This document shows positions 1 through 64,000 of a stretch of 64,000 nucleotides of DNA, one piece after another. This DNA comes from Haloimpatiens lingqiaonensis (lineage in GTDB: Bacteria; Bacillota; Clostridia; Clostridiales; Clostridiaceae), in contig NZ_CABDWS010000006.1 of assembly GCF_901447495.1 (NCBI RefSeq), positions 1 through 64,000 on the forward strand, written 5' to 3'. Under the pieces are notes generated by a model that saw only the letters and a program-made list of their open reading frames with translations, had not been told where the DNA came from and made no database searches. Position 1 is the first letter of the stretch. Each line of letters opens with the position of its first letter. A program made the translations under genes and the position numbers.

Positions 1-2
1 AG

Positions 3-83
3 ACAGCAACTATGGAATTGGGAGAATCCCCACAGAAAAACATAGATACTTTCTTATCTATACTAAAATATAAAAATAAATAA
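3..83 (+). CDS. 3' end of an unidentified gene (partial)
   Basis: A frame is open from the left edge for 26 codons and stops at TAA 81-83. The residues (ending IDTFLSILKYKNK) look like an ordinary protein C-terminus. Its stop lies at the foot of the hairpin at 81-117, as expected for the last gene of a unit. The other two forward frames also stop nearby, so this call is weak. The product cannot be named. Confidence 0.35.
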   Translation, partial: TATMELGESPQKNIDTFLSILKYKNK

Positions 84-117
84 GTTTATAGTCAGTTAAA
101 TGACTGCTATAAACTTA
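81..117 (+). terminator. Hairpin between upstream gene and asnS
   Basis: An 11-bp stem (TAAGTTTATAG at 81-91 with CTATAAACTTA at 107-117) surrounds a smaller CAGT/ACTG pairing. It sits 7 nt before the asnS ribosome site. It is probably the terminator of the upstream gene, although the tail after it (TTATACG) is a poor T-run. A role as an asnS attenuator cannot be excluded because the upstream leader is cut off. Confidence 0.45.
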
Positions 118-137
118 TTATACGAGGAGGAAATATA

Positions 138-1529
138 ATGAAAGACATACTAATTAAGAGTCTTTACAGAGAAACAAAGCAGTATATAGGTAAAGAAGTA
201 AAAATATCAGGCTGGGTAAAAACAGTAAGAGCATCAAAAGCTTTTGGGTTTATAGAAGTTAATGATGGAAGTTTTTTTAAGAATGTACAAATAGTATTTG
301 ATGAAGCTTTAGAAAACTTTAGTGAATTAGGTAAATTACCTATAAGTGCTTCTATAGAAGTAATAGGAGAAGTAGTTGAAACACCAGGAACAAAGCAACC
401 TTTTGAAATTAAAGCTTCAAAGGTTACTAAAGTGGGAAACTCTTCATCAGATTATCCACTACAAAAGAAAAGACATACCTTTGAGTATTTAAGAAGTATA
501 GCTCACTTAAGACCAAGAAGTAACGCTTTTTCAGCAGTATTTAGAGTGCGTTCAATAGCTGCTTATGCTGTTCATAAATTCTTCCAGGAACAAGGTTTTG
601 TATATGTACACACTCCAATAATAACTGCCAGCGACTGCGAGGGTGCAGGAGAAATGTTTAGAGTTACTACTTTAGACATGGAGAACCTTCCAAAGGATGA
701 AAAGGGTAAAATAGACTATTCACAGGATTTCTTTGGAAAATCTGCTAACCTTACTGTAAGTGGTCAGCTAGAAGGAGAAATATATGCTCTAGCATTTAGA
801 AATATATATACTTTTGGACCAACTTTTAGAGCAGAAAATTCAAACACAGGAAGACACGCTTCAGAGTTCTGGATGATAGAACCAGAAATAGCTTTTGCAG
901 ATCTTGCAGATGACATGGATTTAGCAGAAGAAATGGTTAAATATATAATAAAATATGTAATGGAAAATGCTCCAGAAGAAATAGAATTCTTCAACAGCTT
1001 TATAGATAAAGGACTAAAGGATAGATTAAACAATGTTTTAAATTCTGATTTTGCAAGAATATCTTATACTGAAGCTGTAGAATTATTGAAAAAAGCAGAT
1101 GTAGAGTTTAAGTACCCAGTAGAATGGGGATGCGATCTTCAAACAGAGCATGAGAGATATATAACAGAGAAAATATACAATAAGCCAGTATTTGTAACTG
1201 ACTATCCAAAGGATATAAAGGCATTCTACATGAGAATTAATGATGACAACAAAACTGTTGCAGCAGCAGACCTTCTAGTGCCAGGAGTTGGAGAAATAAT
1301 AGGAGGAAGCCAAAGAGAAGAAAGACTTGATGTTTTAGAGGCTAGGATTGCAGAGCTTGGATTAGAAAAGGAAGATTACTGGTGGTATTTAGAGCTTAGA
1401 AAATATGGAGAAACTAAGCATGCTGGTTTTGGTTTAGGATTTGAGAGAATGATAATGTATCTAACAGGTATGAGCAATATAAGAGACGTTATACCATTCC
1501 CAAGAACTCCAGGTAGTGCAGAATTCTAA
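138..1529 (+). CDS. asnS: Asparaginyl-tRNA synthetase
   Basis: This cytoplasmic class IIb synthetase charges tRNA-Asn with asparagine. The 463-residue length is normal for bacterial AsnRS. Residues 1-115 form the OB-fold anticodon-binding domain. Class II motif 2 is seen as [21 protein letters not shown]-type sequence near residues 233-253, and motif 3 as GFGLGFERM near residue 431. ATG 138 follows GAGGAGG at 124-130. A strong terminator follows the gene, so it is probably transcribed alone or as the end of an upstream unit. Asparagine-type rather than aspartate-type assignment rests on the overall motif pattern and length (AspRS of bacteria is about 590 residues with an insertion). Confidence 0.95.
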
Positions 1530-1568
1530 AATACATGCATGAAAATATTTTAATAGAGTGTTAAATTT

Positions 1569-1610
1569 AAAGAACTTCGTTTTCCTTTTGCAGGAACGAA
1601 GTTCTTTTAT
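1569..1610 (+). terminator. asnS terminator
   Basis: A perfect 13-bp stem (AAAGAACTTCGTT with AACGAAGTTCTTT) has a 13-nt loop and a T-rich 3' side, 40 bp after the asnS stop. Confidence 0.9.
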
Positions 1611-1738
1611 ATTTATGAAAGGGTAATTGTTATTTACAAAATCAATAGCTGCCTAAAGTTCTATTAAAAAATCAAAACCTATATGGTAATAGATTATGTT
1701 ACTATTTATGTGAATGATGAATAAAGGAGTTGAATTTT

Positions 1739-2998
1739 ATGGCAGACTATAGAGAAATGTGGAAAAAGTTAAATATCAATTTAGAAAAGCACGATCAATT
1801 GTGTGAGGTTTTACCAGAGTTGTATGGTTCAGTTTATTTACAACAAGAGGATAGACCAGAAGGAATGAACTATTTTAACTATGTAGTTTCAGAAGTTCAT
1901 GGTGCAAGAATTCAGGAATTAGAAGAACACAAGAAAAATGGTGGTAAGGTTATAGGAACATTTTGTGTTTTTGTACCAGATGAAGTAATATTAGCTACAG
2001 GTGCTTTAGGAGTAGGGCTTTGTGCAGGATCTCAGTTTTGGATAGAGGATGGAGAAAAGGTTCTTCCTAAAAATCTATGTCCTTTAATTAAAGCATTTAC
2101 AGGAGCTAAAATTGGAGCTACATGTCCATATTTCCAATCTTGTGATATGTTGGTTGGGGAAACTACATGTGATGGAAAGAAAAAAGCTTGGGAATTATTA
2201 AATGAATATACTCCTGTTCATGTAATGGATTTACCACAAATGAAGAGAGAAAAAGACTATACTATGTGGAAAGATGAAATAAGAATATTTATAGATAAAA
2301 TGGAACAGTTAACTGGAAATAAGGTTACTGTAGAGAATTTAAAAGAAGCTATAAAATTAGCTAATAAAAAGAGAAGAGCTTTAAAGAGATTATATGACTT
2401 AAGAAAACATAAACCATCTCCAATAAGTGGACTTGATTGCCTTTTAATATCTCAAATTGCTTTTTATGATGATGTAAATAGATTTGTAGATAATGTAAAC
2501 AAGCTATGTGATGAATTAGAGGAAAGAATAAAGAAGGGACAAGCTAAAGAAAAGAAGAGACTTATGATAACAGGAACTCCTATGGCTCTTCCAAACTGGA
2601 AAATACATAGCATAATAGAGAACTTAGGTGCTGAGATTGTAGTTGAAGAAACTTGCACTGGTACAAGATATTTTGAAAATGAAGTTTGTGAAGATGGAGA
2701 AACTTTGGATGATTTAATAGATAATTTAGCTAGAAGATATCTAAATATCAACTGTGCTTGCTTTACACCAAATAGTGGAAGAATAGATGATATATTAAGA
2801 TATGCAAAGGAATATGATGTGGATGGAGTTATTGACTATAATTTATCTTTCTGCCATACATATGCCGTTGAAGATAAGAGCATTAGGGATATGCTAAAAG
2901 ATAAAAATATACCAGTTATGCATATAGAAACAGATTATTCCACAGAGGATTCAGGTCAAATAAAAACAAGAGTAGAAGCATTCTTAGAAATGATTTAA
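1739..2998 (+). CDS. 2-hydroxyacyl-CoA dehydratase family protein, probable double-cubane-cluster protein (DCCP)
   Basis: The 419-residue protein belongs to the HgdB/FldBC/BcrBC family, in which an ATP-driven activator supplies low-potential electrons to Fe-S clusters. Only one such subunit is encoded here, whereas true 2-hydroxyacyl-CoA dehydratases have two different subunits. A lone subunit next to its activator matches the DCCP type described from Carboxydothermus, a homodimer with an [8Fe-9S] double-cubane cluster. It is rich in cysteine: 76, 95, 114, 129, 135, 144, 306, 339, 341 and 372 lie in family-like contexts (GTFC, GLCAGSQFW, NLCPLIK, TTCDGKKK, EETCTG, SFCHTY). ATG 1739 has AGGAG 9 nt upstream; a TTG at 1730 directly touches that site and is unlikely. 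The physiological substrate is unknown. Confidence 0.8.
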   Translation: MADYREMWKKLNINLEKHDQLCEVLPELYGSVYLQQEDRPEGMNYFNYVVSEVHGARIQELEEHKKNGGKVIGTFCVFVPDEVILATGALGVGLCAGSQFWIEDGEKVLPKNLCPLIKAFTGAKIGATCPYFQSCDMLVGETTCDGKKKAWELLNEYTPVHVMDLPQMKREKDYTMWKDEIRIFIDKMEQLTGNKVTVENLKEAIKLANKKRRALKRLYDLRKHKPSPISGLDCLLISQIAFYDDVNRFVDNVNKLCDELEERIKKGQAKEKKRLMITGTPMALPNWKIHSIIENLGAEIVVEETCTGTRYFENEVCEDGETLDDLIDNLARRYLNINCACFTPNSGRIDDILRYAKEYDVDGVIDYNLSFCHTYAVEDKSIRDMLKDKNIPVMHIETDYSTEDSGQIKTRVEAFLEMI

Positions 2999-3008
2999 GG
3001 TGATTTTA

Positions 3009-3260
3009 ATGGAAAAAGAGAATCATTATATACTTTTTAGAAATCATACAGAAGGCACTAAATTAGAAAATTTGCTTAAAGAACAAAATATAAAATATGT
3101 AATCTCTCCTACTCCAAGAGAACTTTCTACTTGCTGTGGTATATGCATAATTTATGAAAAAGAAGATGAGGATAGAATAAAAGGCTTAATAGAAGAAAAT
3201 CATGTGGATATAATAGGATTTTATACTTTAAAGAAGAAGTATACTAATTTTTATGCTTAA
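3009..3260 (+). CDS. DUF3343 protein (small cysteine-containing, putative sulfur-carrier-like)
   Basis: This 83-residue protein begins MEKENHYILFRNHTEG and carries a STCCGIC motif, typical of DUF3343 proteins that occur beside sulfur- and electron-transfer genes. It lies 10 bp after the dehydratase-like gene and 13 bp before the activator gene, so the three are surely cotranscribed. The role is unknown; an accessory part in cluster assembly or electron delivery is inference from position. GTG 3000 is an alternative start, but AAGGTGA at 2997-3003 fits ATG 3009. Confidence 0.75.
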   Translation: MEKENHYILFRNHTEGTKLENLLKEQNIKYVISPTPRELSTCCGICIIYEKEDEDRIKGLIEENHVDIIGFYTLKKKYTNFYA

Positions 3261-3273
3261 AGGATGATGAGAC

Positions 3274-4029
3274 ATGTATTATGTAGGAATAGATATGGGA
3301 TCCACAGCTACAAAGGTAGTAGCTTTTGAGGGCGAGGAATTAAAAATTAAATTTTCTGTGCCAGCGGGATGGAATAGCGTAGAAACCTCTGAAAACATAA
3401 AAAATAAGTTACAGCAGCAGGGAGTAAATGAAGAGAATTCTAAAATAGTTGCCACTGGATATGGAAGGATTTCAGTGCCCTATGCCCATAAAACTATTAC
3501 AGAAATAACCTGTCATGGAAAAGGTGCTAATTATCTATATAAGGGTGATTGCACAGTTATAGATGTAGGGGGACAGGATACTAAGGTAATAACTGTGCAA
3601 AAGGGAATGGTTACTGATTTTTTAATGAATGACAAATGCTCTGCAGGTACAGGAAGATTTTTAGAGATAATGGCTAATAAATTAGGAGTAGATCTAGAAA
3701 CCCTATGCAGGCTTTCTAAAGAAGGCAGTGGAGTAACTATAAGCTCTATGTGTACTGTTTTTGCAGAATCAGAGGTAATAAGCTTGGTGGCTAAGGGAAA
3801 GAGAAGAGAGGATATAGCTTATGCTATAGTAGATTCTATAGTAAGTAAAGTGAAATCCTTGTGCTACAAACACTCCTCTTCAGAGAATTATTTTTTTACT
3901 GGGGGACTTAGTGGAAATAAGGACTTCGTAGATAAACTTTCAGAGAAGTTACAGAAAAAAGTAGAAACTCATCCTTTGGCAAAGTATGCAGGAGCCATTG
4001 GTGCAGCTTTAAGCGCTAAAAAAATATGA
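3274..4029 (+). CDS. ATP-dependent activator/reductase of the dehydratase-like protein (BcrAD/BadFG ATPase family, HgdC-like)
   Basis: The ASKHA-fold ATPase of 251 residues uses ATP hydrolysis to drive one electron from a subunit-bridging [4Fe-4S] cluster into its partner. The phosphate-binding loop IDMGSTATK is at residues 6-14 and DVGGQDTK at 97-104. The cluster ligands known in HgdC correspond to Cys122 (CSAGTGRF) and Cys160 (SSMCTVFAESEV), one pair per homodimer. ATG 3274 follows AAAGGATGATGAGAC. It is the third gene of the 1739-4029 unit and its obvious partner is the protein at 1739-2998. Confidence 0.88.
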   Translation: MYYVGIDMGSTATKVVAFEGEELKIKFSVPAGWNSVETSENIKNKLQQQGVNEENSKIVATGYGRISVPYAHKTITEITCHGKGANYLYKGDCTVIDVGGQDTKVITVQKGMVTDFLMNDKCSAGTGRFLEIMANKLGVDLETLCRLSKEGSGVTISSMCTVFAESEVISLVAKGKRREDIAYAIVDSIVSKVKSLCYKHSSSENYFFTGGLSGNKDFVDKLSEKLQKKVETHPLAKYAGAIGAALSAKKI

Positions 4030-4035
4030 TAAATA

Positions 4036-4080
4036 CCCCCATGAAAGCCATTAGTAAGGTTTTTCATGGGGGTTATTTTA
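4036..4080 (+). terminator. Terminator of the DCCP-type operon
   Basis: An 11-bp stem (CCCCCATGAAA at 4036-4046 with TTTCATGGGGG at 4062-4072) is followed by TTATTTTA, directly after the activator gene. Confidence 0.85.
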
Positions 4081-4170
4081 AGTAAAGGTGTATGGATTTA
4101 TTATTTTGTAGTTTACAATTCTGTAAGAGGTGAACTATGCTCACTTACAGAAGATGGATAGATCTTTCAG

Positions 4171-6066
4171 TTAAATATCTAATAAATTTTTTTCATAAGT
4201 ACAATATAATTTTCTAAGTTCTTCCATTTTGTTGTCTAGCTCTAATTGAAGTTCAGATATAAGAGGTAAATCCTCATTTTTACTAGCTTCTTTTATTTGA
4301 GTAAATAGACTTTTTCTATCATAAGTATCCTTCATTATGTACTTTCTTAAATCATTTATTTTTATCCAATATGAAAGGTCTAAGTCTAGAGCTAAATCAT
4401 CTAAATGCAATTTCTTATAGCCTCTAACCTCTTTCATATAGTTATTTATTATTCTATGGTTTATTTCCATTAGCCACCTTTTAATAGAAGTACTTTTAAA
4501 ACCATTAATTATTGTATCAGTAAAGACATTACCTTTCTTTAATATAGCCACTTTATCTTTACAATTATCTAAAAATGAAAGATTTTCCTGTACAGTTTTA
4601 GGAGCTTTTCCAAAGAACTTATCTCTATCTTTTTCAGAATATTTATGGAATACATCATCTTCACTTCTATACATTCTATACTTCTCTAAGTATCCAAATT
4701 CTTCCCCATAATTTTTAGATAACTCTTTTAATAGGTCATCTTCAGTTTTAGACTCTTTTATTGCATAACTTATTCCGTCTAACATAGCCATACACATGGA
4801 AGCTATACATAAATAAGTATTAGTATGTGGGTTTGGCGATCTCAATTCAAATCTAGTTGAAAAAGGATTATCTAAATCTCTTATAAGAGCTAATAGTATA
4901 GTCCTATTTCTAGAAGGCATTTCTACTGTATGTCCTAAGGAAGTAACTACACAAACAGGTGCTTCAAAGCCTGGTTTTAATCTCTTAAGGGAATTATATG
5001 TAGGGGAAACAAAGGGACTTATCACCTCATAATTTTTTAGAATTCCCATTATTGATGCATAACCTATGGCACTAAGAAAATGATCCTTAGTGGCAGTAAA
5101 TAAATTTATGCATTTTCCGGATTTACAGTTTAAAGTTATACTAATATGAGTATGCTTTCCGCTACCTGCCACTGAATCAATTGGCTTAGCTAAAAAGGTA
5201 ACATCAAGCCCGTTTAATCTAAAAGTTTCTCTTACTATATTTTTAATAATGATTTCATTGTCTGAGGTTTGAATAGCATTAGAGTATTTCCAATCTATTT
5301 CTAGCTGCTCCATTATATGTGTGTAGCTGCCTGATTCATTTACTTTAGCTTTTACGCCCCCTACTTCCTTGTGACCCATTTCAGGATTAAAGCCATAAGC
5401 CTCCATAAGCATTAGACATTGTTCTAATGAAGTTCTTACAGAGCCTTTGGTTCTTGTCCAGTATTGCTCTTGAAGTACTTGAGATGTGGACAGTTCTTCT
5501 ACATGAGCTTCGTCATTAGGTGTTTGAACCCAAAATTCTAGTTCTGTAGCGGCAGTAACTGAAATATCTTCAATGTCATCAAACTCTATATTATAGGTAT
5601 GTAAAAGTTCAGGAGTTTCTCTAAACATATTCATAAGAGAAGTTTTGAAAAAATGAATGGCATTTTTTAGAATTGAACGAGAGTCTACAGCCTTGCTATC
5701 ATGATATAAAAAACAAGGGATTCTAAGGGTTCCTATAGGGCGCCCACTTTTAGAGTCTAAATGTTCATAGTTATAGTCTATAAACCAAGTTGAGTCCTTA
5801 TCCGCAATCATATCAATTTTTGCATTGTTTATAGTGGCTATACCAGGTAGTGCTACAGATGAGCCGTCAGTTTGTATAGCACCTGTTAAAAAACCTTCTA
5901 TATCCTTTAGAAATAATGATATTGGAATCTTTTCATCTGTGTCATTTCCAGCTAAGTCCACGCCTACAAAAGAAACGAATTTTACCTCAGGAGCATTAGA
6001 TAATATATCTTTTAGCGCTTTAGGGGAGTGGTTTTCTTTTGAAATTGTGTATAGTAAATCATTCAT
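4171..6066 (-). CDS. Glutamine synthetase-like protein with long C-terminal extension
   Basis: The first ~420 of 631 residues follow the glutamine synthetase fold: TDGSSV (67-71), the metal-site segment ATELEFWV (172-180), GHKEVGG (231-237), the ATP-site segment GSGKHTH (301-307), PTYNSLKRL (355-363) and RFELRSPNPHTNTY (405-418). Several differ from classical GlnA (GSGMHVHQS, PTVNSYKRL), so glutamate-ammonia ligation is likely but not certain; a gamma-glutamyl-amine ligase is possible. About 200 helical residues at the C-terminus have no counterpart in ~445-residue GSI enzymes. ATG 6066 is preferred over ATG 6072 because GGAGGG lies 6 nt before the former and touches the latter. The gene stands alone, divergent from murI. 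Confidence 0.8.
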   Translation of the reverse strand: MNDLLYTISKENHSPKALKDILSNAPEVKFVSFVGVDLAGNDTDEKIPISLFLKDIEGFLTGAIQTDGSSVALPGIATINNAKIDMIADKDSTWFIDYNYEHLDSKSGRPIGTLRIPCFLYHDSKAVDSRSILKNAIHFFKTSLMNMFRETPELLHTYNIEFDDIEDISVTAATELEFWVQTPNDEAHVEELSTSQVLQEQYWTRTKGSVRTSLEQCLMLMEAYGFNPEMGHKEVGGVKAKVNESGSYTHIMEQLEIDWKYSNAIQTSDNEIIIKNIVRETFRLNGLDVTFLAKPIDSVAGSGKHTHISITLNCKSGKCINLFTATKDHFLSAIGYASIMGILKNYEVISPFVSPTYNSLKRLKPGFEAPVCVVTSLGHTVEMPSRNRTILLALIRDLDNPFSTRFELRSPNPHTNTYLCIASMCMAMLDGISYAIKESKTEDDLLKELSKNYGEEFGYLEKYRMYRSEDDVFHKYSEKDRDKFFGKAPKTVQENLSFLDNCKDKVAILKKGNVFTDTIINGFKSTSIKRWLMEINHRIINNYMKEVRGYKKLHLDDLALDLDLSYWIKINDLRKYIMKDTYDRKSLFTQIKEASKNEDLPLISELQLELDNKMEELRKLYCTYEKNLLDI

Positions 6067-6230
6067 AAACATCCCTCCAAGAAAAAATTATATGCCAAAA
6101 ATTCTACATTAATAACAATTCAATGTCAAGAAAAATGAAATGGATTCATAGGTTAATTTAATATAAATATTTAAAAGAAGCTAATAATAGTGAAAAAAAC
6201 ATTGATTTTTAATATTTTTCTATATTTTAT

Positions 6231-6260
6231 TTGTATTTTTATAGTGTAGTTTGTTAAAAT
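6231..6260 (+). promoter_or_regulatory. Possible promoter of murI
   Basis: TTGTAT at 6231-6236 and TAAAAT at 6255-6260 are 18 bp apart, 50 bp before the murI start. The region is extremely A+T rich, so chance matches are common. Confidence 0.35.
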
Positions 6261-6309
6261 ATCTAAGTAAAGGATTTATATTTGTTTAACACAAGGTGGT
6301 GCAGGAAAT

Positions 6310-7080
6310 ATGGAAGAAAGCAGTAAACCTATAGGAATATTTGATTCTGGTTTAGGTGGATTAAGTGTTTTAAAAGAAGCTATTAAATTATTGCCTCATG
6401 AGGATTTTATATATTATGGAGATACAAAAAATGCGCCCTATGGTACTAAGAGTGTAAAAGAAATAAGAAGATTGACAAATAATGTGGTGGATTTTCTTTT
6501 AGCTAAAGAAGTAAAAGCCATAGTTATAGCATGTAATACGGCAACTAGTGCTTCAGTTGATGAGCTTAGAAAGAGGTATTCCATGCCTATTATAGGTATA
6601 GAGCCTGCTTTAAAACCTGCTGTGGAACTTAATAGGCAGGGTGAAATTATAATAATGGCTACAACTGTAACCCTTTCAGAAAAGAAGTTTAAAAATTTAA
6701 TGGAAAAATATAAAAAAGATTACGATATAGTTCCATTGCCTTGTCCAGGATTAATGGAGTTTATTGAAAAGGGAGATATAGATAGTTTAGAATTAGAGGA
6801 ATATTTAAGAGAAAAGCTTAAAGAATTTTCTAATGAACAAATTTCATCTATAGTTTTGGGATGTACTCATTATCCATTTATAAAAAATAAATTATCCCAA
6901 ATAATAGGAGAAGATATACCTATTATTGATGGGAGTACAGGTACTTCTATGCAGCTGAAAAGGCAATTACAAAGTAGAAAAATGCTCAATAATAAAAAAC
7001 AAGAAGGTAAAATATTCATATATAATTCATTAGATGGAGAAGAAATAATTAAATTAAGCTATAAACTTATGAATATATAG
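6310..7080 (+). CDS. murI: Glutamate racemase
   Basis: This cofactor-independent enzyme makes D-glutamate for peptidoglycan. The 256-residue protein has the family signatures FDSGLGGLSVL (11-21), YGDTKNAPYG (36-45), and the two catalytic cysteines in ACNTATS (Cys75) and GCTHYPF (Cys185, with His187). ATG 6310 is preceded by AAGGTGGTG at 6293-6301. It is divergent from the glutamine synthetase-like gene and separated from it by ~240 A+T-rich bp that must hold both promoters. Confidence 0.95.
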   Translation: MEESSKPIGIFDSGLGGLSVLKEAIKLLPHEDFIYYGDTKNAPYGTKSVKEIRRLTNNVVDFLLAKEVKAIVIACNTATSASVDELRKRYSMPIIGIEPALKPAVELNRQGEIIIMATTVTLSEKKFKNLMEKYKKDYDIVPLPCPGLMEFIEKGDIDSLELEEYLREKLKEFSNEQISSIVLGCTHYPFIKNKLSQIIGEDIPIIDGSTGTSMQLKRQLQSRKMLNNKKQEGKIFIYNSLDGEEIIKLSYKLMNI

Positions 7081-7101
7081 TAAAAAAACTTTGTGAAAAC
7101 A

Positions 7102-7130
7102 TTGACAATACTTGAGAGATTTGATATATT
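7102..7130 (+). promoter_or_regulatory. Consensus sigma-A promoter of an orphan transcript
   Basis: TTGACA (7102-7107), a 17-bp spacer and TATATT (7125-7130) make one of the best promoters in the window, but no gene with a ribosome site follows before the terminator at 7234. The predicted start is near 7137. Confidence 0.7.
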
Positions 7131-7136
7131 GAGTAT

Positions 7137-7265
7137 AGAAAAAACAATTAAATAAAATTGTTGAATTCAAAGGTAATAAAGTTAATACTCATAATATTAC
7201 ACCCTTACTTTATATATTAAAACATTAATTTTTAAGAGCAGTTATTTTAATTGCTCTTTTTATTT
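7137..7265 (+). ncRNA. Candidate small RNA
   Basis: The stretch between the 7102-7130 promoter and the 7234 terminator would give an RNA of ~125 nt. It begins with a hairpin AACAATT/AATTGTT (7143-7162), then a single-stranded pyrimidine-rich segment with ACCCTTAC (7201-7208), then the terminator hairpin. No open frame with a ribosome site was found. ACCCTTAC is complementary, with one G-U pair, to GTGAGGGT at the start of the next gene (7469-7476). Everything beyond the promoter and terminator is inference. Confidence 0.45.
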
Positions 7266-7271
7266 TTTTTG
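7234..7271 (+). terminator. Terminator of the orphan transcript
   Basis: A 7-bp stem AAGAGCA/TGCTCTT (7234-7240 with 7252-7258) is followed by a long run of T. Confidence 0.85.
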
Positions 7272-7407
7272 AAAAAGTATCTTTATTTTTACAAAAATTA
7301 ATAAGTTTTTGTACTTTTGATGTAGATTTAAATGTAGTAATTATAACAATGTTAGGATAGTTTTAGGAAAGAAAAATTAGGAAATATTAATGATATTTTA
7401 TAAACAA

Positions 7408-7476
7408 ACCCTCACTTTATATTTTTATTAGAATAAAATAATAGTACAATTCTTATGAAAATACCATGGTGAGGGT
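7408..7476 (+). promoter_or_regulatory. Leader with possible ribosome-site-masking helix
   Basis: ACCCTCAC at 7408-7415 is perfectly complementary to GTGAGGGT at 7469-7476, which contains the ribosome site of the gene at 7483. If both are in the mRNA, an 8-bp helix with a 53-nt loop would mask the site. Complementarity was read by eye; no regulation is known. Confidence 0.35.
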
Positions 7477-7482
7477 GATGAA

Positions 7483-7923
7483 ATGAAAGGCTTTATATTA
7501 GATAAAAATGATGAGGATTATTTAAAAAGTTATGAACTAAAGGAAATGGATAAAGAAATAAATAGTAAATATGAATTTGACAATATAACAATTGCAAATC
7601 CTAAGAATAGTAACAGCATATATATAATTAAAAATATATTTGTTAAGTCTGAAAACAAGAATTTTTATTTAAGAATTGGAAGTGGAAACAGGGAATTTTC
7701 TTTTGAAGAAAAAAATATGAAGTTTTTATTTTTCAATGATGTTATTGAAGAAAAGGAGTATATACATTTAGCTAGTATAAACAATAATGAGAAGAAAAGA
7801 GTTGAAATGCTCCCTAATAAATGTATAATTCTACTTCCTAAGGGTTTTTTAAATATTAAAGTTGACAAGCCTATAAACAATATAAATATAAAAATACTAT
7901 GGAAAGAAGAAAAGATAGAATAA
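7483..7923 (+). CDS. Hypothetical protein
   Basis: The 146-residue product (MKGFILDKNDEDYLKSYEL...) is not recognised. It has no signal peptide or membrane segment. It alternates short hydrophobic beta-like segments with Asn/Lys/Glu-rich loops, suggesting a small beta-rich cytoplasmic domain. ATG 7483 follows GAGGGTG at 7471-7477. It stands between an orphan small transcript and the cyclophilin gene, with no operon partner. Codon usage resembles its neighbours. Confidence 0.7.
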   Translation: MKGFILDKNDEDYLKSYELKEMDKEINSKYEFDNITIANPKNSNSIYIIKNIFVKSENKNFYLRIGSGNREFSFEEKNMKFLFFNDVIEEKEYIHLASINNNEKKRVEMLPNKCIILLPKGFLNIKVDKPINNINIKILWKEEKIE

Positions 7924-7960
7924 ATACTAAGGATTAAATAAATGGATAATACTATAAAAT

Positions 7961-7970
7961 GTGATATAAT
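7961..7970 (+). promoter_or_regulatory. Extended -10 promoter element of the cyclophilin gene
   Basis: TGATATAAT (TGnTATAAT type) at 7962-7970 lies 42 bp before the start of the cyclophilin gene. No good -35 hexamer is seen upstream, which fits an extended -10 promoter. Confidence 0.45.
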
Positions 7971-8012
7971 TATTTAAAAATACAAATTAAGTATGTTAAA
8001 GGAGAGATAAAC

Positions 8013-8531
8013 ATGGCAAATCCAATAGTTACTATTAAAATGGAAAATGGAGATATTATAAAGGCAGAATTATATCCAGAGGTAGCACCTAATACTGTAA
8101 ATAATTTTATAAGTTTGATAAATAAAAAATTCTATGATGGCATATGCTTTCACAGGGTTATACCAGGGTTTGTTATTCAAGCAGGATGCCCTCATGGCAC
8201 AGGCGTTGGCGGTCCAGGATATTCTATAAAGGGAGAATTTAAGTCTAACGGATTTAAAAATGATTTAAAGCACACTGAAGGTGTTTTATCTATGGCTAGA
8301 ACTATGGCACCTAATTCAGCAGGTAGTCAATTTTTTATAATGGTAGGAGCGGCTCCACATTTAGATGGACAATATGCTGGCTTTGGTAAGGTTATAGAAG
8401 GCATGGAAGTTGCTCAAAAGATAGCAGCTACAGAAAGAGACCATAGGGATAATCCAATGGAACCTCAAATTATGAAAGAGGTTACTGTAGAAACTTTTGG
8501 TGTAGAATATAACGAACCAGAAAAAATGTAG
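8013..8531 (+). CDS. ppiB: Cyclophilin-type peptidyl-prolyl cis-trans isomerase
   Basis: This cytoplasmic proline isomerase assists folding. The 172-residue length is usual for bacterial PpiB. Family signatures are FHRVIPGFVIQAG with the catalytic Arg, the short GTGVGGPGYSIKGEF loop, and GSQFFIMVGAAPHLDG. There is no signal peptide. ATG 8013 follows AAAGGAGAG. It has its own probable promoter and is monocistronic. Confidence 0.93.
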   Translation: MANPIVTIKMENGDIIKAELYPEVAPNTVNNFISLINKKFYDGICFHRVIPGFVIQAGCPHGTGVGGPGYSIKGEFKSNGFKNDLKHTEGVLSMARTMAPNSAGSQFFIMVGAAPHLDGQYAGFGKVIEGMEVAQKIAATERDHRDNPMEPQIMKEVTVETFGVEYNEPEKM

Positions 8532-8647
8532 TAGTGATACTGTAAAATTTATTTAATTAAGAAGCCTCAACTTGGTGTAAGTCAGTGGAGGATAGTTCAT
8601 ATTAAGTTAATTATTGTAATAAGAAACTTATGAGAGAGGGGATAATT

Positions 8648-9028
8648 TTGGATAACAACTCTTCTATACTAGCCTATGGATTCAGTGATGAGGAAAATGA
8701 ATTCCTAAATTCTTTATGTAGTGAAGAATCTCTAAGGTTTAAAATAATAAAGAACACTATGGCAAATATGAAAGTAAAAGATATACTAGATGGATTGATG
8801 ATAGAAGTATATGATAGGGAAATGCCAGAAGAAAAGACCATATTGTTTAATAATATAGAAGATTTTAAGCTAGAAGAATTAATAGGTAAAATTAGAGCCA
8901 ATAAAAATCTAGTATGCATTCTTGCGGTGGTTACTGAAACATCAAGAGAATGGACATTTAAAGAACTTTTAAAGGAGCTTTTAAGAGAGCGAGAATGGTA
9001 TAGAAAAAACTCTAACAAAAGGGCATAA
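8648..9028 (+). CDS. DUF3783-type hypothetical protein
   Basis: The 126-residue protein has a C-terminal half (TILFNNIEDFKLEELIGKIR...TFKELLKELLREREWYRK) that resembles DUF3783, a short clostridial domain of unknown function. The TTG at 8648 is preferred because GAGAGGGG (8633-8640) sits 7 nt before it; an ATG at 8630 would place that sequence inside the gene. The stop is 17 bp before the regulator gene at 9046, so the pair is probably cotranscribed. Confidence 0.65.
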   Translation: MDNNSSILAYGFSDEENEFLNSLCSEESLRFKIIKNTMANMKVKDILDGLMIEVYDREMPEEKTILFNNIEDFKLEELIGKIRANKNLVCILAVVTETSREWTFKELLKELLREREWYRKNSNKRA

Positions 9029-9045
9029 AGAAACGAGGTATATAA

Positions 9046-9717
9046 ATGAGTAGAATAGGGGAAAAAATACAAAAAATACGAAATGAAAAAGGAATAAGTG
9101 CAAAAAAGTTAGCTAAAAAATTAGGAGTGGCTGAAAAGTTTATAACCGAAGTAGAACAGGGAAGAAAGGTTATGAATGAAAATCTTATAGAAAAAGCCTC
9201 AAAGGTATTAGGGGAAGATCTAAATGACTTAACCATGAACTTTAAAGAAGAAGAAAATGATCAAGTAAAAGTTGTAAATAGAAAATTAGGTATAACTAAG
9301 GAAAAAGAAGTTTCAGCTGTTTGGGGAGAAGCTTTTTCATCCATATTAAAGGCTATACCAGTATATGATTACAGCTTAAACAGAGTTTTAGGCAAGAAGA
9401 CACTTCCTTTAATATCAAACAAAATAGAGGGACATAGCCAAGACAAGGTCTTATTTTTAGCTATACAAGATGATGATATGATAGGTTTCAGAATAGCAAA
9501 AGGCGATATAGCTTTTGGACATACTATAAGTGAAGTTGAAAATAACTCTGTTTGTTTATTGGAGCATAAGGGTGAAAGAGTTGTAAGACAAATTAAAAGG
9601 CTAGACAACAATAAGGTTCTTTTAATAAGTAACAGAGGAAATGTAATTACAGAAACCGCAGAAATTAAAAATATTAAACCATTAGTTAAAATAGACAAAG
9701 TAGAAATAATACTATAA
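9046..9717 (+). CDS. XRE-family regulator with S24 (LexA-like) C-terminal domain lacking the catalytic dyad
   Basis: Residues 1-65 form a Cro/C1-type helix-turn-helix (IRNEKGISAKKLAKKLGV). Residues ~100-223 have the LexA/CI peptidase fold. At the usual GDSM serine site the sequence is QDDDMIG, and at the usual lysine site it is ERVVRQIKR, so both Ser and Lys appear replaced (by Asp and Arg). It should not self-cleave and may be a ligand- or dimerisation-controlled repressor. ATG 9046 follows ACGAGG. It is probably cotranscribed with the DUF3783 gene. No phage genes are nearby, so it is not an obvious prophage repressor. Its targets are unknown. Confidence 0.75.
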   Translation: MSRIGEKIQKIRNEKGISAKKLAKKLGVAEKFITEVEQGRKVMNENLIEKASKVLGEDLNDLTMNFKEEENDQVKVVNRKLGITKEKEVSAVWGEAFSSILKAIPVYDYSLNRVLGKKTLPLISNKIEGHSQDKVLFLAIQDDDMIGFRIAKGDIAFGHTISEVENNSVCLLEHKGERVVRQIKRLDNNKVLLISNRGNVITETAEIKNIKPLVKIDKVEIIL

Positions 9718-9744
9718 GAAAATTGTGACGTTGTCACAATTTTC
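9718..9744 (+). terminator. Terminator after the XRE regulator
   Basis: A perfect 12-bp palindrome (GAAAATTGTGAC/GTCACAATTTTC, 3-nt loop) begins one base after the stop codon. The T-run is part of the stem. Confidence 0.6.
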
Positions 9745-9748
9745 AGTG

Positions 9749-9826
9749 GGCTAGTGTGCCAGTGTGCTAGAGGGCTAGTAAAGGATAATTTTTCTTCATT
9801 GCATTACGAAAAATTTTAGAATGTAA
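9749..9826 (+). repeat. 8-bp-periodic repeat with hairpin (related to 24544-24650)
   Basis: Units of 8 bp with a GCTAG core (GGGCTAGT, GTGCCAGT, GTGCTAGA, GGGCTAGT) are followed by a hairpin AATTTTTC/GAAAAATT. The same order of units and hairpin recurs at 24572-24650, so this is a dispersed intergenic repeat. Confidence 0.6.
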
Positions 9827-9831
9827 AAAAG

Positions 9832-9877
9832 ATAGCTAACATAATTTCATGTTATGAAATTGTGTTAGCTATTTTTG
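9832..9877. terminator. Strong hairpin, probably bidirectional terminator
   Basis: ATAGCTAACA (9832-9841) pairs with TGTTAGCTAT (9863-9872), and AATTTCAT with ATGAAATT inside. An A-run precedes and a T-run follows, as for terminators serving both strands. Confidence 0.6.
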
Positions 9878-9922
9878 GACTTAACTTAAATCTTTTATTG
9901 GCGGTAGCCAGACTAAATATAT

Positions 9923-9950
9923 AAATATCAAATATCAAATATTAAATATC
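9923..9950. repeat. Four heptamers AAATATC
   Basis: Four tandem 7-bp units (AAATATC, AAATATC, AAATATT, AAATATC) lie in the gene-free stretch before dispersed element copy A. Confidence 0.6.
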
Positions 9951-9992
9951 AATTAATGTGGATTTTCTTCATTTTATTCAGAAAATCTTTAA

Positions 9993-10131
9993 TTTATCCG
10001 ATGACTACCTGCCGTAACACTCCCACTTCTAACAAAGTGGGAGATAACGGCAGCTACGTCCCTGGATAACGATCTCTAACCTTCAGTTGGAGTAAAAACT
10101 CCATCTGAAGCTAAGAGCTCTGTTTATAAAT
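9993..10131 (+). repeat. Dispersed two-hairpin element, copy A
   Basis: This is one of three ~140-bp near-identical copies (also 26881 and 53766). TTATCC and GGATAA can close a domain containing CTGCCGT/ACGGCAG and, inside it, CTCCCACTT/AAGTGGGAG. A second hairpin follows, with arms CTTCAG-TTGGAGT and ACTCCA-TCTGAAG around AAA. Copy A lies between the convergent genes at 9717 and 10201. No open frame is present. Confidence 0.85.
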
Positions 10132-10200
10132 AAGGAGCTCATGATTTTTTTAAGCGAAGCCTTTCGTGTAGTTTTTTTGACGTAGTAAATAAAATAAGAT

Positions 10201-10512
10201 TTACTGCTGAGCTTCCAATTTAGTAGATTGGACCCACTTATTCAACCCTTCCTTACTAAAGATGTATTTACCATTAATTTTAATATAATTAATGGTTGAA
10301 CCTTTTCCTTCAGAAAGATATAGTAACTCTGATTTGCTAATATTTAAATATTTTGCTGCTTCTTCAAGTCCCAAAATATCATTTTGTTGTGAATTTACAG
10401 GAGTATTTTTATTTGCAAATGCTTTTAAAGATTGCCCTATCCATATAGAACTAAAAACTATACTAATTGCAAGTATAATTATAGCTAATGGTAATAGTTT
10501 ATTCTTTTCCAA
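10201..10512 (-). CDS. Membrane-anchored small helix-turn-helix (excisionase/MerR-like) protein
   Basis: The 103-residue protein has one N-terminal membrane helix (residues 6-29, PLAIIILAISIVFSSIWIG) followed by a linker. The C-terminal domain (48-98: LGLEEAAKYLNISKSELLYL ... YIKINGKYIFSKEGLNKWV) looks like a winged helix-turn-helix of the HTH_17/excisionase class. The start is TTG 10512, preceded by GGGAGG on the minus strand. With a short N-terminal tail, which side of the membrane carries the HTH domain cannot be settled from charge alone. Function unknown. Confidence 0.7.
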   Translation of the reverse strand: MEKNKLLPLAIIILAISIVFSSIWIGQSLKAFANKNTPVNSQQNDILGLEEAAKYLNISKSELLYLSEGKGSTINYIKINGKYIFSKEGLNKWVQSTKLEAQQ

Positions 10513-10818
10513 TACTTTCCCTCCCTTTTTTATTTAGTGTTTAAGTTTCATTATTTTAGAATTGTTTATTAATATTATTATATATTATAAATAATAACTA
10601 TATTTATAAATTTTATCAATACTTTACAAAAAATATTGCCTAAGTTCTAGCCATCTGGTCACTTGGACAACTACTCCACTAGCAAACGAATTTCCGACTC
10701 TAAATGTATTCCTTTAGTAACTTATTTAGTAAAAGTTTCATAAAATATAATGTTAAGCAATATTTCGAGGTGAGTATTTACGGAAAACACGGGCGGGATT
10801 TTAAACTTATTAAATAAT
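10513..10818. other. Gene-free stretch between the HTH gene and csp
   Basis: It holds an A+T-rich segment (10555-10620) with short self-complementary parts. Five degenerate 8-bp units (CTAGCCAT, CTGGTCAC, TTGGACAA, CTACTCCA, CTAGCAAA) at 10647-10686 resemble the CCAACTAG array at 24681. The csp ribosome site GAGGTGA is at 10767-10773. No convincing promoter was identified for csp. Confidence 0.5.
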
Positions 10819-13800
10819 GTGCCACTTGATGTAAAAGAGCGGATAGCCCAGCTTTCTAAAAATGAGGATATACTTAAGGGTTTTTTAGAGTTAGTAATTT
10901 TATTTGGAGAGAAAGGAAGTATAGTTAAAGAAAAAATAGAAAACATGGGTGGAGTATTTGAAAATTTAGGATACGGTTTTGGAATAATAACCATAAATAG
11001 CGATAAGTTAGAGGCGCTAGGAAGTATTGAAGAAATTCAATACATAGAGCTACCTAAAATATTATATGCTTCAGATTTAGAGAGTAATAGGGCTTCTTGT
11101 GTTCTGGATGTGTGGAATTTGTATGGGCTTACAGGAAAAGATGTACTTGTTGGATTTATAGATTCAGGTATAGACTTTACTCATCCGGCTTTTAAAGATG
11201 TAGATGGAAATACGCGCATAGAGTATATATATGATTTATCTCAAGGAGGGAAGGTATGGGATAAAAATGAGATAAATATGGCTTTGAAATCTCCTAATCC
11301 GTACCAAATTGTAAATGAAAGGGATTTATCTGGTCATGGAACACATGTGGCAGGTATAGCTTGTGCCGGAGGTAATATAGATAGAAAGTACTATGGCGTG
11401 GCGTATGAATCTTCTATAGCCATGGTAAAAATGACTCCAGAGGGAAAAGTAAACTATGCCAGAAGTACTCAGTTAATGCGAGGAATAAAATTTTTAGTGG
11501 ATAAAAGTTACCAGATTAAAAAGCCTTTAGTTATTAATTTGAGTTTTAGCAGTAATGACGGAGCACACAATGGCAATAGCCTTTTAGAGCAATATATTAA
11601 TGCCATTTGTAATTTTGAAAGAATTAGCTTTGTGGTGGCTTCAGGCAATGAGGGAGACAGGGCGCATCATGTGGGAGGAATTTTAGAAACTTCTCAAAAT
11701 ATATCTATAAGCATAGCGGAAGATGAGAGGGTTATAGTGCTACAATTTTACAAGGATTTTCTTGATGATATAAGTATAGAAATAAAAAGCCCTGCAGGGA
11801 TAGTATCACAAAATGTATTTATAAAGGAAGGATATTATCAAGGGACTATAGGTAATGACAGATATTTTATATATAATAGCGGACCTAAACCTTTTGATAT
11901 AAATGGTGAAATAGTAATAACTTTCACCAGTGAAAAGGAATTTATACTTGGGGGAGTTTGGCAAATTACTATAAATTCTTTAAGTAAAACTAGGGGTAAG
12001 TATGATATTTGGCTGCCTATTGCGGAAGGGTTAAATCCTAATACAAAGTTTTTGAAACCCAATCCCTTTAACACATTAGGTATTCCAGCCACTGTGCAAG
12101 GGGTAATTTCTGTAGGAAGTTATGATTATAAATTAAATAGTATATCTAGTTTCTCAGGAAGGGGAGAAGTAGGTGGTGATAAACCTGATTTGGTCGCTCC
12201 TGGAGAAGGAATATTATCATCAATTCCTATGGGGACTTTTGATAGCTTATCAGGTACTTCCATGGCTGCACCACATGTAGCAGGAGCAGCGGCACTTTTA
12301 ATGCAATGGGGAATTGTTCAAGGCAATGATACTTATATGTATGGGGATAGGCTAAAGTACCTTTTGCTTAAGGGAGCTACAAGGGATAAAAATGATGTAC
12401 AGTACCCAGGACCTACTTGGGGATATGGAAAATTATGTGTAAAAGGGGGAATGGAGTTGGTGATGGGTAGTAGAAATTTTAGACAGGAAGTTAATAAGGC
12501 ATCTTATATAGTGGAATATGATGGAGATATAATGTCATTGTTTAAAAATATAGATTTTGCATATCCTCTTATTTTAGATGAGAGATATGCAGTAATTTAT
12601 ATAGATGAGAGCAAGGCAGAAGAGTTCTTTAGTAAAACTAAGGAAATAATTTATGTAGAAGACTTGACACACTATACATTAAATCAAGTATCACCTTTGG
12701 ATTCTGCTAATATATTAAAGTTTCATACTAGTCCATTCTTAAATCTAAGAGGACAGGGAGTACTGGTGGGTATGGTGGACACTGGAATTGACTATTTAAA
12801 TAAAGAGTTTATGTATGAGAATGATACCACTAGAATAATTGATATATGGGATCAAACAGTACCAGGGAATAATTTCCCTAAGGATTTTGGTTTTGGAAGA
12901 GAGTATAGCAGTGAGGAAATAAATAATGCTATATCAGCTAAAGCAAAAGGAGAAGATCCTTATGCTATTGTGAATAGCAAGGATGAAGTGGGACATGGAA
13001 CCAACATGGCTGGAATAATAGGTGCAAGAGGTATTAACCCTGAATTAGTAGGTGCAGCACCAGATTGTCAGTTTGCAGTAGTTAAGTTAAAACCAGATAG
13101 AGTTATATTGCCTTCAGGGGCTATTGAGGGAAAAGGTATACCTGTATATTCCAGCGTAAATATAATATTAGCAGTTAAGCATATATATAATTTAGCTAAA
13201 AAATTAAATATGCCCACAGTAATATATATACCTTTAGGAACTAATGAAGGGGCTCATGATGGAAGTGCTATATTAGAAAGATTTATAGATGAAATAAGTA
13301 AAATAAGGGGCATAGTTGCGGTTACAGCATGTGGTAATGAAGGCGACGGTGATATTCATACTGATGGTATTCTTAAACAAGGTGAGGAAAGAATTGTTGA
13401 GATAAAAGTTGATGAAATGGAAAGAGATTTAAGTTTTGAAATATGGTGCAAAAAACCTGATAAGGTATCCATAGGAATAATATCCCCATCCGGTGAAGTA
13501 GTGGATAGGATACCAGCAAAGATTCAGGAACAGGAGGAAATAAGATTAGTTTATGAAGGTAGCACTATATTAGTGAAATATTTTATTCCAGAGGAAATAA
13601 CAGGAGATGAGCTTATTAGAGTTAATATTAAAAATGTAACTAGTGGTATATGGCGATTTAAACTAATAGGGGATTATATAGTTAGTGGAAGATATGATAT
13701 ATGGCTGCCACAAAGGGAACTTCTTAAAGATGGTACGAGATTTTTGGCGCCATCTCAATATGTAACTCTAACAATACCATCTACTTCTAATAAAATCATA

Positions 13801-14295
13801 TCTTGTGCTTATTATAATCAAAATACTAATACTGTAGTAGCTGCTTCTGGTAAAGGTTATACTAGGGATTTAAGAGTAAAGCCAGACATAGCAGCTGGAG
13901 GAGTAAATGCTGTAACTACCTCTGTTGGTGGAGGCGTAACTACGGTAAGCGGAAGCAGTGTGGCAGCAGCAGTAACTGCAGGGGCTTCGGCTTTGCTTTT
14001 GGAATGGGGTATAGTTAAAGGAAATGATAAAACTATGTATTCAACTAAGTTAAAAACTTATCTTATAAGAGGAGCAAGACAGAGAACTGGTGATGTTTAT
14101 CCCAATAGAGAATGGGGATATGGTCAATTAGATTTAGACAAAGTTTTTATGTCAGTGAGAGGGTTTGAGAGAGAAAAAAATATTGATAGAGGCATAATTG
14201 AATATGAGATATATAAAAGTAAGTTAGTTAATGAGGCAGAGGGCAATATTTATATAAATATACCCAAGGATGTATATGAATTAATAGATAACTAA
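10819..14295 (+). CDS. Csp germination subtilase, two fused S8 peptidase domains
   Basis: Csp proteases act in the spore and activate pro-SleC during germination. Domain 1 has a prodomain (about 1-90) and an intact triad: Asp115 (GFIDSGIDF), His173 (SGHGTHVAG), Ser481 (SGTSMAAPH), with oxyanion Asn in ASGNEG. Domain 2 has a second prodomain-like stretch (about 560-640), Asp654 (GMVDTGID), His726 (GHGTNMAG) and Ser1047 (SGSSVAAAV), so its three triad residues are present although the serine context is altered. At 1158 residues it is about twice one Csp. GTG 10819 has no ribosome site. GAGGTGA (10767-10773) instead fits an in-frame ACG at 10780, which would add 13 residues. sleC follows 111 bp downstream. 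The pairing supports the germination role; which Csp type each half represents is uncertain. Confidence 0.88.
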   Translation: MPLDVKERIAQLSKNEDILKGFLELVILFGEKGSIVKEKIENMGGVFENLGYGFGIITINSDKLEALGSIEEIQYIELPKILYASDLESNRASCVLDVWNLYGLTGKDVLVGFIDSGIDFTHPAFKDVDGNTRIEYIYDLSQGGKVWDKNEINMALKSPNPYQIVNERDLSGHGTHVAGIACAGGNIDRKYYGVAYESSIAMVKMTPEGKVNYARSTQLMRGIKFLVDKSYQIKKPLVINLSFSSNDGAHNGNSLLEQYINAICNFERISFVVASGNEGDRAHHVGGILETSQNISISIAEDERVIVLQFYKDFLDDISIEIKSPAGIVSQNVFIKEGYYQGTIGNDRYFIYNSGPKPFDINGEIVITFTSEKEFILGGVWQITINSLSKTRGKYDIWLPIAEGLNPNTKFLKPNPFNTLGIPATVQGVISVGSYDYKLNSISSFSGRGEVGGDKPDLVAPGEGILSSIPMGTFDSLSGTSMAAPHVAGAAALLMQWGIVQGNDTYMYGDRLKYLLLKGATRDKNDVQYPGPTWGYGKLCVKGGMELVMGSRNFRQEVNKASYIVEYDGDIMSLFKNIDFAYPLILDERYAVIYIDESKAEEFFSKTKEIIYVEDLTHYTLNQVSPLDSANILKFHTSPFLNLRGQGVLVGMVDTGIDYLNKEFMYENDTTRIIDIWDQTVPGNNFPKDFGFGREYSSEEINNAISAKAKGEDPYAIVNSKDEVGHGTNMAGIIGARGINPELVGAAPDCQFAVVKLKPDRVILPSGAIEGKGIPVYSSVNIILAVKHIYNLAKKLNMPTVIYIPLGTNEGAHDGSAILERFIDEISKIRGIVAVTACGNEGDGDIHTDGILKQGEERIVEIKVDEMERDLSFEIWCKKPDKVSIGIISPSGEVVDRIPAKIQEQEEIRLVYEGSTILVKYFIPEEITGDELIRVNIKNVTSGIWRFKLIGDYIVSGRYDIWLPQRELLKDGTRFLAPSQYVTLTIPSTSNKIISCAYYNQNTNTVVAASGKGYTRDLRVKPDIAAGGVNAVTTSVGGGVTTVSGSSVAAAVTAGASALLLEWGIVKGNDKTMYSTKLKTYLIRGARQRTGDVYPNREWGYGQLDLDKVFMSVRGFEREKNIDRGIIEYEIYKSKLVNEAEGNIYINIPKDVYELIDN

Positions 14296-14406
14296 ACTTT
14301 CGCATATAAAGTTCAAGCTCTACACTATACAAGGTAAGAAGTAAGAACGTTTTTAATGCAAATACCATATTATTGTTATTAGAGTAATTATATAAGGAGA
14401 CTGAAT

Positions 14407-15732
14407 ATGCCAAGTGAAGGTACCATTCAAGTACAAGTTTTTGAAGGGGAAACCTATATACCTATAGACGGTGCAAAGGTAACTATAGTGCAAAGACCAG
14501 AAGATAGTACAAGACAGTTAGAGGAAACTACTACCACAGATACATCTGGATTGACAAATGAATTGGGATTAAATGCTCCTGATTTGGAGTTTTCTATGAA
14601 ACCTTCAGATAAATTGCCATATAGTTTTTGTGATATAAGAGTTGAGGCTCCAGGGTATAGAACGCTGTTTGTAAAGGATTGTCAAATATATCCTCAGACC
14701 TTAGCAGTGCAAGAATGTAAAATGGAGAAAACAGCTCCAAATAGGCAAGAGGAAGAATTAATAGATATACCACCTAATACTCTAGTTGGTAATTATCCTC
14801 CAAAGATACCGGAAGACCCTAATAAGGAAGAACCTAAACCTACAGGAGGAGTAGTGCTTCCAGAACCTGTAGTGCCAGAATTTATAGTAGTTCATGCTGG
14901 AGGACCTAATGATCAATCGGCCCCTAATTATACCGTTAGATATAAGGACTATATAAAAAATGTAGCGTCCAGTGAAATATTTTCTACTTGGCCAGAAACA
15001 ACTATAAGAGCTAATATATATTGTATAATATCATTTACTTTAAATAGAATATATACAGAATGGTATAGGGGCAAGGGAAAAAGTTTTGATATAACCAATT
15101 CCACGGCATATGATCATGCATTTACTTATGGAAGAAATATATATGCTAATATAAGCAGGATAGTGGATGGTATATTTTCCACATATGCTAAAAGACCAAC
15201 GAGAAAGCAGCCACTTCTCACTCAATATTGTGATGGAGTAAAGGTTCAATGTCCAGGTTGGCTTACTCAATGGGGGAGTAAGTATTTAGGTGATGAAGGA
15301 AAAGTTCCATATGAAATATTAACTAGTTTTTATGGATCTAATTTAGAATTTGAAACAGCAAAACAGGTTAGAGGAATTCCTATGTCCTATCCAGGATTTG
15401 TTTTAAAACTAGGTTCATCAGGAGAACCTGTTAGAACAATTCAAACTTATTTAAATAGAATTTCTCAGGACTATCCAGCTATTCCTAAGGTTATAGCAGA
15501 TGGAATATATGGAGAAAGCACTAAAAATGCAGTTACTACATTCCAAAAGGTTTTCTATTTACCACCAATAGGAGTAGTAGATTATCCAACTTGGTATAAA
15601 ATATCAGATATATATGTTGCAGTTACTAAAATAGCCGAACTACAACCTAGAGGGTATGAAGAAGCTATTTTTATTCCACCAACACCATATTCTAATCTTT
15701 ATCATCCAACAATTGAATATCCCATACAATAG
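14407..15732 (+). CDS. sleC: Spore cortex-lytic enzyme SleC (pro-form)
   Basis: SleC hydrolyses cortex peptidoglycan during germination after Csp cleaves its propeptide. The 441-residue length matches clostridial pre-pro-SleC. The N-terminal ~110 residues form a beta-rich pro-region (GTIQVQVFEGE..., PGYRTLFVKD). A Pro-rich linker follows (125-160), then the catalytic region including TEWYRGKGKSFDITNS and YDHAFTYGRNI. A C-terminal peptidoglycan-binding domain (about 335-395) has LKLGSSGEPVRTIQ and DGIYGESTKNAVTTFQ. ATG 14407 follows AAGGAGA. It lies 111 bp after csp, the activating protease, and ends at a terminator. Confidence 0.92.
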   Translation: MPSEGTIQVQVFEGETYIPIDGAKVTIVQRPEDSTRQLEETTTTDTSGLTNELGLNAPDLEFSMKPSDKLPYSFCDIRVEAPGYRTLFVKDCQIYPQTLAVQECKMEKTAPNRQEEELIDIPPNTLVGNYPPKIPEDPNKEEPKPTGGVVLPEPVVPEFIVVHAGGPNDQSAPNYTVRYKDYIKNVASSEIFSTWPETTIRANIYCIISFTLNRIYTEWYRGKGKSFDITNSTAYDHAFTYGRNIYANISRIVDGIFSTYAKRPTRKQPLLTQYCDGVKVQCPGWLTQWGSKYLGDEGKVPYEILTSFYGSNLEFETAKQVRGIPMSYPGFVLKLGSSGEPVRTIQTYLNRISQDYPAIPKVIADGIYGESTKNAVTTFQKVFYLPPIGVVDYPTWYKISDIYVAVTKIAELQPRGYEEAIFIPPTPYSNLYHPTIEYPIQ

Positions 15733-15811
15733 GATATTTCATATAGAAAAAAATCAATAAAGTGGTATAATTTATATAGTAAAAATTGTTTTTAATATAA
15801 ATATGGGAATT

Positions 15812-15849
15812 TTAAGAGAATTGATTAACTTCAATTCTCTATTTTAAAG
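15812..15849 (+). terminator. sleC terminator
   Basis: A 10-bp stem AGAGAATTGA/TCAATTCTCT (15815-15824 with 15831-15840) has a 6-nt loop and is followed by ATTTTA, 80 bp after the sleC stop. Confidence 0.75.
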
Positions 15850-15936
15850 ATTTATTTAATATTAATTATTAATAAAAAGTATATATAAACGAATATATAA
15901 TTGAGATTATAAGTTTTAGAGTTAAGGGGGAGCAGT

Positions 15937-17736
15937 ATGAAAGGTACAGTAGTAGCGACATGGTTAAGAACTTGTAGAAAATTATATAATGATGAAGTGG
16001 TTGATAGAGCTATGGAATCAGAAGGTTGGGAAACTAGCAGGATATTTTCTCCATTAGAGGATGTAGAAGATTCAAAGATAAAGAGGGTTATAGAAAATAT
16101 AGCTTCTGGTATAGGGTTAAATAGCAAAAAACTTTGGATGGAAATAGGTAAGAGCAATATAATGTCATTCCATGAAGATTTTCCAGCTTTCTTTCAGCAT
16201 GAAAATATGTATTCATTTTTTAAATCTATGTTTCACGTACATGTGGTAATGACTAAAAAATTTAAAGGAGCTAAGCCGCCTATATTAAATATAGACCCCG
16301 TATCTAATAGACAGGCTATCTTTACATATAGCTCCAACAGGGGTATGTTTGATTACTTTCTTGGATTAATACAAGGTAGTTGTGAATTTTTTAAAGAAGA
16401 TATACAAATAGATGAATTAGAGAGAAGAAATGATTTTTTAAAGTTAAAGCTTACTTTTAATAAAGATATTTATTACAAAAGAGTGTATAAATTTAATAAA
16501 TTATTATCCTTAGGATTTATAAAAAAATTAGAAGCTAAGGTTGCAATATTTACATTTTTAGTATCTATTATTGGAACATTGCCTGTTTTGGGAGCTAATA
16601 ATATCTTAAAAGGATTAATCATTTCTTTAGTTTCATCTATAGCATCATTTATGGGTACATATTTTCTTATAAGACCTAAAAATATGATAGAAGAAACTAT
16701 AAGGCAGATTAATAATCACAATTATAATGAAGATTCGGATATAGAAACAAATGACTTCTTTGAAGATATATTCCGTTCATTAAAGGGATATAAAGAAGTT
16801 ATAAAAGCTGATTTTGTAGAATTCAAGGGTGTTACAGATGAAATGAATAATTTTGTAAATAATATAAACAATATATCAGATACTATGAAAATTACATCTG
16901 ATGAAATAGCTGGTGTGGTGGAACAAGTAGCTGATGGAGCTGTAAGTCAAGCGCAAAATACTGAAGGAACTGCATTAGCATTAAATGAAAATGTACAAAT
17001 GCTAAAGCGTATAGTAGAAAATGAAAATATTAATAAGGAAGAGTTAGAAAAAGCTATTGAAAAAATAAATAATAGCTATGAAAATGTTCAAAAGACAAGT
17101 AATAATATATTAAATACATTAGAAAAGTTCCAAGGGGTAAAAGATAAGGGACTGAATTTACAAGGAAGGGCTAATGATATAACTAATATAGTTTTAATAG
17201 TTTCTCAAATATCTGAGCAAACTAATCTTTTAGCATTAAATGCCTCTATAGAAGCGGCTAGAGCAGGAGAACAGGGAAGAGGATTTGCAGTGGTAGCGGA
17301 AGAGGTTAGAAAGCTTGCTGAACAAACTAAAACTGCTGTAGAGGATATAAATTCAAACTTAGCTGAATTTGTGGGAGATATAAGGGATTTAGTAAACAGT
17401 ATAGGAAATCAATATGATGTATTAGAGAGCGAGACAACTAGCTTAGAAACTGTTAAAAACATTAGTTATGAAGCAAATAAATCAATACAAACAGTATCTT
17501 CATCTATGATAAAAACTATAAATGAATTAAATAAAGAAGCGGATTCTATAGCTAGTATATACGAAAATATAGAGTCATTAGCAGCTATTGCAGAAGAGAA
17601 CTCAGCTTCCTCAGAGGAAGTAAGTGCTAGCGTTAATAATTACACAAATGAATTGAAGAAATTAGTGGATAACATAGACAAATTCCAAAAGATTACACAA
17701 ATATTTAAAGGGGAATTAGTAAAATATAAAATTTAA
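15937..17736 (+). CDS. H-NOX (heme NO/O2 sensor) methyl-accepting chemotaxis protein
   Basis: Residues 1-185 are an H-NOX domain starting [10 protein letters not shown]. The key residues fall at the same numbers as in Thermoanaerobacter H-NOX: proximal His102, Pro115, the YxSxR heme-propionate motif Tyr131/Ser133/Arg135, and distal Tyr140, the residue tied to O2 binding in anaerobe H-NOX proteins. Two membrane helices follow (202-220, 225-246) with no HAMP. The cytoplasmic signalling domain has the chemoreceptor hairpin tip ([15 protein letters not shown], near 428-442). The heme domain is thus cytoplasmic and N-terminal. This is the architecture of the NO sensor characterised from C. botulinum. 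ATG 15937 follows GGGGGAG. The glpP start lies 14 bp after the stop. Confidence 0.93.
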
Positions 17737-17750
17737 TGGGAGTGGTTTTT

Positions 17751-18317
17751 TTGAAGAATGAGTTTTATGGGAAGTTGCAGATTAGTCCAATAATAGCAGC
17801 AGTGAATAATTTAGAAAAGTTGCATAATGCAATAGAATCTCCCTGTGAAATAATATTTTTACTTAAAGGTAATATTCTTAACTTAGATAAGATAGTTCAT
17901 AAGGTTAAAGAGTCAGGAAAAAGTATTTATATACATGTGGATCTTATGGATGGGTTTGGAAGAGATGAATATGCTTTAAGATATATAAAAGAAAAGATAA
18001 ATCCCCACGGAATAATAAGTACAAAAGCTAGTATAATAAAAGCTGCAAAAGAAAATAATTTATTTGCTATTCAAAGGTTGTTTATATTAGACAATTTATC
18101 CTTAAGCAGTGGAATTTCCACTGCTAAGGCTATAAAACCAGATGCAGTGGAAATATTGCCTGGAGTTATGAATAAAATAACAGAGAAGGTTAGAAAAGAA
18201 ATCAATGTACCAGTAATAACTGGGGGACTTATAGCTGATAAGGAAGATGTAATAGGAAGTTTAAAGGCAGGAGCCATTGCTATTTCCACCAGCAAGGAAG
18301 AAATATGGTATATGTAG
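17751..18317 (+). CDS. glpP: Glycerol-3-phosphate-responsive antiterminator
   Basis: GlpP binds leader mRNA of glp genes in the presence of glycerol-3-phosphate and prevents termination. The 188-residue TIM-barrel-like protein has SPIIAAV near the N-terminus, YIHVDLMDGFGRD, GIISTKASIIKAAK and VEILPGVMNK, all typical of the family. TTG 17751 is chosen because GGGAG lies 8 nt before it; the ATG at 17736 overlaps the preceding stop codon and would contain that site. It is transcribed with the H-NOX chemoreceptor. Its predicted target, a leader terminator, is immediately downstream. Confidence 0.9.
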   Translation: MKNEFYGKLQISPIIAAVNNLEKLHNAIESPCEIIFLLKGNILNLDKIVHKVKESGKSIYIHVDLMDGFGRDEYALRYIKEKINPHGIISTKASIIKAAKENNLFAIQRLFILDNLSLSSGISTAKAIKPDAVEILPGVMNKITEKVRKEINVPVITGGLIADKEDVIGSLKAGAIAISTSKEEIWYM

Positions 18318-18330
18318 AGTCTCCCGTTCG

Positions 18331-18360
18331 TTGACAAAGGTATTTATATTAAAGTATAAT
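18331..18360 (+). promoter_or_regulatory. Promoter of the glycerol-3-phosphate oxidation operon
   Basis: TTGACA (18331-18336) and TATAAT (18355-18360), both perfect hexamers with an 18-bp spacer, lie just after glpP. The transcript would start near 18367 and run through the leader terminator. Confidence 0.8.
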
Positions 18361-18401
18361 AATTTTATAATGAAATATACGGCGAGAGTGAGAGAGATAA
18401 G

Positions 18402-18446
18402 CCACGTTTATAAAGGGAGACCCTCTTTATAGATGGTGGTTTTTTT
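18402..18446 (+). terminator. GlpP-type leader terminator
   Basis: A stem formed by CCACGTTTATAAAGG and its downstream partner (CCTCTTTATAGATGGTGG, with small bulges) is followed by seven T. It lies between a strong promoter and the first flavoprotein gene. This is the layout of leaders controlled by GlpP antitermination, and glpP is the adjacent gene. The regulatory assignment is inference. Confidence 0.75.
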
Positions 18447-18473
18447 GCTTTTTTGAGTTGAAGGAGGATTAAA

Positions 18474-19904
18474 ATGTTTGATGTTATTGTTATAGGTGCA
18501 GGTGTTATAGGATGTGGTGTGGCTAGAGAACTTTCGAAATATAATTTAAATATTTGTGTTTTGGAAAAAGGTTCTGATGTGGCGGTAGGAACCACTAAGG
18601 CTAATAGTGCTATAGTACATGCTGGACATGATGCTAAGCCAGGTTCTTTAAAATCAGTATTGAATAAAAAAGGTAACGCAATGTTTGATAGGCTTTCTAA
18701 GGAATTGGATTTTCCTTTTAAGAGAAATGGCTCTTTGGTAGTTTGTTTTAATAAGGAGGATTTAGGTAAGCTTCAAGAACTTAAGGAAAGAGGAGAACAA
18801 AATGGAATTTCTGGACTTAAGATATTAGATAAGAATGAGCTTATGGCTATGGAGCCTAATTTAAATTCTAATATTGTGGCGGCTTTATATGCCCCTACAG
18901 GAGGTATAGTTTGTCCTTATGAAATGACTATAGCTTTAGCAGAAAATGCTTTTACAAATGGGGTGGATTTTAAGTTTAATTGTGAAGTTCTAGATGTAGT
19001 TAAGGAGAAAGATAGTTTTATAGTAAAGACTAATTTAGAAGATATTGAAGGAAGATTAATAATAAATGCTGCTGGGGTAAATGCAGATAGTATAAACAAT
19101 ATGGTTAGTGAAAATAAGATAAATATAATAGCTAGAAAAGGCGAGTATTGCTTATTCGATAAAACAGCCGGAAAAACTGTAGAGAAAACAATATTTCAAT
19201 TACCAACCAAAATGGGCAAGGGTGTTTTAGTAACCCCAACGGTGGATGGAAACTTATTAATAGGACCTAATGCTATAGATATAGAGGATAAAGGGGATTT
19301 GAATACTACAGGGGAAGGTTTAGGAGAAATATTAGAAAAAGCTAAGCTTACGCTAAAAAATATTCCAATGAGAAGTATAATAACATCTTTTGCGGGATTA
19401 AGAGCTCATAGCACAGAAGATGATTTTATAATTGGAGAATCTGAAGATGTGGACAATTTTATAAATGCTGCAGGTATTGAATCACCAGGGTTATCATCTG
19501 CTCCAGCCATAGCAGAGATGATTGAGAATATAGTTATAAATAAGTTAAATCCAGATAAAAATCACAAATTTAATCCTATAAGAAAAGGGATACCTAAATT
19601 TAGAGAAATGTCTAATGAGGAGAGAAAAGAAATTATAAAAATAAATCCATTGTACGGAAATATAATATGCAGATGTGAACTAGTTACAGAAGGAGAGATA
19701 GTAGACGCCATAAGAAGACCTATGGGAGCTAGAGACTTAGATGGAGTTAAAAGAAGAACTAGAGCTGGCATGGGAAGATGTCAATCAGGATTTTGTTCTA
19801 CTAAGGTAGTGGATATATTAGCTAGAGAATTAAATATGTCTAAAATGGATGTAACTAAGTTTGGAGGCAAATCCAATATATTATTAAATGAAAATAAGAG
19901 ATAA
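18474..19904 (+). CDS. FAD-dependent glycerol-3-phosphate dehydrogenase (GlpA/GlpD-like) with [2Fe-2S] BFD-like domain
   Basis: The flavoprotein probably oxidises glycerol-3-phosphate to dihydroxyacetone phosphate. The dinucleotide-binding motif GAGVIGCG is at residues 7-14, and the DAO-family body runs to ~370. The C-terminal ~80 residues form a BFD-like [2Fe-2S] domain with CRCE and CQSGFC cysteine pairs. The 476-residue length is typical of the clostridial anaerobic type. ATG 18474 follows GAAGGAGG. It is the first gene after the GlpP-type leader and is followed by a second flavoprotein, a DUF1667 gene and glpK, so the glycerol assignment is strong. Confidence 0.87.
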   Translation: MFDVIVIGAGVIGCGVARELSKYNLNICVLEKGSDVAVGTTKANSAIVHAGHDAKPGSLKSVLNKKGNAMFDRLSKELDFPFKRNGSLVVCFNKEDLGKLQELKERGEQNGISGLKILDKNELMAMEPNLNSNIVAALYAPTGGIVCPYEMTIALAENAFTNGVDFKFNCEVLDVVKEKDSFIVKTNLEDIEGRLIINAAGVNADSINNMVSENKINIIARKGEYCLFDKTAGKTVEKTIFQLPTKMGKGVLVTPTVDGNLLIGPNAIDIEDKGDLNTTGEGLGEILEKAKLTLKNIPMRSIITSFAGLRAHSTEDDFIIGESEDVDNFINAAGIESPGLSSAPAIAEMIENIVINKLNPDKNHKFNPIRKGIPKFREMSNEERKEIIKINPLYGNIICRCELVTEGEIVDAIRRPMGARDLDGVKRRTRAGMGRCQSGFCSTKVVDILARELNMSKMDVTKFGGKSNILLNENKR

Positions 19905-20017
19905 ATATGAAGTTTAATATTCAAATAATTATCATACACATGTGATTGGTGGGTTTTATTTAAAATAGTTTATTTAAAGTTTAAATGTAGTTATTAAGCA
20001 AATTTGGAGGTAAAAGC

Positions 20018-21274
20018 ATGAAAAATTATGATATAGCAATAATAGGGGGAGGCCCAGCGGGACTTGCAGCAGCTATAGCCGCAAAGGAACAGGGAATAGA
20101 TGATATTATTATAATAGAAAGAGATAACTGCTTAGGGGGAATACTTAATCAGTGTATACACAATGGTTTTGGACTTCATACCTTTAAGGAAGAGTTAACA
20201 GGGCCAGAATACGCCCAAAGATTTATAGACCAGGTGAATGAATTAAAGATTCCATATATATTAAATAGTATGGTTATAGATATAAATGAGGAAAAGATTT
20301 TAACAGTAGTAAATTCTTCTGATGGATTATTGGAAATTAAAGCCAAGGCAGTTATTTTAGCCATGGGATGCAGAGAAAGACCAAGAGGAGCTATAAATAT
20401 ACCTGGTAGCAGATGTGCTGGAATATATTCTGCAGGAGCTGCTCAAAAGTTTGTAAATATAGAAGGAGTAATGCCAGGAAAGGAAATAGTTATACTTGGA
20501 TCTGGTGACATAGGACTTATAATGGCAAGAAGAATGACATTAGAAGGAGCGAAAGTTAAAGCAGTGGTAGAACTTATGCCTTATTCTAGTGGACTTAAGA
20601 GAAATATAGTACAGTGTTTAGATGACTTTAATATACCTCTTAAGCTTTCACATACAGTGGTAGATATAAAGGGAAAAGATAGATTAGAAGGAGTAATTAT
20701 AGCAAAGGTGGATGAAAACAGAAAACCTATAAAGGAAACAGAGGAGTATATACCTTGTGATACATTGCTTTTATCTGTAGGACTTTTACCGGAAAATGAG
20801 TTGTCTACTAAAGCCAATGTAGAATTATCAGGGGTTACTGGAGGACCACAAGTTAATGAAAGTTTCCAAACTAATATAGATGGAATATTTGCCTGTGGAA
20901 ATGTTCTTCATGTACATGATTTAGTGGATAATGTTACTATAGAAAGTATAAATGCAGGAAATAGTGCTGCTAATTATGTAAAGGGAAAAGAGTATGGACA
21001 AGAGGGCATAGATATAGTAGCTGAAGGTGGAGTTAGATATACTGTTCCAAAGAAAATAAATCCTGATAATATAGAAAAGGAAATAGATATTAGATTTAGA
21101 GTGGGAGAAGTTTTTCATGACAATTATGTGTCAGTTTATTTTGATGATTCAAGAGAGATTTATAGGAAAAAGAGAATACTTACTCCAGGGGAAATGGAAA
21201 CGATAAAACTTAATAAGGATATGCTTAATAAATATCCTCATTGTAAAAAGATAAGGGTAACGGTGGAAAAATAG
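20018..21274 (+). CDS. NAD(P)/FAD-dependent oxidoreductase of the glp operon
   Basis: The 418-residue pyridine-nucleotide-disulfide-type flavoprotein has an FAD motif GGGPAGLAAA (10-19), a second nucleotide-binding GSGDIG near 158, and GIFACGNVLHVHDLVD near the end of the FAD fold. It lacks a redox-active CxxC in the usual place. In clostridia such a protein sits beside GlpA-like and DUF1667 proteins and is thought to form the electron-accepting part of an anaerobic glycerol-3-phosphate dehydrogenase; that partnership is inference from linkage. ATG 20018 follows TTGGAGGT. Confidence 0.83.
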   Translation: MKNYDIAIIGGGPAGLAAAIAAKEQGIDDIIIIERDNCLGGILNQCIHNGFGLHTFKEELTGPEYAQRFIDQVNELKIPYILNSMVIDINEEKILTVVNSSDGLLEIKAKAVILAMGCRERPRGAINIPGSRCAGIYSAGAAQKFVNIEGVMPGKEIVILGSGDIGLIMARRMTLEGAKVKAVVELMPYSSGLKRNIVQCLDDFNIPLKLSHTVVDIKGKDRLEGVIIAKVDENRKPIKETEEYIPCDTLLLSVGLLPENELSTKANVELSGVTGGPQVNESFQTNIDGIFACGNVLHVHDLVDNVTIESINAGNSAANYVKGKEYGQEGIDIVAEGGVRYTVPKKINPDNIEKEIDIRFRVGEVFHDNYVSVYFDDSREIYRKKRILTPGEMETIKLNKDMLNKYPHCKKIRVTVEK

Positions 21275-21363
21275 ATATTGATTATAAATTATTACTTACT
21301 AATTTGCAGTAGTTGAAGTGCTGCATTAGTTGGAGTAATGACAGGAAGGGAGAATGCTTTAGT

Positions 21364-21735
21364 ATGAGTGATGTTAGAGAATTAACTTGTATAGGTTGCC
21401 CCATGGGATGCTCCTTAGAGGTTAAAATAGAAAATGGTGAAGTAGTAGAGGTAAAGGGAAATACTTGTCCTAAGGGTAAAACTTATGCGGAAAAGGAGTG
21501 TACTAATCCCACTAGAATAGTAACATCTTCCGTAAAGGTAGAAGGTGGAGTAATAGATGCAGTGTCTGTAAAAACGGAAAATGATATACCAAAGGATAGA
21601 ATTTTTCAGTGTATAGATGAATTAAGAGGAGTTGTAGTAAAAGCACCTATAAAAATAGGAGATGTAGTATTAAAAAATGTAGCGGGCACTGGAATTAATA
21701 TAATAGCTACAAAACAAGTGGATGAGTTAATTTAA
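21364..21735 (+). CDS. DUF1667 protein, probable Fe-S partner of the glp flavoproteins
   Basis: The 123-residue protein starts MSDVRELTCIGCPMGCSL and has a cysteine set (CIGCPMGC and NTCPKGK) typical of DUF1667, probably binding an Fe-S cluster. The start at 21364 is chosen by family pattern; longer in-frame starts upstream lack a family match. The best ribosome site (GGGAG, 21348-21352) is 11 nt away, slightly long. It lies directly after the two flavoprotein genes. Confidence 0.8.
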   Translation: MSDVRELTCIGCPMGCSLEVKIENGEVVEVKGNTCPKGKTYAEKECTNPTRIVTSSVKVEGGVIDAVSVKTENDIPKDRIFQCIDELRGVVVKAPIKIGDVVLKNVAGTGINIIATKQVDELI

Positions 21736-21744
21736 AAACTCATC
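21721..21744 (+). terminator. Weak hairpin at the end of the DUF1667 gene
   Basis: GATGAGTT/AACTCATC, 8 bp with an 8-nt loop, overlaps the stop codon. The T-run comes only 8 bp later, so termination would be partial. Confidence 0.35.
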
Positions 21745-21939
21745 TAAAGGATTTTTATAATTCATTCTAAATTTTATATTGATATTCCATAGCAGCGAAG
21801 GTTGAATTATTTGATAACTTTTAATTGATTAAAGGATAGGATGATAATATTATTGAATATATAAAAATAGAATATTAATTTAGTTTCATGCAAACGTTTA
21901 TGTAAGTACTATCTACTGTAGTAAATTTATTTTCTATAA

Positions 21940-23502
<1,563 letters not shown>

Positions 23503-23612
23503 AAATCAACATTAATTTATGAAAGTTGGGTAATTAAAGTATAAAGGCAACGGAAATGTTGGCAATATGGGGTAAAATTTTGCAAATTGCAAATTAAAGG
23601 GGAGATTATTAT

Positions 23613-24539
23613 ATGAGAGAAAAAACTTTTAATTTCAAAGAGAAAAAAGGACTAAATATTTTTATATACAATTGGTTTCCGGAAGAAAATATAAAGCCTG
23701 TAGGAGTTGTTCAAATAGCTCATGGCATGGCGGAAACTGCGGAGAGATACAAAAGATTTGCAAATAAATTAACGGAAGCAGGATATATAGTCTATGCAAA
23801 TGACCATAGAGGTCATGGAAAAACTGCCGAATCTGTGGATAAAGTAGGGGACTTGGGTGAAAATGGTTTTAATAATATGGTGGAGGATATGCATCAAATA
23901 ACAAACTATATAAAAAAACAACATAAGGATTTACCTATATTTATTTTAGGTCATAGTATGGGTTCTTTTTTAACCCAAAGATATATACAGTTATACGGTA
24001 AAGAAATAAATGGAGCTATACTTTCTGGCAGCTGTGGAAAGCAAGGATTAATATTAGATATGGGGGCATTGATTGCCAAAAGGGAAGTTAGTAAAATAGG
24101 CAGAAGTAGTAAAAGTAAGAAGTTAAATGATTTGTCCTTTGGAGGTTACAATAAAGCTTTTAAACCTAGCAGAACTGAATTTGACTGGTTAAGCAGGGAT
24201 GAAAAAGAAGTAGATAAATATGTAGCTGATGAATATTGTGGTGGAATATTTACTGCCGGATTTTTTTACGATTTTTTAAATGGATTAAAACTCATTCAAC
24301 GTAAAAGTGAAATTATAAAGGTTCCAAAGGATTTGCCTATATATATATTCTCAGGTGATAAGGATCCTGTGGGCAAGGCTGGAAAGGGCGTTATGAATTT
24401 AGTAAATACCTATAAAAGTTTAGGAATAGAGGATTTAGAATATAAACTTTATAAAGATGGAAGACACGAGATGCTTAATGAAACTAATAGGGAAGAGGTA
24501 ATGGAGAACGTAGTGGGATGGCTTAATAGACACAATTAG
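23613..24539 (+). CDS. Alpha/beta hydrolase, monoacylglycerol lipase/lysophospholipase-like
   Basis: The 308-residue protein belongs to the Hydrolase_4 (S33) family. The triad is inferred from GHSMGSF (nucleophile Ser), SGDKDPVG (Asp) and DGRHEML (His). AHGMAETAERY and NDHRGHGKT are the usual oxyanion and cap-entry motifs. There is no signal peptide, so it is cytoplasmic. It follows glpK by 110 bp, and release of glycerol from monoglycerides or lysophospholipids would feed GlpK; this is inference from position. ATG 23613 follows AAAGGGGAG. Confidence 0.82.
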   Translation: MREKTFNFKEKKGLNIFIYNWFPEENIKPVGVVQIAHGMAETAERYKRFANKLTEAGYIVYANDHRGHGKTAESVDKVGDLGENGFNNMVEDMHQITNYIKKQHKDLPIFILGHSMGSFLTQRYIQLYGKEINGAILSGSCGKQGLILDMGALIAKREVSKIGRSSKSKKLNDLSFGGYNKAFKPSRTEFDWLSRDEKEVDKYVADEYCGGIFTAGFFYDFLNGLKLIQRKSEIIKVPKDLPIYIFSGDKDPVGKAGKGVMNLVNTYKSLGIEDLEYKLYKDGRHEMLNETNREEVMENVVGWLNRHN

Positions 24540-24543
24540 GGAA

Positions 24544-24600
24544 TAGTGTGCTAGAGGGCCAAAATTAGTGTGCTAGTTTGCCAGTGTGCTAGAGTGCTAG
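24544..24600 (+). repeat. Left arm of fold-back: 8-bp units AGTGTGCT
   Basis: Seven 8-bp-periodic units (AGTGTGCT, AGAGGGCC, a 6-bp interruption, AGTGTGCT, AGTTTGCC, AGTGTGCT, AGAGTGCT) are similar to the reverse complement of the CCAACTAG array on the right (AGTTGGCT). A hairpin GATTTTCC/GGAAAATC follows at 24609-24636. Confidence 0.7.
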
Positions 24601-24651
24601 ATAAGGAGGATTTTCCTTCGCGATGCTACGGAAAATCTTCATTGTATAGTT

Positions 24652-24687
24652 TAGTTGGCGGGAAAAGCGGAGCTTTTCCGCCAACTA
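24652..24687. terminator. Strong central hairpin of the fold-back
   Basis: TAGTTGGCGG-AAAAGC pairs with GCTTTTCCGCCAACTA apart from one bulged G, 16 bp in all with a 3-nt loop. Its right arm runs straight into the CCAACTAG array. It may stop transcription from both flanking convergent genes. Confidence 0.65.
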
Positions 24688-24751
24688 GCCAACTAGCCAA
24701 CTAGCCAACTAGCCAACTAGCCAACTAGCCAACTAGCCAACTAGCCAACTA
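24681..24751. repeat. Tandem octamer array, about 8.9 perfect copies of CCAACTAG
   Basis: Seventy-one bases of uninterrupted 8-bp repeat, followed by degenerate units with CTAGCCC and CCAACTA to ~24806. Perfect repetition suggests recent slippage, so copy number probably varies between strains. No spacers, so it is not CRISPR. Confidence 0.95.
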
Positions 24752-24807
24752 AATTCTAGCCCTCTAGCCCTCTGACACCCTAGCCAACTAAATTCTAGCC
24801 CCCTAAA

Positions 24808-24840
24808 GCCATAAATTGCTTTGCAATTTATGCTTTATAT
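24808..24840. terminator. Terminator between convergent genes
   Basis: CATAAATTGC/GCAATTTATG (24810-24819 with 24823-24832) has a 3-nt loop and lies just downstream of the minus-strand radical SAM gene. Confidence 0.6.
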
Positions 24841-25734
24841 TCCCGACAAATCGAAGTCTGGAGTAAATTCTGGTGTGGAGGTTCCTTCCCCTTGAATAAA
24901 GGCTTTAGTAATACCTAATTCTAAGCAGTAATCTATTAAGGCGTCATAATGCTTAGGATTTAAAGGTTTATTTATTTCAGGGTATTTGCAGGCATTAAAC
25001 ATTGGGGTATATTGATTCATAAGGCTTATATAAACATCATCTCCAAAGGTAGTATATATATAATCCATTAGCTTCTTTGAATCAAACAAAAGTCCAGGTA
25101 GCATTAGGTGTCTTATAATGACACCTTTTTTAATAAGTCCATCCTTATCTAATTGAGATTTTCCCACTTGAGCTACCATATGTTCAATGGCTTTTGAAGC
25201 CTTAGTGAAATAGTCCTTTGCGCAGGAGTATTTTATAGCGTATTTGTCATTGAAATATTTGAGATCTGGTAAGTACACATCTATATAGCCTTTTAGGGCT
25301 TCAATAGTTTCTATATTTTCATATCCGTTGGAATTATAAAGCACAGGTATATTAAGGCCATTGGCTTTGGCTATTTTTAATGCTTCTATTATTTGAGGTA
25401 CATAATGAGTTGGAGTCACTAAATTTATATTGTGAGCTCCCCTATTTTGCTGTTCTAAAAATATCTCACTTAATCTATTAATAGACACTTCTTTTCCTGT
25501 GGATTCTTGGCTTATGTTGTGATTTTGGCAAAAGACGCATCTTAAATTACAATTAGAAAAAAATACTGTACCAGAACCGTTTTTCCCAGACACACAGGGT
25601 TCTTCCCAATGGTGCAGAGAGACTTTTGCTAATTTAATATTTTCATTACTTTTACAAAAACCTAATTCACCTTCTAATCTATTTACACCGCAATTTCTTG
25701 GGCAAAGTTTACAATTTTTAAGTAAATTTATCAT
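24835..25734 (-). CDS. Radical SAM protein, pyruvate formate-lyase-activating-enzyme-like
   Basis: The radical SAM core is shown by CNLRCVFCQ (CX3CX2C, binding [4Fe-4S] and S-adenosylmethionine) near residue 66. An extra N-terminal cysteine set (CKLCPRNCGVNR, near 8-19, plus GFC) is typical of the PflA-like family of unknown substrate. The substrate is not known; no glycyl-radical enzyme lies nearby. The 299-residue start is ATG 25734, which has AGAGGTG upstream; a GTG at 25743 overlaps that site. The gene is convergent with the lipase-like gene. Confidence 0.83.
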   Translation of the reverse strand: MINLLKNCKLCPRNCGVNRLEGELGFCKSNENIKLAKVSLHHWEEPCVSGKNGSGTVFFSNCNLRCVFCQNHNISQESTGKEVSINRLSEIFLEQQNRGAHNINLVTPTHYVPQIIEALKIAKANGLNIPVLYNSNGYENIETIEALKGYIDVYLPDLKYFNDKYAIKYSCAKDYFTKASKAIEHMVAQVGKSQLDKDGLIKKGVIIRHLMLPGLLFDSKKLMDYIYTTFGDDVYISLMNQYTPMFNACKYPEINKPLNPKHYDALIDYCLELGITKAFIQGEGTSTPEFTPDFDLSGI

Positions 25735-25808
25735 AAAAAACACCTCTATAGTAAATACAGTTTAAACTAATTATTGTACCCTGTAATTATAGCATGTAAA
25801 TTTTAGTT

Positions 25809-26855
25809 TTAAATATTTTTTTTATAAAATCTCATGCAACATATTATAAATATTAGGCTTAAGCCACCAAAGGCAGGATACAAAAAAGTGATTAGATTTT
25901 TGAAGCCTATTCTGGCCATAGGTACAGTGAAACATAGTATTAATAATACAGCTATTTTGTATGGAATATTAAATTTAAACTTTAAAGTTTTTGCTACGCT
26001 GTATATATCAGAAACTTCCGTTGAGAACATTTCAAAAAATATTATTACAAGTAAAATAAGTTGTAACCCTTTGCCGAAAGGGTTTGCAATGTATAGAAGA
26101 GGTATATCATATTTAAAAATATACGGTATGTTTAAAAGAAGCATTAAATTTATCATAAAGCACAAAAGGGTTAATATAGCGGCACCTAAAGTAGAACCTA
26201 TACATAGGGATTTTGTTTCTTTTATTTCACTGCTTAGAGGAACTAAGACCCCTGTACAGCAAAGTATATTAAATCCACCATATAAAAGAGAAGAAATTAG
26301 CCAAGGGTTTTTATAGGTTTCTATACTTTTTATATGTTGAATATTAAAAATATTTTCATGAAAAAATAAGTATAAACTAAATACAGTTAGAATTACAATT
26401 ATAAGTGAGGGTACTATAAAGGAATTTATGGTTATAAGGCCCTTAGTATCCTTTAAAAGAGTAATTATAGATATAAGTACCATTAAGCCTATGCCTACCC
26501 AAGGGGAAACTTTAAAGTACTGATGAAAAAGTGCCCCACTGCCAGCCAATATTATAGCGGAACTGCTTATCATAAAAAAGCCTGTAACTAAATCAGTAAA
26601 TTTTCCAATATGCTGTGGCATCACCAAACTTATTAGTTCATTATAGGATGTAAGATTATATTTTACGCTTATTTTTATTATTATAGTGCTCATAAAGGAA
26701 TAAATTACGAAACAAAAAACAATTCCTAAAAAGCTTTTGTATCCGTATGTAGTGAAAAACTGAGTTATTTCTTGCCCTGAAGCTAATCCTGCTCCTACTA
26801 TGGTGCCTACAAAAACAGCAGCTATTTGAAAAATTAATGTAAGTCTTTTTTTCAA
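25809..26855 (-). CDS. YkvI-family membrane transporter
   Basis: A 348-residue integral membrane protein with about ten helices. The first helix carries GTIVGAGLASGQEITQFF, the mark of YkvI-type members of the amino acid/polyamine/organocation superfamily. The substrate is unknown. The start is TTG 26855, with GGAGGG 6 nt upstream on the minus strand. It lies 75 bp upstream of the radical SAM gene on the same strand and the two may be cotranscribed. Confidence 0.8.
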   Translation of the reverse strand: MKKRLTLIFQIAAVFVGTIVGAGLASGQEITQFFTTYGYKSFLGIVFCFVIYSFMSTIIIKISVKYNLTSYNELISLVMPQHIGKFTDLVTGFFMISSSAIILAGSGALFHQYFKVSPWVGIGLMVLISIITLLKDTKGLITINSFIVPSLIIVILTVFSLYLFFHENIFNIQHIKSIETYKNPWLISSLLYGGFNILCCTGVLVPLSSEIKETKSLCIGSTLGAAILTLLCFMINLMLLLNIPYIFKYDIPLLYIANPFGKGLQLILLVIIFFEMFSTEVSDIYSVAKTLKFKFNIPYKIAVLLILCFTVPMARIGFKNLITFLYPAFGGLSLIFIICCMRFYKKNI

Positions 26856-26880
26856 TGAAATCCCTCCATATAATTATTAG

Positions 26881-27021
26881 TTTATCCGATGACTACCTGC
26901 AGTAACACTCCCACTTCTAACAGAGTGGGAGATAACGGCAGCTACGTCCCTGGATAACGATCTCTAACCTTCAGATGGAGTAAAAAAACTCCATCTGAAG
27001 CTAAGAGCTCTGTTTATAAAT
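26881..27021 (+). repeat. Dispersed two-hairpin element, copy B
   Basis: This copy is nearly identical to copy A (9993), and TTATCC/GGATAA is kept. The outer stem of hairpin 1 has one change (CTGCAGT opposite ACGGCAG), and the inner stem has a T-G wobble. The second hairpin CTTCAGATGGAGT/ACTCCATCTGAAG is perfect with a loop of A. It lies between the divergent genes starting at 26855 and 27140, so it is not simply a terminator. Confidence 0.85.
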
Positions 27022-27139
27022 ATTTCTTGAATAAAAAGATATGATATATATAATGATAATTTTGTAAATTAAAATCTTGTTTATTTGGGAAACTAAAATA
27101 GAACACTAATATATCTTATTTGAATTAGGAGTGATATAT

Positions 27140-28231
27140 GTGAGAAAAAGATTTTTAATTATAATAGGAATTTTATGTTTTCTTTGTACTGCAGTTGCAG
27201 GGTGTAAAAGTAAAGAATTAAACACTCAGGAGCAAAAAAAGAAAATGGATACCAATGCAGCCTCTAACCTAGTGGATAGGTATATGAGAGGGCTAATTAT
27301 GAAGGATTATGATGGGGTTAAAAAAATGTATACAGAGGATATGATAAAAGAACAGGGAAATTATAAAAAAAGTGATATAATTGTAAGAGGATATAGGGTA
27401 GAAGATGTGGCTGAAATGGAAAAAAACTCTGTTTTTAAAGTTAAGGCCGTAAGCACTAGAGAAAAAAGTGCTTATACCAGTTTAGACGAGTACAGAATTT
27501 CAGTGATAAAAGAGAAGGATGGATATAAAATAGCAGAGGTAAATATAACTCCGCAAAAGGAAATATTTTCAGATGGATATGAAGTCAGAATAAGAGATAA
27601 AAGTAATGTTGAAACTAATTTGGTTATAGATATGGAAAATTTGCCTAAATCAGCGTTTCCAAAGGAAGATAAGCTAAGTATGTATAAACAGGAAGTACCA
27701 AGTAAAAGCTTTAATGACACCAGTATATCCTTTGATGGTACAAAGGTGTTGGTATCCACTAAAGATAAGGATGCTTATGCAGCATCTATATTGATAGATG
27801 AAACCTTAGCTGTTCAAGGCAAAAATGGAGATAAAGAAGGCGAAGAAGCAGAAAAACAAGCTGGAGATAATAAAAATAAGGGTATTAAAGAAAAACCTAT
27901 AGGAAAGGAAATAATTAATTTAGATATAATAAAAGATGCAGCTGTGGATTACATGGTTTTTTCACAGGATGAAAAGTTTATTACTATTCAATATAGTAAA
28001 TCCGATGGTACAAAATGTATTAGAATTTATGAAAGCGATAGTGGTAAAATGATACCGGTAAAATTTGAAGATAGTTTTCCAATAGATAAAGTAAGTATTG
28101 AATTTTCATATTTTGATAAGGAAAATGCAATTTTTCGAATTTTACCTAAGGATAATTTAGAAGAAAAATATAAAGACTTAATGGGAAATTGGAAATTAAA
28201 TCTTAAAGATTTTAAAATCCATAGAATTTAG
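27140..28231 (+). CDS. Lipoprotein of unknown function
   Basis: The 363-residue protein has a type II signal peptide: MRKRFLIIIGILCFLCT then lipobox AVAGC with the lipidated Cys at residue 22. The mature part has a domain at about 40-140 resembling NTF2-like/DUF4878 folds (VDRYMRGLIMKDYDGVKKMY), then a Lys/Glu-rich linker near 230-260. It would be anchored on the outer face of the membrane. GTG 27140 follows AGGAG at 27127-27131; the GTG at 27131 overlaps that site. It precedes a radical SAM gene by 14 bp and may be cotranscribed. Confidence 0.72.
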   Translation: MRKRFLIIIGILCFLCTAVAGCKSKELNTQEQKKKMDTNAASNLVDRYMRGLIMKDYDGVKKMYTEDMIKEQGNYKKSDIIVRGYRVEDVAEMEKNSVFKVKAVSTREKSAYTSLDEYRISVIKEKDGYKIAEVNITPQKEIFSDGYEVRIRDKSNVETNLVIDMENLPKSAFPKEDKLSMYKQEVPSKSFNDTSISFDGTKVLVSTKDKDAYAASILIDETLAVQGKNGDKEGEEAEKQAGDNKNKGIKEKPIGKEIINLDIIKDAAVDYMVFSQDEKFITIQYSKSDGTKCIRIYESDSGKMIPVKFEDSFPIDKVSIEFSYFDKENAIFRILPKDNLEEKYKDLMGNWKLNLKDFKIHRI

Positions 28232-28245
28232 GAAGGAAGAAGAGG

Positions 28246-29163
28246 ATGATTTGGGGAGATAAGAGATATCACAGTTTAAATTATTTTTTAAGAAATAAAT
28301 TTGGTGAAAAAGTATTTAAAATATCATTGGATGCAGGTTTTTCATGTCCTAATAGAGATGGTACAATTGGTACAAAAGGTTGTATATACTGTAGTGAGAG
28401 AGGGTCTGGGGACTTTGCAGGTAACAGGATGTTCTCCATAAGTGATCAATTTAGAGATATAAAAAACATGATGAATAATAAGTGGAAAAATGGTAAATAT
28501 ATAGCCTATTTTCAGGCTTATACCAATACTTATGCATCTGTGGATATACTTAGGGAAAAATATGAAGAAGCTATAGCGCAGGGTGATGTTGTAGCGTTAG
28601 CTATAGCTACAAGACCTGATTGTTTAGGCGATGAGGTGCTTTCACTACTAGAGGAGTTTTCTCAAAAAATTTATACATGGGTAGAACTAGGACTACAAAC
28701 TTCTAATGAAAAAACTGCTAAACTTATAAATAGAGGTTATAAATTAGAGGTTTTTGAAGAAGCTGTTTCAAATTTGAGAAAGAGAAATATAGATGTAGTA
28801 GTACACACTATATTTGGACTTCCAGGAGAAACTAAAGAGGATATGCTGAATACCATAAAGTATGTTTCTGATTGTGGAGTGCAGGGAATAAAGATACATC
28901 TTCTTCATCTTATGAAGAATACTCCTTTAGTTAATCTATATGAACAGGGCAAATTAAGATTTTTAGAACAAGAGGAGTACATAGATTTGATTTGTGAAGC
29001 TATTTCAATATTGCCGCCAGATATGGTAGTTCATAGACTTACTGGGGATGCGCCTAGAAATTTACTTATAGGACCTATGTGGAGTCTTAAAAAATGGGAA
29101 GTTTTAAATGGAATAGATAAAGCTTTAGAAGATAAGAAAATATACCAAGGCATAAATTATTAA
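28246..29163 (+). CDS. TIGR01212-family radical SAM protein (YhcC-like)
   Basis: The 305-residue protein starts WGDKRYHSLNYFLRNKFG and has the long-spaced cluster motif of this family, CPNRDGTIGTKGCIYC (CX11CX2C), followed by FQAYTNTYA and VELGLQTSNEKTAKLINRGY. Relatives include E. coli YhcC and the Elp3-like radical SAM group. The substrate is unknown. ATG 28246 follows GGAAGAAGAGG. It lies 14 bp after the lipoprotein gene and 34 bp before the ComB-like gene, so the three probably form a unit. Confidence 0.87.
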   Translation: MIWGDKRYHSLNYFLRNKFGEKVFKISLDAGFSCPNRDGTIGTKGCIYCSERGSGDFAGNRMFSISDQFRDIKNMMNNKWKNGKYIAYFQAYTNTYASVDILREKYEEAIAQGDVVALAIATRPDCLGDEVLSLLEEFSQKIYTWVELGLQTSNEKTAKLINRGYKLEVFEEAVSNLRKRNIDVVVHTIFGLPGETKEDMLNTIKYVSDCGVQGIKIHLLHLMKNTPLVNLYEQGKLRFLEQEEYIDLICEAISILPPDMVVHRLTGDAPRNLLIGPMWSLKKWEVLNGIDKALEDKKIYQGINY

Positions 29164-29197
29164 ATCATTTTATTAAAATAAGGTGGGGGATTTACAA

Positions 29198-29911
29198 ATG
29201 AAAATTGATGTAATAATATCTGCAAAAGATATAAGGGAAGAAAAGATAATAGGAAAAACAGTAATAGTTATAGATATGCTAAGAGCTACATCTGTTATAA
29301 CTACAGCACTTAATAACGGTTGTAAAAGAGTTATTCCAGTATTAACAGTTGAAGAAGCTAAGGATATATCTAAAAGCAGTAAAGAGCCATGTATACTTGG
29401 AGGAGAAAGAAATGCTGTTAAAATAGATGGATTTGATTTTTCAAATTCTCCTTTGGATTACAAGGAAAATGTGGCTAAAGACAAGGTCCTTGTGATGACT
29501 ACCAGCAATGGAACAAAGGCCATAAATGCATGCATAAAGGCAAAAAATATTCTTATAGGTGCCATGTTAAATGCCAAGGCTGTGGCTAAAAGGGCAGTAG
29601 AACTTAATAATGACTTGGTTATAGTTAATTCTGGAACCTATGGTGAGTTTTCCATGGATGACTTTATATGTGGGGGATATATAATACAATGTATAAAGGA
29701 TTGTATTCAGGTAGAACTTACCGATATAGCTAAGACGGCTCATTATATATACCAGTGTAATAATGATGTGGTAGAGTTTATAAAGGGAGCAAGTCACTAT
29801 AATAGGCTTAAAGAATTGGGGTTAGAAGATGACCTTAACTACTGTTGCAGTAAGGATATAATAAATATAGTTCCGGAATATGAGAGAGGATATATACACA
29901 AAGGTATGTAA
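29198..29911 (+). CDS. 2-phosphosulfolactate phosphatase family protein (ComB-like)
   Basis: The 237-residue protein has the ComB signatures [33 protein letters not shown] and TTSNGTKAI. In methanogens ComB dephosphorylates 2-phosphosulfolactate in coenzyme M synthesis. Clostridia do not make coenzyme M, so the substrate here is unknown. ATG 29198 follows AGGTGGGG (29180-29187); GTG 29183 would lie within that site. Confidence 0.83.
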
Positions 29912-29935
29912 ATCATATACATACCTTTATGTATT
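29900..29935. terminator. Bidirectional terminator between convergent genes
   Basis: AAAGGTATGTA (29900-29910, including the stop codon region) pairs with TACATACCTTT (29918-29928), 11 bp, between the ComB-like gene and the minus-strand gene ending at 29939. Confidence 0.7.
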
Positions 29936-29938
29936 AAT

Positions 29939-30355
29939 TTATAAAATTTCGTTAATTAAGGATATGGATTCTTCTTTAACCCATCCTTTTATGGTTATAT
30001 TGTCTGGCGAATCAAAGCAAATATAAAACCAATTTTTTAAATCTACTTTGGCATTATCTAATATATATACTTTAGTATTTTCTTTAAAGGACATAAGTTC
30101 TATGGAGTTTTCTAAAGGAGAAATAAACAATGTAGAATTTTTTTGTATTATACCCCATTTGTATTTTGGAATGTTATAGGAAATACTTGACGGCTTTTTT
30201 GGGTATAACTCTATTAATTTACTTCTTAAAGTATCGTTTTGTCTTGAAAGCAGAATAGATTGTTTTTTTAAGGTATCACTTTTCTTTGAAAATGTAAGAA
30301 TAAAATATCCATTGGCACCCAAGGATAGTAGCAGTAGTATTACAAGGAAAGTCAA
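29939..30355 (-). CDS. Membrane-anchored protein with SH3-like C-terminus, unknown function
   Basis: About 138 residues: one N-terminal membrane helix (FLVILLLLSLGANGYFILTF), a short coiled coil (SDTLKKQSILLSRQNDTLRSK), then a beta-rich C-terminal domain (WGIIQKNSTLFISPLEN ... WFYICFDSPDN ... GWVKEESI) resembling bacterial SH3 domains. The domain is likely outside the cell. TTG 30355 is preferred because a G-run (30363-30368) precedes it; TTG 30370 has no ribosome site. Convergent with the ComB-like gene. Confidence 0.6.
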   Translation of the reverse strand: MTFLVILLLLSLGANGYFILTFSKKSDTLKKQSILLSRQNDTLRSKLIELYPKKPSSISYNIPKYKWGIIQKNSTLFISPLENSIELMSFKENTKVYILDNAKVDLKNWFYICFDSPDNITIKGWVKEESISLINEIL

Positions 30356-30478
30356 AAAAATACCCCCCAATAAAGGATTCTTTATTATATTTATTTAATT
30401 TATATAAAAAATATAACTACATTTACATTTAAAAATAAATAATGTAAATGTAGTTATTTATAAAATCGAAATTTAAAA

Positions 30479-31132
30479 TTATACAACCTCTAATAATTCC
30501 TCATAAGTGTGTATATACTTATCAGCTTCTTTAATCAATAAATCCTTTTGATTTTCAGAAAAGGCATCATGTATTGCAACAACTTTCATACCAGCGGATT
30601 TAGCACCTTGAACAGCTGGTAGAATATCTTCAAAAACAATACAATGTTTAGGATTTATTCCAAGTCTATCGGCAGTTAAAAGATATATATCAGGAAAGTT
30701 CTTACCTCTAGACACTTCATCTGTAGTACATATAGTATCAAAGAAATGGTATATATCATTTTTCTTTAGTGCAGCTTCTAAAAGAACCCTATTATTACTA
30801 GTGGCTAGTCCAATTTTAATATTCATAGATTTTAATGTTTCTAAATATTCTCTTGCACCAGGTTTAAGACCTACATTAAATTTGTATTCGTCATAAGCCA
30901 TGTGATTCCACTCGTCCATTATTTCATTTATGGAATCTTTAATATTAAATTTATTTTTAAAATAAGTGGCTGTTTCTTCAAAAGTTAAATGTTCTATAGA
31001 GGCTTTTAAATCTTTTGGCACAGGGAGATCTCTTTTTTTTAAGTATTCTTGATCTATTTTAGACCAAATCCACATAGAGTCTATTAAAGTTCCATCCATG
31101 TCAAATATAGCAGCTTTTATATCTTTTAACAA
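30479..31132 (-). CDS. HAD-superfamily phosphatase/phosphomutase (beta-phosphoglucomutase-like)
   Basis: The 217-residue protein has HAD motif I DMDGTLIDS near residue 10, motif II LATSNN, and motif III/IV as KNFPDIYL and VFEDILPAVQGAKSAG. The cap inserted after motif I is helical, as in the beta-phosphoglucomutase/phosphoglycolate phosphatase subgroup. The exact substrate cannot be read. TTG 31132 follows AGAGGTG; upstream in-frame ATGs lack a ribosome site. tRNA-Pro lies just upstream on the same strand, separated by a terminator. Confidence 0.85.
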   Translation of the reverse strand: MLKDIKAAIFDMDGTLIDSMWIWSKIDQEYLKKRDLPVPKDLKASIEHLTFEETATYFKNKFNIKDSINEIMDEWNHMAYDEYKFNVGLKPGAREYLETLKSMNIKIGLATSNNRVLLEAALKKNDIYHFFDTICTTDEVSRGKNFPDIYLLTADRLGINPKHCIVFEDILPAVQGAKSAGMKVVAIHDAFSENQKDLLIKEADKYIHTYEELLEVV

Positions 31133-31152
31133 AATAATCACCTCTTTATATA

Positions 31153-31184
31153 ATAAAAAATCCTGTGTATAATACACAGGATTT
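31153..31184 (-). terminator. tRNA-Pro terminator
   Basis: AATCCTGTGTAT/ATACACAGGATT, 12 bp with a very small loop. It starts a few bases after the tRNA-Pro 3' end on the minus strand and is followed by T-rich sequence. Confidence 0.8.
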
Positions 31185-31260
31185 TGGTCGGGGTGACAGG
31201 GATTGAACCTGCGACCTCATGGTCCCAAACCACGCGCGCTCCCATCTGCGCCACACCCCG
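31185..31260 (-). tRNA. tRNA-Pro (anticodon TGG)
   Basis: On the minus strand the 76-nt cloverleaf begins CGGGGTGTGGCGCAG. Its acceptor arm CGGGGTG pairs with CACCCCG, the anticodon loop TTTGGGA contains TGG, and the T-arm is GCAGGTTCAATCCCTGT-like. CCA is encoded. Confidence 0.95.
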
Positions 31261-31273
31261 AAGAACAAGAATA

Positions 31274-31302
31274 ATTATATATGATTAATAGTCACATGTC
31301 AA
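31274..31302 (-). promoter_or_regulatory. tRNA-Pro promoter
   Basis: On the minus strand TTGACA (31302-31297), a 17-bp spacer and TATAAT (31279-31274) form a perfect consensus promoter 13 bp before the tRNA. Confidence 0.85.
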
Positions 31303-31312
31303 CACAAAAAGT

Positions 31313-31380
31313 AAAAAAAATATTTAAATTAATGTTTAGACTGGACCAAGGGCAGTTTAAAACATTAATTTAAATATTTT
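31313..31380 (-). terminator. Very long terminator hairpin of the gene at 31379-31696
   Basis: A 21-bp perfect stem (31317-31337 with 31360-31380) is capped by ACTG/CAGT, which pair inside the loop. On the minus strand it ends in a run of T (the A-run 31313-31320). It includes the stop codon of the gene and insulates tRNA-Pro from it. Confidence 0.75.
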
Positions 31381-31696
31381 ACTTTCCTTCTTCTTTCTTA
31401 TCTCCTATGCCTCGAGTAGGTACTGTAGACATAACAAATCCTACTAATATGGAAACCAAAGCTGAAGCAACTATATTCAAATAAACTATATATCTAGTTT
31501 TATAAAGAATAAGCGCTGTTAAGCCAGTGATTACAGCAGTGGCTACAAAGAGATATATTACGAATTTAGCAAAAGAGCTTAAAAATTTCTCATATAATTT
31601 ATGGCGTGTTGGGCCACTTATAACTACTCTAAATATACCATAGGAAACAAGGATTAATATTATATCCCATAGGGCTGAGATTAAAAAGTTTTTCAT
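31379..31696 (-). CDS. Small integral membrane protein, unknown function
   Basis: The 105-residue protein has three predicted membrane helices (about 4-26, 42-65, 70-92) and a charged C-terminal tail ending GDKKEEGK. No known family motif was recognised. ATG 31696 has GGAGGTG upstream on the minus strand. It lies 98 bp after murC on the same strand, so it may be read from the murC promoter. Confidence 0.7.
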   Translation of the reverse strand: MKNFLISALWDIILILVSYGIFRVVISGPTRHKLYEKFLSSFAKFVIYLFVATAVITGLTALILYKTRYIVYLNIVASALVSILVGFVMSTVPTRGIGDKKEEGK

Positions 31697-31794
31697 AATA
31701 CTACACCTCCAAGTACTTACTATATTATTTACGAAATAGTACTAAAAAATTCATAAATTTAGTAAATCCTTGCGAAATGTTTATTTAACAATAT

Positions 31795-33171
31795 TTATTT
31801 GCTTAAAAACAACTCTCCTACCTTAAATACATCACCTGCACCTACTGTTATAAGTATATCTCCATCACATAAAATGGGTTTTAAATAATTAACTATATCT
31901 TCGAAGTCATGAATATTAGAACATTTAAGCCCTTTTTCATTTATTTTATCTGAAAGCATCTTAGAACTTACAGTTCCCGGATCCAGCTCTCTAGCAGCAT
32001 ATATATCAGCTAAAATTAATTCATCACAATTAAAAAAGGATTCAGCAAAATCATTGAATAAGCTTAGGGTTCTTGTATAAGTATGAGGCTGAAAAACACA
32101 GTAAATTTTATTGTGAGGATAGTTTTTAACAGCATTTAAAGCAGCTTTTATTTCCGTTGGATGATGTGCATAGTCATCAATTACAGTAACACCATTTTTA
32201 ACCCCTTTTATTTCAAAACGTCTGTGAGTACCTTTGAAGGACTCAATTCCCTCTATAATAGATTCATTAGGGATATTTAAGCACATAGCTGCACAAATAG
32301 TGGCTAAGGAATTTAATATATTGTGAGTTCCTGGAACATTTAAATTAATGGTAAAAAGTTCAGTATCACCTTTAAATACTTTAAATGTAGGACATCCATT
32401 GTTATTAAAGGAAATGTTTTTAGCTCTTATATCACCATTATTTATTCCAAAGCTCAATATATTACAATCAGCTTCATTACAAACTTCAGCTGTTACAGCA
32501 TCATCATAATTGGCTACAAGATAGCCTTCCTTAGGGATTAGTTTAGTAAATTTAATAAAAGTATTTTTTATTTCTTCTAAATCCTTATAAAAATCTAGAT
32601 GATCTTCTTCTATGTTTAAAATAATTCCTATATAAGGATAAAATTTTAATAATGAAGCTTTATATTCACAGGCTTCTGTTAAGAAATATTCACTTTTACC
32701 TGTGCGAACATTTCCATTTATAGAATCTAATTGACCTCCTACTAATATGGTAGGGTCTACATTGGCTTTAAGCAATATATGAGACATCATAGAGGTAGTG
32801 GTAGTTTTACCATGAGTTCCAGAAACAGCTATATTGTACTTATGTCCCTTCATTATATTGCCTAGAAACTCCGCTCTATCCATAAGTGGGATGTTTAATT
32901 CTTTAGCTTTTAGTATTTCAGGATTTTCAGGTGAAATAGCTGCTGTAAAGACTACTAAATCTGCATTTTTTATGTTTTCAGCTTTATGACCATAAAATAT
33001 TTCAGCGCCCATAGATTGTAGTTTTTCTGTTATGGGAGAAGAACTTCTATCAGAGCCTGAAACTTCAAAGCCGTTTTTTATTAATATTTCAGCAAGGCCA
33101 CTCATACTGATACCACCTATTCCGATGAAATGAACCTTTTTATGTTTATCTTGTATAAAATTAAAAGACAT
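31795..33171 (-). CDS. murC: UDP-N-acetylmuramate--L-alanine ligase
   Basis: MurC adds L-alanine to UDP-MurNAc in peptidoglycan synthesis. The 458-residue protein starts [20 protein letters not shown], where [12 protein letters not shown] binds UDP-MurNAc. [15 protein letters not shown] is the ATP loop, [10 protein letters not shown] the Mur-ligase Glu region, and [13 protein letters not shown] the family signature. ATG 33171 follows GGGAGG on the minus strand; longer in-frame starts lack one. No other mur genes are adjacent. Confidence 0.95.
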
Positions 33172-33547
33172 ATAAAAAACCTCCCTATAAAAAGTTCTAT
33201 TTTTAATTATATACATATTTTAAATAAAACGATACATTATTTTAGATAGTTTTTAATAAGTAAGAAAGTTTATAACTTAATTTTTGCACATAAATATCAA
33301 ACTCTAAATTAGATGAATAAAGGTTTTTTATTTAAAATCTAGAATTTAAAATTTAAAATGAAAAATCAATGTTGGAATTCTTAAGGAACTCCTTAAATTT
33401 ATATTTTAATAATAAAAATTTAGAAAATAGTAAAGGTTCAATAATTTGCATTAAAGTATATTGATTTTAATATAGTTTTAGAATAGAATATGAATAATAA
33501 AGAGATTTTTATAAAAAAAATTCGTTAAATAGGATATAGGTGGTAAG
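33172..33547. other. Gene-free stretch between divergent murC and purR
   Basis: Very A+T-rich intergenic DNA, which must contain the promoters of murC and purR. Direct repeats of AATTTAAAAT type occur near 33340-33360. No PurBox, riboswitch, RNA gene or open frame with a ribosome site was recognised. Confidence 0.5.
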
Positions 33548-34363
33548 ATGAAAAAGTTAAATAGAAATCAAAGAGTGATTGGAATAACTAAGATTTTGAC
33601 GGATAGTCCAAATAAAGTTATAAATTTAAATGTTTTTACTGAAAAATTTAATGCGGCAAAGTCTTCTATAAGTGAAGATTTAATGATAGTAAGAGAAGTT
33701 TTAAATAGTCTTAATATGGGGACCATAGAAACTATAGCTGGAGCAGCTGGTGGGGTAAAATATAGATGTAATATATCAGGGGAAGAAAAGCTTGAATTTG
33801 TAGATGAACTTTGCACATTATTAAAAGATAAGGAGAGAGTTATACCAGGAAATTTTATATACATGACTGATATTATGTATAATCCAGAAATTGTGCGCAA
33901 GGCTGGCTTGGTTTTAGCTTCAACTTTTAGTAATTTGGATGTAGATTATGTAGTTACGGTGGAAACAAAGGGTATCCCCCTAGCCTATGAAGTGGCGAAG
34001 ATGCTAGGAGTTCAGCTTGTAATAGTAAGAAGAGATACTAAGGTCACAGAAGGAACAACTGTAAGCATTAATTATGTTTCAGGATCTAGCAAAAGAATAC
34101 AAACTATGTCTTTGGCTAAAAAAGCTATTAATAAGGGAAGTAAATGTATTTTTATAGATGATTTTATGAAAGCGGGGGGAACTGCTTTAGGTATTTTTAA
34201 TTTATTGAAGGAATTTGAAAGTGAACTTTTAGGTATAGGAGTTTTAATTGATAATATGGAAACCAAAAATAAGCTTGTGGAGCATTATATATCTTTGGCA
34301 GAGCTTAATGGAATTGATGAAAATGGAAGCGTAAATATAAGTCCTTCAGAAAGAATAAAATGA
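33548..34363 (+). CDS. purR: Purine operon repressor
   Basis: PurR represses purine genes and is released by PRPP. It has an N-terminal winged helix (1-75) and a C-terminal phosphoribosyltransferase-like domain with the PRPP motif FIDDFMKAGGTALG near residue 205. The 271-residue length is typical. ATG 33548 follows TAGGTGG-like sequence. It is immediately upstream of spoVG, as in Bacillus, but a terminator and a separate spoVG promoter lie between. Confidence 0.93.
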   Translation: MKKLNRNQRVIGITKILTDSPNKVINLNVFTEKFNAAKSSISEDLMIVREVLNSLNMGTIETIAGAAGGVKYRCNISGEEKLEFVDELCTLLKDKERVIPGNFIYMTDIMYNPEIVRKAGLVLASTFSNLDVDYVVTVETKGIPLAYEVAKMLGVQLVIVRRDTKVTEGTTVSINYVSGSSKRIQTMSLAKKAINKGSKCIFIDDFMKAGGTALGIFNLLKEFESELLGIGVLIDNMETKNKLVEHYISLAELNGIDENGSVNISPSERIK

Positions 34364-34384
34364 TAGAAATTCATTCTTAAATTG

Positions 34385-34420
34385 AAATATTCTAAAAAAT
34401 CAATATTTTTTAGAATATTT
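34385..34420 (+). terminator. purR terminator
   Basis: A perfect 16-bp stem AAATATTCTAAAAAAT/ATTTTTTAGAATATTT has a CAAT loop, with the T-run in the 3' arm. Confidence 0.8.
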
Positions 34421-34423
34421 AGA

Positions 34424-34448
34424 AGGAATTTTGAGAATAATAGAGAAT
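34424..34448 (+). promoter_or_regulatory. Predicted sigma-H promoter of spoVG
   Basis: AGGAATT (34424-34430) and AGAAT (34444-34448) are 13 bp apart, matching the sigma-H pattern (AGGAWWT ... GAAT), 36 bp before the spoVG start. B. subtilis spoVG is a classic sigma-H gene. This is read by eye. Confidence 0.6.
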
Positions 34449-34483
34449 TAGTATATAGTTAATACTCGCGGAGGTGGATTTAT

Positions 34484-34774
34484 ATGCAAGTTACAGACGT
34501 TAGAATTAGAAAAATTGCTGCGGAAGGCAAAATGAAGGCAATAGTATCTATAACTTTTGATAATGAATTTGTAGTTCATGACATAAAAGTTATAGAAGGC
34601 AAGAGTGGGCTATTTATAGCAATGCCAAGTAGAAAAACACCAGATGGGGAATTTAAAGATATTGCACATCCAATCAACACAGATACAAGAGAAAAAATTC
34701 AACAAGCAATTTTTGATGAATATGAAAAGGTAAAAAATAAAGATATAGAAAGTGAAGATGAAGTTGTAGAATAA
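34484..34774 (+). CDS. spoVG: SpoVG, RNA/DNA-binding sporulation regulator
   Basis: The 96-residue protein begins [20 protein letters not shown] and contains [23 protein letters not shown], highly conserved in SpoVG. It binds nucleic acids and affects septation and sporulation. ATG 34484 follows GGAGGTGG. It is flanked by its own predicted sigma-H promoter and a terminator. Confidence 0.95.
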
Positions 34775-34803
34775 AAAGGAGTTAACACTCCTTTTTGTTT
34801 TTT
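34773..34803 (+). terminator. spoVG terminator
   Basis: AAAAAGGAGT/ACTCCTTTTT, 10 bp with a TAAC loop, is followed by a T-run directly after the spoVG stop. Confidence 0.9.
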
Positions 34804-34937
34804 TTATAGTAATTTTTGAAAAAAGCGTTAGTTGTGTTGAAAATAGTTTATGTTTAAAATATAATAGAATATGTGTGTTTTATTAATAAGTAAAAGTGAA
34901 CGATATATCAAAAATATGCCTAAAAGAGGTGTTAGAA

Positions 34938-36308
34938 TTGTATAAATGTGCTATGATATTAGCTGCAGGAAAAGGTAAAAGAATGAAGTCTAGTATGCCA
35001 AAGGTTTTACATAAGGTATGCGGCAAAGAGATGATAAACCACGTAATAGACACCATGAGAAAAGCAGAAATAGATGATGTAAATGTAGTTATAGGCACTG
35101 GTTCTGAAATGGTTAAAGAGGCTACACAAAATAGAAATGTGATATACTCTTTGCAGGAAAATCAATTAGGTACAGGTCATGCAGTGATGTGTGCTAAGGA
35201 ATTTTTACAAAATAAAGAAGGTGTAGTTGCTATTTTTACAGGGGATGCGCCTTTAATAAAATCAGAAACAGTAAAAAAACTTATTAAGTATCATGTAGAA
35301 AATGATTTTAAGGCTACTATTTTAACATCTATAATAGATGACCCTGCTGAGTATGGAAGAATAGTTAGAAATGAAAAGGGCGAAGTAGAAAAAATAGTAG
35401 AGTTTAAGGATTGCAGTGAGAATGAGAAGAATATAAATGAGATAAACTCAGGTATGTATTGTTTCAATATATCTAATCTTTTAAGTTCTTTAGAAAAATT
35501 GAACAATAATAATGCTCAAGGAGAGTATTATTTAACTGATGTTATATCTATTCTAAAGAATCAAGGCGAAAAAGTTGGTGCTATAGATACTGACTTTGAA
35601 GAAACTTTAGGAGTAAACTCTAGAGTTCAATTGGCAGAAGTAGAAGCTATAATGAGAAATAGAATAAACAGATGCCATATGGAAAATGGAGTTACTATAA
35701 TTAGCCCTGAAAATACATACATAGGAGACGAAGTGGAAATAGGAAAAGACACAATAATATATCCAGGCAATGTAATAGAGGGAAAAACTATTATAGGAGA
35801 GTCTTGTGTTTTATATCCTAATTCTAGAATAAAAGACAGTATAATAGAAAATAATGTAACTATCCAAAGTTCAGTAATATTGGATAGTAAAGTAGGGGAA
35901 AACACTACTGTTGGTCCATTTGCATATATAAGACCAGAAAGCATTATAGGTAAAAAAGCTAGAATTGGCGATTTTGTTGAGATTAAGAAATCTACTATTG
36001 GTGATGGCACTAAGGTTTCACATTTAACTTACATAGGTGATGCAGAAGTAGGCAGTGGATGTAATTTTGGATGCGGAACTGTTGTAGTTAACTATGATGG
36101 AAAGAAAAAATATAAAACAATAATAGGAAACAATGCTTTCATAGGATGTAATACAAATTTAGTATCACCAGTGGAAGTTGAAGACAATACATATATAGCA
36201 GCAGGTTCTACTATAACTCAAAAGGTACCTGAAGGAGCCCTTGCTATAGGAAGAGCAAAACAAGTAAACAAAGAAGGCTGGGTAGACAAAAAAGGTTTAA
36301 GGAAATAA
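34938..36308 (+). CDS. glmU: Bifunctional UDP-N-acetylglucosamine pyrophosphorylase / glucosamine-1-phosphate acetyltransferase
   Basis: GlmU makes UDP-GlcNAc for the cell wall. The N-terminal uridylyltransferase domain has [18 protein letters not shown] and QLGTGHAV. The C-terminal half is a left-handed beta-helix of hexapeptide repeats ([16 protein letters not shown] ...) with VVNYDGKKK in the acetyltransferase site. TTG 34938 is the likely start: AAGAGGTG is 6 nt upstream, and the resulting 456 residues begin [11 protein letters not shown], as is standard. prs follows by 19 bp. Confidence 0.95.
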
Positions 36309-36327
36309 ATATAAGGAGGTTCACATA

Positions 36328-37287
36328 ATGATAACCCATGGCAAAAATATAAAAATATTCACAGGTAATTCTAACCCTAAGCTTGCAGAAGAAATTGCAG
36401 GTATATTAGGATTAAAGGTTGGAGACGCAGTAGTTTCTACTTTCAGTGACGGAGAAATTTCTGTAAACATAGGTGAAACTGTAAGAGGAGCAGATGTATT
36501 TGTAGTTCAATCAACAAACGCACCAGTAAATGATAATTTAATGGAGCTTTTAATAATGATTGATGCCTTCAAGAGAGCATCTGCAGGAAGAGTAACAGCG
36601 GTTATGCCTTATTATGGATATGCTAGACAAGACAGAAAAGCAAAAGCAAGAGATCCAATTACAGCTAAATTAGTTGCTGATTTAATAACAGCAGCAGGTG
36701 CCGATAGAGTACTTACTATGGATTTACATGCAGCACAAATACAAGGATATTTTAATATTCCAGTGGATCATTTAATGGGAGCAGCTACTTTGGCTAAGCA
36801 CTTCATTGAAAATGGATTCCAAGAACAAGATGATGTAGTAGTAGTTTCTCCAGACTTAGGAAGCGTAGCTAGATCTAGAAAATTTGCTGACAGATTACAT
36901 TGTCCAATAGCTATAATTGACAAAAGAAGACCAAAGGCTAATGTTTCTGAAGTTATGAATGTAATAGGAGATATTAAAGGCAAAAGAGTTATATTGTTAG
37001 ATGATATGATAGATACTGCAGGAACTATAACTAATGGAGCTAATGCTTTAGTTGATTTAGGTGCAAAAGAAGTTTATGCATGTTGTAGTCATGCTGTATT
37101 ATCAGGTCCAGCAATAGAAAGAATTGAAAAATCTGCAATAAAGAAATTAGTTATGCTAAATACTATAGATTTACCAGAAGATAAGCAATTAGATAAATTT
37201 ACTACTTTATCTGTAGCACCAATGTTTGCAGAAGCTATAAGAAGAATATATGAAGATATATCAGTAAGCAAATTATTTGAAGACTAG
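36328..37287 (+). CDS. prs: Ribose-phosphate pyrophosphokinase
   Basis: This enzyme makes PRPP from ribose-5-phosphate and ATP. The 319-residue protein has the cation/PRPP motifs [11 protein letters not shown] and [14 protein letters not shown], and ATP-site residues in [12 protein letters not shown] 36328 follows AAGGAGG. It is cotranscribed with glmU, as in Bacillus, and ends at a terminator. Confidence 0.97.
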
Positions 37288-37316
37288 AGAGTTTTATAGT
37301 ACATATTAATATATTT

Positions 37317-37366
37317 TAGGCATGCAATATTATAAGAAACTTATGATATTGCATGCCTATTTGTAT
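37317..37366 (+). terminator. glmU-prs terminator
   Basis: TAGGCATGCAATAT/ATATTGCATGCCTA (14 bp) plus an inner ATAAG/CTTAT pairing, followed by TTTGTAT. Confidence 0.85.
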
Positions 37367-37491
37367 ATAAGGTGAAATATTTGTAAATTTTTAATTAAAA
37401 CTACAATATATAAATGATTTTATGGTAAATTAAAATTAAATAAATGTGTAAAATAATATTCGAATACTTAATATATAGGAGGTTGAGAAAA

Positions 37492-38178
37492 ATGGAAGGA
37501 AGCATAGGCAAAATATTAATTGTTGATGATGATGAGAATATATGTGAAGTAATCAAAATGTATTTAGAGAGTTCAGGATATAATACTATTTGCGTACATA
37601 ATGGGAAGGCTGCTGAGGAAAAGTTTGTAGAGTATAAACCTGATTTAGTACTTTTAGACATAATGTTACCTAATATTGATGGTATAGATGTACTAAAATG
37701 GATAAGAAGGGATAGTTCAACTCCAGTAATAATGTTAACAGCTAAGGGAGAAACTTTTGATAAGGTTCTAGGATTAGAATTAGGTGCTGATGACTATATA
37801 GTTAAACCTTTTGAACCTAAAGAAATGTTAGCAAGGGTGAAGGCAGTATTAAGAAGATATAATTCTGAAAGTGTAAACAAAGAGGTTTTAAATTTTGAGG
37901 ATTTAATGATAGACATTAATTCATATAAGGTAATTTACAATGGAGAAGAAATAAAGATGCCTCCTAAAGAGTTTGAATTGTTATATTATTTAGCAAGTAA
38001 TAAGAATAGGGTGTTTACTAGAGAACAATTGCTTTGTGAAGTATGGGGTTATGATTATCCGGGAGACTCTAGGACTGTAGATGTACATGTAAAGAGACTT
38101 AGAGAAAAATTAGAAGGTGGCATTAGCTGGAAAATAGAAACTGTATGGGGTGTGGGCTATAAATTTGAGGTGAAATAA
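37492..38178 (+). CDS. OmpR-family response regulator
   Basis: The receiver domain (1-120) has acidic residues VDDDE (11-15), phospho-acceptor Asp56 (DLVLLDIMLP), Thr83 and Lys105 (IVKPFEP). The C-terminal winged helix (132-228) has PPKEFELLYYLASN and SRTVDVHVKRLREK. ATG 37492 has AGGAGG (37477-37482); the longer in-frame ATG at 37444 has none. It overlaps the kinase gene operon (2-bp gap). The partner kinase and an HtrA protease follow, suggesting an envelope-stress circuit. Confidence 0.93.
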   Translation: MEGSIGKILIVDDDENICEVIKMYLESSGYNTICVHNGKAAEEKFVEYKPDLVLLDIMLPNIDGIDVLKWIRRDSSTPVIMLTAKGETFDKVLGLELGADDYIVKPFEPKEMLARVKAVLRRYNSESVNKEVLNFEDLMIDINSYKVIYNGEEIKMPPKEFELLYYLASNKNRVFTREQLLCEVWGYDYPGDSRTVDVHVKRLREKLEGGISWKIETVWGVGYKFEVK

Positions 38179-38180
38179 GG

Positions 38181-39587
38181 ATGAAAAAAGGTTTATTTTC
38201 TAAAATGGTTGCCACTTATACCATAATAATAGCCATTAGTTTTACCATTCTTGCAACAGTTTTATCACTGTGGTTTGAAAATTATTATTTTGAGCAGAAT
38301 AAAAATGAACTGGCTGAAAAAGCAGCATTAATAGGAGATTCTGCAGTACAGTATATGTATGGGGATATTTCTTACTATGAAATGAATAAGCAACTAAAAC
38401 TAATAGGAGATTATCTTAAGGTAGATATATGGCTTACTGATAAATATGGGTATGTGTATGCTGTATCCAATGAAAAATACAAAAGTATTTTAGGAAAGCA
38501 AATATTAACTAGTGATTTAAAAGAGTTAAGGTTAAAAAGATTTATAGAGAAAAAGGGTAATTACGGAAATTTATTTTCCGTTCCTGTACATACCATTGAA
38601 ATACCAATAGACCAAGGAAATGGTTTTAAAGGCACAATAATAATGCACACTTCTTTAGAGAATATAAAGTATGCATTAAAAAACGTATATAAAATTATAT
38701 GGGCCTCCGCTATATTGGCTATTGTGGTGTCTTGTATAGTTATATATTATTTCTCGCAGAAAATTATAATAAAGCCTTTGGCACAAATTAATTGCGTAGC
38801 AAGAAAAATTTCAAAAGGTGAAGTGGACAAAAGAGTAGACATTAAATCTAATGATGAAATAGGGGAATTAGCTAATTCTTTTAATATTATGGCAGATTCT
38901 TTGGAAAAGGTAGAGAATAATAGAAGATTGTTTATTTCTAATGTATCACATGAAATAAGATCACCCATAACATCTATAAAGGGCTTTATAGGCGGTATGT
39001 TAGATGGAATAATACCAGAAGATAAAAAAAACTATTATCTATCTATAGCCTATGAAGAAATAGGAAGGCTTACCAGGTTAGTGAATGATTTATTGGATTT
39101 ATCAGCTATAGAATCAGGAAGATTTTCATTGAAGGTAAGGGAGTTAAATTTAAATGAAATAATAAGGCTTGCAGTGATAAAATTTGAAACTCGCATAAGA
39201 AATAAAGGATTAAAAGTAGATGTGTGTTTTGAACAAGAGGAATTGTATGTTTTATCAGATAGGGATAGGACTATACAGATAATAACTAATATAATAGATA
39301 ATGCACTGAAATATGTAAATGAGGGTGGTCAGATTAAAATAACCACAAAAAGTAAAGGTAAAAAAGCTTATATTAGTGTGTTTAATAGCGGACCTAATAT
39401 TAATGATGAAGATTTAAATCATATTTGGGATAGATTTTACAAAGCTGATAAAGCTAGATCCTCTAAGATAAGTACTGGCTTAGGATTGTCTATAGTAAGG
39501 AGTATATTATCACAATTAGGAGAAGATATATGGGTAAAAAATAAAGAAAATGGGGTAGAGTTTACATTCACTTTAACAAAAAATTAA
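38181..39587 (+). CDS. Membrane sensor histidine kinase
   Basis: The 468-residue protein has membrane helices near 12-32 and 167-190 enclosing an extracytoplasmic sensor of ~135 residues. A HAMP domain follows (KPLAQINCVARKISKGE), then HisKA with phospho-acceptor His257 (NVSHEIRSP) and HATPase_c (N-box NIIDNALKYV, G-boxes DRFYKADKAR and GLGLSIV). Partner of the regulator directly upstream. The stimulus is unknown. Confidence 0.93.
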   Translation: MKKGLFSKMVATYTIIIAISFTILATVLSLWFENYYFEQNKNELAEKAALIGDSAVQYMYGDISYYEMNKQLKLIGDYLKVDIWLTDKYGYVYAVSNEKYKSILGKQILTSDLKELRLKRFIEKKGNYGNLFSVPVHTIEIPIDQGNGFKGTIIMHTSLENIKYALKNVYKIIWASAILAIVVSCIVIYYFSQKIIIKPLAQINCVARKISKGEVDKRVDIKSNDEIGELANSFNIMADSLEKVENNRRLFISNVSHEIRSPITSIKGFIGGMLDGIIPEDKKNYYLSIAYEEIGRLTRLVNDLLDLSAIESGRFSLKVRELNLNEIIRLAVIKFETRIRNKGLKVDVCFEQEELYVLSDRDRTIQIITNIIDNALKYVNEGGQIKITTKSKGKKAYISVFNSGPNINDEDLNHIWDRFYKADKARSSKISTGLGLSIVRSILSQLGEDIWVKNKENGVEFTFTLTKN

Positions 39588-39666
39588 ACCTTTCATAAAA
39601 CTTTATAAATTAAATTATAGTATATTAAAATTAAATTATAAATTACTAAGTCGGGAGGTAGTGTGT

Positions 39667-40830
39667 ATGGGTGAGTATAAAGAAAATGACGGTGGATTAG
39701 TGACTGATGAATATAACAATTATCACATAAAGTTTAGGAAAAACAAGAAAAATGGTATCTTTAAAAAAATAATATACTTTATAATTTTCGTACTAGTAGC
39801 AATGATATCAGGAGCTGCCACAGCAAATTATGTAGTTGAAAATAAATATTCTCAAGGGGCTGATAAAACAAAAGAAACACCTGCTAAAAGTATAAATAAC
39901 AGCAATGATGCTACCACACGTATTATTAACGCTAATCCTATAAATAAGGTAGCAGAAACTGTTGGACCTGCAGTAGTAGCTATAAGTAATAGAGCAGAAG
40001 GTTTTTTTGGAGATGTAAAACAAGGTACTGGTTCAGGTATAATTTTTAATGAAGAGGGGTATATTGTTACTAACAATCATGTAATAGAAGGTGCTACTAA
40101 ATTAACAGTAAAGTTATCCAGTGGAAAAGAATTAGAAGCTAAGGTGGTAGGTAAGGATCCTAAGTCAGATTTAGCAGTTATTAAGGTAAATTCTAAAAAT
40201 TTACCTGTAGCAAAATTTGGTGATTCCTCTAAAATGAAAGTAGGAGATTTAGCTGTAGCAATAGGCAATCCACTTGGAGAGGAGTTTGCAGGTTCTGTTA
40301 CAGCAGGAATAATAAGTGCTTTAAATAGAAAAATAGTATCAGGAGAAGCAGTATATAAAGTACTTCAGACAGATGCAGCCATAAACCCTGGTAATAGTGG
40401 AGGGGCTTTATGTAATGAAAATGGCGAAGTAATAGGAATAAATAGTTTGAAGTTAGGAGCACAGGTTAATGCAGAAGGAATGGGTTTTGCTATAGCTATA
40501 AATGAAGCTAAGGGAATTATTGATCAACTTATGAAAAATGGTAAGGTTATAAGACCTATAATGGGCATATATGGTGGCACTGTTAATCCACAGGCTACTG
40601 GTGGAATAGAAGGAGTTTATGTTACTAAATTAGTTCCTAACTCTGGAGCAGAGAAATCAGGGATACAGGCAGGAGATATATTGACGGAATTTGATAATAA
40701 AAAGATAAAAAGTTTTTCAGATCTGTCAGCGATACTATTTGAACATAAAGTAGGAGATGTGGTATCCTGTAAAGTGTGGAGAAATGGTGAGACGGAAAAA
40801 TATAAAATAAGATTATCTGAGGCAGAGTAA
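39667..40830 (+). CDS. htrA: HtrA/DegP-family membrane-anchored serine protease with PDZ domain
   Basis: The 387-residue protein has a cytoplasmic tail (~35 residues), one membrane helix (IIYFIIFVLVAMISGAA) and an extracytoplasmic trypsin-like protease. The triad is His138 (NNHVIEGA), Asp168 (KSDLAVI) and Ser244 (NPGNSGGAL). One PDZ domain (about 285-380) follows. It degrades or refolds damaged envelope proteins. ATG 39667 follows GGGAGGT; the GTG at 39661 is too close. It lies 79 bp after the kinase and may be controlled by that system, as in related CssRS-HtrA circuits (inference). Confidence 0.92.
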   Translation: MGEYKENDGGLVTDEYNNYHIKFRKNKKNGIFKKIIYFIIFVLVAMISGAATANYVVENKYSQGADKTKETPAKSINNSNDATTRIINANPINKVAETVGPAVVAISNRAEGFFGDVKQGTGSGIIFNEEGYIVTNNHVIEGATKLTVKLSSGKELEAKVVGKDPKSDLAVIKVNSKNLPVAKFGDSSKMKVGDLAVAIGNPLGEEFAGSVTAGIISALNRKIVSGEAVYKVLQTDAAINPGNSGGALCNENGEVIGINSLKLGAQVNAEGMGFAIAINEAKGIIDQLMKNGKVIRPIMGIYGGTVNPQATGGIEGVYVTKLVPNSGAEKSGIQAGDILTEFDNKKIKSFSDLSAILFEHKVGDVVSCKVWRNGETEKYKIRLSEAE

Positions 40831-40860
40831 TATAAAACATTTAAAATATATAAAAACAAA

Positions 40861-40902
40861 TTAAACAGCAGCTGGATTAATCGGCATGCTGTTTAATTTA
40901 AT
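40861..40902 (+). terminator. htrA terminator
   Basis: TTAAACAGCA (40861-40870) pairs with TGCTGTTTAA (40887-40896) around a 16-nt loop, followed by TTTA. Confidence 0.7.
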
Positions 40903-40938
40903 GTTTAATATACTCTAAAATAAGAATTTTAATACAAC

Positions 40939-40967
40939 TTGCTATATAAAAAATGCTAATATATACT
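40939..40967 (+). promoter_or_regulatory. Probable promoter of pth-mfd
   Basis: TTGCTA (40939-40944), a 17-bp spacer and TATACT (40962-40967) lie 42 bp before the pth start and after the htrA terminator. Confidence 0.55.
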
Positions 40968-41008
40968 AAAATATATGTGAAACATGTAAAATATCAGTGG
41001 AGGTAATT

Positions 41009-41572
41009 ATGTATTTAATAATTGGATTAGGAAATCCTGGTAAGGAATATGAGAGGACAAGACATAATCTTGGATTTGAGGTTATTGATTGTATTGGAGA
41101 TAAGTATAATATTCAGTTAAATAGGAAAAAATTTAAGAGTATATGCGGTGAAGGGTTAATAGGTAATGAAAAGGTAATATTAATGAAGCCTCAGACTTAT
41201 ATGAATTTAAGCGGAGAAAGTCTTATTGAAGCTGTAAATTTTTATAAAATCAAAAGTGACAATATTATAGTTATATATGATGATATAAGTTTAGAAGTGG
41301 GGAGAATTAGACTGAGATCCGCTGGCAGTGCTGGTGGACATAATGGAATTAAAAGCATAATAGCTAATTTAAACTCAGATAAATTCAATAGAATTAAGGT
41401 TGGTGCAGGCTCTCCAAAAGGGGAGTTAGTTTCGCATGTTTTGGGTAAGTTTTCTAAAGAAGAGAGAGAAAAAATAGAAAAGATCATAATGGTAGCTGCA
41501 GATGCGGCAGAGGGTATAGTAACTAAGGGAATAAATGAGGCAATGAATCAGTTTAATGGTATAAATTTATAA
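41009..41572 (+). CDS. pth: Peptidyl-tRNA hydrolase
   Basis: Pth frees tRNA from prematurely released peptidyl-tRNA. The 187-residue protein has [20 protein letters not shown], the catalytic His in [30 protein letters not shown] and [15 protein letters not shown] 41009 follows GGAGGT; GTG 40997 falls in the ribosome site itself. Followed by mfd after 26 bp, as in Bacillus. Confidence 0.96.
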
Positions 41573-41598
41573 GATTTAAATCTTGAGAGGTGTTTTAT

Positions 41599-44500
41599 AT
41601 GAAATTACAAGGGCTCATGAAGCCTTTAATGGAAAATAAGAAGTTTAAGGATATAGTTCAAAATATAGAAACAGAAAAGGGTCCTATAGAAATATATGGG
41701 GTAGCAGATTCAAGTAGAAGTTATTTAATAAATGGTATTTATAGTGAATTAAATAGGAACATTTTAATATTAACTCATAGCGATATAGAGGCAAGAAACT
41801 TATATGAAGATATATCTTTTTACACAAACAATGCATACTATTTTCCTGTTAAAGAAACAGTATTTTATAACATATATGCTTTGTCAGGTGATTTAAGGTG
41901 GGAAAGACTAAAAGTTATAAGGGAAATGCTCAGAAGAGGAAAGAAAATAATAATTACTACAGTAGAAGCACTTACCTCATTGTATACTCCAATAGAATTA
42001 TTTAAAAAATATACTCTAAAATATTCTACAGGTAGCAATGTGGAATTAGATACACTTATAAAAAAGCTTGTTGAAAGCGGCTATGAAAGAACTCCTTCGG
42101 TGGATGGAAAGGGACAGTTTTCAATAAGAGGAGGCATTGTGGATATATATCCTCCTATAGCATCAAGTCCTTATAGAATAGAGCTTTTTGGTGATGAAAT
42201 AGATTCTATAAGAACTTTTAATTTGGAGACACAAAGAAGTATAGAAAAAGTAAATTCTATAGAAATATTTCCAGCTAAAGAAGTAATACTTACTCCAGAG
42301 GATTTAGATAGGGGATATAAGGGTATTTTAGAAGACTTGGAAAAAGCAAAAGGTAATTTTAATGGTAAAGAACTAAAAGATAATCTACAAAATTTGATTA
42401 AAGCAACTAATAAAAATTTAGAGTATTTAAAAGAAACTTGGAAGTTTGACAATATTGAGAGTTTTATACCATATTTTTATGAAAAGAAGGCATCACTATT
42501 AGATTATATAAATGAACCGTTTATAATATTAGATGATGCTAAGAGATGTATAGGTAAACTAGATAGTGTGTATTTTGAATTTGAAGAGGATTATAAAAAC
42601 TTTTTTCAAAGGGCAAGTATATTATCTAGACAATGGGACTTGCTATTTTCTAAAGAAGAAACAATTCAACGTTTAAAAAACAATTTGTTTATAACTATAG
42701 ATTCTATTAAAAAGCCAAATGATACTATAAAATACATTAAAGAAGTAGATTTTGTTGCTGTAACCTTAAGTAACTATCATGGGCAGCTAGAGCTTTTAAT
42801 AGATGACATAAAGGATAAAAAGAGTAAAGGCTATGCAACCGTAATATTATCAGGAACTAAAACAAGAGGACAAAGATTAGTAAACACTTTAAGGGAAATG
42901 GGCATTGAAAGTTTTTACAGTGAAGAACTGGAGGAAATAAAAGTATCTCAGGTGGTTATTACTTCTGGAAGTCTTCTTAAGGGTTTTCAGGCTGATGAAA
43001 TAAAACTTTGTGTTATATCTGATAAGGAAGTTTTCGGAGAGTCTAAAAGAAAGTTAAAGAAAAAGCAGGTAAAAGGAAAAGGCGTAAGTAAAATAAAGAG
43101 TTTTTCAGAACTTAGGCTGGGAGACTATGTAGTACATGCTAATCACGGTATTGGTATATATAAAGGAATAAAGCATTTAGATGTACAGGGACATAAAAGA
43201 GATTATTTAGAATTGGAGTACGACAAAGATGATAAACTCTATGTGCCAGTAGAGCAGCTAGATCTTGTTCAAAAATATATAGGTAGCGAGGGAAAAGCTC
43301 CTAAAATAAATAAATTAAGTAGCAATGAATGGAATAAAACTAAAAACAAAGTTAAAAAATCTATAAATGACATAGCGGAAGAGCTCATTAAGCTTTATGC
43401 TATAAGGTCCACGGTGAAGGGTAATAAATATGGTAAAGATACAGTATGGCAAAAACAATTTGAAGAGGAATTTCCCTTCGAGGAAACACCGGACCAATTA
43501 ACTGCAATAGAAGATATAAAAGGGGATTTAGAATCCAACAAGCCAATGGATAGATTACTTTGCGGGGATGTAGGTTACGGTAAGACAGAAGTAGCTTTAA
43601 GGGCTGCTTTTAAGGTTGTAATGGAGGGAAAACAGGTAGCATTTTTAGTTCCTACTACCATATTAGCAGAACAGCATTATAATAACATTATAAAAAGATT
43701 TTCTGATTTTCCTATAAAGATAGATATGATAAGTAGATTTAGAACATCAGCACAACAAAAAAATACTTTAAAAAGTGTAAAAGAAGGAAATGTGGATATT
43801 TTAATAGGTACTCATAGAATTTTACAAAAGGATGTAAAGTTTAAGGATTTAGGTATTTTAATTATAGATGAGGAACAAAGATTTGGGGTTACTCATAAAG
43901 AAAAAATAAAAGAAATGAAAAAGAATATAGATGTATTGACATTAACAGCCACACCTATACCTAGGACATTGCATATGTCTTTAACAGGGGTTAGAGATAT
44001 AAGTGTAATAGAAACTCCGCCAGAAGATAGATATCCAGTACAGACCTATGTGGTAGAATTTAATGAGCAATTGATGAGAGATGCTATAATAAAAGAAATA
44101 AGCAGGGATGGACAGGTTTTCTTTGTATATAACCGGGTGAAAAACATAAAGGATATGGCAGGGTACTTAAGTAAATTGGTACCTGAAGCTTCTATAGGCA
44201 TAGCCCATGGGCAGATGACAGAGAGAGAATTAGAGCAGGTTATGATGGATTTCATGGATGGAAAGATAAATTTATTAATTTGCACTACTATAATAGAAAC
44301 AGGTATTGATATACAAAATGTAAATACTATGATTATATATGATGCAGATAAAATGGGTTTATCTCAATTATATCAATTGAGGGGACGGGTAGGACGTTCT
44401 AATAAAATAGCATATGCTTACTTTACTTATAGAAAGGATAAAGCGTTAACTGAAGTAGCAGAAAAAAGACTAAAGGCTATTAAAGATTTTACAGAGCTAG

Positions 44501-45123
44501 GCTCAGGATTTAAAATAGCCATGCGGGATCTTGAAATAAGAGGTGCTGGTAATATGATGGGTTCTGCGCAACATGGTCATATGGCTGCGGTAGGGTATGA
44601 TTTATATTGCAGAATGCTAGAGGAAACTGTTAGACAATTAAAGGGCCATATAGAGAAGGAAAAGGTAGAGACAGATATAAAAGTTAATGTAGATGCATAT
44701 ATATCTGGAACATATATAAAAGACGAAACTCAAAAGATAGAAATATATAAAAAGATAGCAGCTATAGACTCTTATGATGATATGTTAGATGTACAAGAAG
44801 AGATAGAGGATAGATATTCTGATATACCAGAAGCGGTTAATAATTTAATAGACATATCTTATAGCAGGGCTTTAGGTAGCAAGTGTGGAATAGAAGAAAT
44901 AGTAGATGAGAAGGATGAATTAGTATTTAGGTTTCATAACAAAACATATTTTAACCAAAAGCTTGTTAGGAATGTTATGGATAAGTATGGCAAGGATATA
45001 TTGTTTAAGATTGGAGAAAAGCCAGCTGTAGCATATAAGCTTAAGGGAGTGAAAAGAGAAAAAATAGTAAAAATTATGAAAGAAATGGTTGAGTTTATAA
45101 GTAAATTAGTTGAAAAGGACTAG
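41599..45123 (+). CDS. mfd: Transcription-repair coupling factor
   Basis: Mfd removes stalled RNA polymerase and recruits UvrA. The 1174-residue protein has UvrB-like N-terminal domains, an RNA-polymerase-interacting domain (RLGDYVVHANHGIGIYKG, near 510), helicase motifs GDVGYGKTE (about 654) and DEEQRFG (about 756), a TRG/relay region (QLRGRVGRSNK) and the C-terminal UvrA-regulating domain. ATG 41599 follows GAGAGGTG. Confidence 0.97.
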   Translation: MKLQGLMKPLMENKKFKDIVQNIETEKGPIEIYGVADSSRSYLINGIYSELNRNILILTHSDIEARNLYEDISFYTNNAYYFPVKETVFYNIYALSGDLRWERLKVIREMLRRGKKIIITTVEALTSLYTPIELFKKYTLKYSTGSNVELDTLIKKLVESGYERTPSVDGKGQFSIRGGIVDIYPPIASSPYRIELFGDEIDSIRTFNLETQRSIEKVNSIEIFPAKEVILTPEDLDRGYKGILEDLEKAKGNFNGKELKDNLQNLIKATNKNLEYLKETWKFDNIESFIPYFYEKKASLLDYINEPFIILDDAKRCIGKLDSVYFEFEEDYKNFFQRASILSRQWDLLFSKEETIQRLKNNLFITIDSIKKPNDTIKYIKEVDFVAVTLSNYHGQLELLIDDIKDKKSKGYATVILSGTKTRGQRLVNTLREMGIESFYSEELEEIKVSQVVITSGSLLKGFQADEIKLCVISDKEVFGESKRKLKKKQVKGKGVSKIKSFSELRLGDYVVHANHGIGIYKGIKHLDVQGHKRDYLELEYDKDDKLYVPVEQLDLVQKYIGSEGKAPKINKLSSNEWNKTKNKVKKSINDIAEELIKLYAIRSTVKGNKYGKDTVWQKQFEEEFPFEETPDQLTAIEDIKGDLESNKPMDRLLCGDVGYGKTEVALRAAFKVVMEGKQVAFLVPTTILAEQHYNNIIKRFSDFPIKIDMISRFRTSAQQKNTLKSVKEGNVDILIGTHRILQKDVKFKDLGILIIDEEQRFGVTHKEKIKEMKKNIDVLTLTATPIPRTLHMSLTGVRDISVIETPPEDRYPVQTYVVEFNEQLMRDAIIKEISRDGQVFFVYNRVKNIKDMAGYLSKLVPEASIGIAHGQMTERELEQVMMDFMDGKINLLICTTIIETGIDIQNVNTMIIYDADKMGLSQLYQLRGRVGRSNKIAYAYFTYRKDKALTEVAEKRLKAIKDFTELGSGFKIAMRDLEIRGAGNMMGSAQHGHMAAVGYDLYCRMLEETVRQLKGHIEKEKVETDIKVNVDAYISGTYIKDETQKIEIYKKIAAIDSYDDMLDVQEEIEDRYSDIPEAVNNLIDISYSRALGSKCGIEEIVDEKDELVFRFHNKTYFNQKLVRNVMDKYGKDILFKIGEKPAVAYKLKGVKREKIVKIMKEMVEFISKLVEKD

Positions 45124-45183
45124 TTTTATGATAGAATTAATTTATGAGTCTATTTATGGATGAGAAAATAGGAGGAATGTATT

Positions 45184-46185
45184 GTGAAAAAGGTTAAGAA
45201 AATAATTGCATCAGTGTTGCTAGGAACATGTATGTTATCAATAGCAGGATGTAATTTAATAGAAAAAACTCCGGAGAGAGTTCAAAAATCAACAGTAGCT
45301 AAAGTAAAAGGAGAAAAGATAACTAGGGGAGAAGTGGATGAATATCCTCAAATGGTAAAAGCTATAGAAAGTGCTAAAGCTAAATATGGTAATGACTATG
45401 AAAAAAATGAAGAAGCTAAATCACAATTAAAGGAAACTAGAAAAAGTGTATTAGATGAATTAACTATGGAAATGGTTATTATGCAAAAGGCAAAAGAACT
45501 TAAGGTATATGATGAAAAGAAAATAGAGGAAGAAGTCAATAAACAATTTGATGCTATAAAGAAGAATTATAAAGATGATAAGGAATTTAAGAAAGAAATG
45601 ACTGCAGGTGGTTTTACAGAAAAAACTTTAAAAAATTTCTTAAGAATAAGAGTTGTAGTTCCTAAGGTATATGAAGCTGCTATGAAGGATGTAAAGGCTA
45701 CAGAAAAGGAAACAAAAGAATATTATGATTCCCACATGGTAGAATTTACAGAAAAACCAAATAGAATACATGTGGCACATATTTTAGTTAAAACAGAAGA
45801 GGAAGCTAAAAAGGCAAAGGAAAGATTGGATAAAAAAGAAGATTTTGCTAAAGTAGCTAAAGAAGTATCCACAGATAAAGCAGCAAATGAACAGGGTGGA
45901 GATCTAGGATTTATTAATTACAATGATGCAAACTACGATAAAACGTTTATGACTGCAGCACAAGCTCTTTCAAAGGGACAAATATCATCACCTATAAAAA
46001 CTCAATTTGGATGGCATATAATTAAGTGTATTGAAAAGGAAGAATATCCAATTAAAAAATATGATCAAGTAAAAAGTGAAATAAATAAGATGGTTTCAGA
46101 AAGTAAGAAACAATCCCAATGGAAAGAAATACTAGAAAAATGGAAAAATGATGCTAAAATAAAGCTTTATGAAAAAAATCTATAA
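45184..46185 (+). CDS. prsA: PrsA-like foldase lipoprotein (parvulin peptidyl-prolyl isomerase)
   Basis: An extracytoplasmic folding factor. The type II signal peptide ends in the lipobox SIAGC (Cys23). An N-terminal SurA/PrsA-like chaperone region runs to about residue 190. The parvulin domain (about 195-285) has HVAHILVKTEEEAKKA, GGDLGFI and TQFGWHIIK. The 333-residue length is typical. GTG 45184 follows AGGAGG. It lies between mfd and spoVT, near where Bacillus has other genes, and ends at a terminator. Confidence 0.9.
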   Translation: MKKVKKIIASVLLGTCMLSIAGCNLIEKTPERVQKSTVAKVKGEKITRGEVDEYPQMVKAIESAKAKYGNDYEKNEEAKSQLKETRKSVLDELTMEMVIMQKAKELKVYDEKKIEEEVNKQFDAIKKNYKDDKEFKKEMTAGGFTEKTLKNFLRIRVVVPKVYEAAMKDVKATEKETKEYYDSHMVEFTEKPNRIHVAHILVKTEEEAKKAKERLDKKEDFAKVAKEVSTDKAANEQGGDLGFINYNDANYDKTFMTAAQALSKGQISSPIKTQFGWHIIKCIEKEEYPIKKYDQVKSEINKMVSESKKQSQWKEILEKWKNDAKIKLYEKNL

Positions 46186-46205
46186 TATTAATAAATTTTT
46201 ATTTT

Positions 46206-46250
46206 AAAGATACCTAAAGGCTAATACAGGGCCTTTAGGTATCTTTTTTT
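46206..46250 (+). terminator. prsA terminator
   Basis: A perfect 16-bp stem AAAGATACCTAAAGGC/GCCTTTAGGTATCTTT with a 9-nt loop and a T-run. Confidence 0.95.
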
Positions 46251-46360
46251 GTATTATAGGGGCTATTACATAACATTTGTGTATAAAATTTCATATTTAG
46301 AAAAATAATATGAGTACAAGTAATTTTATATACTTTAATTTTAAGGAGGTAATTAAACAA

Positions 46361-46906
46361 ATGAAGGCAACAGGAATAGTAAGAAGAATAGACGATCTAG
46401 GAAGAGTTGTTATACCAAAAGAAATTAGAAGAACTTTAAGAATAAGAGAAGGAGATCCATTGGAGATATTTACAGATAGAGAAGGAGGAATAATTTTAAA
46501 GAAATATTCTCCTATTAATGAGCTTACAAGTTTTTCTAATGAATATGCTGAAGCATTAAATCAGTCTACTGGTAACATAGTAATAATATGCGACAGAGAT
46601 AATATGGTTTCAGTAAGTGGAACCACTAAAAAGGAGTATTTAGATAAGAAAATAAGTAATGAATTAGGTGAAATAATAGAAGCTAGAAAGAATGTAGTTT
46701 TAGATAAGGATAAATTAGTGCCTTTGTATGAAGATGAGGAGGTAGAAGGAAAATATTTTGGTGAGGTGGTAGCTCCTATAATAGCAGAAGGGGATGCTAT
46801 TGGGGCAGTAATCTTAATCAGTAAAGAAGAAAATAAGGATACTCCTGATTTAGAGATTAAATTAGCTCAAACAGCATCAACCTTCTTAGGAAAACAAATG
46901 GAATAA
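46361..46906 (+). CDS. spoVT: Stage V sporulation protein T
   Basis: This AbrB-family regulator modulates forespore sigma-G genes. Residues 1-50 form the swapped-hairpin DNA-binding domain (MKATGIVRRIDDLGRVVIPK) and residues 55-181 a GAF-like domain. ATG 46361 follows AAGGAGGT (46343-46350); an upstream in-frame ATG at 46310 has no ribosome site. The 181-residue length is standard. Confidence 0.96.
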   Translation: MKATGIVRRIDDLGRVVIPKEIRRTLRIREGDPLEIFTDREGGIILKKYSPINELTSFSNEYAEALNQSTGNIVIICDRDNMVSVSGTTKKEYLDKKISNELGEIIEARKNVVLDKDKLVPLYEDEEVEGKYFGEVVAPIIAEGDAIGAVILISKEENKDTPDLEIKLAQTASTFLGKQME

Positions 46907-46936
46907 ATGGCAGTTTATCTGCCATTTATTTTTTTC
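46905..46936 (+). terminator. spoVT terminator
   Basis: AAATGGCA/TGCCATTT with a 7-nt loop, overlapping the stop region and followed by a T-run. Confidence 0.85.
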
Positions 46937-47056
46937 ATTTTAGATTATAGACAAAAAAATAAATAAATATTCATTTTTAAAATAATATCATGAGTAATAT
47001 TAGAAAAAAATTAAAAATATCATTAAATATAGTATTTTTTAGGGGTTGGGGAGTGT

Positions 47057-48592
47057 ATGAAGAAACAGTCGCTAGTAAAGGGAACTTTAATTTTAGGGCT
47101 TGCTAGTGTATTTACAAGATTTATAGGTATATTTTTTAGAATACCAGTGCAAAATTTAATTGGAGACGAGGGGATGGGGTATTACCAAATGTCATATCCT
47201 TTATACGCAGTATTTATAGCAGTGTCATCAGGAATACCCATAGCAGTATCAAAAATGGTTTCTGAAAGAAATGCAATTAATGATAGAAGTGGTGCGGTAC
47301 AAGTTCTAAGAGATTCAGTAGTTTTGATGGGTATTTTAAGCATAGGTTTTACAGGGAGCTTATTGGCTTTTTCTAAAAATATAGTTTATGCCCTGAAGTG
47401 GGATCCTAAGGCATATTATGCTCTAATTGCTATAGCTATAGCACCAGTATTTATAGCAATTATGAGCTGTTTAAGAGGTTTTTTTCAAGGGCTTCAAAAT
47501 ATGAATCCAACAGCAGTTTCTCAAATGTTAGAGCAGGTAGGAAGAGTAGTGGTTGGAGTTGGACTTGCTTATTTATTAATGCCAAAGGGAATAGAGTTTG
47601 CAGCAGCAGGTGCAGCTTTAGGAGCAGCGGCAGGGGGAATTATTTCAGACCTATATTTGTGCAGTAAATATGTGAGGGTAAGAAAAGAATTTTATAGAGG
47701 ACTTATAATGAGAGATAAGGGAATTATGGAGGAGCTTTTAAGCATAGCTATACCTATTTCATTAGGAGCAGCAGTAGGAGGGGTAATGAGCTTGGTAGAC
47801 TCAATACTAGTACCTCAAAAACTTTTACAAGCAGGATTTACTTCTAAGGAAGCCACTGTATTATATAGTCAGCTTACAGGAAAAGCATCTGTGCTTATAA
47901 ATGTGCCACTAGGCTTGTCTGTTGCTTTAGGCAGTTCCTTAGTTCCTATAATTTCAGAAGCTTTTATTTTAAATAGAAGAATGGAAGTTAAAAGAAAAGT
48001 AGAGACTGCATTGAAAATTTCTTTTATTATATCCATACCTTCATTTTTTGGATTATACTTTATGGCCCATCCTATTTTAAATTTAGTATTTAACAAGCAA
48101 GTAGGCGGGTACCATATATTACAGTATTTAAGTATATCAATTCCATTTATAATAATGGCACAAACTACTACATCAATTCTTCAAGGGACAGGGAATTTTA
48201 GAAAACCAGTAATAAATTTGTTTATAGGATGCATAATAAAGTCATTGGTAACTTTTTATTTAGTTTCTATACCAGCCATAAATGTATATGGAGCAGTGAT
48301 TGGGAGTATTTTAGGATATATTGCAGCGGCTTTACTTAATCTGAAAGTACTTAAAAAACATTTAAATATATCCGTAAATTATTATCAAGTTATGATAAAA
48401 CCTTTATATGCATCGGTAATAATGACATTTTTTGTTGTATTTATTTATAAGTACGTATATAATTATACAATGAGCATAAATATTTCTTGCCTTTCAGCAA
48501 TATTAGCTGGTATAGTAGTTTATGGAATATTAATATGCGCTTTGGGTATATTTAGTTATAAAAGTTTTAAAAAGAGATTCATGAGAAAATAG
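47057..48592 (+). CDS. spoVB: SpoVB/MurJ-type MOP flippase
   Basis: The 511-residue protein with about 14 membrane helices belongs to the MviN/MATE-like exporter superfamily. It starts MKKQSLVKGTLILGLASVFTR. SpoVB-type members move lipid-linked cell wall precursors and are needed for cortex formation. In Bacillus the same place holds yabM, a spoVB paralogue, so the symbol is by family. ATG 47057 follows GGGGAG. mazG follows by 20 bp. Confidence 0.88.
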   Translation: MKKQSLVKGTLILGLASVFTRFIGIFFRIPVQNLIGDEGMGYYQMSYPLYAVFIAVSSGIPIAVSKMVSERNAINDRSGAVQVLRDSVVLMGILSIGFTGSLLAFSKNIVYALKWDPKAYYALIAIAIAPVFIAIMSCLRGFFQGLQNMNPTAVSQMLEQVGRVVVGVGLAYLLMPKGIEFAAAGAALGAAAGGIISDLYLCSKYVRVRKEFYRGLIMRDKGIMEELLSIAIPISLGAAVGGVMSLVDSILVPQKLLQAGFTSKEATVLYSQLTGKASVLINVPLGLSVALGSSLVPIISEAFILNRRMEVKRKVETALKISFIISIPSFFGLYFMAHPILNLVFNKQVGGYHILQYLSISIPFIIMAQTTTSILQGTGNFRKPVINLFIGCIIKSLVTFYLVSIPAINVYGAVIGSILGYIAAALLNLKVLKKHLNISVNYYQVMIKPLYASVIMTFFVVFIYKYVYNYTMSINISCLSAILAGIVVYGILICALGIFSYKSFKKRFMRK

Positions 48593-48612
48593 AAATAAAA
48601 GAGGGTAAGGCT

Positions 48613-50067
48613 ATGATTAAAATAGTAGGTTTAGGTCCAGGAGCTCCAGATGCACTTACTGTGGGAGTTATAGAATTATTAAAGAAGTCAAAGCATGTGT
48701 ATTTGAGAACTGTTAAACACCCTACAGTGGAATATATAAAAAATCTAGGTGTAAACTTTCAAGCTTATGATGAGCTGTACGAAAAATGTGAGAATTTTGA
48801 TGAGGTATATAAGTCTATTGCAGAAGACTTGGTTAATAAAAGCATGGAGTATAAAGAAGATATAGTTTATGCGGTACCGGGTCACCCTTTGGTAGCAGAA
48901 AAATCTGTGACTATATTAAATAGAATTTGTGAAACTAAGGGAATAGATAGTGAAATATTACCAGCAGTAAGCTTTGTAGATGCTCTAATGGAAAGTCTTA
49001 AATTAGATCCTATAGAAGGTGTTAAGATAATTGATGCTTTTGATATAAAAAAGCAGATATTAGATAAAAGGGTTGGACTTATAATAACACAAGTATATAA
49101 TAGGTTTATAGCTTCAGAGGTTAAATTAGCTTTATTAGATTATTACAATGATGACACTGATATATATTTTGTTAGGGCAGCAGGAGTGAAGGGTTTAGAA
49201 AGCATAAGAAAAATAAAAGTATATGAGCTTGATAGACAGGAAGATATAGATTATTTAACTTCTATATATGTGCCTAAAGATTTGAATACTACAATGGATT
49301 TTTATGATTTAAAAGAAATAATGGATATACTTAGGGGAGAAAATGGATGCCCTTGGGATAAGGAACAAAATCATGAAACTTTAAAAAAATGTCTAATAGA
49401 GGAATGCTATGAAGTTATAGAGGCAATAGAGGAACAAGATGAAGATAAATTAGTGGAAGAGTTAGGGGATGTATTACTTCAAGTAATATTTCACTCAAAG
49501 CTTGGAGAAGAAGAGGGATACTTTAATATAAACGATGTTATAAAAGTTATATGTAACAAGATGATCAATAGGCATCCTCATATATTTGGAGATATAAAAG
49601 TAGACAATTCCGAGCAAGTATTAGATAATTGGGATAAAATAAAGAAACAAGAGCAAGGTTTAGTTAGCTATACAGATTCATTAAAGCATATACCAAAGAT
49701 GTTACCAGCTCTTATGAGAGCTAATAAGGTGCAAGCAAAGGCAGCTAAGGTAGGATTTGATTGGGATTCTGTGGAGCCTGCTTTTGAAAAAATTATAAAA
49801 GAATTTTACGAGGTAAAAAATGTATATAAAAGCAATAATAAGGGTAAAATAAAAGAAGAACTAGGAGATTTAATATTTGCATGTGTAAATGTTGCTAGAT
49901 TTCTTGACATTGACCCAGAAGATGCTTTAAATTATACTATATATAAATTTATAAAAAGATTTCAGTATATAGAAGATAAAGCCATTGAAAATGGCCTAAT
50001 TCTAGAAGAAATGACATTAGAACAAATGGATGAATTCTGGAATCAAGCAAAATTATTAAAAAATTAA
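48613..50067 (+). CDS. mazG: YabN/MazG: tetrapyrrole-methylase-like domain fused to MazG nucleotide pyrophosphohydrolase
   Basis: The 484-residue fusion has an N-terminal TP-methylase-like domain (1-220, GLGPGAPDALTVGV). It then has two MazG domains: the first has GCPWDKEQ and the metal-binding EECYE/EELGD pattern, the second KEELGDLIFACVN. It hydrolyses non-canonical NTPs. It occupies the same position as yabN in Bacillus. Confidence 0.94.
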   Translation: MIKIVGLGPGAPDALTVGVIELLKKSKHVYLRTVKHPTVEYIKNLGVNFQAYDELYEKCENFDEVYKSIAEDLVNKSMEYKEDIVYAVPGHPLVAEKSVTILNRICETKGIDSEILPAVSFVDALMESLKLDPIEGVKIIDAFDIKKQILDKRVGLIITQVYNRFIASEVKLALLDYYNDDTDIYFVRAAGVKGLESIRKIKVYELDRQEDIDYLTSIYVPKDLNTTMDFYDLKEIMDILRGENGCPWDKEQNHETLKKCLIEECYEVIEAIEEQDEDKLVEELGDVLLQVIFHSKLGEEEGYFNINDVIKVICNKMINRHPHIFGDIKVDNSEQVLDNWDKIKKQEQGLVSYTDSLKHIPKMLPALMRANKVQAKAAKVGFDWDSVEPAFEKIIKEFYEVKNVYKSNNKGKIKEELGDLIFACVNVARFLDIDPEDALNYTIYKFIKRFQYIEDKAIENGLILEEMTLEQMDEFWNQAKLLKN

Positions 50068-50150
50068 TAAAATTTTAGAAGGAATTTAAAAAAAAATGAA
50101 GAATATGCTTATTCAATAGCGTACTCTAATTATTTAAGGAGGTAACAAAA

Positions 50151-50426
50151 GTGAACAAAGCAGAATTAATCGCTAGTATGGCAGAAAAGAGTAAATTAAC
50201 TAAGAAGGATGCAGAAGCAGTATTAAAGGCATTCATAGAAAGCGTACAAGAAACATTAGAAAAAGGTGAAAAGGTTCAATTAATAGGATTTGGAACTTTT
50301 GAAACTCGTGAAAGAGCTGAAAGAGTTGGAAGAAATCCAAGAACTAAAGAGGAAATAACAATTCCAGCATCAATTGTTCCAGTATTTAAAGCAGGAAAAG
50401 AGTTCAAAGACAGAGTAAATAAGTAA
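50151..50426 (+). CDS. hup: DNA-binding protein HU
   Basis: The 91-residue histone-like protein has MNKAELIASMAEK, GFGTFETRERAERVGRNP and VPVFKAGKEFK. It bends DNA as a dimer. GTG 50151 follows AAGGAGGT. A terminator follows at once, so it is probably highly transcribed alone or as the end of the mazG unit. Confidence 0.97.
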   Translation: MNKAELIASMAEKSKLTKKDAEAVLKAFIESVQETLEKGEKVQLIGFGTFETRERAERVGRNPRTKEEITIPASIVPVFKAGKEFKDRVNK

Positions 50427-50453
50427 TTACTAGATAATATTGGCTACATAAAG

Positions 50454-50486
50454 AAAAACCTAGATGCAAATCTAGGTTTTTTCTTT
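50454..50486 (+). terminator. hup terminator
   Basis: AAAAACCTAGA/TCTAGGTTTTT, 11 bp with a 6-nt loop and T-run. Confidence 0.92.
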
Positions 50487-50546
50487 AAAGTAAGAAATAA
50501 TAAACAATAATTTGGGGTAACCATATTGTACAAGGGGGAGAATTAA

Positions 50547-50789
50547 ATGAGATTAGACAAATATCTTAAAGTATCAAGGATAATCAAAAGAAGAACCATA
50601 GCAAAAGAAGCTTGTGAAAGCGGAAGAGTTTGGATTAATGGTAAAGTTGCAAAACCTAGTACTGAGGTAAATGAAGAGGATATAATAGAAATAGAATTTG
50701 CAAAGGGTAAATTAAAAGCTAAGATAATTAATATAGCAGAACATGTTAAAAAAGAAGCAGCTAAAGAAATGTATCAAATAATAGAGTAA
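50547..50789 (+). CDS. rqcP: S4-domain RNA-binding protein RqcP (YabO)
   Basis: The 80-residue protein is almost entirely an S4 domain (MRLDKYLKVSRIIKRRTIAKE). RqcP acts with RqcH in alanine tailing of stalled peptides on the 50S subunit. ATG 50547 follows AAGGGGGAG. Position between hup and yabP matches Bacillus yabO. Confidence 0.9.
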   Translation: MRLDKYLKVSRIIKRRTIAKEACESGRVWINGKVAKPSTEVNEEDIIEIEFAKGKLKAKIINIAEHVKKEAAKEMYQIIE

Positions 50790-50856
50790 AGGTACTAATG
50801 ATATACCTATAATCATATATTAAGTATAGATACTATAGGATTATAGGAGGATTTAA

Positions 50857-51150
50857 ATGGAGATAAAAAAAGAAATTAAAATACAAGATCATAAAAGCAT
50901 TTTGAATTTAGACAGTAGAAAGAGGTTAAGCCTTACAGGTGTCCAAGAAGTTATAAGTTTTAATGAAGAAGAAATAGATTTAACCACTGAGTTAGGACAA
51001 TTAAAAGTAAGAGGGAATAACCTAAAGATGAATAAGTTAGATGTTCAAAATGGTGAACTGGTGATAATAGGAACAATTGACTCCTGCGTCTATATGAATA
51101 AAGAAAAGAAAAAGGATAGCGACAGCATCATAAGCAAGCTATTCAAGTAA
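50857..51150 (+). CDS. yabP: Sporulation protein YabP
   Basis: The 97-residue YabP/YqfC-family protein (DHKSILNLDSRKRLSLTGVQEV, ITTELGQLKVRG-like core) is a sporulation-specific protein associated with spore cortex and coat assembly. ATG 50857 follows AGGAGG. yabQ starts 4 bp after its stop. Confidence 0.92.
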   Translation: MEIKKEIKIQDHKSILNLDSRKRLSLTGVQEVISFNEEEIDLTTELGQLKVRGNNLKMNKLDVQNGELVIIGTIDSCVYMNKEKKKDSDSIISKLFK

Positions 51151-51154
51151 GAGC

Positions 51155-51583
51155 ATGATATTATCAACTACGTCTCAATTGCAATTACTTTTATATAATA
51201 TTTTAGCAGGGGTATTGACAGGAGTTTTATTTGATGTATATAGAACTATAAGGGGAACTTGTAATAATAAAATAATACTGTTCATACAGGATATACTTTT
51301 TTGGATATTTGCAGCTATAGTTGTTTTTATATTTTTGTTTACTACAAACTATGCTTACATGGGTGTGCAATGCTATATGTATATAGCTTTTGGAATATTT
51401 GCTTATTTAAAGTTGTTTAGTAGATATTTTTATAAAAGCATAAATAAAATTAACAAAGCTATGGGTAAAATAATACGTGTAACATTTAATATTTTTACTT
51501 ATACAATAGGGTGTTTTTTTCATATATTTTTTAAAAAAGAAAAAAAAAATAAAAAGTATAAAAATAACTTGAATAAAAAGTAA
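51155..51583 (+). CDS. yabQ: Spore cortex protein YabQ
   Basis: The 142-residue membrane protein with about four helices (LLYNILAGVLTGVLFDVYRTIRG at the start) is needed for cortex formation in Bacillus. The C-terminus is a Lys/Asn-rich tail. ATG 51155 has only a weak ribosome site (AAGAG), and the 4-bp gap to yabP suggests translational coupling. Confidence 0.9.
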   Translation: MILSTTSQLQLLLYNILAGVLTGVLFDVYRTIRGTCNNKIILFIQDILFWIFAAIVVFIFLFTTNYAYMGVQCYMYIAFGIFAYLKLFSRYFYKSINKINKAMGKIIRVTFNIFTYTIGCFFHIFFKKEKKNKKYKNNLNKK

Positions 51584-51642
51584 AAGCAACTTAAAATATA
51601 TATATATGTATTTTATACTATTAAATGAAAAGGGTAGGGGCT

Positions 51643-51930
51643 ATGAGGAAAAAAATTAATTTTAAAAAAGTAATAGTTGCTGTACTGGTGGTTTATATAT
51701 TAGGTATTTTTATAAGTCAACAAGTGACAATTGCAAAGATTAAAGAGGAAAACAACCAAAAGAAACAAGAGTTAAGTACTCTTAAGAAAAAAAATAATGA
51801 ATTACAGGATCAAGTAAATATGTCTAAAAGCGATAACTATATAGAAAAAATAGCTCGTGAAAAGCTAAACTTTATTAAAAAAGGAGAAACTCCTGTAATT
51901 AATAATTCATCAAAAGAAACTTCAAAGTAG
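51643..51930 (+). CDS. divIC: Septum formation initiator DivIC/FtsB-like
   Basis: The ~95-residue bitopic protein has a short cytoplasmic tail, one membrane helix (VIVAVLVVYILGIFI) and an extracellular coiled coil (IKEENNQKKQELSTLKKK) ending in the conserved REKLNFIKKGE. It works with DivIB and FtsL in the divisome. ATG 51643 is preferred since the G-rich ribosome site lies between it and ATG 51625. Confidence 0.88.
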   Translation: MRKKINFKKVIVAVLVVYILGIFISQQVTIAKIKEENNQKKQELSTLKKKNNELQDQVNMSKSDNYIEKIAREKLNFIKKGETPVINNSSKETSK

Positions 51931-51995
51931 TTTAATTTAGTTTTTAAATTTATTTTCTATAGAACATTATATTATTAAGGAGGAGTCTTTTTAAC

Positions 51996-52409
51996 ATGAC
52001 CTTAAAAGTAGGAAGTATTGCAGAAGGTACAGTGGTAAATATAACTAATTTTGGTGCATTTGTAGAAGTGGAGGGAAAAACAGGGTTAGTACATATTTCT
52101 GAAGTCTCAGAATCATATGTAAAGGATGTAAGCAAGCATCTAAAGGAAAAAGATAAAGTTAAAGTTAAGGTTCTTTCCATAGATGATAATGGAAGAATGA
52201 GTCTTTCAATAAAGCAAGCTAATCAAGTTAAGAAAACTGCTAGACCAGTAGAAATTGATTGGCAAAAGGAGAAGGCGAAAAATGAAGTTGTAAACTTTGA
52301 AGATAGAATTTCAAAGTTTTTAAAAGAAAGTGAAGAAAAGTTCCAGGATATAAAGAAGCACCAAAATATGAGAAATGGTGGTCGCAATAAAAGAGGTTCT
52401 AGTATGTAG
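51996..52409 (+). CDS. yabR: S1-domain RNA-binding protein YabR
   Basis: The 137-residue protein has one S1 domain (2-70: GSIAEGTVVNITNFGAFVEV, GLVHISEVS) and a basic tail ending NGGRNKRGSSM. It resembles general-stress-protein-13/YabR. ATG 51996 follows AAGGAGGAG. A terminator and the tRNA array follow. Confidence 0.9.
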   Translation: MTLKVGSIAEGTVVNITNFGAFVEVEGKTGLVHISEVSESYVKDVSKHLKEKDKVKVKVLSIDDNGRMSLSIKQANQVKKTARPVEIDWQKEKAKNEVVNFEDRISKFLKESEEKFQDIKKHQNMRNGGRNKRGSSM

Positions 52410-52425
52410 TATTTAAAAGAATATC

Positions 52426-52469
52426 AAGGGCTTATTAAAGTGGAAATAAAGGCTTTAATAGCCCTTTTA
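52426..52469 (+). terminator. yabR terminator
   Basis: AAGGGCT-ATTAAAG pairs with CTTTAAT-AGCCCTT with one bulge, followed by TTAT. Confidence 0.8.
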
Positions 52470-52483
52470 TTTATGGTACAATT

Positions 52484-52581
52484 GCTAGGTGCTAGGTAAG
52501 AAGTAATAGATAAGAAGTAATAAGTAAAAAGTAATAAATAAGAAGTAAAAAGTAATAAGCAAGAAGTAAGAGGTAAGGTAG
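52484..52581. repeat. Heptamer array, 14 degenerate 7-bp units
   Basis: Read from 52484 the sequence divides without remainder into 7-bp units: GCTAGGT twice, then AAGAAGT, AATAGAT, AAGAAGT, AATAAGT, AAAAAGT, AATAAAT, AAGAAGT, AAAAAGT, AATAAGC, AAGAAGT, AAGAGGT, AAGGTAG. One strand is almost purely purine plus T. It lies between the yabR terminator and the tRNA promoter. There are no spacers, so it is not CRISPR. Confidence 0.8.
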
Positions 52582-52632
52582 GAGTAAATAGAGGGGATTC
52601 AGTTACAAATTAAAAAATATTTTAAAAAGTTG

Positions 52633-52661
52633 TTGACATGAATGTATATATACTATATAAT
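52633..52661 (+). promoter_or_regulatory. Promoter of the tRNA array
   Basis: Perfect TTGACA (52633-52638), a 17-bp spacer and perfect TATAAT (52656-52661) lie 31 bp before the first tRNA. Confidence 0.9.
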
Positions 52662-52691
52662 AAAATCTGTCCTTGAGATTAAGCAAGGCTT

Positions 52692-52780
52692 GCTGGAGTG
52701 GCGGAACTGGCAGACGCACAGGACTTAAAATCCTGCGGTGCTAAAACACCGTACCGGTTCGATTCCGGTCTTCAGCACCA
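52692..52780 (+). tRNA. tRNA-Leu (TAA), copy 1
   Basis: An 89-nt class II tRNA with acceptor GCTGGAG/CTTCAGC, anticodon loop CTTAAAA (TAA), long variable arm GGTGCTAAAACACC and encoded CCA. It is identical to the copies at 53021, 53211 and 53401. A 5-nt spacer separates it from the next tRNA. Confidence 0.97.
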
Positions 52781-52785
52781 AATAA

Positions 52786-52861
<76 letters not shown>

Positions 52862-52864
52862 CAT

Positions 52865-52941
52865 GGCGGAATAGCTCAGCTGGCTAGAGCATTCGGTTCA
52901 TACCCGAAGTGTCGTAGGTTCAAGTCCTATTTCCGCTACCA
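52865..52941 (+). tRNA. Elongator tRNA-Met (CAT), copy 1
   Basis: A 77-nt tRNA starting GGCGGAATAGCTCAG, anticodon loop TTCATAC with CAT, CCA encoded. The anticodon stem lacks the three G-C pairs of the initiator. Because the CAT anticodon may be modified to lysidine, tRNA-Ile2 cannot be fully excluded. An 80-bp spacer without a clear terminator follows. Confidence 0.9.
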
Positions 52942-53020
52942 TTTGCTTAATCATTGTAAGGGCAATTGCATTGAATTTTTGGTTGCATTAATATAATATT
53001 TATTATAGGCATAATAATAT

Positions 53021-53109
53021 GCTGGAGTGGCGGAACTGGCAGACGCACAGGACTTAAAATCCTGCGGTGCTAAAACACCGTACCGGTTCGATTCCGGTCT
53101 TCAGCACCA
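53021..53109 (+). tRNA. tRNA-Leu (TAA), copy 2
   Basis: Identical to copy 1. It begins the first of three units with an exact 190-bp period (53021, 53211, 53401). A 6-nt spacer precedes the next tRNA. Confidence 0.97.
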
Positions 53110-53115
53110 AAATGT

Positions 53116-53191
<76 letters not shown>

Positions 53192-53210
53192 AAAATTTAA
53201 AAATTAATAC

Positions 53211-53299
53211 GCTGGAGTGGCGGAACTGGCAGACGCACAGGACTTAAAATCCTGCGGTGCTAAAACACCGTACCGGTTCGATTCCGGTCTTCAGCACCA
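53211..53299 (+). tRNA. tRNA-Leu (TAA), copy 3
   Basis: Identical to copy 1 and exactly 190 bp after copy 2. Confidence 0.97.
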
Positions 53300-53305
53300 A
53301 AATGT

Positions 53306-53381
<76 letters not shown>

Positions 53382-53400
53382 AAAATTTAAAAATTAATAC

Positions 53401-53489
53401 GCTGGAGTGGCGGAACTGGCAGACGCACAGGACTTAAAATCCTGCGGTGCTAAAACACCGTACCGGTTCGATTCCGGTCTTCAGCACCA
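53401..53489 (+). tRNA. tRNA-Leu (TAA), copy 4
   Basis: Identical to copy 1. Its 5' spacer and 3' 6-nt spacer match copies 2 and 3. Confidence 0.97.
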
Positions 53490-53495
53490 AAATGT

Positions 53496-53571
<76 letters not shown>

Positions 53572-53574
53572 CAT

Positions 53575-53651
53575 GGCGGAATAGCTCAGCTGGCTAGAGC
53601 ATTCGGTTCATACCCGAAGTGTCGTAGGTTCAAGTCCTATTTCCGCTACCA
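53575..53651 (+). tRNA. Elongator tRNA-Met (CAT), copy 2
   Basis: Identical to the tRNA at 52865-52941, with the same 3-nt spacer before it. Last gene of the array. As for copy 1, tRNA-Ile2 is not fully excluded. Confidence 0.9.
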
Positions 53652-53654
53652 TGT

Positions 53655-53692
53655 AAAACCTCACAATCATAGTGAGGTTTTTTATTTTTTTG
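53655..53692 (+). terminator. tRNA array terminator
   Basis: AAAACCTCAC/GTGAGGTTTT, 10 bp with a 7-nt loop and a long T-run. Confidence 0.92.
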
Positions 53693-53765
53693 TAAATATG
53701 ACATTTCAAATTTATCTAATAAAAATTCCCCTAAATCCTATCAAAAGAGTATATATAACGACTTT

Positions 53766-53904
53766 TTTATCCCATGACTACCTGCCGTAACACTCCCACT
53801 TCTAACAAAGTGGGAGATAACGGCAGCTACGTCCCTAGATAACGAACTCTAACCTTCAGATGGAGTAAAAACTCCATCTGAAGGTTAGAGTTCTGTTTAT
53901 ATAA
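53766..53904 (+). repeat. Dispersed two-hairpin element, copy C
   Basis: Third copy of the element. The first domain has TTATC/GATAA, CTGCCGT/ACGGCAG and CTCCCACTT/AAGTGGGAG. The second hairpin is a perfect 23-bp stem: CTCTAACC is matched by GGTTAGAG where copies A and B have GCTAAGAG, so pairing differs by substitutions on the 3' arm. It lies in the 488-bp gap between the tRNA array and spoIIE, outside any gene. Confidence 0.85.
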
Positions 53905-54073
53905 CTTATTTATGTGAAAAATATATGAGGCAAAGTGCTGTTTAATTTAACAAGTTGTATTTAAAAGTTATATAGAGTGTAAGATTGCAGGAAATATAAG
54001 ATTACAGTTTATGGTAAAAAATACTGATTTATGTTTTATATTGTCTGAAATAAATTTTCTCTTAACAGGAATA

Positions 54074-54106
54074 TTGACAATTATTACCACGATCTTTTGT
54101 TATAAT
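54074..54106 (+). promoter_or_regulatory. Long-spacer promoter of spoIIE (Spo0A-activated type)
   Basis: Perfect TTGACA (54074-54079) and TATAAT (54101-54106) are 21 bp apart instead of 17. B. subtilis spoIIE and spoIIG have sigma-A promoters with this unusual long spacing and need Spo0A-P. A weak 0A-box-like sequence (TTGTCTGAA) is at about 54040. Spo0A control is inference. Confidence 0.65.
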
Positions 54107-54139
54107 TTAGATATTAATTAAGGTAGGGGGAGAGTGAAT

Positions 54140-56527
54140 ATGCAATACGGTGTAAATGTTTTTCCGTACCAAAGAGTATCTGGAGTACAAAAGAAGGAAG
54201 AGGTAAAAAAAACTTTAAATGCAAATTTAATATTTAAAGGTGTGTGTATCTTTTTTATAGCATTATTTATAAGCAGAGTTGCTATAATGGAGTCTATAGC
54301 TCCTTTTGGTATTGCGCTTCTTGTGGCCATGCTATATTATTTTGAGGATTATATGTTTTTGATTCCTTGTGCAGGCAGTGTTTTAGGTTATGTTTGGATA
54401 CATAATGCAGTGGGAGAGGTTGGAAGATATTTAATAGCTATATCCTTAATAGCTATGATATTTTGGCTTCTAAAGGGAATTAGTAGAGGTAAGAAGGTTA
54501 TAATTACATTTTCAATAATACTTTTAGAGTTTATTATGTACCAACTATTTATATTAAAAAAGCCTGTAGGAACAACTTTTTTATTTTGTTTTTTAGAAAT
54601 GGCGTGTATTATTCCATTATATTTTATTATTGATCATTCCATTTTATGCTTTAAAGAATTAAATACAAAGCATTTATATAGTAGTGAAGAATTGATAACC
54701 ATGGCTATATTTATATCACTAGTATTAGCAGGTACTTATGGAATAAAAATTTATAAAGTATCTTTATGGAATGTTTTATCTTTAACTTTTATAAGTATTT
54801 TAACCTACGTAAGCGGAAGTGGTGTTGGAACTGCCACAGGAGTGGCCCTTGGAGCCATCATTGGACTAGGTGCAAAAGATATAAGCATCTATACATGCAT
54901 TTATGGTTTGTGTGCCTTGATAGCAGGAGCTTTTCGAGAAATGGGAAGATGGTTTACTTCCTTTGCTTTTATAGTAACTTTCTTTATAGTAACAGTGTAT
55001 TCTAGGAGTTTTCAAAATTTTAAACTTATAGAGCCTATAGTAGCTGTTGCAATATTTTTGTTAATACCTAGGAAGTTTTACGAAAAACTAAGTTTAGAAG
55101 TTAACAGAGAAGAAAAGCAAAAATATATTAGTGAAGAGTATATAAATAAAATTAAAAAGATTTTTGAAAAGAGATTAAATAGTTTTTCATCGGTACTTGA
55201 TAATATGTCAGAAACTTTAGGACGCCTATCAAAAAATGAAAATTTAAGTATGAAAAACAAGAGTACTTCTTTAATAGAAAACTTGGCTGATAGGGTGTGT
55301 AGTAATTGTAGTATGAAAGGTATGTGCTGGAATAGAGAACTACATTATACCTATTCTGCTTTTGGAGAATTAATACAGAATTACCAGCAAGGAAGAAAAA
55401 TAATTCCAAAGGAAATAGATAAAAAATGTATAAATAAAGAAGTATTATTAAAAAATACAGAGGAGATAGCAAATAATTATGTAATAAGTGAACTTTTAAA
55501 CATACGGTTACAGGAAGGAAGAAAAATATTATCAGAGCAGATAAATAATATGGCAAAGTCTATAAAAGAAGCCACAAATGATTTTGCATATGGTGTTCGA
55601 TTTAATGTAGCATTAGAACGTGATGTTATAAGGATATTAAATAAGGAAAAAATTAAATATGAGGATATTACATGCTTTATAGATAAGAATGGACGAAGCG
55701 TTATAAAGTTAGCGATGAAAAGTTGTGGTAATAAGCAAAAATGTGTGAAAGAGATATTGCCATTAATAGATGAAGTCACTGGAAGAAGTATGTGTATAGA
55801 GGAAGAAGGGTGTTTTATAGATGCTAATACTGGTGAATGCACTATAAACTTTAAAGAAATGCCTAAATATCATATATCCTCATATGTGAAGAGAAAATGT
55901 AAAGATGGAGAGGAGTATAATGGAGATAGCTATAGTTTTGGTAAGGGTAATGATGGAAATTATTTAATGCTATTGAGTGATGGAATGGGATCTGGACCAG
56001 AAGCTAGTGAGGAAAGTGCAGCTGTGGTAGAAATGATTGAGAACTTTATGAATTCTGGTTTTAGCGAAGGAACATCTATTGATGCTGTAAATTCTATTAT
56101 GTCATTAAAATTTTATGAAGAGGAGAAATTCTCCACTGTAGATTTAGCAAATGTAAATTTATATACCGGTGAAGCGGATTTTATAAAAGTAGGTGCAGCG
56201 TCAACATTTATAAAGAAAGCTAATAATGTAAAAGTAATAGAGTCTAAAAGTCTTCCTATTGGAATATTAGATAAGGTTGATGTGGATTTAAAGAAGTTTA
56301 ATTTACAAAATGGTGATATTGTAGTAATGCTGACAGATGGAGTTATAGACTATAACAATGAAAACGTAGGAAAAAATGATTGGGTAATTAAATATTTAGA
56401 AAAAAGCAATAGCAATAACCCTAGAGAAATTGCTGAAGGACTTATGGAGCAATCTCTAAAATTAAGCAAGGGAAAGGTAAGGGATGATATGACAGTGATG
56501 GTTTCAAAGGTATATGATTTGTATTAA
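54140..56527 (+). CDS. spoIIE: Stage II sporulation protein E (membrane PP2C phosphatase)
   Basis: SpoIIE dephosphorylates SpoIIAA to activate sigma-F in the forespore and takes part in polar septation. The 795-residue protein has about ten membrane helices (residues ~30-310), a central cytoplasmic oligomerisation region with cysteines (CSNCSMKGMCW), and a C-terminal PP2C domain with metal-binding Asp in LSDGMGSGPEA (about 614) and MLTDGVIDY. ATG 54140 is 7 nt after GGGGGAG; GTG 54134 is too close. Confidence 0.95.
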   Translation: MQYGVNVFPYQRVSGVQKKEEVKKTLNANLIFKGVCIFFIALFISRVAIMESIAPFGIALLVAMLYYFEDYMFLIPCAGSVLGYVWIHNAVGEVGRYLIAISLIAMIFWLLKGISRGKKVIITFSIILLEFIMYQLFILKKPVGTTFLFCFLEMACIIPLYFIIDHSILCFKELNTKHLYSSEELITMAIFISLVLAGTYGIKIYKVSLWNVLSLTFISILTYVSGSGVGTATGVALGAIIGLGAKDISIYTCIYGLCALIAGAFREMGRWFTSFAFIVTFFIVTVYSRSFQNFKLIEPIVAVAIFLLIPRKFYEKLSLEVNREEKQKYISEEYINKIKKIFEKRLNSFSSVLDNMSETLGRLSKNENLSMKNKSTSLIENLADRVCSNCSMKGMCWNRELHYTYSAFGELIQNYQQGRKIIPKEIDKKCINKEVLLKNTEEIANNYVISELLNIRLQEGRKILSEQINNMAKSIKEATNDFAYGVRFNVALERDVIRILNKEKIKYEDITCFIDKNGRSVIKLAMKSCGNKQKCVKEILPLIDEVTGRSMCIEEEGCFIDANTGECTINFKEMPKYHISSYVKRKCKDGEEYNGDSYSFGKGNDGNYLMLLSDGMGSGPEASEESAAVVEMIENFMNSGFSEGTSIDAVNSIMSLKFYEEEKFSTVDLANVNLYTGEADFIKVGAASTFIKKANNVKVIESKSLPIGILDKVDVDLKKFNLQNGDIVVMLTDGVIDYNNENVGKNDWVIKYLEKSNSNNPREIAEGLMEQSLKLSKGKVRDDMTVMVSKVYDLY

Positions 56528-56566
56528 AACATGGATATGGGGTTGTTTTTATATATGTTTTTTAAT

Positions 56567-56610
56567 AGAATGGGAATAAGTTCTAAAAAAACTTAAGCTC
56601 ATTCTTTATT
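56567..56610 (+). terminator. spoIIE terminator
   Basis: AGAATGGG--TAAGTT pairs with AACTTA--CTCATTCT, with two central mismatches and one wobble, then TTTATTTAT. Confidence 0.6.
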
Positions 56611-56661
56611 TATGTTATAATTGGTTATTATAAAAATATAATTTTTTTAGGAAGTGTTTGA

Positions 56662-58044
56662 ATGTTACAAAAGGTTTTAAATACTATTAGAGAATACCAA
56701 ATGTTTCATAAAGGCGATAAAGTAATAGTAGCAGTGTCTGGAGGACCAGACTCAATGTGCTTACTACACATGCTTTATTTACTTAGAGAGGATTTAGGTA
56801 TAGAAATAGCAGCGGCTCATTTAAATCATTGTTTGCGAGGAGAAGAGGCAGATAATGATGAAAGATATGTTGAAGAGTATTGTAAGAAAATAAATGTAGA
56901 ATTTTATAGTAAAAGAGTGGATATAAATAAAGTAGCTTTAGAAAAAAATATATCCTGTGAGACTGCAGGAAGAGAAGAGAGATATGAATTTTTCTATGAA
57001 TTAAAAGAAAAACTTAAGGCTCAAAAGATTGCAGTAGCTCATAATGCTAATGATCAAGCTGAAACTGTGCTTATGAGATTGATGAGAGGTACTGGTTTAG
57101 CAGGAGCAGTAGGCATAAAGCCCATTAGAGATAATTTAGTTGTGAGGCCTATAATAAGATTGACCAGAGGGGAAATAGAAAGTTATTGCGAAGATAATGG
57201 AATTAATGCTAGAATAGATAAAACAAATTTACAAAACATATATTCAAGGAATAAAATAAGGCTTGAGCTGATACCTTATATGGAGAAAAACTTTAATAAG
57301 GATATAGTTAATACTATAAACAGATTTGCAAATCTTACTTGGAAAGACAATGAATACATAGATTTATCGGCTAAGGATAAATATAAGGAGTATTGTGGCT
57401 CAGAATGTGGTAGAATTATATTAAGGAAAGAATTATTTAAAGAACATGAGGCCATATTGTCTAGGGTTTTAAGAATAGCATTAAATGAATTAAAGGGTAA
57501 TTTATATGATTTAGAGACAAAACATATATATGATATAATACATATACAAAAGGGTGACACAGGGAAGCAAATTACATTACCTAACAATATAATTGTAGCA
57601 AATAATTATGGAGACATTCATTTGTATAAATATGTTCCTATAGAGAGAGAAGAAAAACAATTTATGTTAGAAATAGGTGAAAATTATAAAATAGAAGGCT
57701 ATAAAATTTCTCTAGAGATGGAGATATGCAGTAAAGAACAAGAGTATAATTTAAAAGTAAATAATTTTACTAAATATTTTGATTATGATAAGATAAAGGG
57801 AAAAATAACTTTAAGATATAGGAAACCAGGAGATAAGTTTCAACCGATTGGAATGAAGGGAACAAAAAAATTAAAGGATTTATTTATGGATTTAAAAATT
57901 CCTAAGGAAAAAAGGGATAGAATACCACTAATATGCTTTGAAAATGAAATTGCATGGGTATTTGGATATAGAATTAGCGAAAAATTTAAAATTGACAACA
58001 ATACAAAGAAAGTACTAAAAATTCAGTTTAAGAGAGGGGAATAA
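56662..58044 (+). CDS. tilS: tRNA(Ile)-lysidine synthetase
   Basis: TilS converts C34 of tRNA-Ile2 to lysidine. The PP-loop SGGPDS is at residues 26-31, followed by HLNHCLRGEEAD and HNANDQAETVLMRLMRG. The C-terminal substrate-binding domain has RYRKPGDKFQPIGMKGTKKLKD. The 460-residue length is normal. ATG 56662 has AGGAAGTG upstream. hpt follows by 2 bp, as in Bacillus. Confidence 0.96.
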   Translation: MLQKVLNTIREYQMFHKGDKVIVAVSGGPDSMCLLHMLYLLREDLGIEIAAAHLNHCLRGEEADNDERYVEEYCKKINVEFYSKRVDINKVALEKNISCETAGREERYEFFYELKEKLKAQKIAVAHNANDQAETVLMRLMRGTGLAGAVGIKPIRDNLVVRPIIRLTRGEIESYCEDNGINARIDKTNLQNIYSRNKIRLELIPYMEKNFNKDIVNTINRFANLTWKDNEYIDLSAKDKYKEYCGSECGRIILRKELFKEHEAILSRVLRIALNELKGNLYDLETKHIYDIIHIQKGDTGKQITLPNNIIVANNYGDIHLYKYVPIEREEKQFMLEIGENYKIEGYKISLEMEICSKEQEYNLKVNNFTKYFDYDKIKGKITLRYRKPGDKFQPIGMKGTKKLKDLFMDLKIPKEKRDRIPLICFENEIAWVFGYRISEKFKIDNNTKKVLKIQFKRGE

Positions 58045-58046
58045 AA

Positions 58047-58598
58047 ATGCCTACATATGGAAAAGAAGATGTAAAAGAAGTTCTATACAATGCTGAACAA
58101 TTAAAGGAAAAGGCAAAGGAATTAGCTAGAAAAATAAGTGATGATTACAAAGGAAAGGACTTAATTTTGATTGGAATATTGAAGGGTTCTGTTATGTTTA
58201 TGACAGACCTTATAAGAGAAATATCTATACCTTGTCATATAGATTTTATGGATGTATCAAGTTATGGAAATTCTTCTGAAACTTCAGGAGTTGTAAGAAT
58301 ACTAAAGGATTTAGATTTTGAGATAAAAGGAAAGGATGTACTTATAGTAGAGGATATAATAGATACAGGAGTTACTTTAAAGTATCTTATGAAGTATCTT
58401 AGCTCTAGAAATCCAAATAGTTTAGAAATAGTATGTATGCTTAACAAGGCAGAAAGAAGAAGAGTTGATATAGGTGTAAAATATATAGGTTATGAAGTGC
58501 CAGATTACTTTTTAGTAGGATATGGCATGGATTATGCAGAAAATTATAGACAGTTTCCTTATGTAGGTATATTAAAAGAGGAAATTTATAAAAAATAG
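58047..58598 (+). CDS. hpt: Hypoxanthine phosphoribosyltransferase
   Basis: This purine-salvage enzyme makes IMP and GMP. The PRPP-binding motif is VEDIIDTGVTLKYL near residue 100. GILKGSVMFMTDLIREI and PDYFLVGYGMDYAE are family segments. The 183-residue length is normal. ATG 58047 overlaps the tilS ribosome context with a GAGGGG site in the tilS 3' end. Confidence 0.96.
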   Translation: MPTYGKEDVKEVLYNAEQLKEKAKELARKISDDYKGKDLILIGILKGSVMFMTDLIREISIPCHIDFMDVSSYGNSSETSGVVRILKDLDFEIKGKDVLIVEDIIDTGVTLKYLMKYLSSRNPNSLEIVCMLNKAERRRVDIGVKYIGYEVPDYFLVGYGMDYAENYRQFPYVGILKEEIYKK

Positions 58599-58670
58599 CA
58601 GATTAAATATATTATGTGAAGCCATGAAAAAATAATAAAAATTTAAATATAATTTATTGGCAGTGATTTA

Positions 58671-58699
58671 TTGTTAATGAATTTACTATATGGTAAAAT
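58671..58699 (+). promoter_or_regulatory. Probable promoter of ftsH
   Basis: TTGTTA (58671-58676), a 17-bp spacer and TAAAAT (58694-58699) lie 35 bp before the ftsH start. Confidence 0.5.
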
Positions 58700-58734
58700 T
58701 TTATAGTAGCTATAAGAAGAGGGGAGGGCCTTGA

Positions 58735-60690
58735 ATGAAGAAAATATCCGGTGCAGTAGTTTGGATAATAGTGCTTGTGCTAGTTATGTTTGCAGCCTTG
58801 GCTTATTTGGAGTCAGGAACCAGTACAGGCAAAGTATCCTTTGGAACATTTACTCAAGAATGGAAAAAAGACAATGTGAAAGAAATTCAAGTAAAGCAAG
58901 ATGGTACTGTTGTAGCTAAATTAAAAGATAATAAACAAATACAAGCTAGTGTAGATAAAGCAAGATTGTATGATTTTATTAGTCAAAATCCAAAATCATA
59001 TTATATAGATGAAAAATATGAGCAACCATCTAGAACACCTATGTGGTTTAGTTGGCTACCAAGTATATTAATTACCGTTGCGTTAGTAGGATTTTTATTT
59101 GTATTTATGCAACAGTCTCAAGGTGGCGGCAATAGAGGAGTTATGAATTTTGGAAAAAGCAGAGCTAAACTTGCTAATAATGACAAAAAGAAGGTTACAT
59201 TTGAGGATGTGGCAGGAGCAGATGAGGAAAAGGAAGAACTAGAGGAAATAGTTGAATTTTTAAAATCTCCTAGAAGATATTTAGAAGTTGGTGCTAGAAT
59301 ACCTAAAGGAGTTCTACTTGTTGGACCTCCAGGTACAGGAAAAACATTACTGGCAAAAGCTGTAGCAGGAGAGGCTGGGGTACCATTTTTCAGCATATCA
59401 GGTTCTGATTTTGTAGAAATGTTTGTGGGTGTTGGAGCATCAAGGGTTAGAGATTTATTTGAACAGGCAAAAAAGAATGCGCCTTGCATAATTTTTATAG
59501 ATGAAATAGATGCAGTTGGACGACAAAGAGGTGCAGGTTTAGGTGGAGGCCATGATGAAAGAGAGCAAACTCTAAATCAACTTTTAGTAGAGATGGATGG
59601 ATTTGGAGTAAATGAAGGAATCATAATCATGTCTGCAACTAATAGACCGGACATACTAGATCCAGCACTATTAAGACCAGGAAGATTTGATAGACAGATT
59701 CTTGTGGGGCAACCAGATGTTAAGGGAAGAGAAGAAATTTTAAAAGTTCACTCTAAAGGTAAGCCATTAGATGAAAAAGTAAAACTTAACGTTTTGGCAA
59801 AGAGAACTCCAGGATTTACAGGAGCTGATTTAGAAAACTTAATGAATGAGGCAGCTCTTTTAACTGTAAGAAATAATAAAAAGGTTATAGGAATGGATGA
59901 ATTAGAGGAAGCCATTACTAGAGTAATAGCAGGACCAGAAAAGAAGAGTAGAGTTATAAGCGATAAAGATAAGAGACTTACAGCATATCATGAAGCTGGT
60001 CATGCGGTTGTAATGAAGTTTTTACCTAACTCAGATCCAGTACATGAAATCAGTATAATTCCAAGAGGAATGGCTGGTGGATATACAATGCACCTTCCAG
60101 ATGAGGATAGAGCATATACATCTAAATCAAGATTAGAAGATGAAATGGTTGGATTATTAGGTGGAAGAGTTGCAGAAAAGCTTATTATAGGAGATATAAG
60201 TACTGGTGCTAAAAGCGATATAGATAGAGCAACTAATATAGCTAGAAAAATGGTAATGGAATTTGGTATGAGTGAAGAACTTGGACCTATAGCTTTTGGA
60301 ACAGGTCATGAGGAAGTTTTCCTTGGCAGAGATATCGGAAGGAATAGGGATTTTAGTGAAGAGATAGCCTCTAAGATAGATAGTGAAATAAAGAGATTGA
60401 TAGATGAGGCTTATATGAAGGCAGAGAGATTGCTTACTGAACATGTAGAAAAATTACATGATGTGGCAAAGGCATTGTTGGTAAAGGAAAAATTAAATGC
60501 AGATGAATTTAATGCCTTAATAGATGGAAAAATAACTTTAGAAGAAGTTATAGCGGAAGAAAAAAATGCAGAAGAAGCTATAGATTCTGTTGAAGTTAAG
60601 GATGAATCAGAAGAAAATATTGCTAAGATTGAAGTTTCTTCAGAAAAACCAAACAGTGAAGAGCTTCAGGAAGATGAAAAAAATATATAG
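58735..60690 (+). CDS. ftsH: ATP-dependent zinc metalloprotease FtsH
   Basis: A membrane AAA+ protease with two N-terminal membrane helices (about 5-25 and 103-122), Walker A GPPGTGKT (198-205), Walker [12 protein letters not shown], second region of homology and the zinc site HEAGH (about 419-423). The C-terminal ~50 residues are acidic. The 651-residue length is typical. ATG 58735 follows GGGGAGGG. A terminator ends the conserved block. Confidence 0.97.
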
Positions 60691-60705
60691 ATAAAATTAT
60701 TTAAC

Positions 60706-60743
60706 AAAAGCCATCCTTTGAAAAAAAGATGGCTTTTGTTTTT
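60706..60743 (+). terminator. ftsH terminator
   Basis: AAAAGCCATC/GATGGCTTTT, 10 bp with a 12-nt A-rich loop and T-run. Confidence 0.9.
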
Positions 60744-60779
60744 TAAATACACAGACAAATGAAATAAAACTTGCATAGG

Positions 60780-60791
60780 TTTGTATACAAA
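60780..60791. promoter_or_regulatory. Palindrome TTTGTATACAAA, possible operator
   Basis: A perfect 12-bp palindrome lies 64 bp before the decarboxylase operon. Its GT..AC core resembles operators of GntR-family regulators. No regulator gene is adjacent in the window. Confidence 0.35.
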
Positions 60792-60855
60792 AAAGGATTT
60801 TTATGCTATTCTTAATGTAGGGGTTAGTTGTTTATTTTAGTTAGGAGGAACGTCA

Positions 60856-62346
60856 ATGAGTTATGTGGAAAAATTTATGAATGTAAAAATTCAAAATGAA
60901 AGTGCAAGTGGACAAAAAATACAAGCTCAACACAATCTGGGTAAAAATACTTGCAAAGAAAGAATGATTAAATTATTTGACACAGGCTCCTTTATCGAAT
61001 TAGGAGGAATGATTTCTAATGATGGAGCTGGAGTAGTTACTGGCTATGGTACAGTTAATAGAAGATTAGTTTATGCATATAGCCAAGATTATACTGTGGA
61101 TGGAGGAGCTATTAATAGTGTAAATGCTAATAAAATAGCTTCACTAATGGATATGTCAGTTAAGATGGGGGCACCATTAGTGCAGATTTTGGATTCCGCA
61201 GGAGCTAAAATTACAGAAGGTTTAGATATTTTAGGGGCCTATGGAAAGATACTAAAAAGGAATGCTCAAAACTCTGGTGTTATTCCACAGATAACCTTAG
61301 TAATGGGACCATGTGAAGGATTAGCAGCACTAAGTGCAACTATGGGTGATTTTGTTATAATCACAAAAGAAAACAGTAGCTTATGTGTAACTCCTTCAAG
61401 TAAGCTTACTGATAAAGAAAAAATATTTATAGATTCTAAGGATTACTCAGATGGAGAAAGTGTTAATCAAAATGGAAGCGCACATATAATAGCAGAAAAT
61501 GAAGAAGAAGCTATAGAAACCGCTAGAAAAATTTTGTCCTATATACCTTCTAATAATATGGATAATAGTCCGTTAAGTGCTGAAGATATGGGATTAAACA
61601 TGCCTAAAGAAAAATTGAATAACATTGCTGATAATGAAAATTATGATATATACGAGATAATTAATGAAATCAGTGATAAAGAAAGTTTCTTGGAGATTAA
61701 TAAGAAATGGGGACAGACTGTATTTACTGGTTTATCAAAAATAAATGGGACAACAGTAGGAATATTGGGAACTAATAAAAATATAAAGAAAGGTATTTTA
61801 AACATTAAAGGCATAGATAAGTTAATAAAATTTGTAAAGGTTTGCGATGGTTTTAATATACCTATTATATCTTTAGTGGATACTAAGGGGTTGGAAATAG
61901 ATTTAAAACAGGAGAAAGATGGTATGGCATTAGAGGCTTCTAAATTGCTTTATACTTTAAGTGAAGCAACGGTACCTAAAATTTCTTTAATAATAGGTGA
62001 AATATACGGTGCTGCATATGCACTTTTAGCAAGCAAAGAAGTTAGTTTTGATATATGCTATGCATGGCCAAGTGCAAAAATATCATTACTAGCGCCTGAG
62101 GATATGACAAAGGTACTATTCAGAGAAGAAATAGTTTCTAGTGAAAATCCTAGGGATGAGGAGAAAAAAATAATTTCTGAGCATATGAATGAAATGACAA
62201 ATCCATATGTGGCAGCAGAAAAAGGTTATGTGGATGACATAATAATGCCAGCTGAAACTAAACAAAGATTATTCGCGGTTGTAGATATGTTAGGAAGCAA
62301 GAGAGAGATAAAGTACCCTAAGAAACATGGAAGTATATTAATTTAG
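60856..62346 (+). CDS. Carboxyltransferase subunit of a Na+-translocating acyl-CoA decarboxylase (MmdA-like)
   Basis: The 496-residue biotin-dependent carboxyltransferase (crotonase-fold pair) has GKNTCKERMIKLFDTGSF, VQILDSAGAKITEG and the C-terminal VDTKGLEIDL and GEIYGAAYALLASKEV. It belongs to the methylmalonyl-CoA/glutaconyl-CoA type, not the TIM-barrel oxaloacetate type. Methylmalonyl-CoA is the likeliest substrate but this is not proven. The following genes encode the small membrane, biotin-carrier and beta subunits. ATG 60856 follows TTAGGAGG. Confidence 0.87.
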   Translation: MSYVEKFMNVKIQNESASGQKIQAQHNLGKNTCKERMIKLFDTGSFIELGGMISNDGAGVVTGYGTVNRRLVYAYSQDYTVDGGAINSVNANKIASLMDMSVKMGAPLVQILDSAGAKITEGLDILGAYGKILKRNAQNSGVIPQITLVMGPCEGLAALSATMGDFVIITKENSSLCVTPSSKLTDKEKIFIDSKDYSDGESVNQNGSAHIIAENEEEAIETARKILSYIPSNNMDNSPLSAEDMGLNMPKEKLNNIADNENYDIYEIINEISDKESFLEINKKWGQTVFTGLSKINGTTVGILGTNKNIKKGILNIKGIDKLIKFVKVCDGFNIPIISLVDTKGLEIDLKQEKDGMALEASKLLYTLSEATVPKISLIIGEIYGAAYALLASKEVSFDICYAWPSAKISLLAPEDMTKVLFREEIVSSENPRDEEKKIISEHMNEMTNPYVAAEKGYVDDIIMPAETKQRLFAVVDMLGSKREIKYPKKHGSILI

Positions 62347-62358
62347 GGGGCGTATTAA

Positions 62359-62730
62359 ATGAAAACATTAAATTTTGTAGGGTCATTAGAAGTTACACTA
62401 TTTGCTATGCTTGTAGTATTTTCAGTATTGGTTTTTATAGCCTTAATAATAAAAATTCAAACTTTTTTATTGAGTAAGGCAGAAAAAACATTGAAAAATA
62501 AGAATGGTAAAAAAGATTTAGAAATAGAGAAGAAAGAAACAATGATTGAAAAACATCAGGAAGAAATTAGTGTCAGCTCTGAGGATGCAGACCTAGAAGT
62601 AGTTGCAGCTATAATGGCAGCCTTATCTTCTTATATGGATGTACCATCTGAAAATTTAGTAATTAAAAATATAAAGAGACTAAACGGAAACGGATGGAAG
62701 GATTCTGCTATAAAGAATAGTTTGAGATAA
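62359..62730 (+). CDS. OadG-family small subunit of the decarboxylase
   Basis: The 123-residue protein has one N-terminal membrane helix (FAMLVVFSVLVFIALII), a charged linker and a C-terminal segment ending GNGWKDSAIKNSLR, typical of OadG/MmdD subunits that hold the complex together. ATG 62359, 12 bp after the carboxyltransferase gene. Confidence 0.85.
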   Translation: MKTLNFVGSLEVTLFAMLVVFSVLVFIALIIKIQTFLLSKAEKTLKNKNGKKDLEIEKKETMIEKHQEEISVSSEDADLEVVAAIMAALSSYMDVPSENLVIKNIKRLNGNGWKDSAIKNSLR

Positions 62731-62747
62731 TTAGGAGGGTTTATAAT

Positions 62748-63128
62748 ATGAAGAAATATGTTGTTAATGTTAATGGAAATAGATATGAAGTTGAAGTAGA
62801 AGAAGTAAAGGGAGATTTTTCAGAAGTTTCAACAACTTCTGTGGTTCAAGAGGAGAAAAAAGAAGTTAAGCCAGTGGAAAAAAAGCCAGCGGAAGTTAAG
62901 AAATCTAATGTAGATGGAGAAAAGGTAGAATGTCCAATGCCAGGGAAAATACTAAAAGTAAATAAAGCAGCAGGAGATAATTTCAAAAAGGGAGAAGTGC
63001 TATTCGTGCTAGAAGCTATGAAAATGGAAAATGAAATTATGGCACCTCATGATGGAAAGGTTATAGATGTTAATGTAGCAGTGGGAGCTATGGTAAATAC
63101 AGGAGATGTATTAGCAGTAATTCAATAA
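62748..63128 (+). CDS. Biotin carrier subunit of the decarboxylase
   Basis: The 126-residue protein has an N-terminal segment [20 protein letters not shown], a Lys/Pro/Glu-rich linker (35-55) and a biotinyl domain with EAMKMEN, the biotinylated Lys being residue 92. It shuttles CO2 from the carboxyltransferase to the membrane subunit. ATG 62748 follows TAGGAGGG. Confidence 0.95.
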
Positions 63129-63148
63129 TAGGAAGAGGGGAAATAGCT

Positions 63149-64000
63149 ATGATTTTAAATTCATTAAAGAACCTATGGCTTTCTTCTGGGTTTGTAGGGA
63201 TGACATGGCAACAATTAGTAATGATGATTATATCTTTTGTGCTTATATATTTGGCTATTAAGAAAGAATTTGAACCGCTACTTCTTTTGCCAATAGCCTT
63301 TGGAATGCTTTTGACCAATTTGCCTCTTGCAGGAATAATGGAGCCTCCAACTAAGGAACATGTGGGGGGACTTTTGTGGTATTTGTATCAGGGAGTAGAA
63401 GCAGACATATATCCACCTCTTATATTTTTAGGAGTAGGAGCTATGACAGATTTCGGCCCACTGCTTGCCAATCCTTCCAGTGTCATAATGGGAGCAGGAG
63501 CACAATTTGGAGTATTTTTCACATTTATATGTGCTATATTGATGGGATTTACCCCTCAACAGGCATCATCTATTGGAATAATAGGGGGAGCGGATGGACC
63601 TACAGCAATATATCTTTCAAGTAAGTTAGCACCAGAACTTTTAGGTCCAATAGCAGTAGCTGCATATTCTTATATGGCATTAGTTCCATTGATTCAACCG
63701 CCAATAATGAGGGCGCTGACTACAAAAGAAGAAAGAACTGTTAGAATGGGGCAGCTTAGACAGGTTAAGAAGGTAGAAAAAATAATATTCCCTATAGCTG
63801 TAACAGTAGTGGTAGTATTATTACTTCCTTCAGTAGCTTCTCTAATTGGTATGTTGATGCTAGGAAACTTATTTAAAGAATGTGGAGTAGTTGAAAGACT
63901 ATCAGATACAGCACAAAATGCTTTAATAAATATAGTAACTATATTTTTAGGGGTTACTGTTGGAGCAACAGCTAATGCGGAGATATTTTTAAAACCTCAA
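63149..64000 (+). CDS. Na+-translocating decarboxylase beta subunit (partial, cut by the window edge)
   Basis: The frame from ATG 63149 (after GGAAGAGGGG) is open for 284 codons to the right edge. The protein is very hydrophobic and has the family segments [26 protein letters not shown] and [16 protein letters not shown] of OadB/MmdB/GcdB, which decarboxylate carboxybiotin and export Na+. The family is ~370-430 residues, so about a quarter to a third is missing. Confidence 0.93.

Follow-up and report, generated by a model that had tools for sequence, protein, structure and literature searches.

A double-cubane cluster protein operon with a carrier-like DUF3343 protein in Haloimpatiens lingqiaonensis and its possible role in selenium handling

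What reaction is served by an operon that pairs a lone dehydratase-type subunit with an ATP-driven activator, and why does a small DUF3343 gene lie between them? Few proteins other than nitrogenase carry an eight-iron cluster; double-cubane cluster proteins (DCCPs) are among them, and they attain extreme reducing power by way of ATP. In the accessible text of a 2025 paper (PMC11971306), their biological function is termed unknown.

The operon lies near the start of contig NZ_CABDWS010000006.1 of Haloimpatiens lingqiaonensis (Clostridiaceae), the first 64,000 nucleotides of which form the window analyzed here. As the initial annotation had it, a dehydratase-type subunit, a DUF3343 protein, and an activator share one operon at 1739-4029. 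The list of open reading frames (ORFs) of the window bears this out, with three consecutive plus-strand ORFs encoding a long-form DCCP (1739-2998; 419 amino acids), a DUF3343 protein of the PF11823 (Se_S_carrier) family (3009-3260; 83 amino acids), and an ATP-driven activase, or DCCP reductase (DCCP-R) (3274-4029; 251 amino acids). The genes are separated by gaps of 10 and 13 nucleotides, respectively, and a purine-rich, Shine-Dalgarno-like stretch precedes each start (we took ATG 1739 and ATG 3009 as the first two starts, where the ORF list begins at the upstream TTG 1730 and GTG 3000). A terminator-like hairpin on the plus strand, CCCCCATGAAA...TTTCATGGGGG, followed by a T-rich stretch, was recognized by eye at about 4030-4080 and probably marks the operon end. 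Judged from their translations, the flanking genes are asnS-like upstream (138-1529, plus strand) and glutamine-synthetase-like downstream (4171-6072, minus strand); no further selenium gene adjoins the trio within the window.

The first gene product was proposed to be a DCCP served by its own reductase, an identification that profile searches, structural matches, and cluster ligands all confirm. It matches PF06050 (434.5 bits in a Pfam profile search) and the double_cubane model NF040772 (530.7 bits; curated cutoff of 350), and its best PDB matches are the DCCP chains 6eno and 7yyl (E of about 1e-156). We take entries 6eno, 7yyl, 7yzm, and 7yzq to be the DCCP and DCCP-R of Carboxydothermus hydrogenoformans, the chains of which carry the label “Dehydratase family protein” in the PDB rows. 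Ligand positions were mapped from BzdN, whose cluster ligands are named in the accessible text of PMC11971306 (Cys36, Cys73, Cys100, Cys263, Cys293, and Cys327), and all six positions are cysteines in the window protein. The predicted [8Fe-9S] ligand codons accordingly fall within 1964-2854 on the plus strand: C76 (1964-1966), C114 (2078-2080), C144 (2168-2170), C306 (2654-2656), C339 and/or C341 (2753-2755 and 2759-2761), and C372 (2852-2854). Columns 76, 114, 144, 306, 339, and 372 are cysteine in 200 of 200 distinct DCCPs, and column 341, onto which BzdN Cys293 aligns, in 159 of 200. In the same alignment, HadI beta (3o3m_B) has no equivalents of BzdN ligands 36 and 263. The extra double-cubane ligands are thus conserved, in place of the three [4Fe-4S] ligands of classical dehydratase subunits, and, as judged from its sequence, the product of the first gene is a DCCP family member that has every ligand.

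This single catalytic subunit has its own putative ATP-driven reductase gene in the operon. The activase matches PF01869 (195.6 bits) and TIGR00241 (248.8 bits; cutoff of 125.4) and, in the PDB, both HgdC (1hux; 4.8e-53) and the DCCP-R chain 7yyl_E (8.2e-37), although HgdC and two others score higher than 7yyl_E. Its cysteine regions, KCSAGTGRF and SSMCTVFAES, align to those of HgdC and presumably hold cluster ligands. The third gene product is, by its sequence, an ATP-driven activase of the DCCP reductase kind.

The second gene product scores 81.5 bits against PF11823 (gathering cutoff of 25). It contains the STCCGIC motif singled out in the initial annotation, but only the second cysteine, Cys43 (codon 3135-3137, plus strand), is invariant among the 50 DCCP-linked members aligned; the preceding residue in the sequence is Cys42 (3132-3134, plus strand). 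We therefore reject STCCGIC as a three-cysteine motif. The CCG form occurs in 18 of 43 DCCP-adjacent versus 0 of 40 other distinct DUF3343 proteins in the loci compared, and we treat it as a lineage feature because it is frequent in the organism's own family and the other set was drawn mostly from the 30 best-scoring PF11823 loci. An AlphaFold2 model (mean pLDDT of 79.9; pTM of 0.61) has a beta-alpha-beta-beta-alpha-beta order. Its structural matches are weak (best Foldseek E of 8.4e-3; best VIA-align Z of 7.4, with an rmsd of 2.5 over 66 residues, to an unrelated domain) and involve common ferredoxin-like domains (GlnK, PstA, UreE, PrgK, and others), so we draw no functional inference from the fold; a PDB profile search with this protein found nothing. 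By its sequence, the protein is a carrier-like member of PF11823 in which a single cysteine is invariant. In the accessible text of Lin et al. 2015 (PMC5322559), DUF3343 is proposed, as a prediction only, to be a selenium/sulfur trafficking chaperone.

We compared loci across a phylum sample, in which the conserved unit is a DCCP gene followed by a DUF3343 gene, with a mobile activase gene positioned upstream, downstream, or outside the stretch. DUF3343 stands directly after 43 of 96 long-form DCCPs versus 1 of 80 short-form DCCPs. The placement of DUF3343 between the two parts of the system therefore holds here and in 38 of the 74 DUF3343-bearing named loci surveyed for it, but is not the phylum-wide rule. 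The associated suggestion that DUF3343 is a functional third part is supported by its conserved position beside DCCP, yet 16 of 117 DCCP-positive genomes in the phylum sample have no DUF3343 match, which suggests a partner that is optional and belongs to one branch of the DCCPs. Cys22, an extra cysteine in the N-terminal extension of DCCP (1802-1804, plus strand), is present in 43 of 43 long-form DCCPs with DUF3343 directly downstream and in 9 of 49 without, a count that leaves out four “long” rows that the tree places with the short forms (L082, L115, L136, and L210). Counted on supported branches, this leaves only five independent pairs, with a median p of 0.5 in the sign test; since these changes are too few for significance, we regard Cys22 as a hint of a DUF3343 partnership. 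Within 5 kb, 64 of 151 DCCPs have any of DUF3343, Sec-lyase-like, YedF, YedE, or TusA-like genes, and 87 have none. Among 14 control genomes, DCCP and DUF3343 matches occur only in E. coli and M. jannaschii, and SelD exceeds its cutoff in 2.

In the sampled set, hardly any genome has DCCP without SelD, and the organism's own genome has SelD too. In counts that cover one phylum, SelD is present in 114 of 117 DCCP-positive genomes versus 147 of 281 others, the latter made up of 105 genomes whose dehydratase paralogues are all of the weaker kind (65 with SelD) and 176 that have neither these nor DCCP (82 with SelD). Among SelD-positive genomes, DUF3343 is only a little more frequent where DCCP is present (99 of 114) than where it is absent (111 of 147; p of 0.027). 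Within the Clostridiaceae, all 43 DCCP-positive genomes have SelD versus 33 of 73 others (Fisher, 3e-11), the association persists within genera (permutation p of 0.0009 over the 5 genera that vary), and SelD occurs in 19 of 19 DCCP genera. When the phylum sample is stratified by GTDB family, the association is not significant (p of 0.29), as few families vary, and some of the co-occurrence may reflect a common anaerobic lifestyle. Of the three DCCP-positive genomes without SelD over the cutoff, one is 94% complete (G182) and two are less so (G118, 81%; G271, 84%).

Six Clostridiaceae genomes that lack SelA have DCCP, and all six carry the SDMH marker YqeB, which argues that DCCP tracks SelD and not Sec decoding alone; tRNA selenouridine synthase exceeded its cutoff in none of the six. 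The presence of YqeB in all six leaves the notion of DCCP as the sole client of SelD unsupported. Only 6 of 151 DCCPs in the phylum sample have SelD within 5 kb (some loci stop at a contig end), and SelD is close to DCCP in 5 of 43 DCCP-positive family genomes, the five loci (L346 to L350) having been picked for that proximity. Runs that join DCCP to selD or another selenium gene occur in L090, L149, L193, and L346 to L350. Same-strand runs read YedF-SelD-DCCP-activase in L346, L347, and L348, DCCP-activase-SelD-YedF-DUF3343 in L349, and YedE-TusA-like-DCCP-activase-DCCP-DUF3343-Sec-lyase-like-SelD-YedF in L149; the run in L193 holds DCCP, DUF3343, activase, a Sec-lyase-like gene, a DUF3343-SelD fusion (found in this one genome), and YedF.

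We tentatively propose that the three genes form a module for handling selenium (chalcogen), in which ATP drives the release of selenide from a carrier. A Sec-lyase or cysteine-desulfurase-like enzyme would place selenium (or sulfur) on DUF3343 Cys43 as a perselenide or persulfide; the activase would hydrolyze ATP and drive electrons of very low potential into the [8Fe-9S] cluster of DCCP; and DCCP would carry out a two-electron reduction of the carried chalcogen, freeing selenide, the substrate of SelD. DUF3343 would then serve one DCCP branch as a dedicated but optional means of delivery, and the cargo could also be sulfur instead of selenium. If correct, the reduction that precedes selenophosphate synthesis would have an enzyme of its own. 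The proposal draws on the family assignments, the ligand set, the SelD co-occurrence, the selD-DCCP runs, and the DUF3343-SelD fusion, as well as on the position of DUF3343 after long-form DCCPs and the presence of DCCP in SelA-lacking, YqeB-positive genomes. It also draws on energetics, in that the Se0/HSe- couple lies near -0.7 V at pH 7, beneath ordinary reductants. The accessible text of PMC11971306 reports that BzdNO clusters accept second and third electrons below -600 mV; the DCCP activities cited there, on acetylene, hydrazine, and azide, involve no selenium, which weakens the proposal, as do the nonsignificant stratified test, the nearly complete G182 with no SelD over the cutoff, the scarcity of SelD near DCCPs, the lack of another selenium gene beside the trio in the window, and the DCCP-positive genomes without DUF3343. 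More doubtful is a narrower version, in which the natural DCCP substrate is protein-bound selenium, with a perselenide on Cys43 bound where the double cubane has its chalcogen bridge and selenide freed for SelD by ATP-driven super-reduction. It would make the system a generator of selenide that is powered by ATP and operates near the Se0/HSe- potential, with yjiM-yjiL-ytiA as the E. coli version.

Other readings account for parts of these data. DCCP might be a generic low-potential reductase of an unrelated small molecule, its overlap with SelD arising from anaerobic lifestyle and co-travelling clusters; SelD is indeed common across the phylum sample, the family-stratified test was not significant, and the majority of DCCPs have none of the five genes noted above within 5 kb. 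We consider this unlikely given the complete nesting in the own family (43 of 43), which holds within genera, the lower frequency of SelD in genomes with related dehydratases alone (65 of 105), and the existence of selD-DCCP runs. That DUF3343 is a maturation factor, supplying the ninth, bridging sulfide for [8Fe-9S] assembly in the adjacent DCCP, would fit the retention of the pair in one DCCP branch, the cysteine-desulfurase-family gene that comes next in some DCCP-DUF3343 loci, and the invariance of Cys22 in DUF3343-linked long-form DCCPs. But 16 of the 117 DCCP-positive genomes lack a DUF3343 match, DUF3343 adjoins almost none of the short-form DCCPs and is not adjacent on the 6eno branch, a cluster of the same kind forms in BzdN (accessible text of PMC11971306), and both the SelD co-occurrence and the fusion are left unexplained, making such a role rather unlikely.

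It is improbable that DCCP is itself a selenium client, with SelD and DUF3343 placing selenium in it, for example at the double-cubane bridge: the nesting of DCCP in SelD-positive genomes, even those without SelA, would be expected, but all six SelA-lacking genomes have another SelD client, as judged by YqeB, and the BzdN structure was refined with sulfur at the bridge, according to the accessible text of PMC11971306. Least probable is a 2-hydroxyacyl-CoA dehydratase or benzoyl-CoA-reductase-type enzyme whose partner subunit is lost or distant, which shares the PF06050 superfamily and an activase with the window system. The claim that this is not a two-subunit dehydratase agrees with the single PF06050 gene in the operon, where neither a partner subunit nor a CoA-transferase was seen, with HadC, HadB, BzdN, BzdO, BcrC, and BcrB model scores far under their cutoffs, and with the presence of all six double-cubane ligands, where 3o3m_B has a reduced set; the remaining PF06050 matches in the genome fall on C74, to another lone DCCP, and on C21, to a distant locus. 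Among the class I benzoyl-CoA reductases BzdNO and MbdNO, BzdN has an [8Fe-9S] cluster of this type and an ATP-driven activase feeds the enzyme (accessible text of PMC11971306), but unlike the window DCCP they have two unlike subunits and a CoA-ester substrate.

Among known systems close to this operon, the DCCP/DCCP-R of C. hydrogenoformans is likewise a single-subunit long form whose ligand cysteines are the same and whose activase gene adjoins it (locus L147, DCCP-activase, with a DCCP 100% identical to 6eno over 420 columns). It differs in lacking an adjoining DUF3343 gene, although its genome (G048) has one elsewhere, in having leucine rather than cysteine at position 22, and in belonging to a different branch of the DCCP tree. 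Among the selenium clusters in the accessible text of PMC5322559, DUF3343, YedF, a Sec lyase, and an activase are tabulated together for Slackia heliotrinireducens; the dehydratase and activase appear in the table only and are given no role there. A 2023 preprint (PMC10418091), in its accessible text, provisionally links a “dicubane cluster protein” to selenium metabolism and, in a figure legend, counts DCCP and DCCPR among selenium genes. Its type 1 mlp gene clusters concern methyl-selenium transfer, DUF3343 is absent from its text, and no survey of DCCP against SelD was seen in the accessible part. The DCCP-selenium link had thus already been made provisionally; here it is quantified and joined to a carrier-like partner. 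The link did not figure in the initial annotation and emerged unplanned from the genome comparison.

Together, the selenium link and the carrier-like partner make DCCP function testable in E. coli K-12, where yjiM-yjiL-ytiA places DCCP, activase, and DUF3343 in one gene run, as here, although with a short-form DCCP, the order DCCP-activase-DUF3343, and a more divergent DUF3343 (48.9 bits). In RNA-seq of an E. coli ygfI mutant, yjiM and yjiL drop along with many anaerobic genes, an unspecific response (accessible text of PMC9068703). The DNA of ytiA is present in 5335 of 5426 complete E. coli genomes.

The window carries a three-gene operon on the + strand, as the initial annotation proposed: open reading frames for a double-cubane cluster protein (DCCP; positions 1739 to 2998, 419 aa), a DUF3343 protein (3009 to 3260, 83 aa), and an ATP-driven activase (3274 to 4029, 251 aa) lie head to tail with intergenic gaps of 10 and 13 nt, and a terminator-like hairpin stands 3' of the activase gene. 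From translations read by eye, the operon is flanked by an asnS-like gene and, on the opposite strand, a glutamine-synthetase-like gene. Pfam assigns HGD-D, Se_S_carrier, and BcrAD_BadFG to the three proteins in gene order, Se_S_carrier being what DUF3343 is now called. The suggested DCCP/DCCP-reductase identity is borne out by the curated NF-type NCBIfam model, which labels the 419-aa protein a double-cubane-cluster-containing anaerobic reductase (530.7 bits; cut-off, 350), and by its best solved-structure relatives, 6eno and 7yyl (E about 1e-156), which are DCCP structures (available text of PMC11971306). The activase has structure matches to HgdC (1hux) and to two further proteins, namely the 2-hydroxyisocaproyl-CoA dehydratase activator and the DCCP reductase 7yyl_E. 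Assignment of the 419-aa protein as a dehydratase or benzoyl-CoA reductase is very unlikely, as those NCBIfam models score far under their own cut-offs.

The available text of PMC11971306 gives the double-cubane ligands of the benzoyl-CoA reductase subunit BzdN as Cys36, -73, -100, -263, -293, and -327. When 200 distinct DCCPs were aligned with 6eno, BzdN, and the dehydratase subunit 3o3m_B, the corresponding residues in the window protein were C76, C114, C144, C306, C341, and C372, so that the extra cysteines whose conservation the initial annotation asked to test are all present, while 3o3m_B lacks equivalents of BzdN positions 36 and 263. Columns 76, 114, 144, 306, and 372 are Cys in 200/200 DCCPs and column 341 in 159/200; its neighbor C339 is Cys in all 200 and may serve as the cluster ligand instead of C341. 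Further cysteines include C95 (200/200) and C129 (197/200). The window DCCP has every tested sequence feature of a double-cubane protein, and the cluster is predicted.

To place DUF3343 relative to DCCP, we used a phylum sample of 398 genomes, with DCCP over the cut-off in 117 and DUF3343 in 240; DCCP places among the matches listed, outside the window's own genome, were taken as 137 regions, and neighbors were labeled with purpose-built profiles. DCCPs take two forms, long (with an N-terminal extension, as in the window protein and 6eno) and short. DUF3343 lies directly downstream, on the same strand, of 24 of 76 long but 1 of 74 short DCCPs in phylum loci among the matches listed (a count that takes in the window DCCP and a second own-genome DCCP), and of 19/20 long and 0/5 short DCCPs in 20 Clostridiaceae loci picked for long-form DCCP. 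Over all sets, with the single E. coli DCCP counted among the short forms lacking it there, the figures are 43/96 long and 1/80 short (the phylum part among the matches listed). Among 80 named loci, a biased sample because they were sought with DUF3343-linked DCCPs, DUF3343 follows DCCP in 74, including Clostridium ljungdahlii, C. carboxidivorans, and C. drakei (a 75th locus, L298, falls outside the count, its frames overlapping by more than the counting rule allows). On the DCCP tree, 59 long-form rows form a supported grouping (SH-aLRT, 97) that takes in 43 of 44 DUF3343-linked DCCPs, whereas 6eno belongs to another supported grouping, of 29 rows, none DUF3343-linked. From the locus counts and the tree, therefore, what persists as a unit is the combination of DCCP and DUF3343. 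The position of DUF3343 between DCCP and activase, emphasized initially, holds in the window and in 38 of those 74 named loci, where the activase comes next, but is one of several layouts rather than a general rule; likewise, DUF3343 as a third part agrees with the conserved unit but is not obligatory, since 16/117 DCCP-positive genomes of the phylum sample have no match to it. Escherichia coli K-12 yjiM-yjiL-ytiA has the order DCCP, activase, DUF3343, in contrast to DCCP, DUF3343, activase in the window, so that DUF3343 stands after the activase and not directly next to DCCP. The small gene ytiA (L214:1669-1926), annotated as uncharacterized, is the DUF3343 member of that run and is present in 5335/5426 complete E. 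coli genomes; none of the matches listed for ytiA, yjiM, or yjiL was a paper title dealing with ytiA.

Fifty DCCP-linked DUF3343 members share invariant F10, G16, P34, P36, R37, C43, and G44. The CCG form of the motif occurs in 18/43 DCCP-adjacent versus 0/40 other DUF3343 proteins in the loci examined. Two further own-genome DUF3343 genes, one adjoining YedF and the other YedE and a TusA-like gene, encode a single cysteine in the motif, and each has a divergent cysteine-desulfurase-family gene (TIGR01977) nearby. Cys22 is present in 43/43 long-form DCCPs with adjacent DUF3343 and 9/49 without, an association that comprises just 5 independent contrasts on supported branches (sign test, P = 0.5).

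An association with selenium use emerged, unplanned, from the inspection of gene neighbors. SelD exceeded the cut-off in 114/117 DCCP-positive genomes of the phylum sample, 65/105 with weaker paralogues only, and 82/176 with neither; completeness is 81, 84, and 94% for the three DCCP-positive genomes without it. Among SelD-positive genomes, DUF3343 is in slight excess with DCCP (99/114 versus 111/147; P = 0.027). Within the Clostridiaceae, SelD occurs in 43/43 DCCP-positive genomes versus 33/73 others. DCCP tracks SelD and not selenocysteine decoding alone, because six DCCP-positive family genomes lack SelA. None of these six has a tRNA selenouridine synthase over the cut-off; DCCP as their sole SelD client was rejected, since YqeB, a marker of selenium-dependent molybdenum hydroxylases, is present in all six. 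One locus (L171, in the 94% complete genome G182) has an activase-DCCP-YedF-Sec-lyase-like-DUF3343 cluster and no SelD match over the cut-off, possibly reflecting sulfur-only use or an assembly gap. The window's own genome has SelD, SelA, and selenouridine synthase; its SelD frame (C13:11309-12229, L215) adjoins SelA (C13:9778-11130) and contains one in-frame TGA, so SelD is probably itself a selenoprotein.

Physical linkage is rare overall, with SelD within 5 kb of 6/151 phylum-sample DCCPs among the matches listed. Same-strand runs comprise YedF-SelD-DCCP-activase (L346, L347, and L348), DCCP-activase-DUF3343-YedF-SelD (L090), and longer clusters of DCCP with selD (L349, L350, L149, and L193); L346 to L350 were chosen because family match lists showed DCCP and SelD close together. 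The L193 run (DCCP, DUF3343, activase, Sec-lyase-like, DUF3343-SelD, YedF) includes one frame (4869-6164) in which DUF3343 (residues 2 to 64) is fused N-terminally to SelD (97 to 401).

The window operon is a DCCP system of the DUF3343-linked branch, which supports and extends the original interpretation, and the system most likely serves selenium (or sulfur) handling. SelD requires selenide, and at pH 7 the potential of the Se0/HSe- couple is close to -0.7 V. Beyond the gene assignments, every step that we infer is conditional: a Sec-lyase-type enzyme would load the carrier cysteine, which would hold selenium as a perselenide; freeing it would require reduction, and the ATP-driven reductase beside the carrier would perform it. 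The available text of PMC11971306 reports that BzdNO clusters accept a second and a third electron at potentials below -600 mV, and it describes TudS, a relative bearing a [4Fe-5S] cluster, as a sulfur-transferring enzyme.

Rival readings bear on the same data. The system could deliver sulfur for cluster assembly. Alternatively, a generic reductase could have a lifestyle in common with SelD; in favor of this reading, stratifying the phylum sample by family yields P = 0.29, a value due to the small number of families that vary, and against it, within-genus permutation in the Clostridiaceae gives P = 0.0009, five genera varying in both traits. Selenium could also reside inside the cluster. DUF3343 was proposed as a Se/S trafficking chaperone by Lin et al. 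2015 (available text of PMC5322559), whose table for Slackia sets genes for an activase and a dehydratase alongside it. For selenium handling, the bare link to DCCP is already in print, drawn "provisionally" in the available text of a 2023 preprint (PMC10418091), and is therefore not new here; searches of open-licence papers turned up neither the counts of DCCP nested in SelD-positive genomes nor the DCCP branch linked to DUF3343, the fusion of DUF3343 with SelD, or the reaction proposed here, although a figure of PMC10418091 may show selD and DCCP clusters.

Elsewhere in the same genome, a second, short-form DCCP (L007:1260-2408, contig C74; 557.6 bits) has no labeled activase or DUF3343 beside it within the 6 kb examined. 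Activase matches over the cut-off fall on C6 (the window) and C21, with two more inside a single 1434-aa frame on C4; the C21 locus (L010:4005-6935) holds two dehydratase-like frames plus an activase, unlike the window operon. The window also contains a ten-tRNA array (52692-53651), mainly repeated Leu(TAA)-Met(CAT) units, with equal Rfam scores for several copies.
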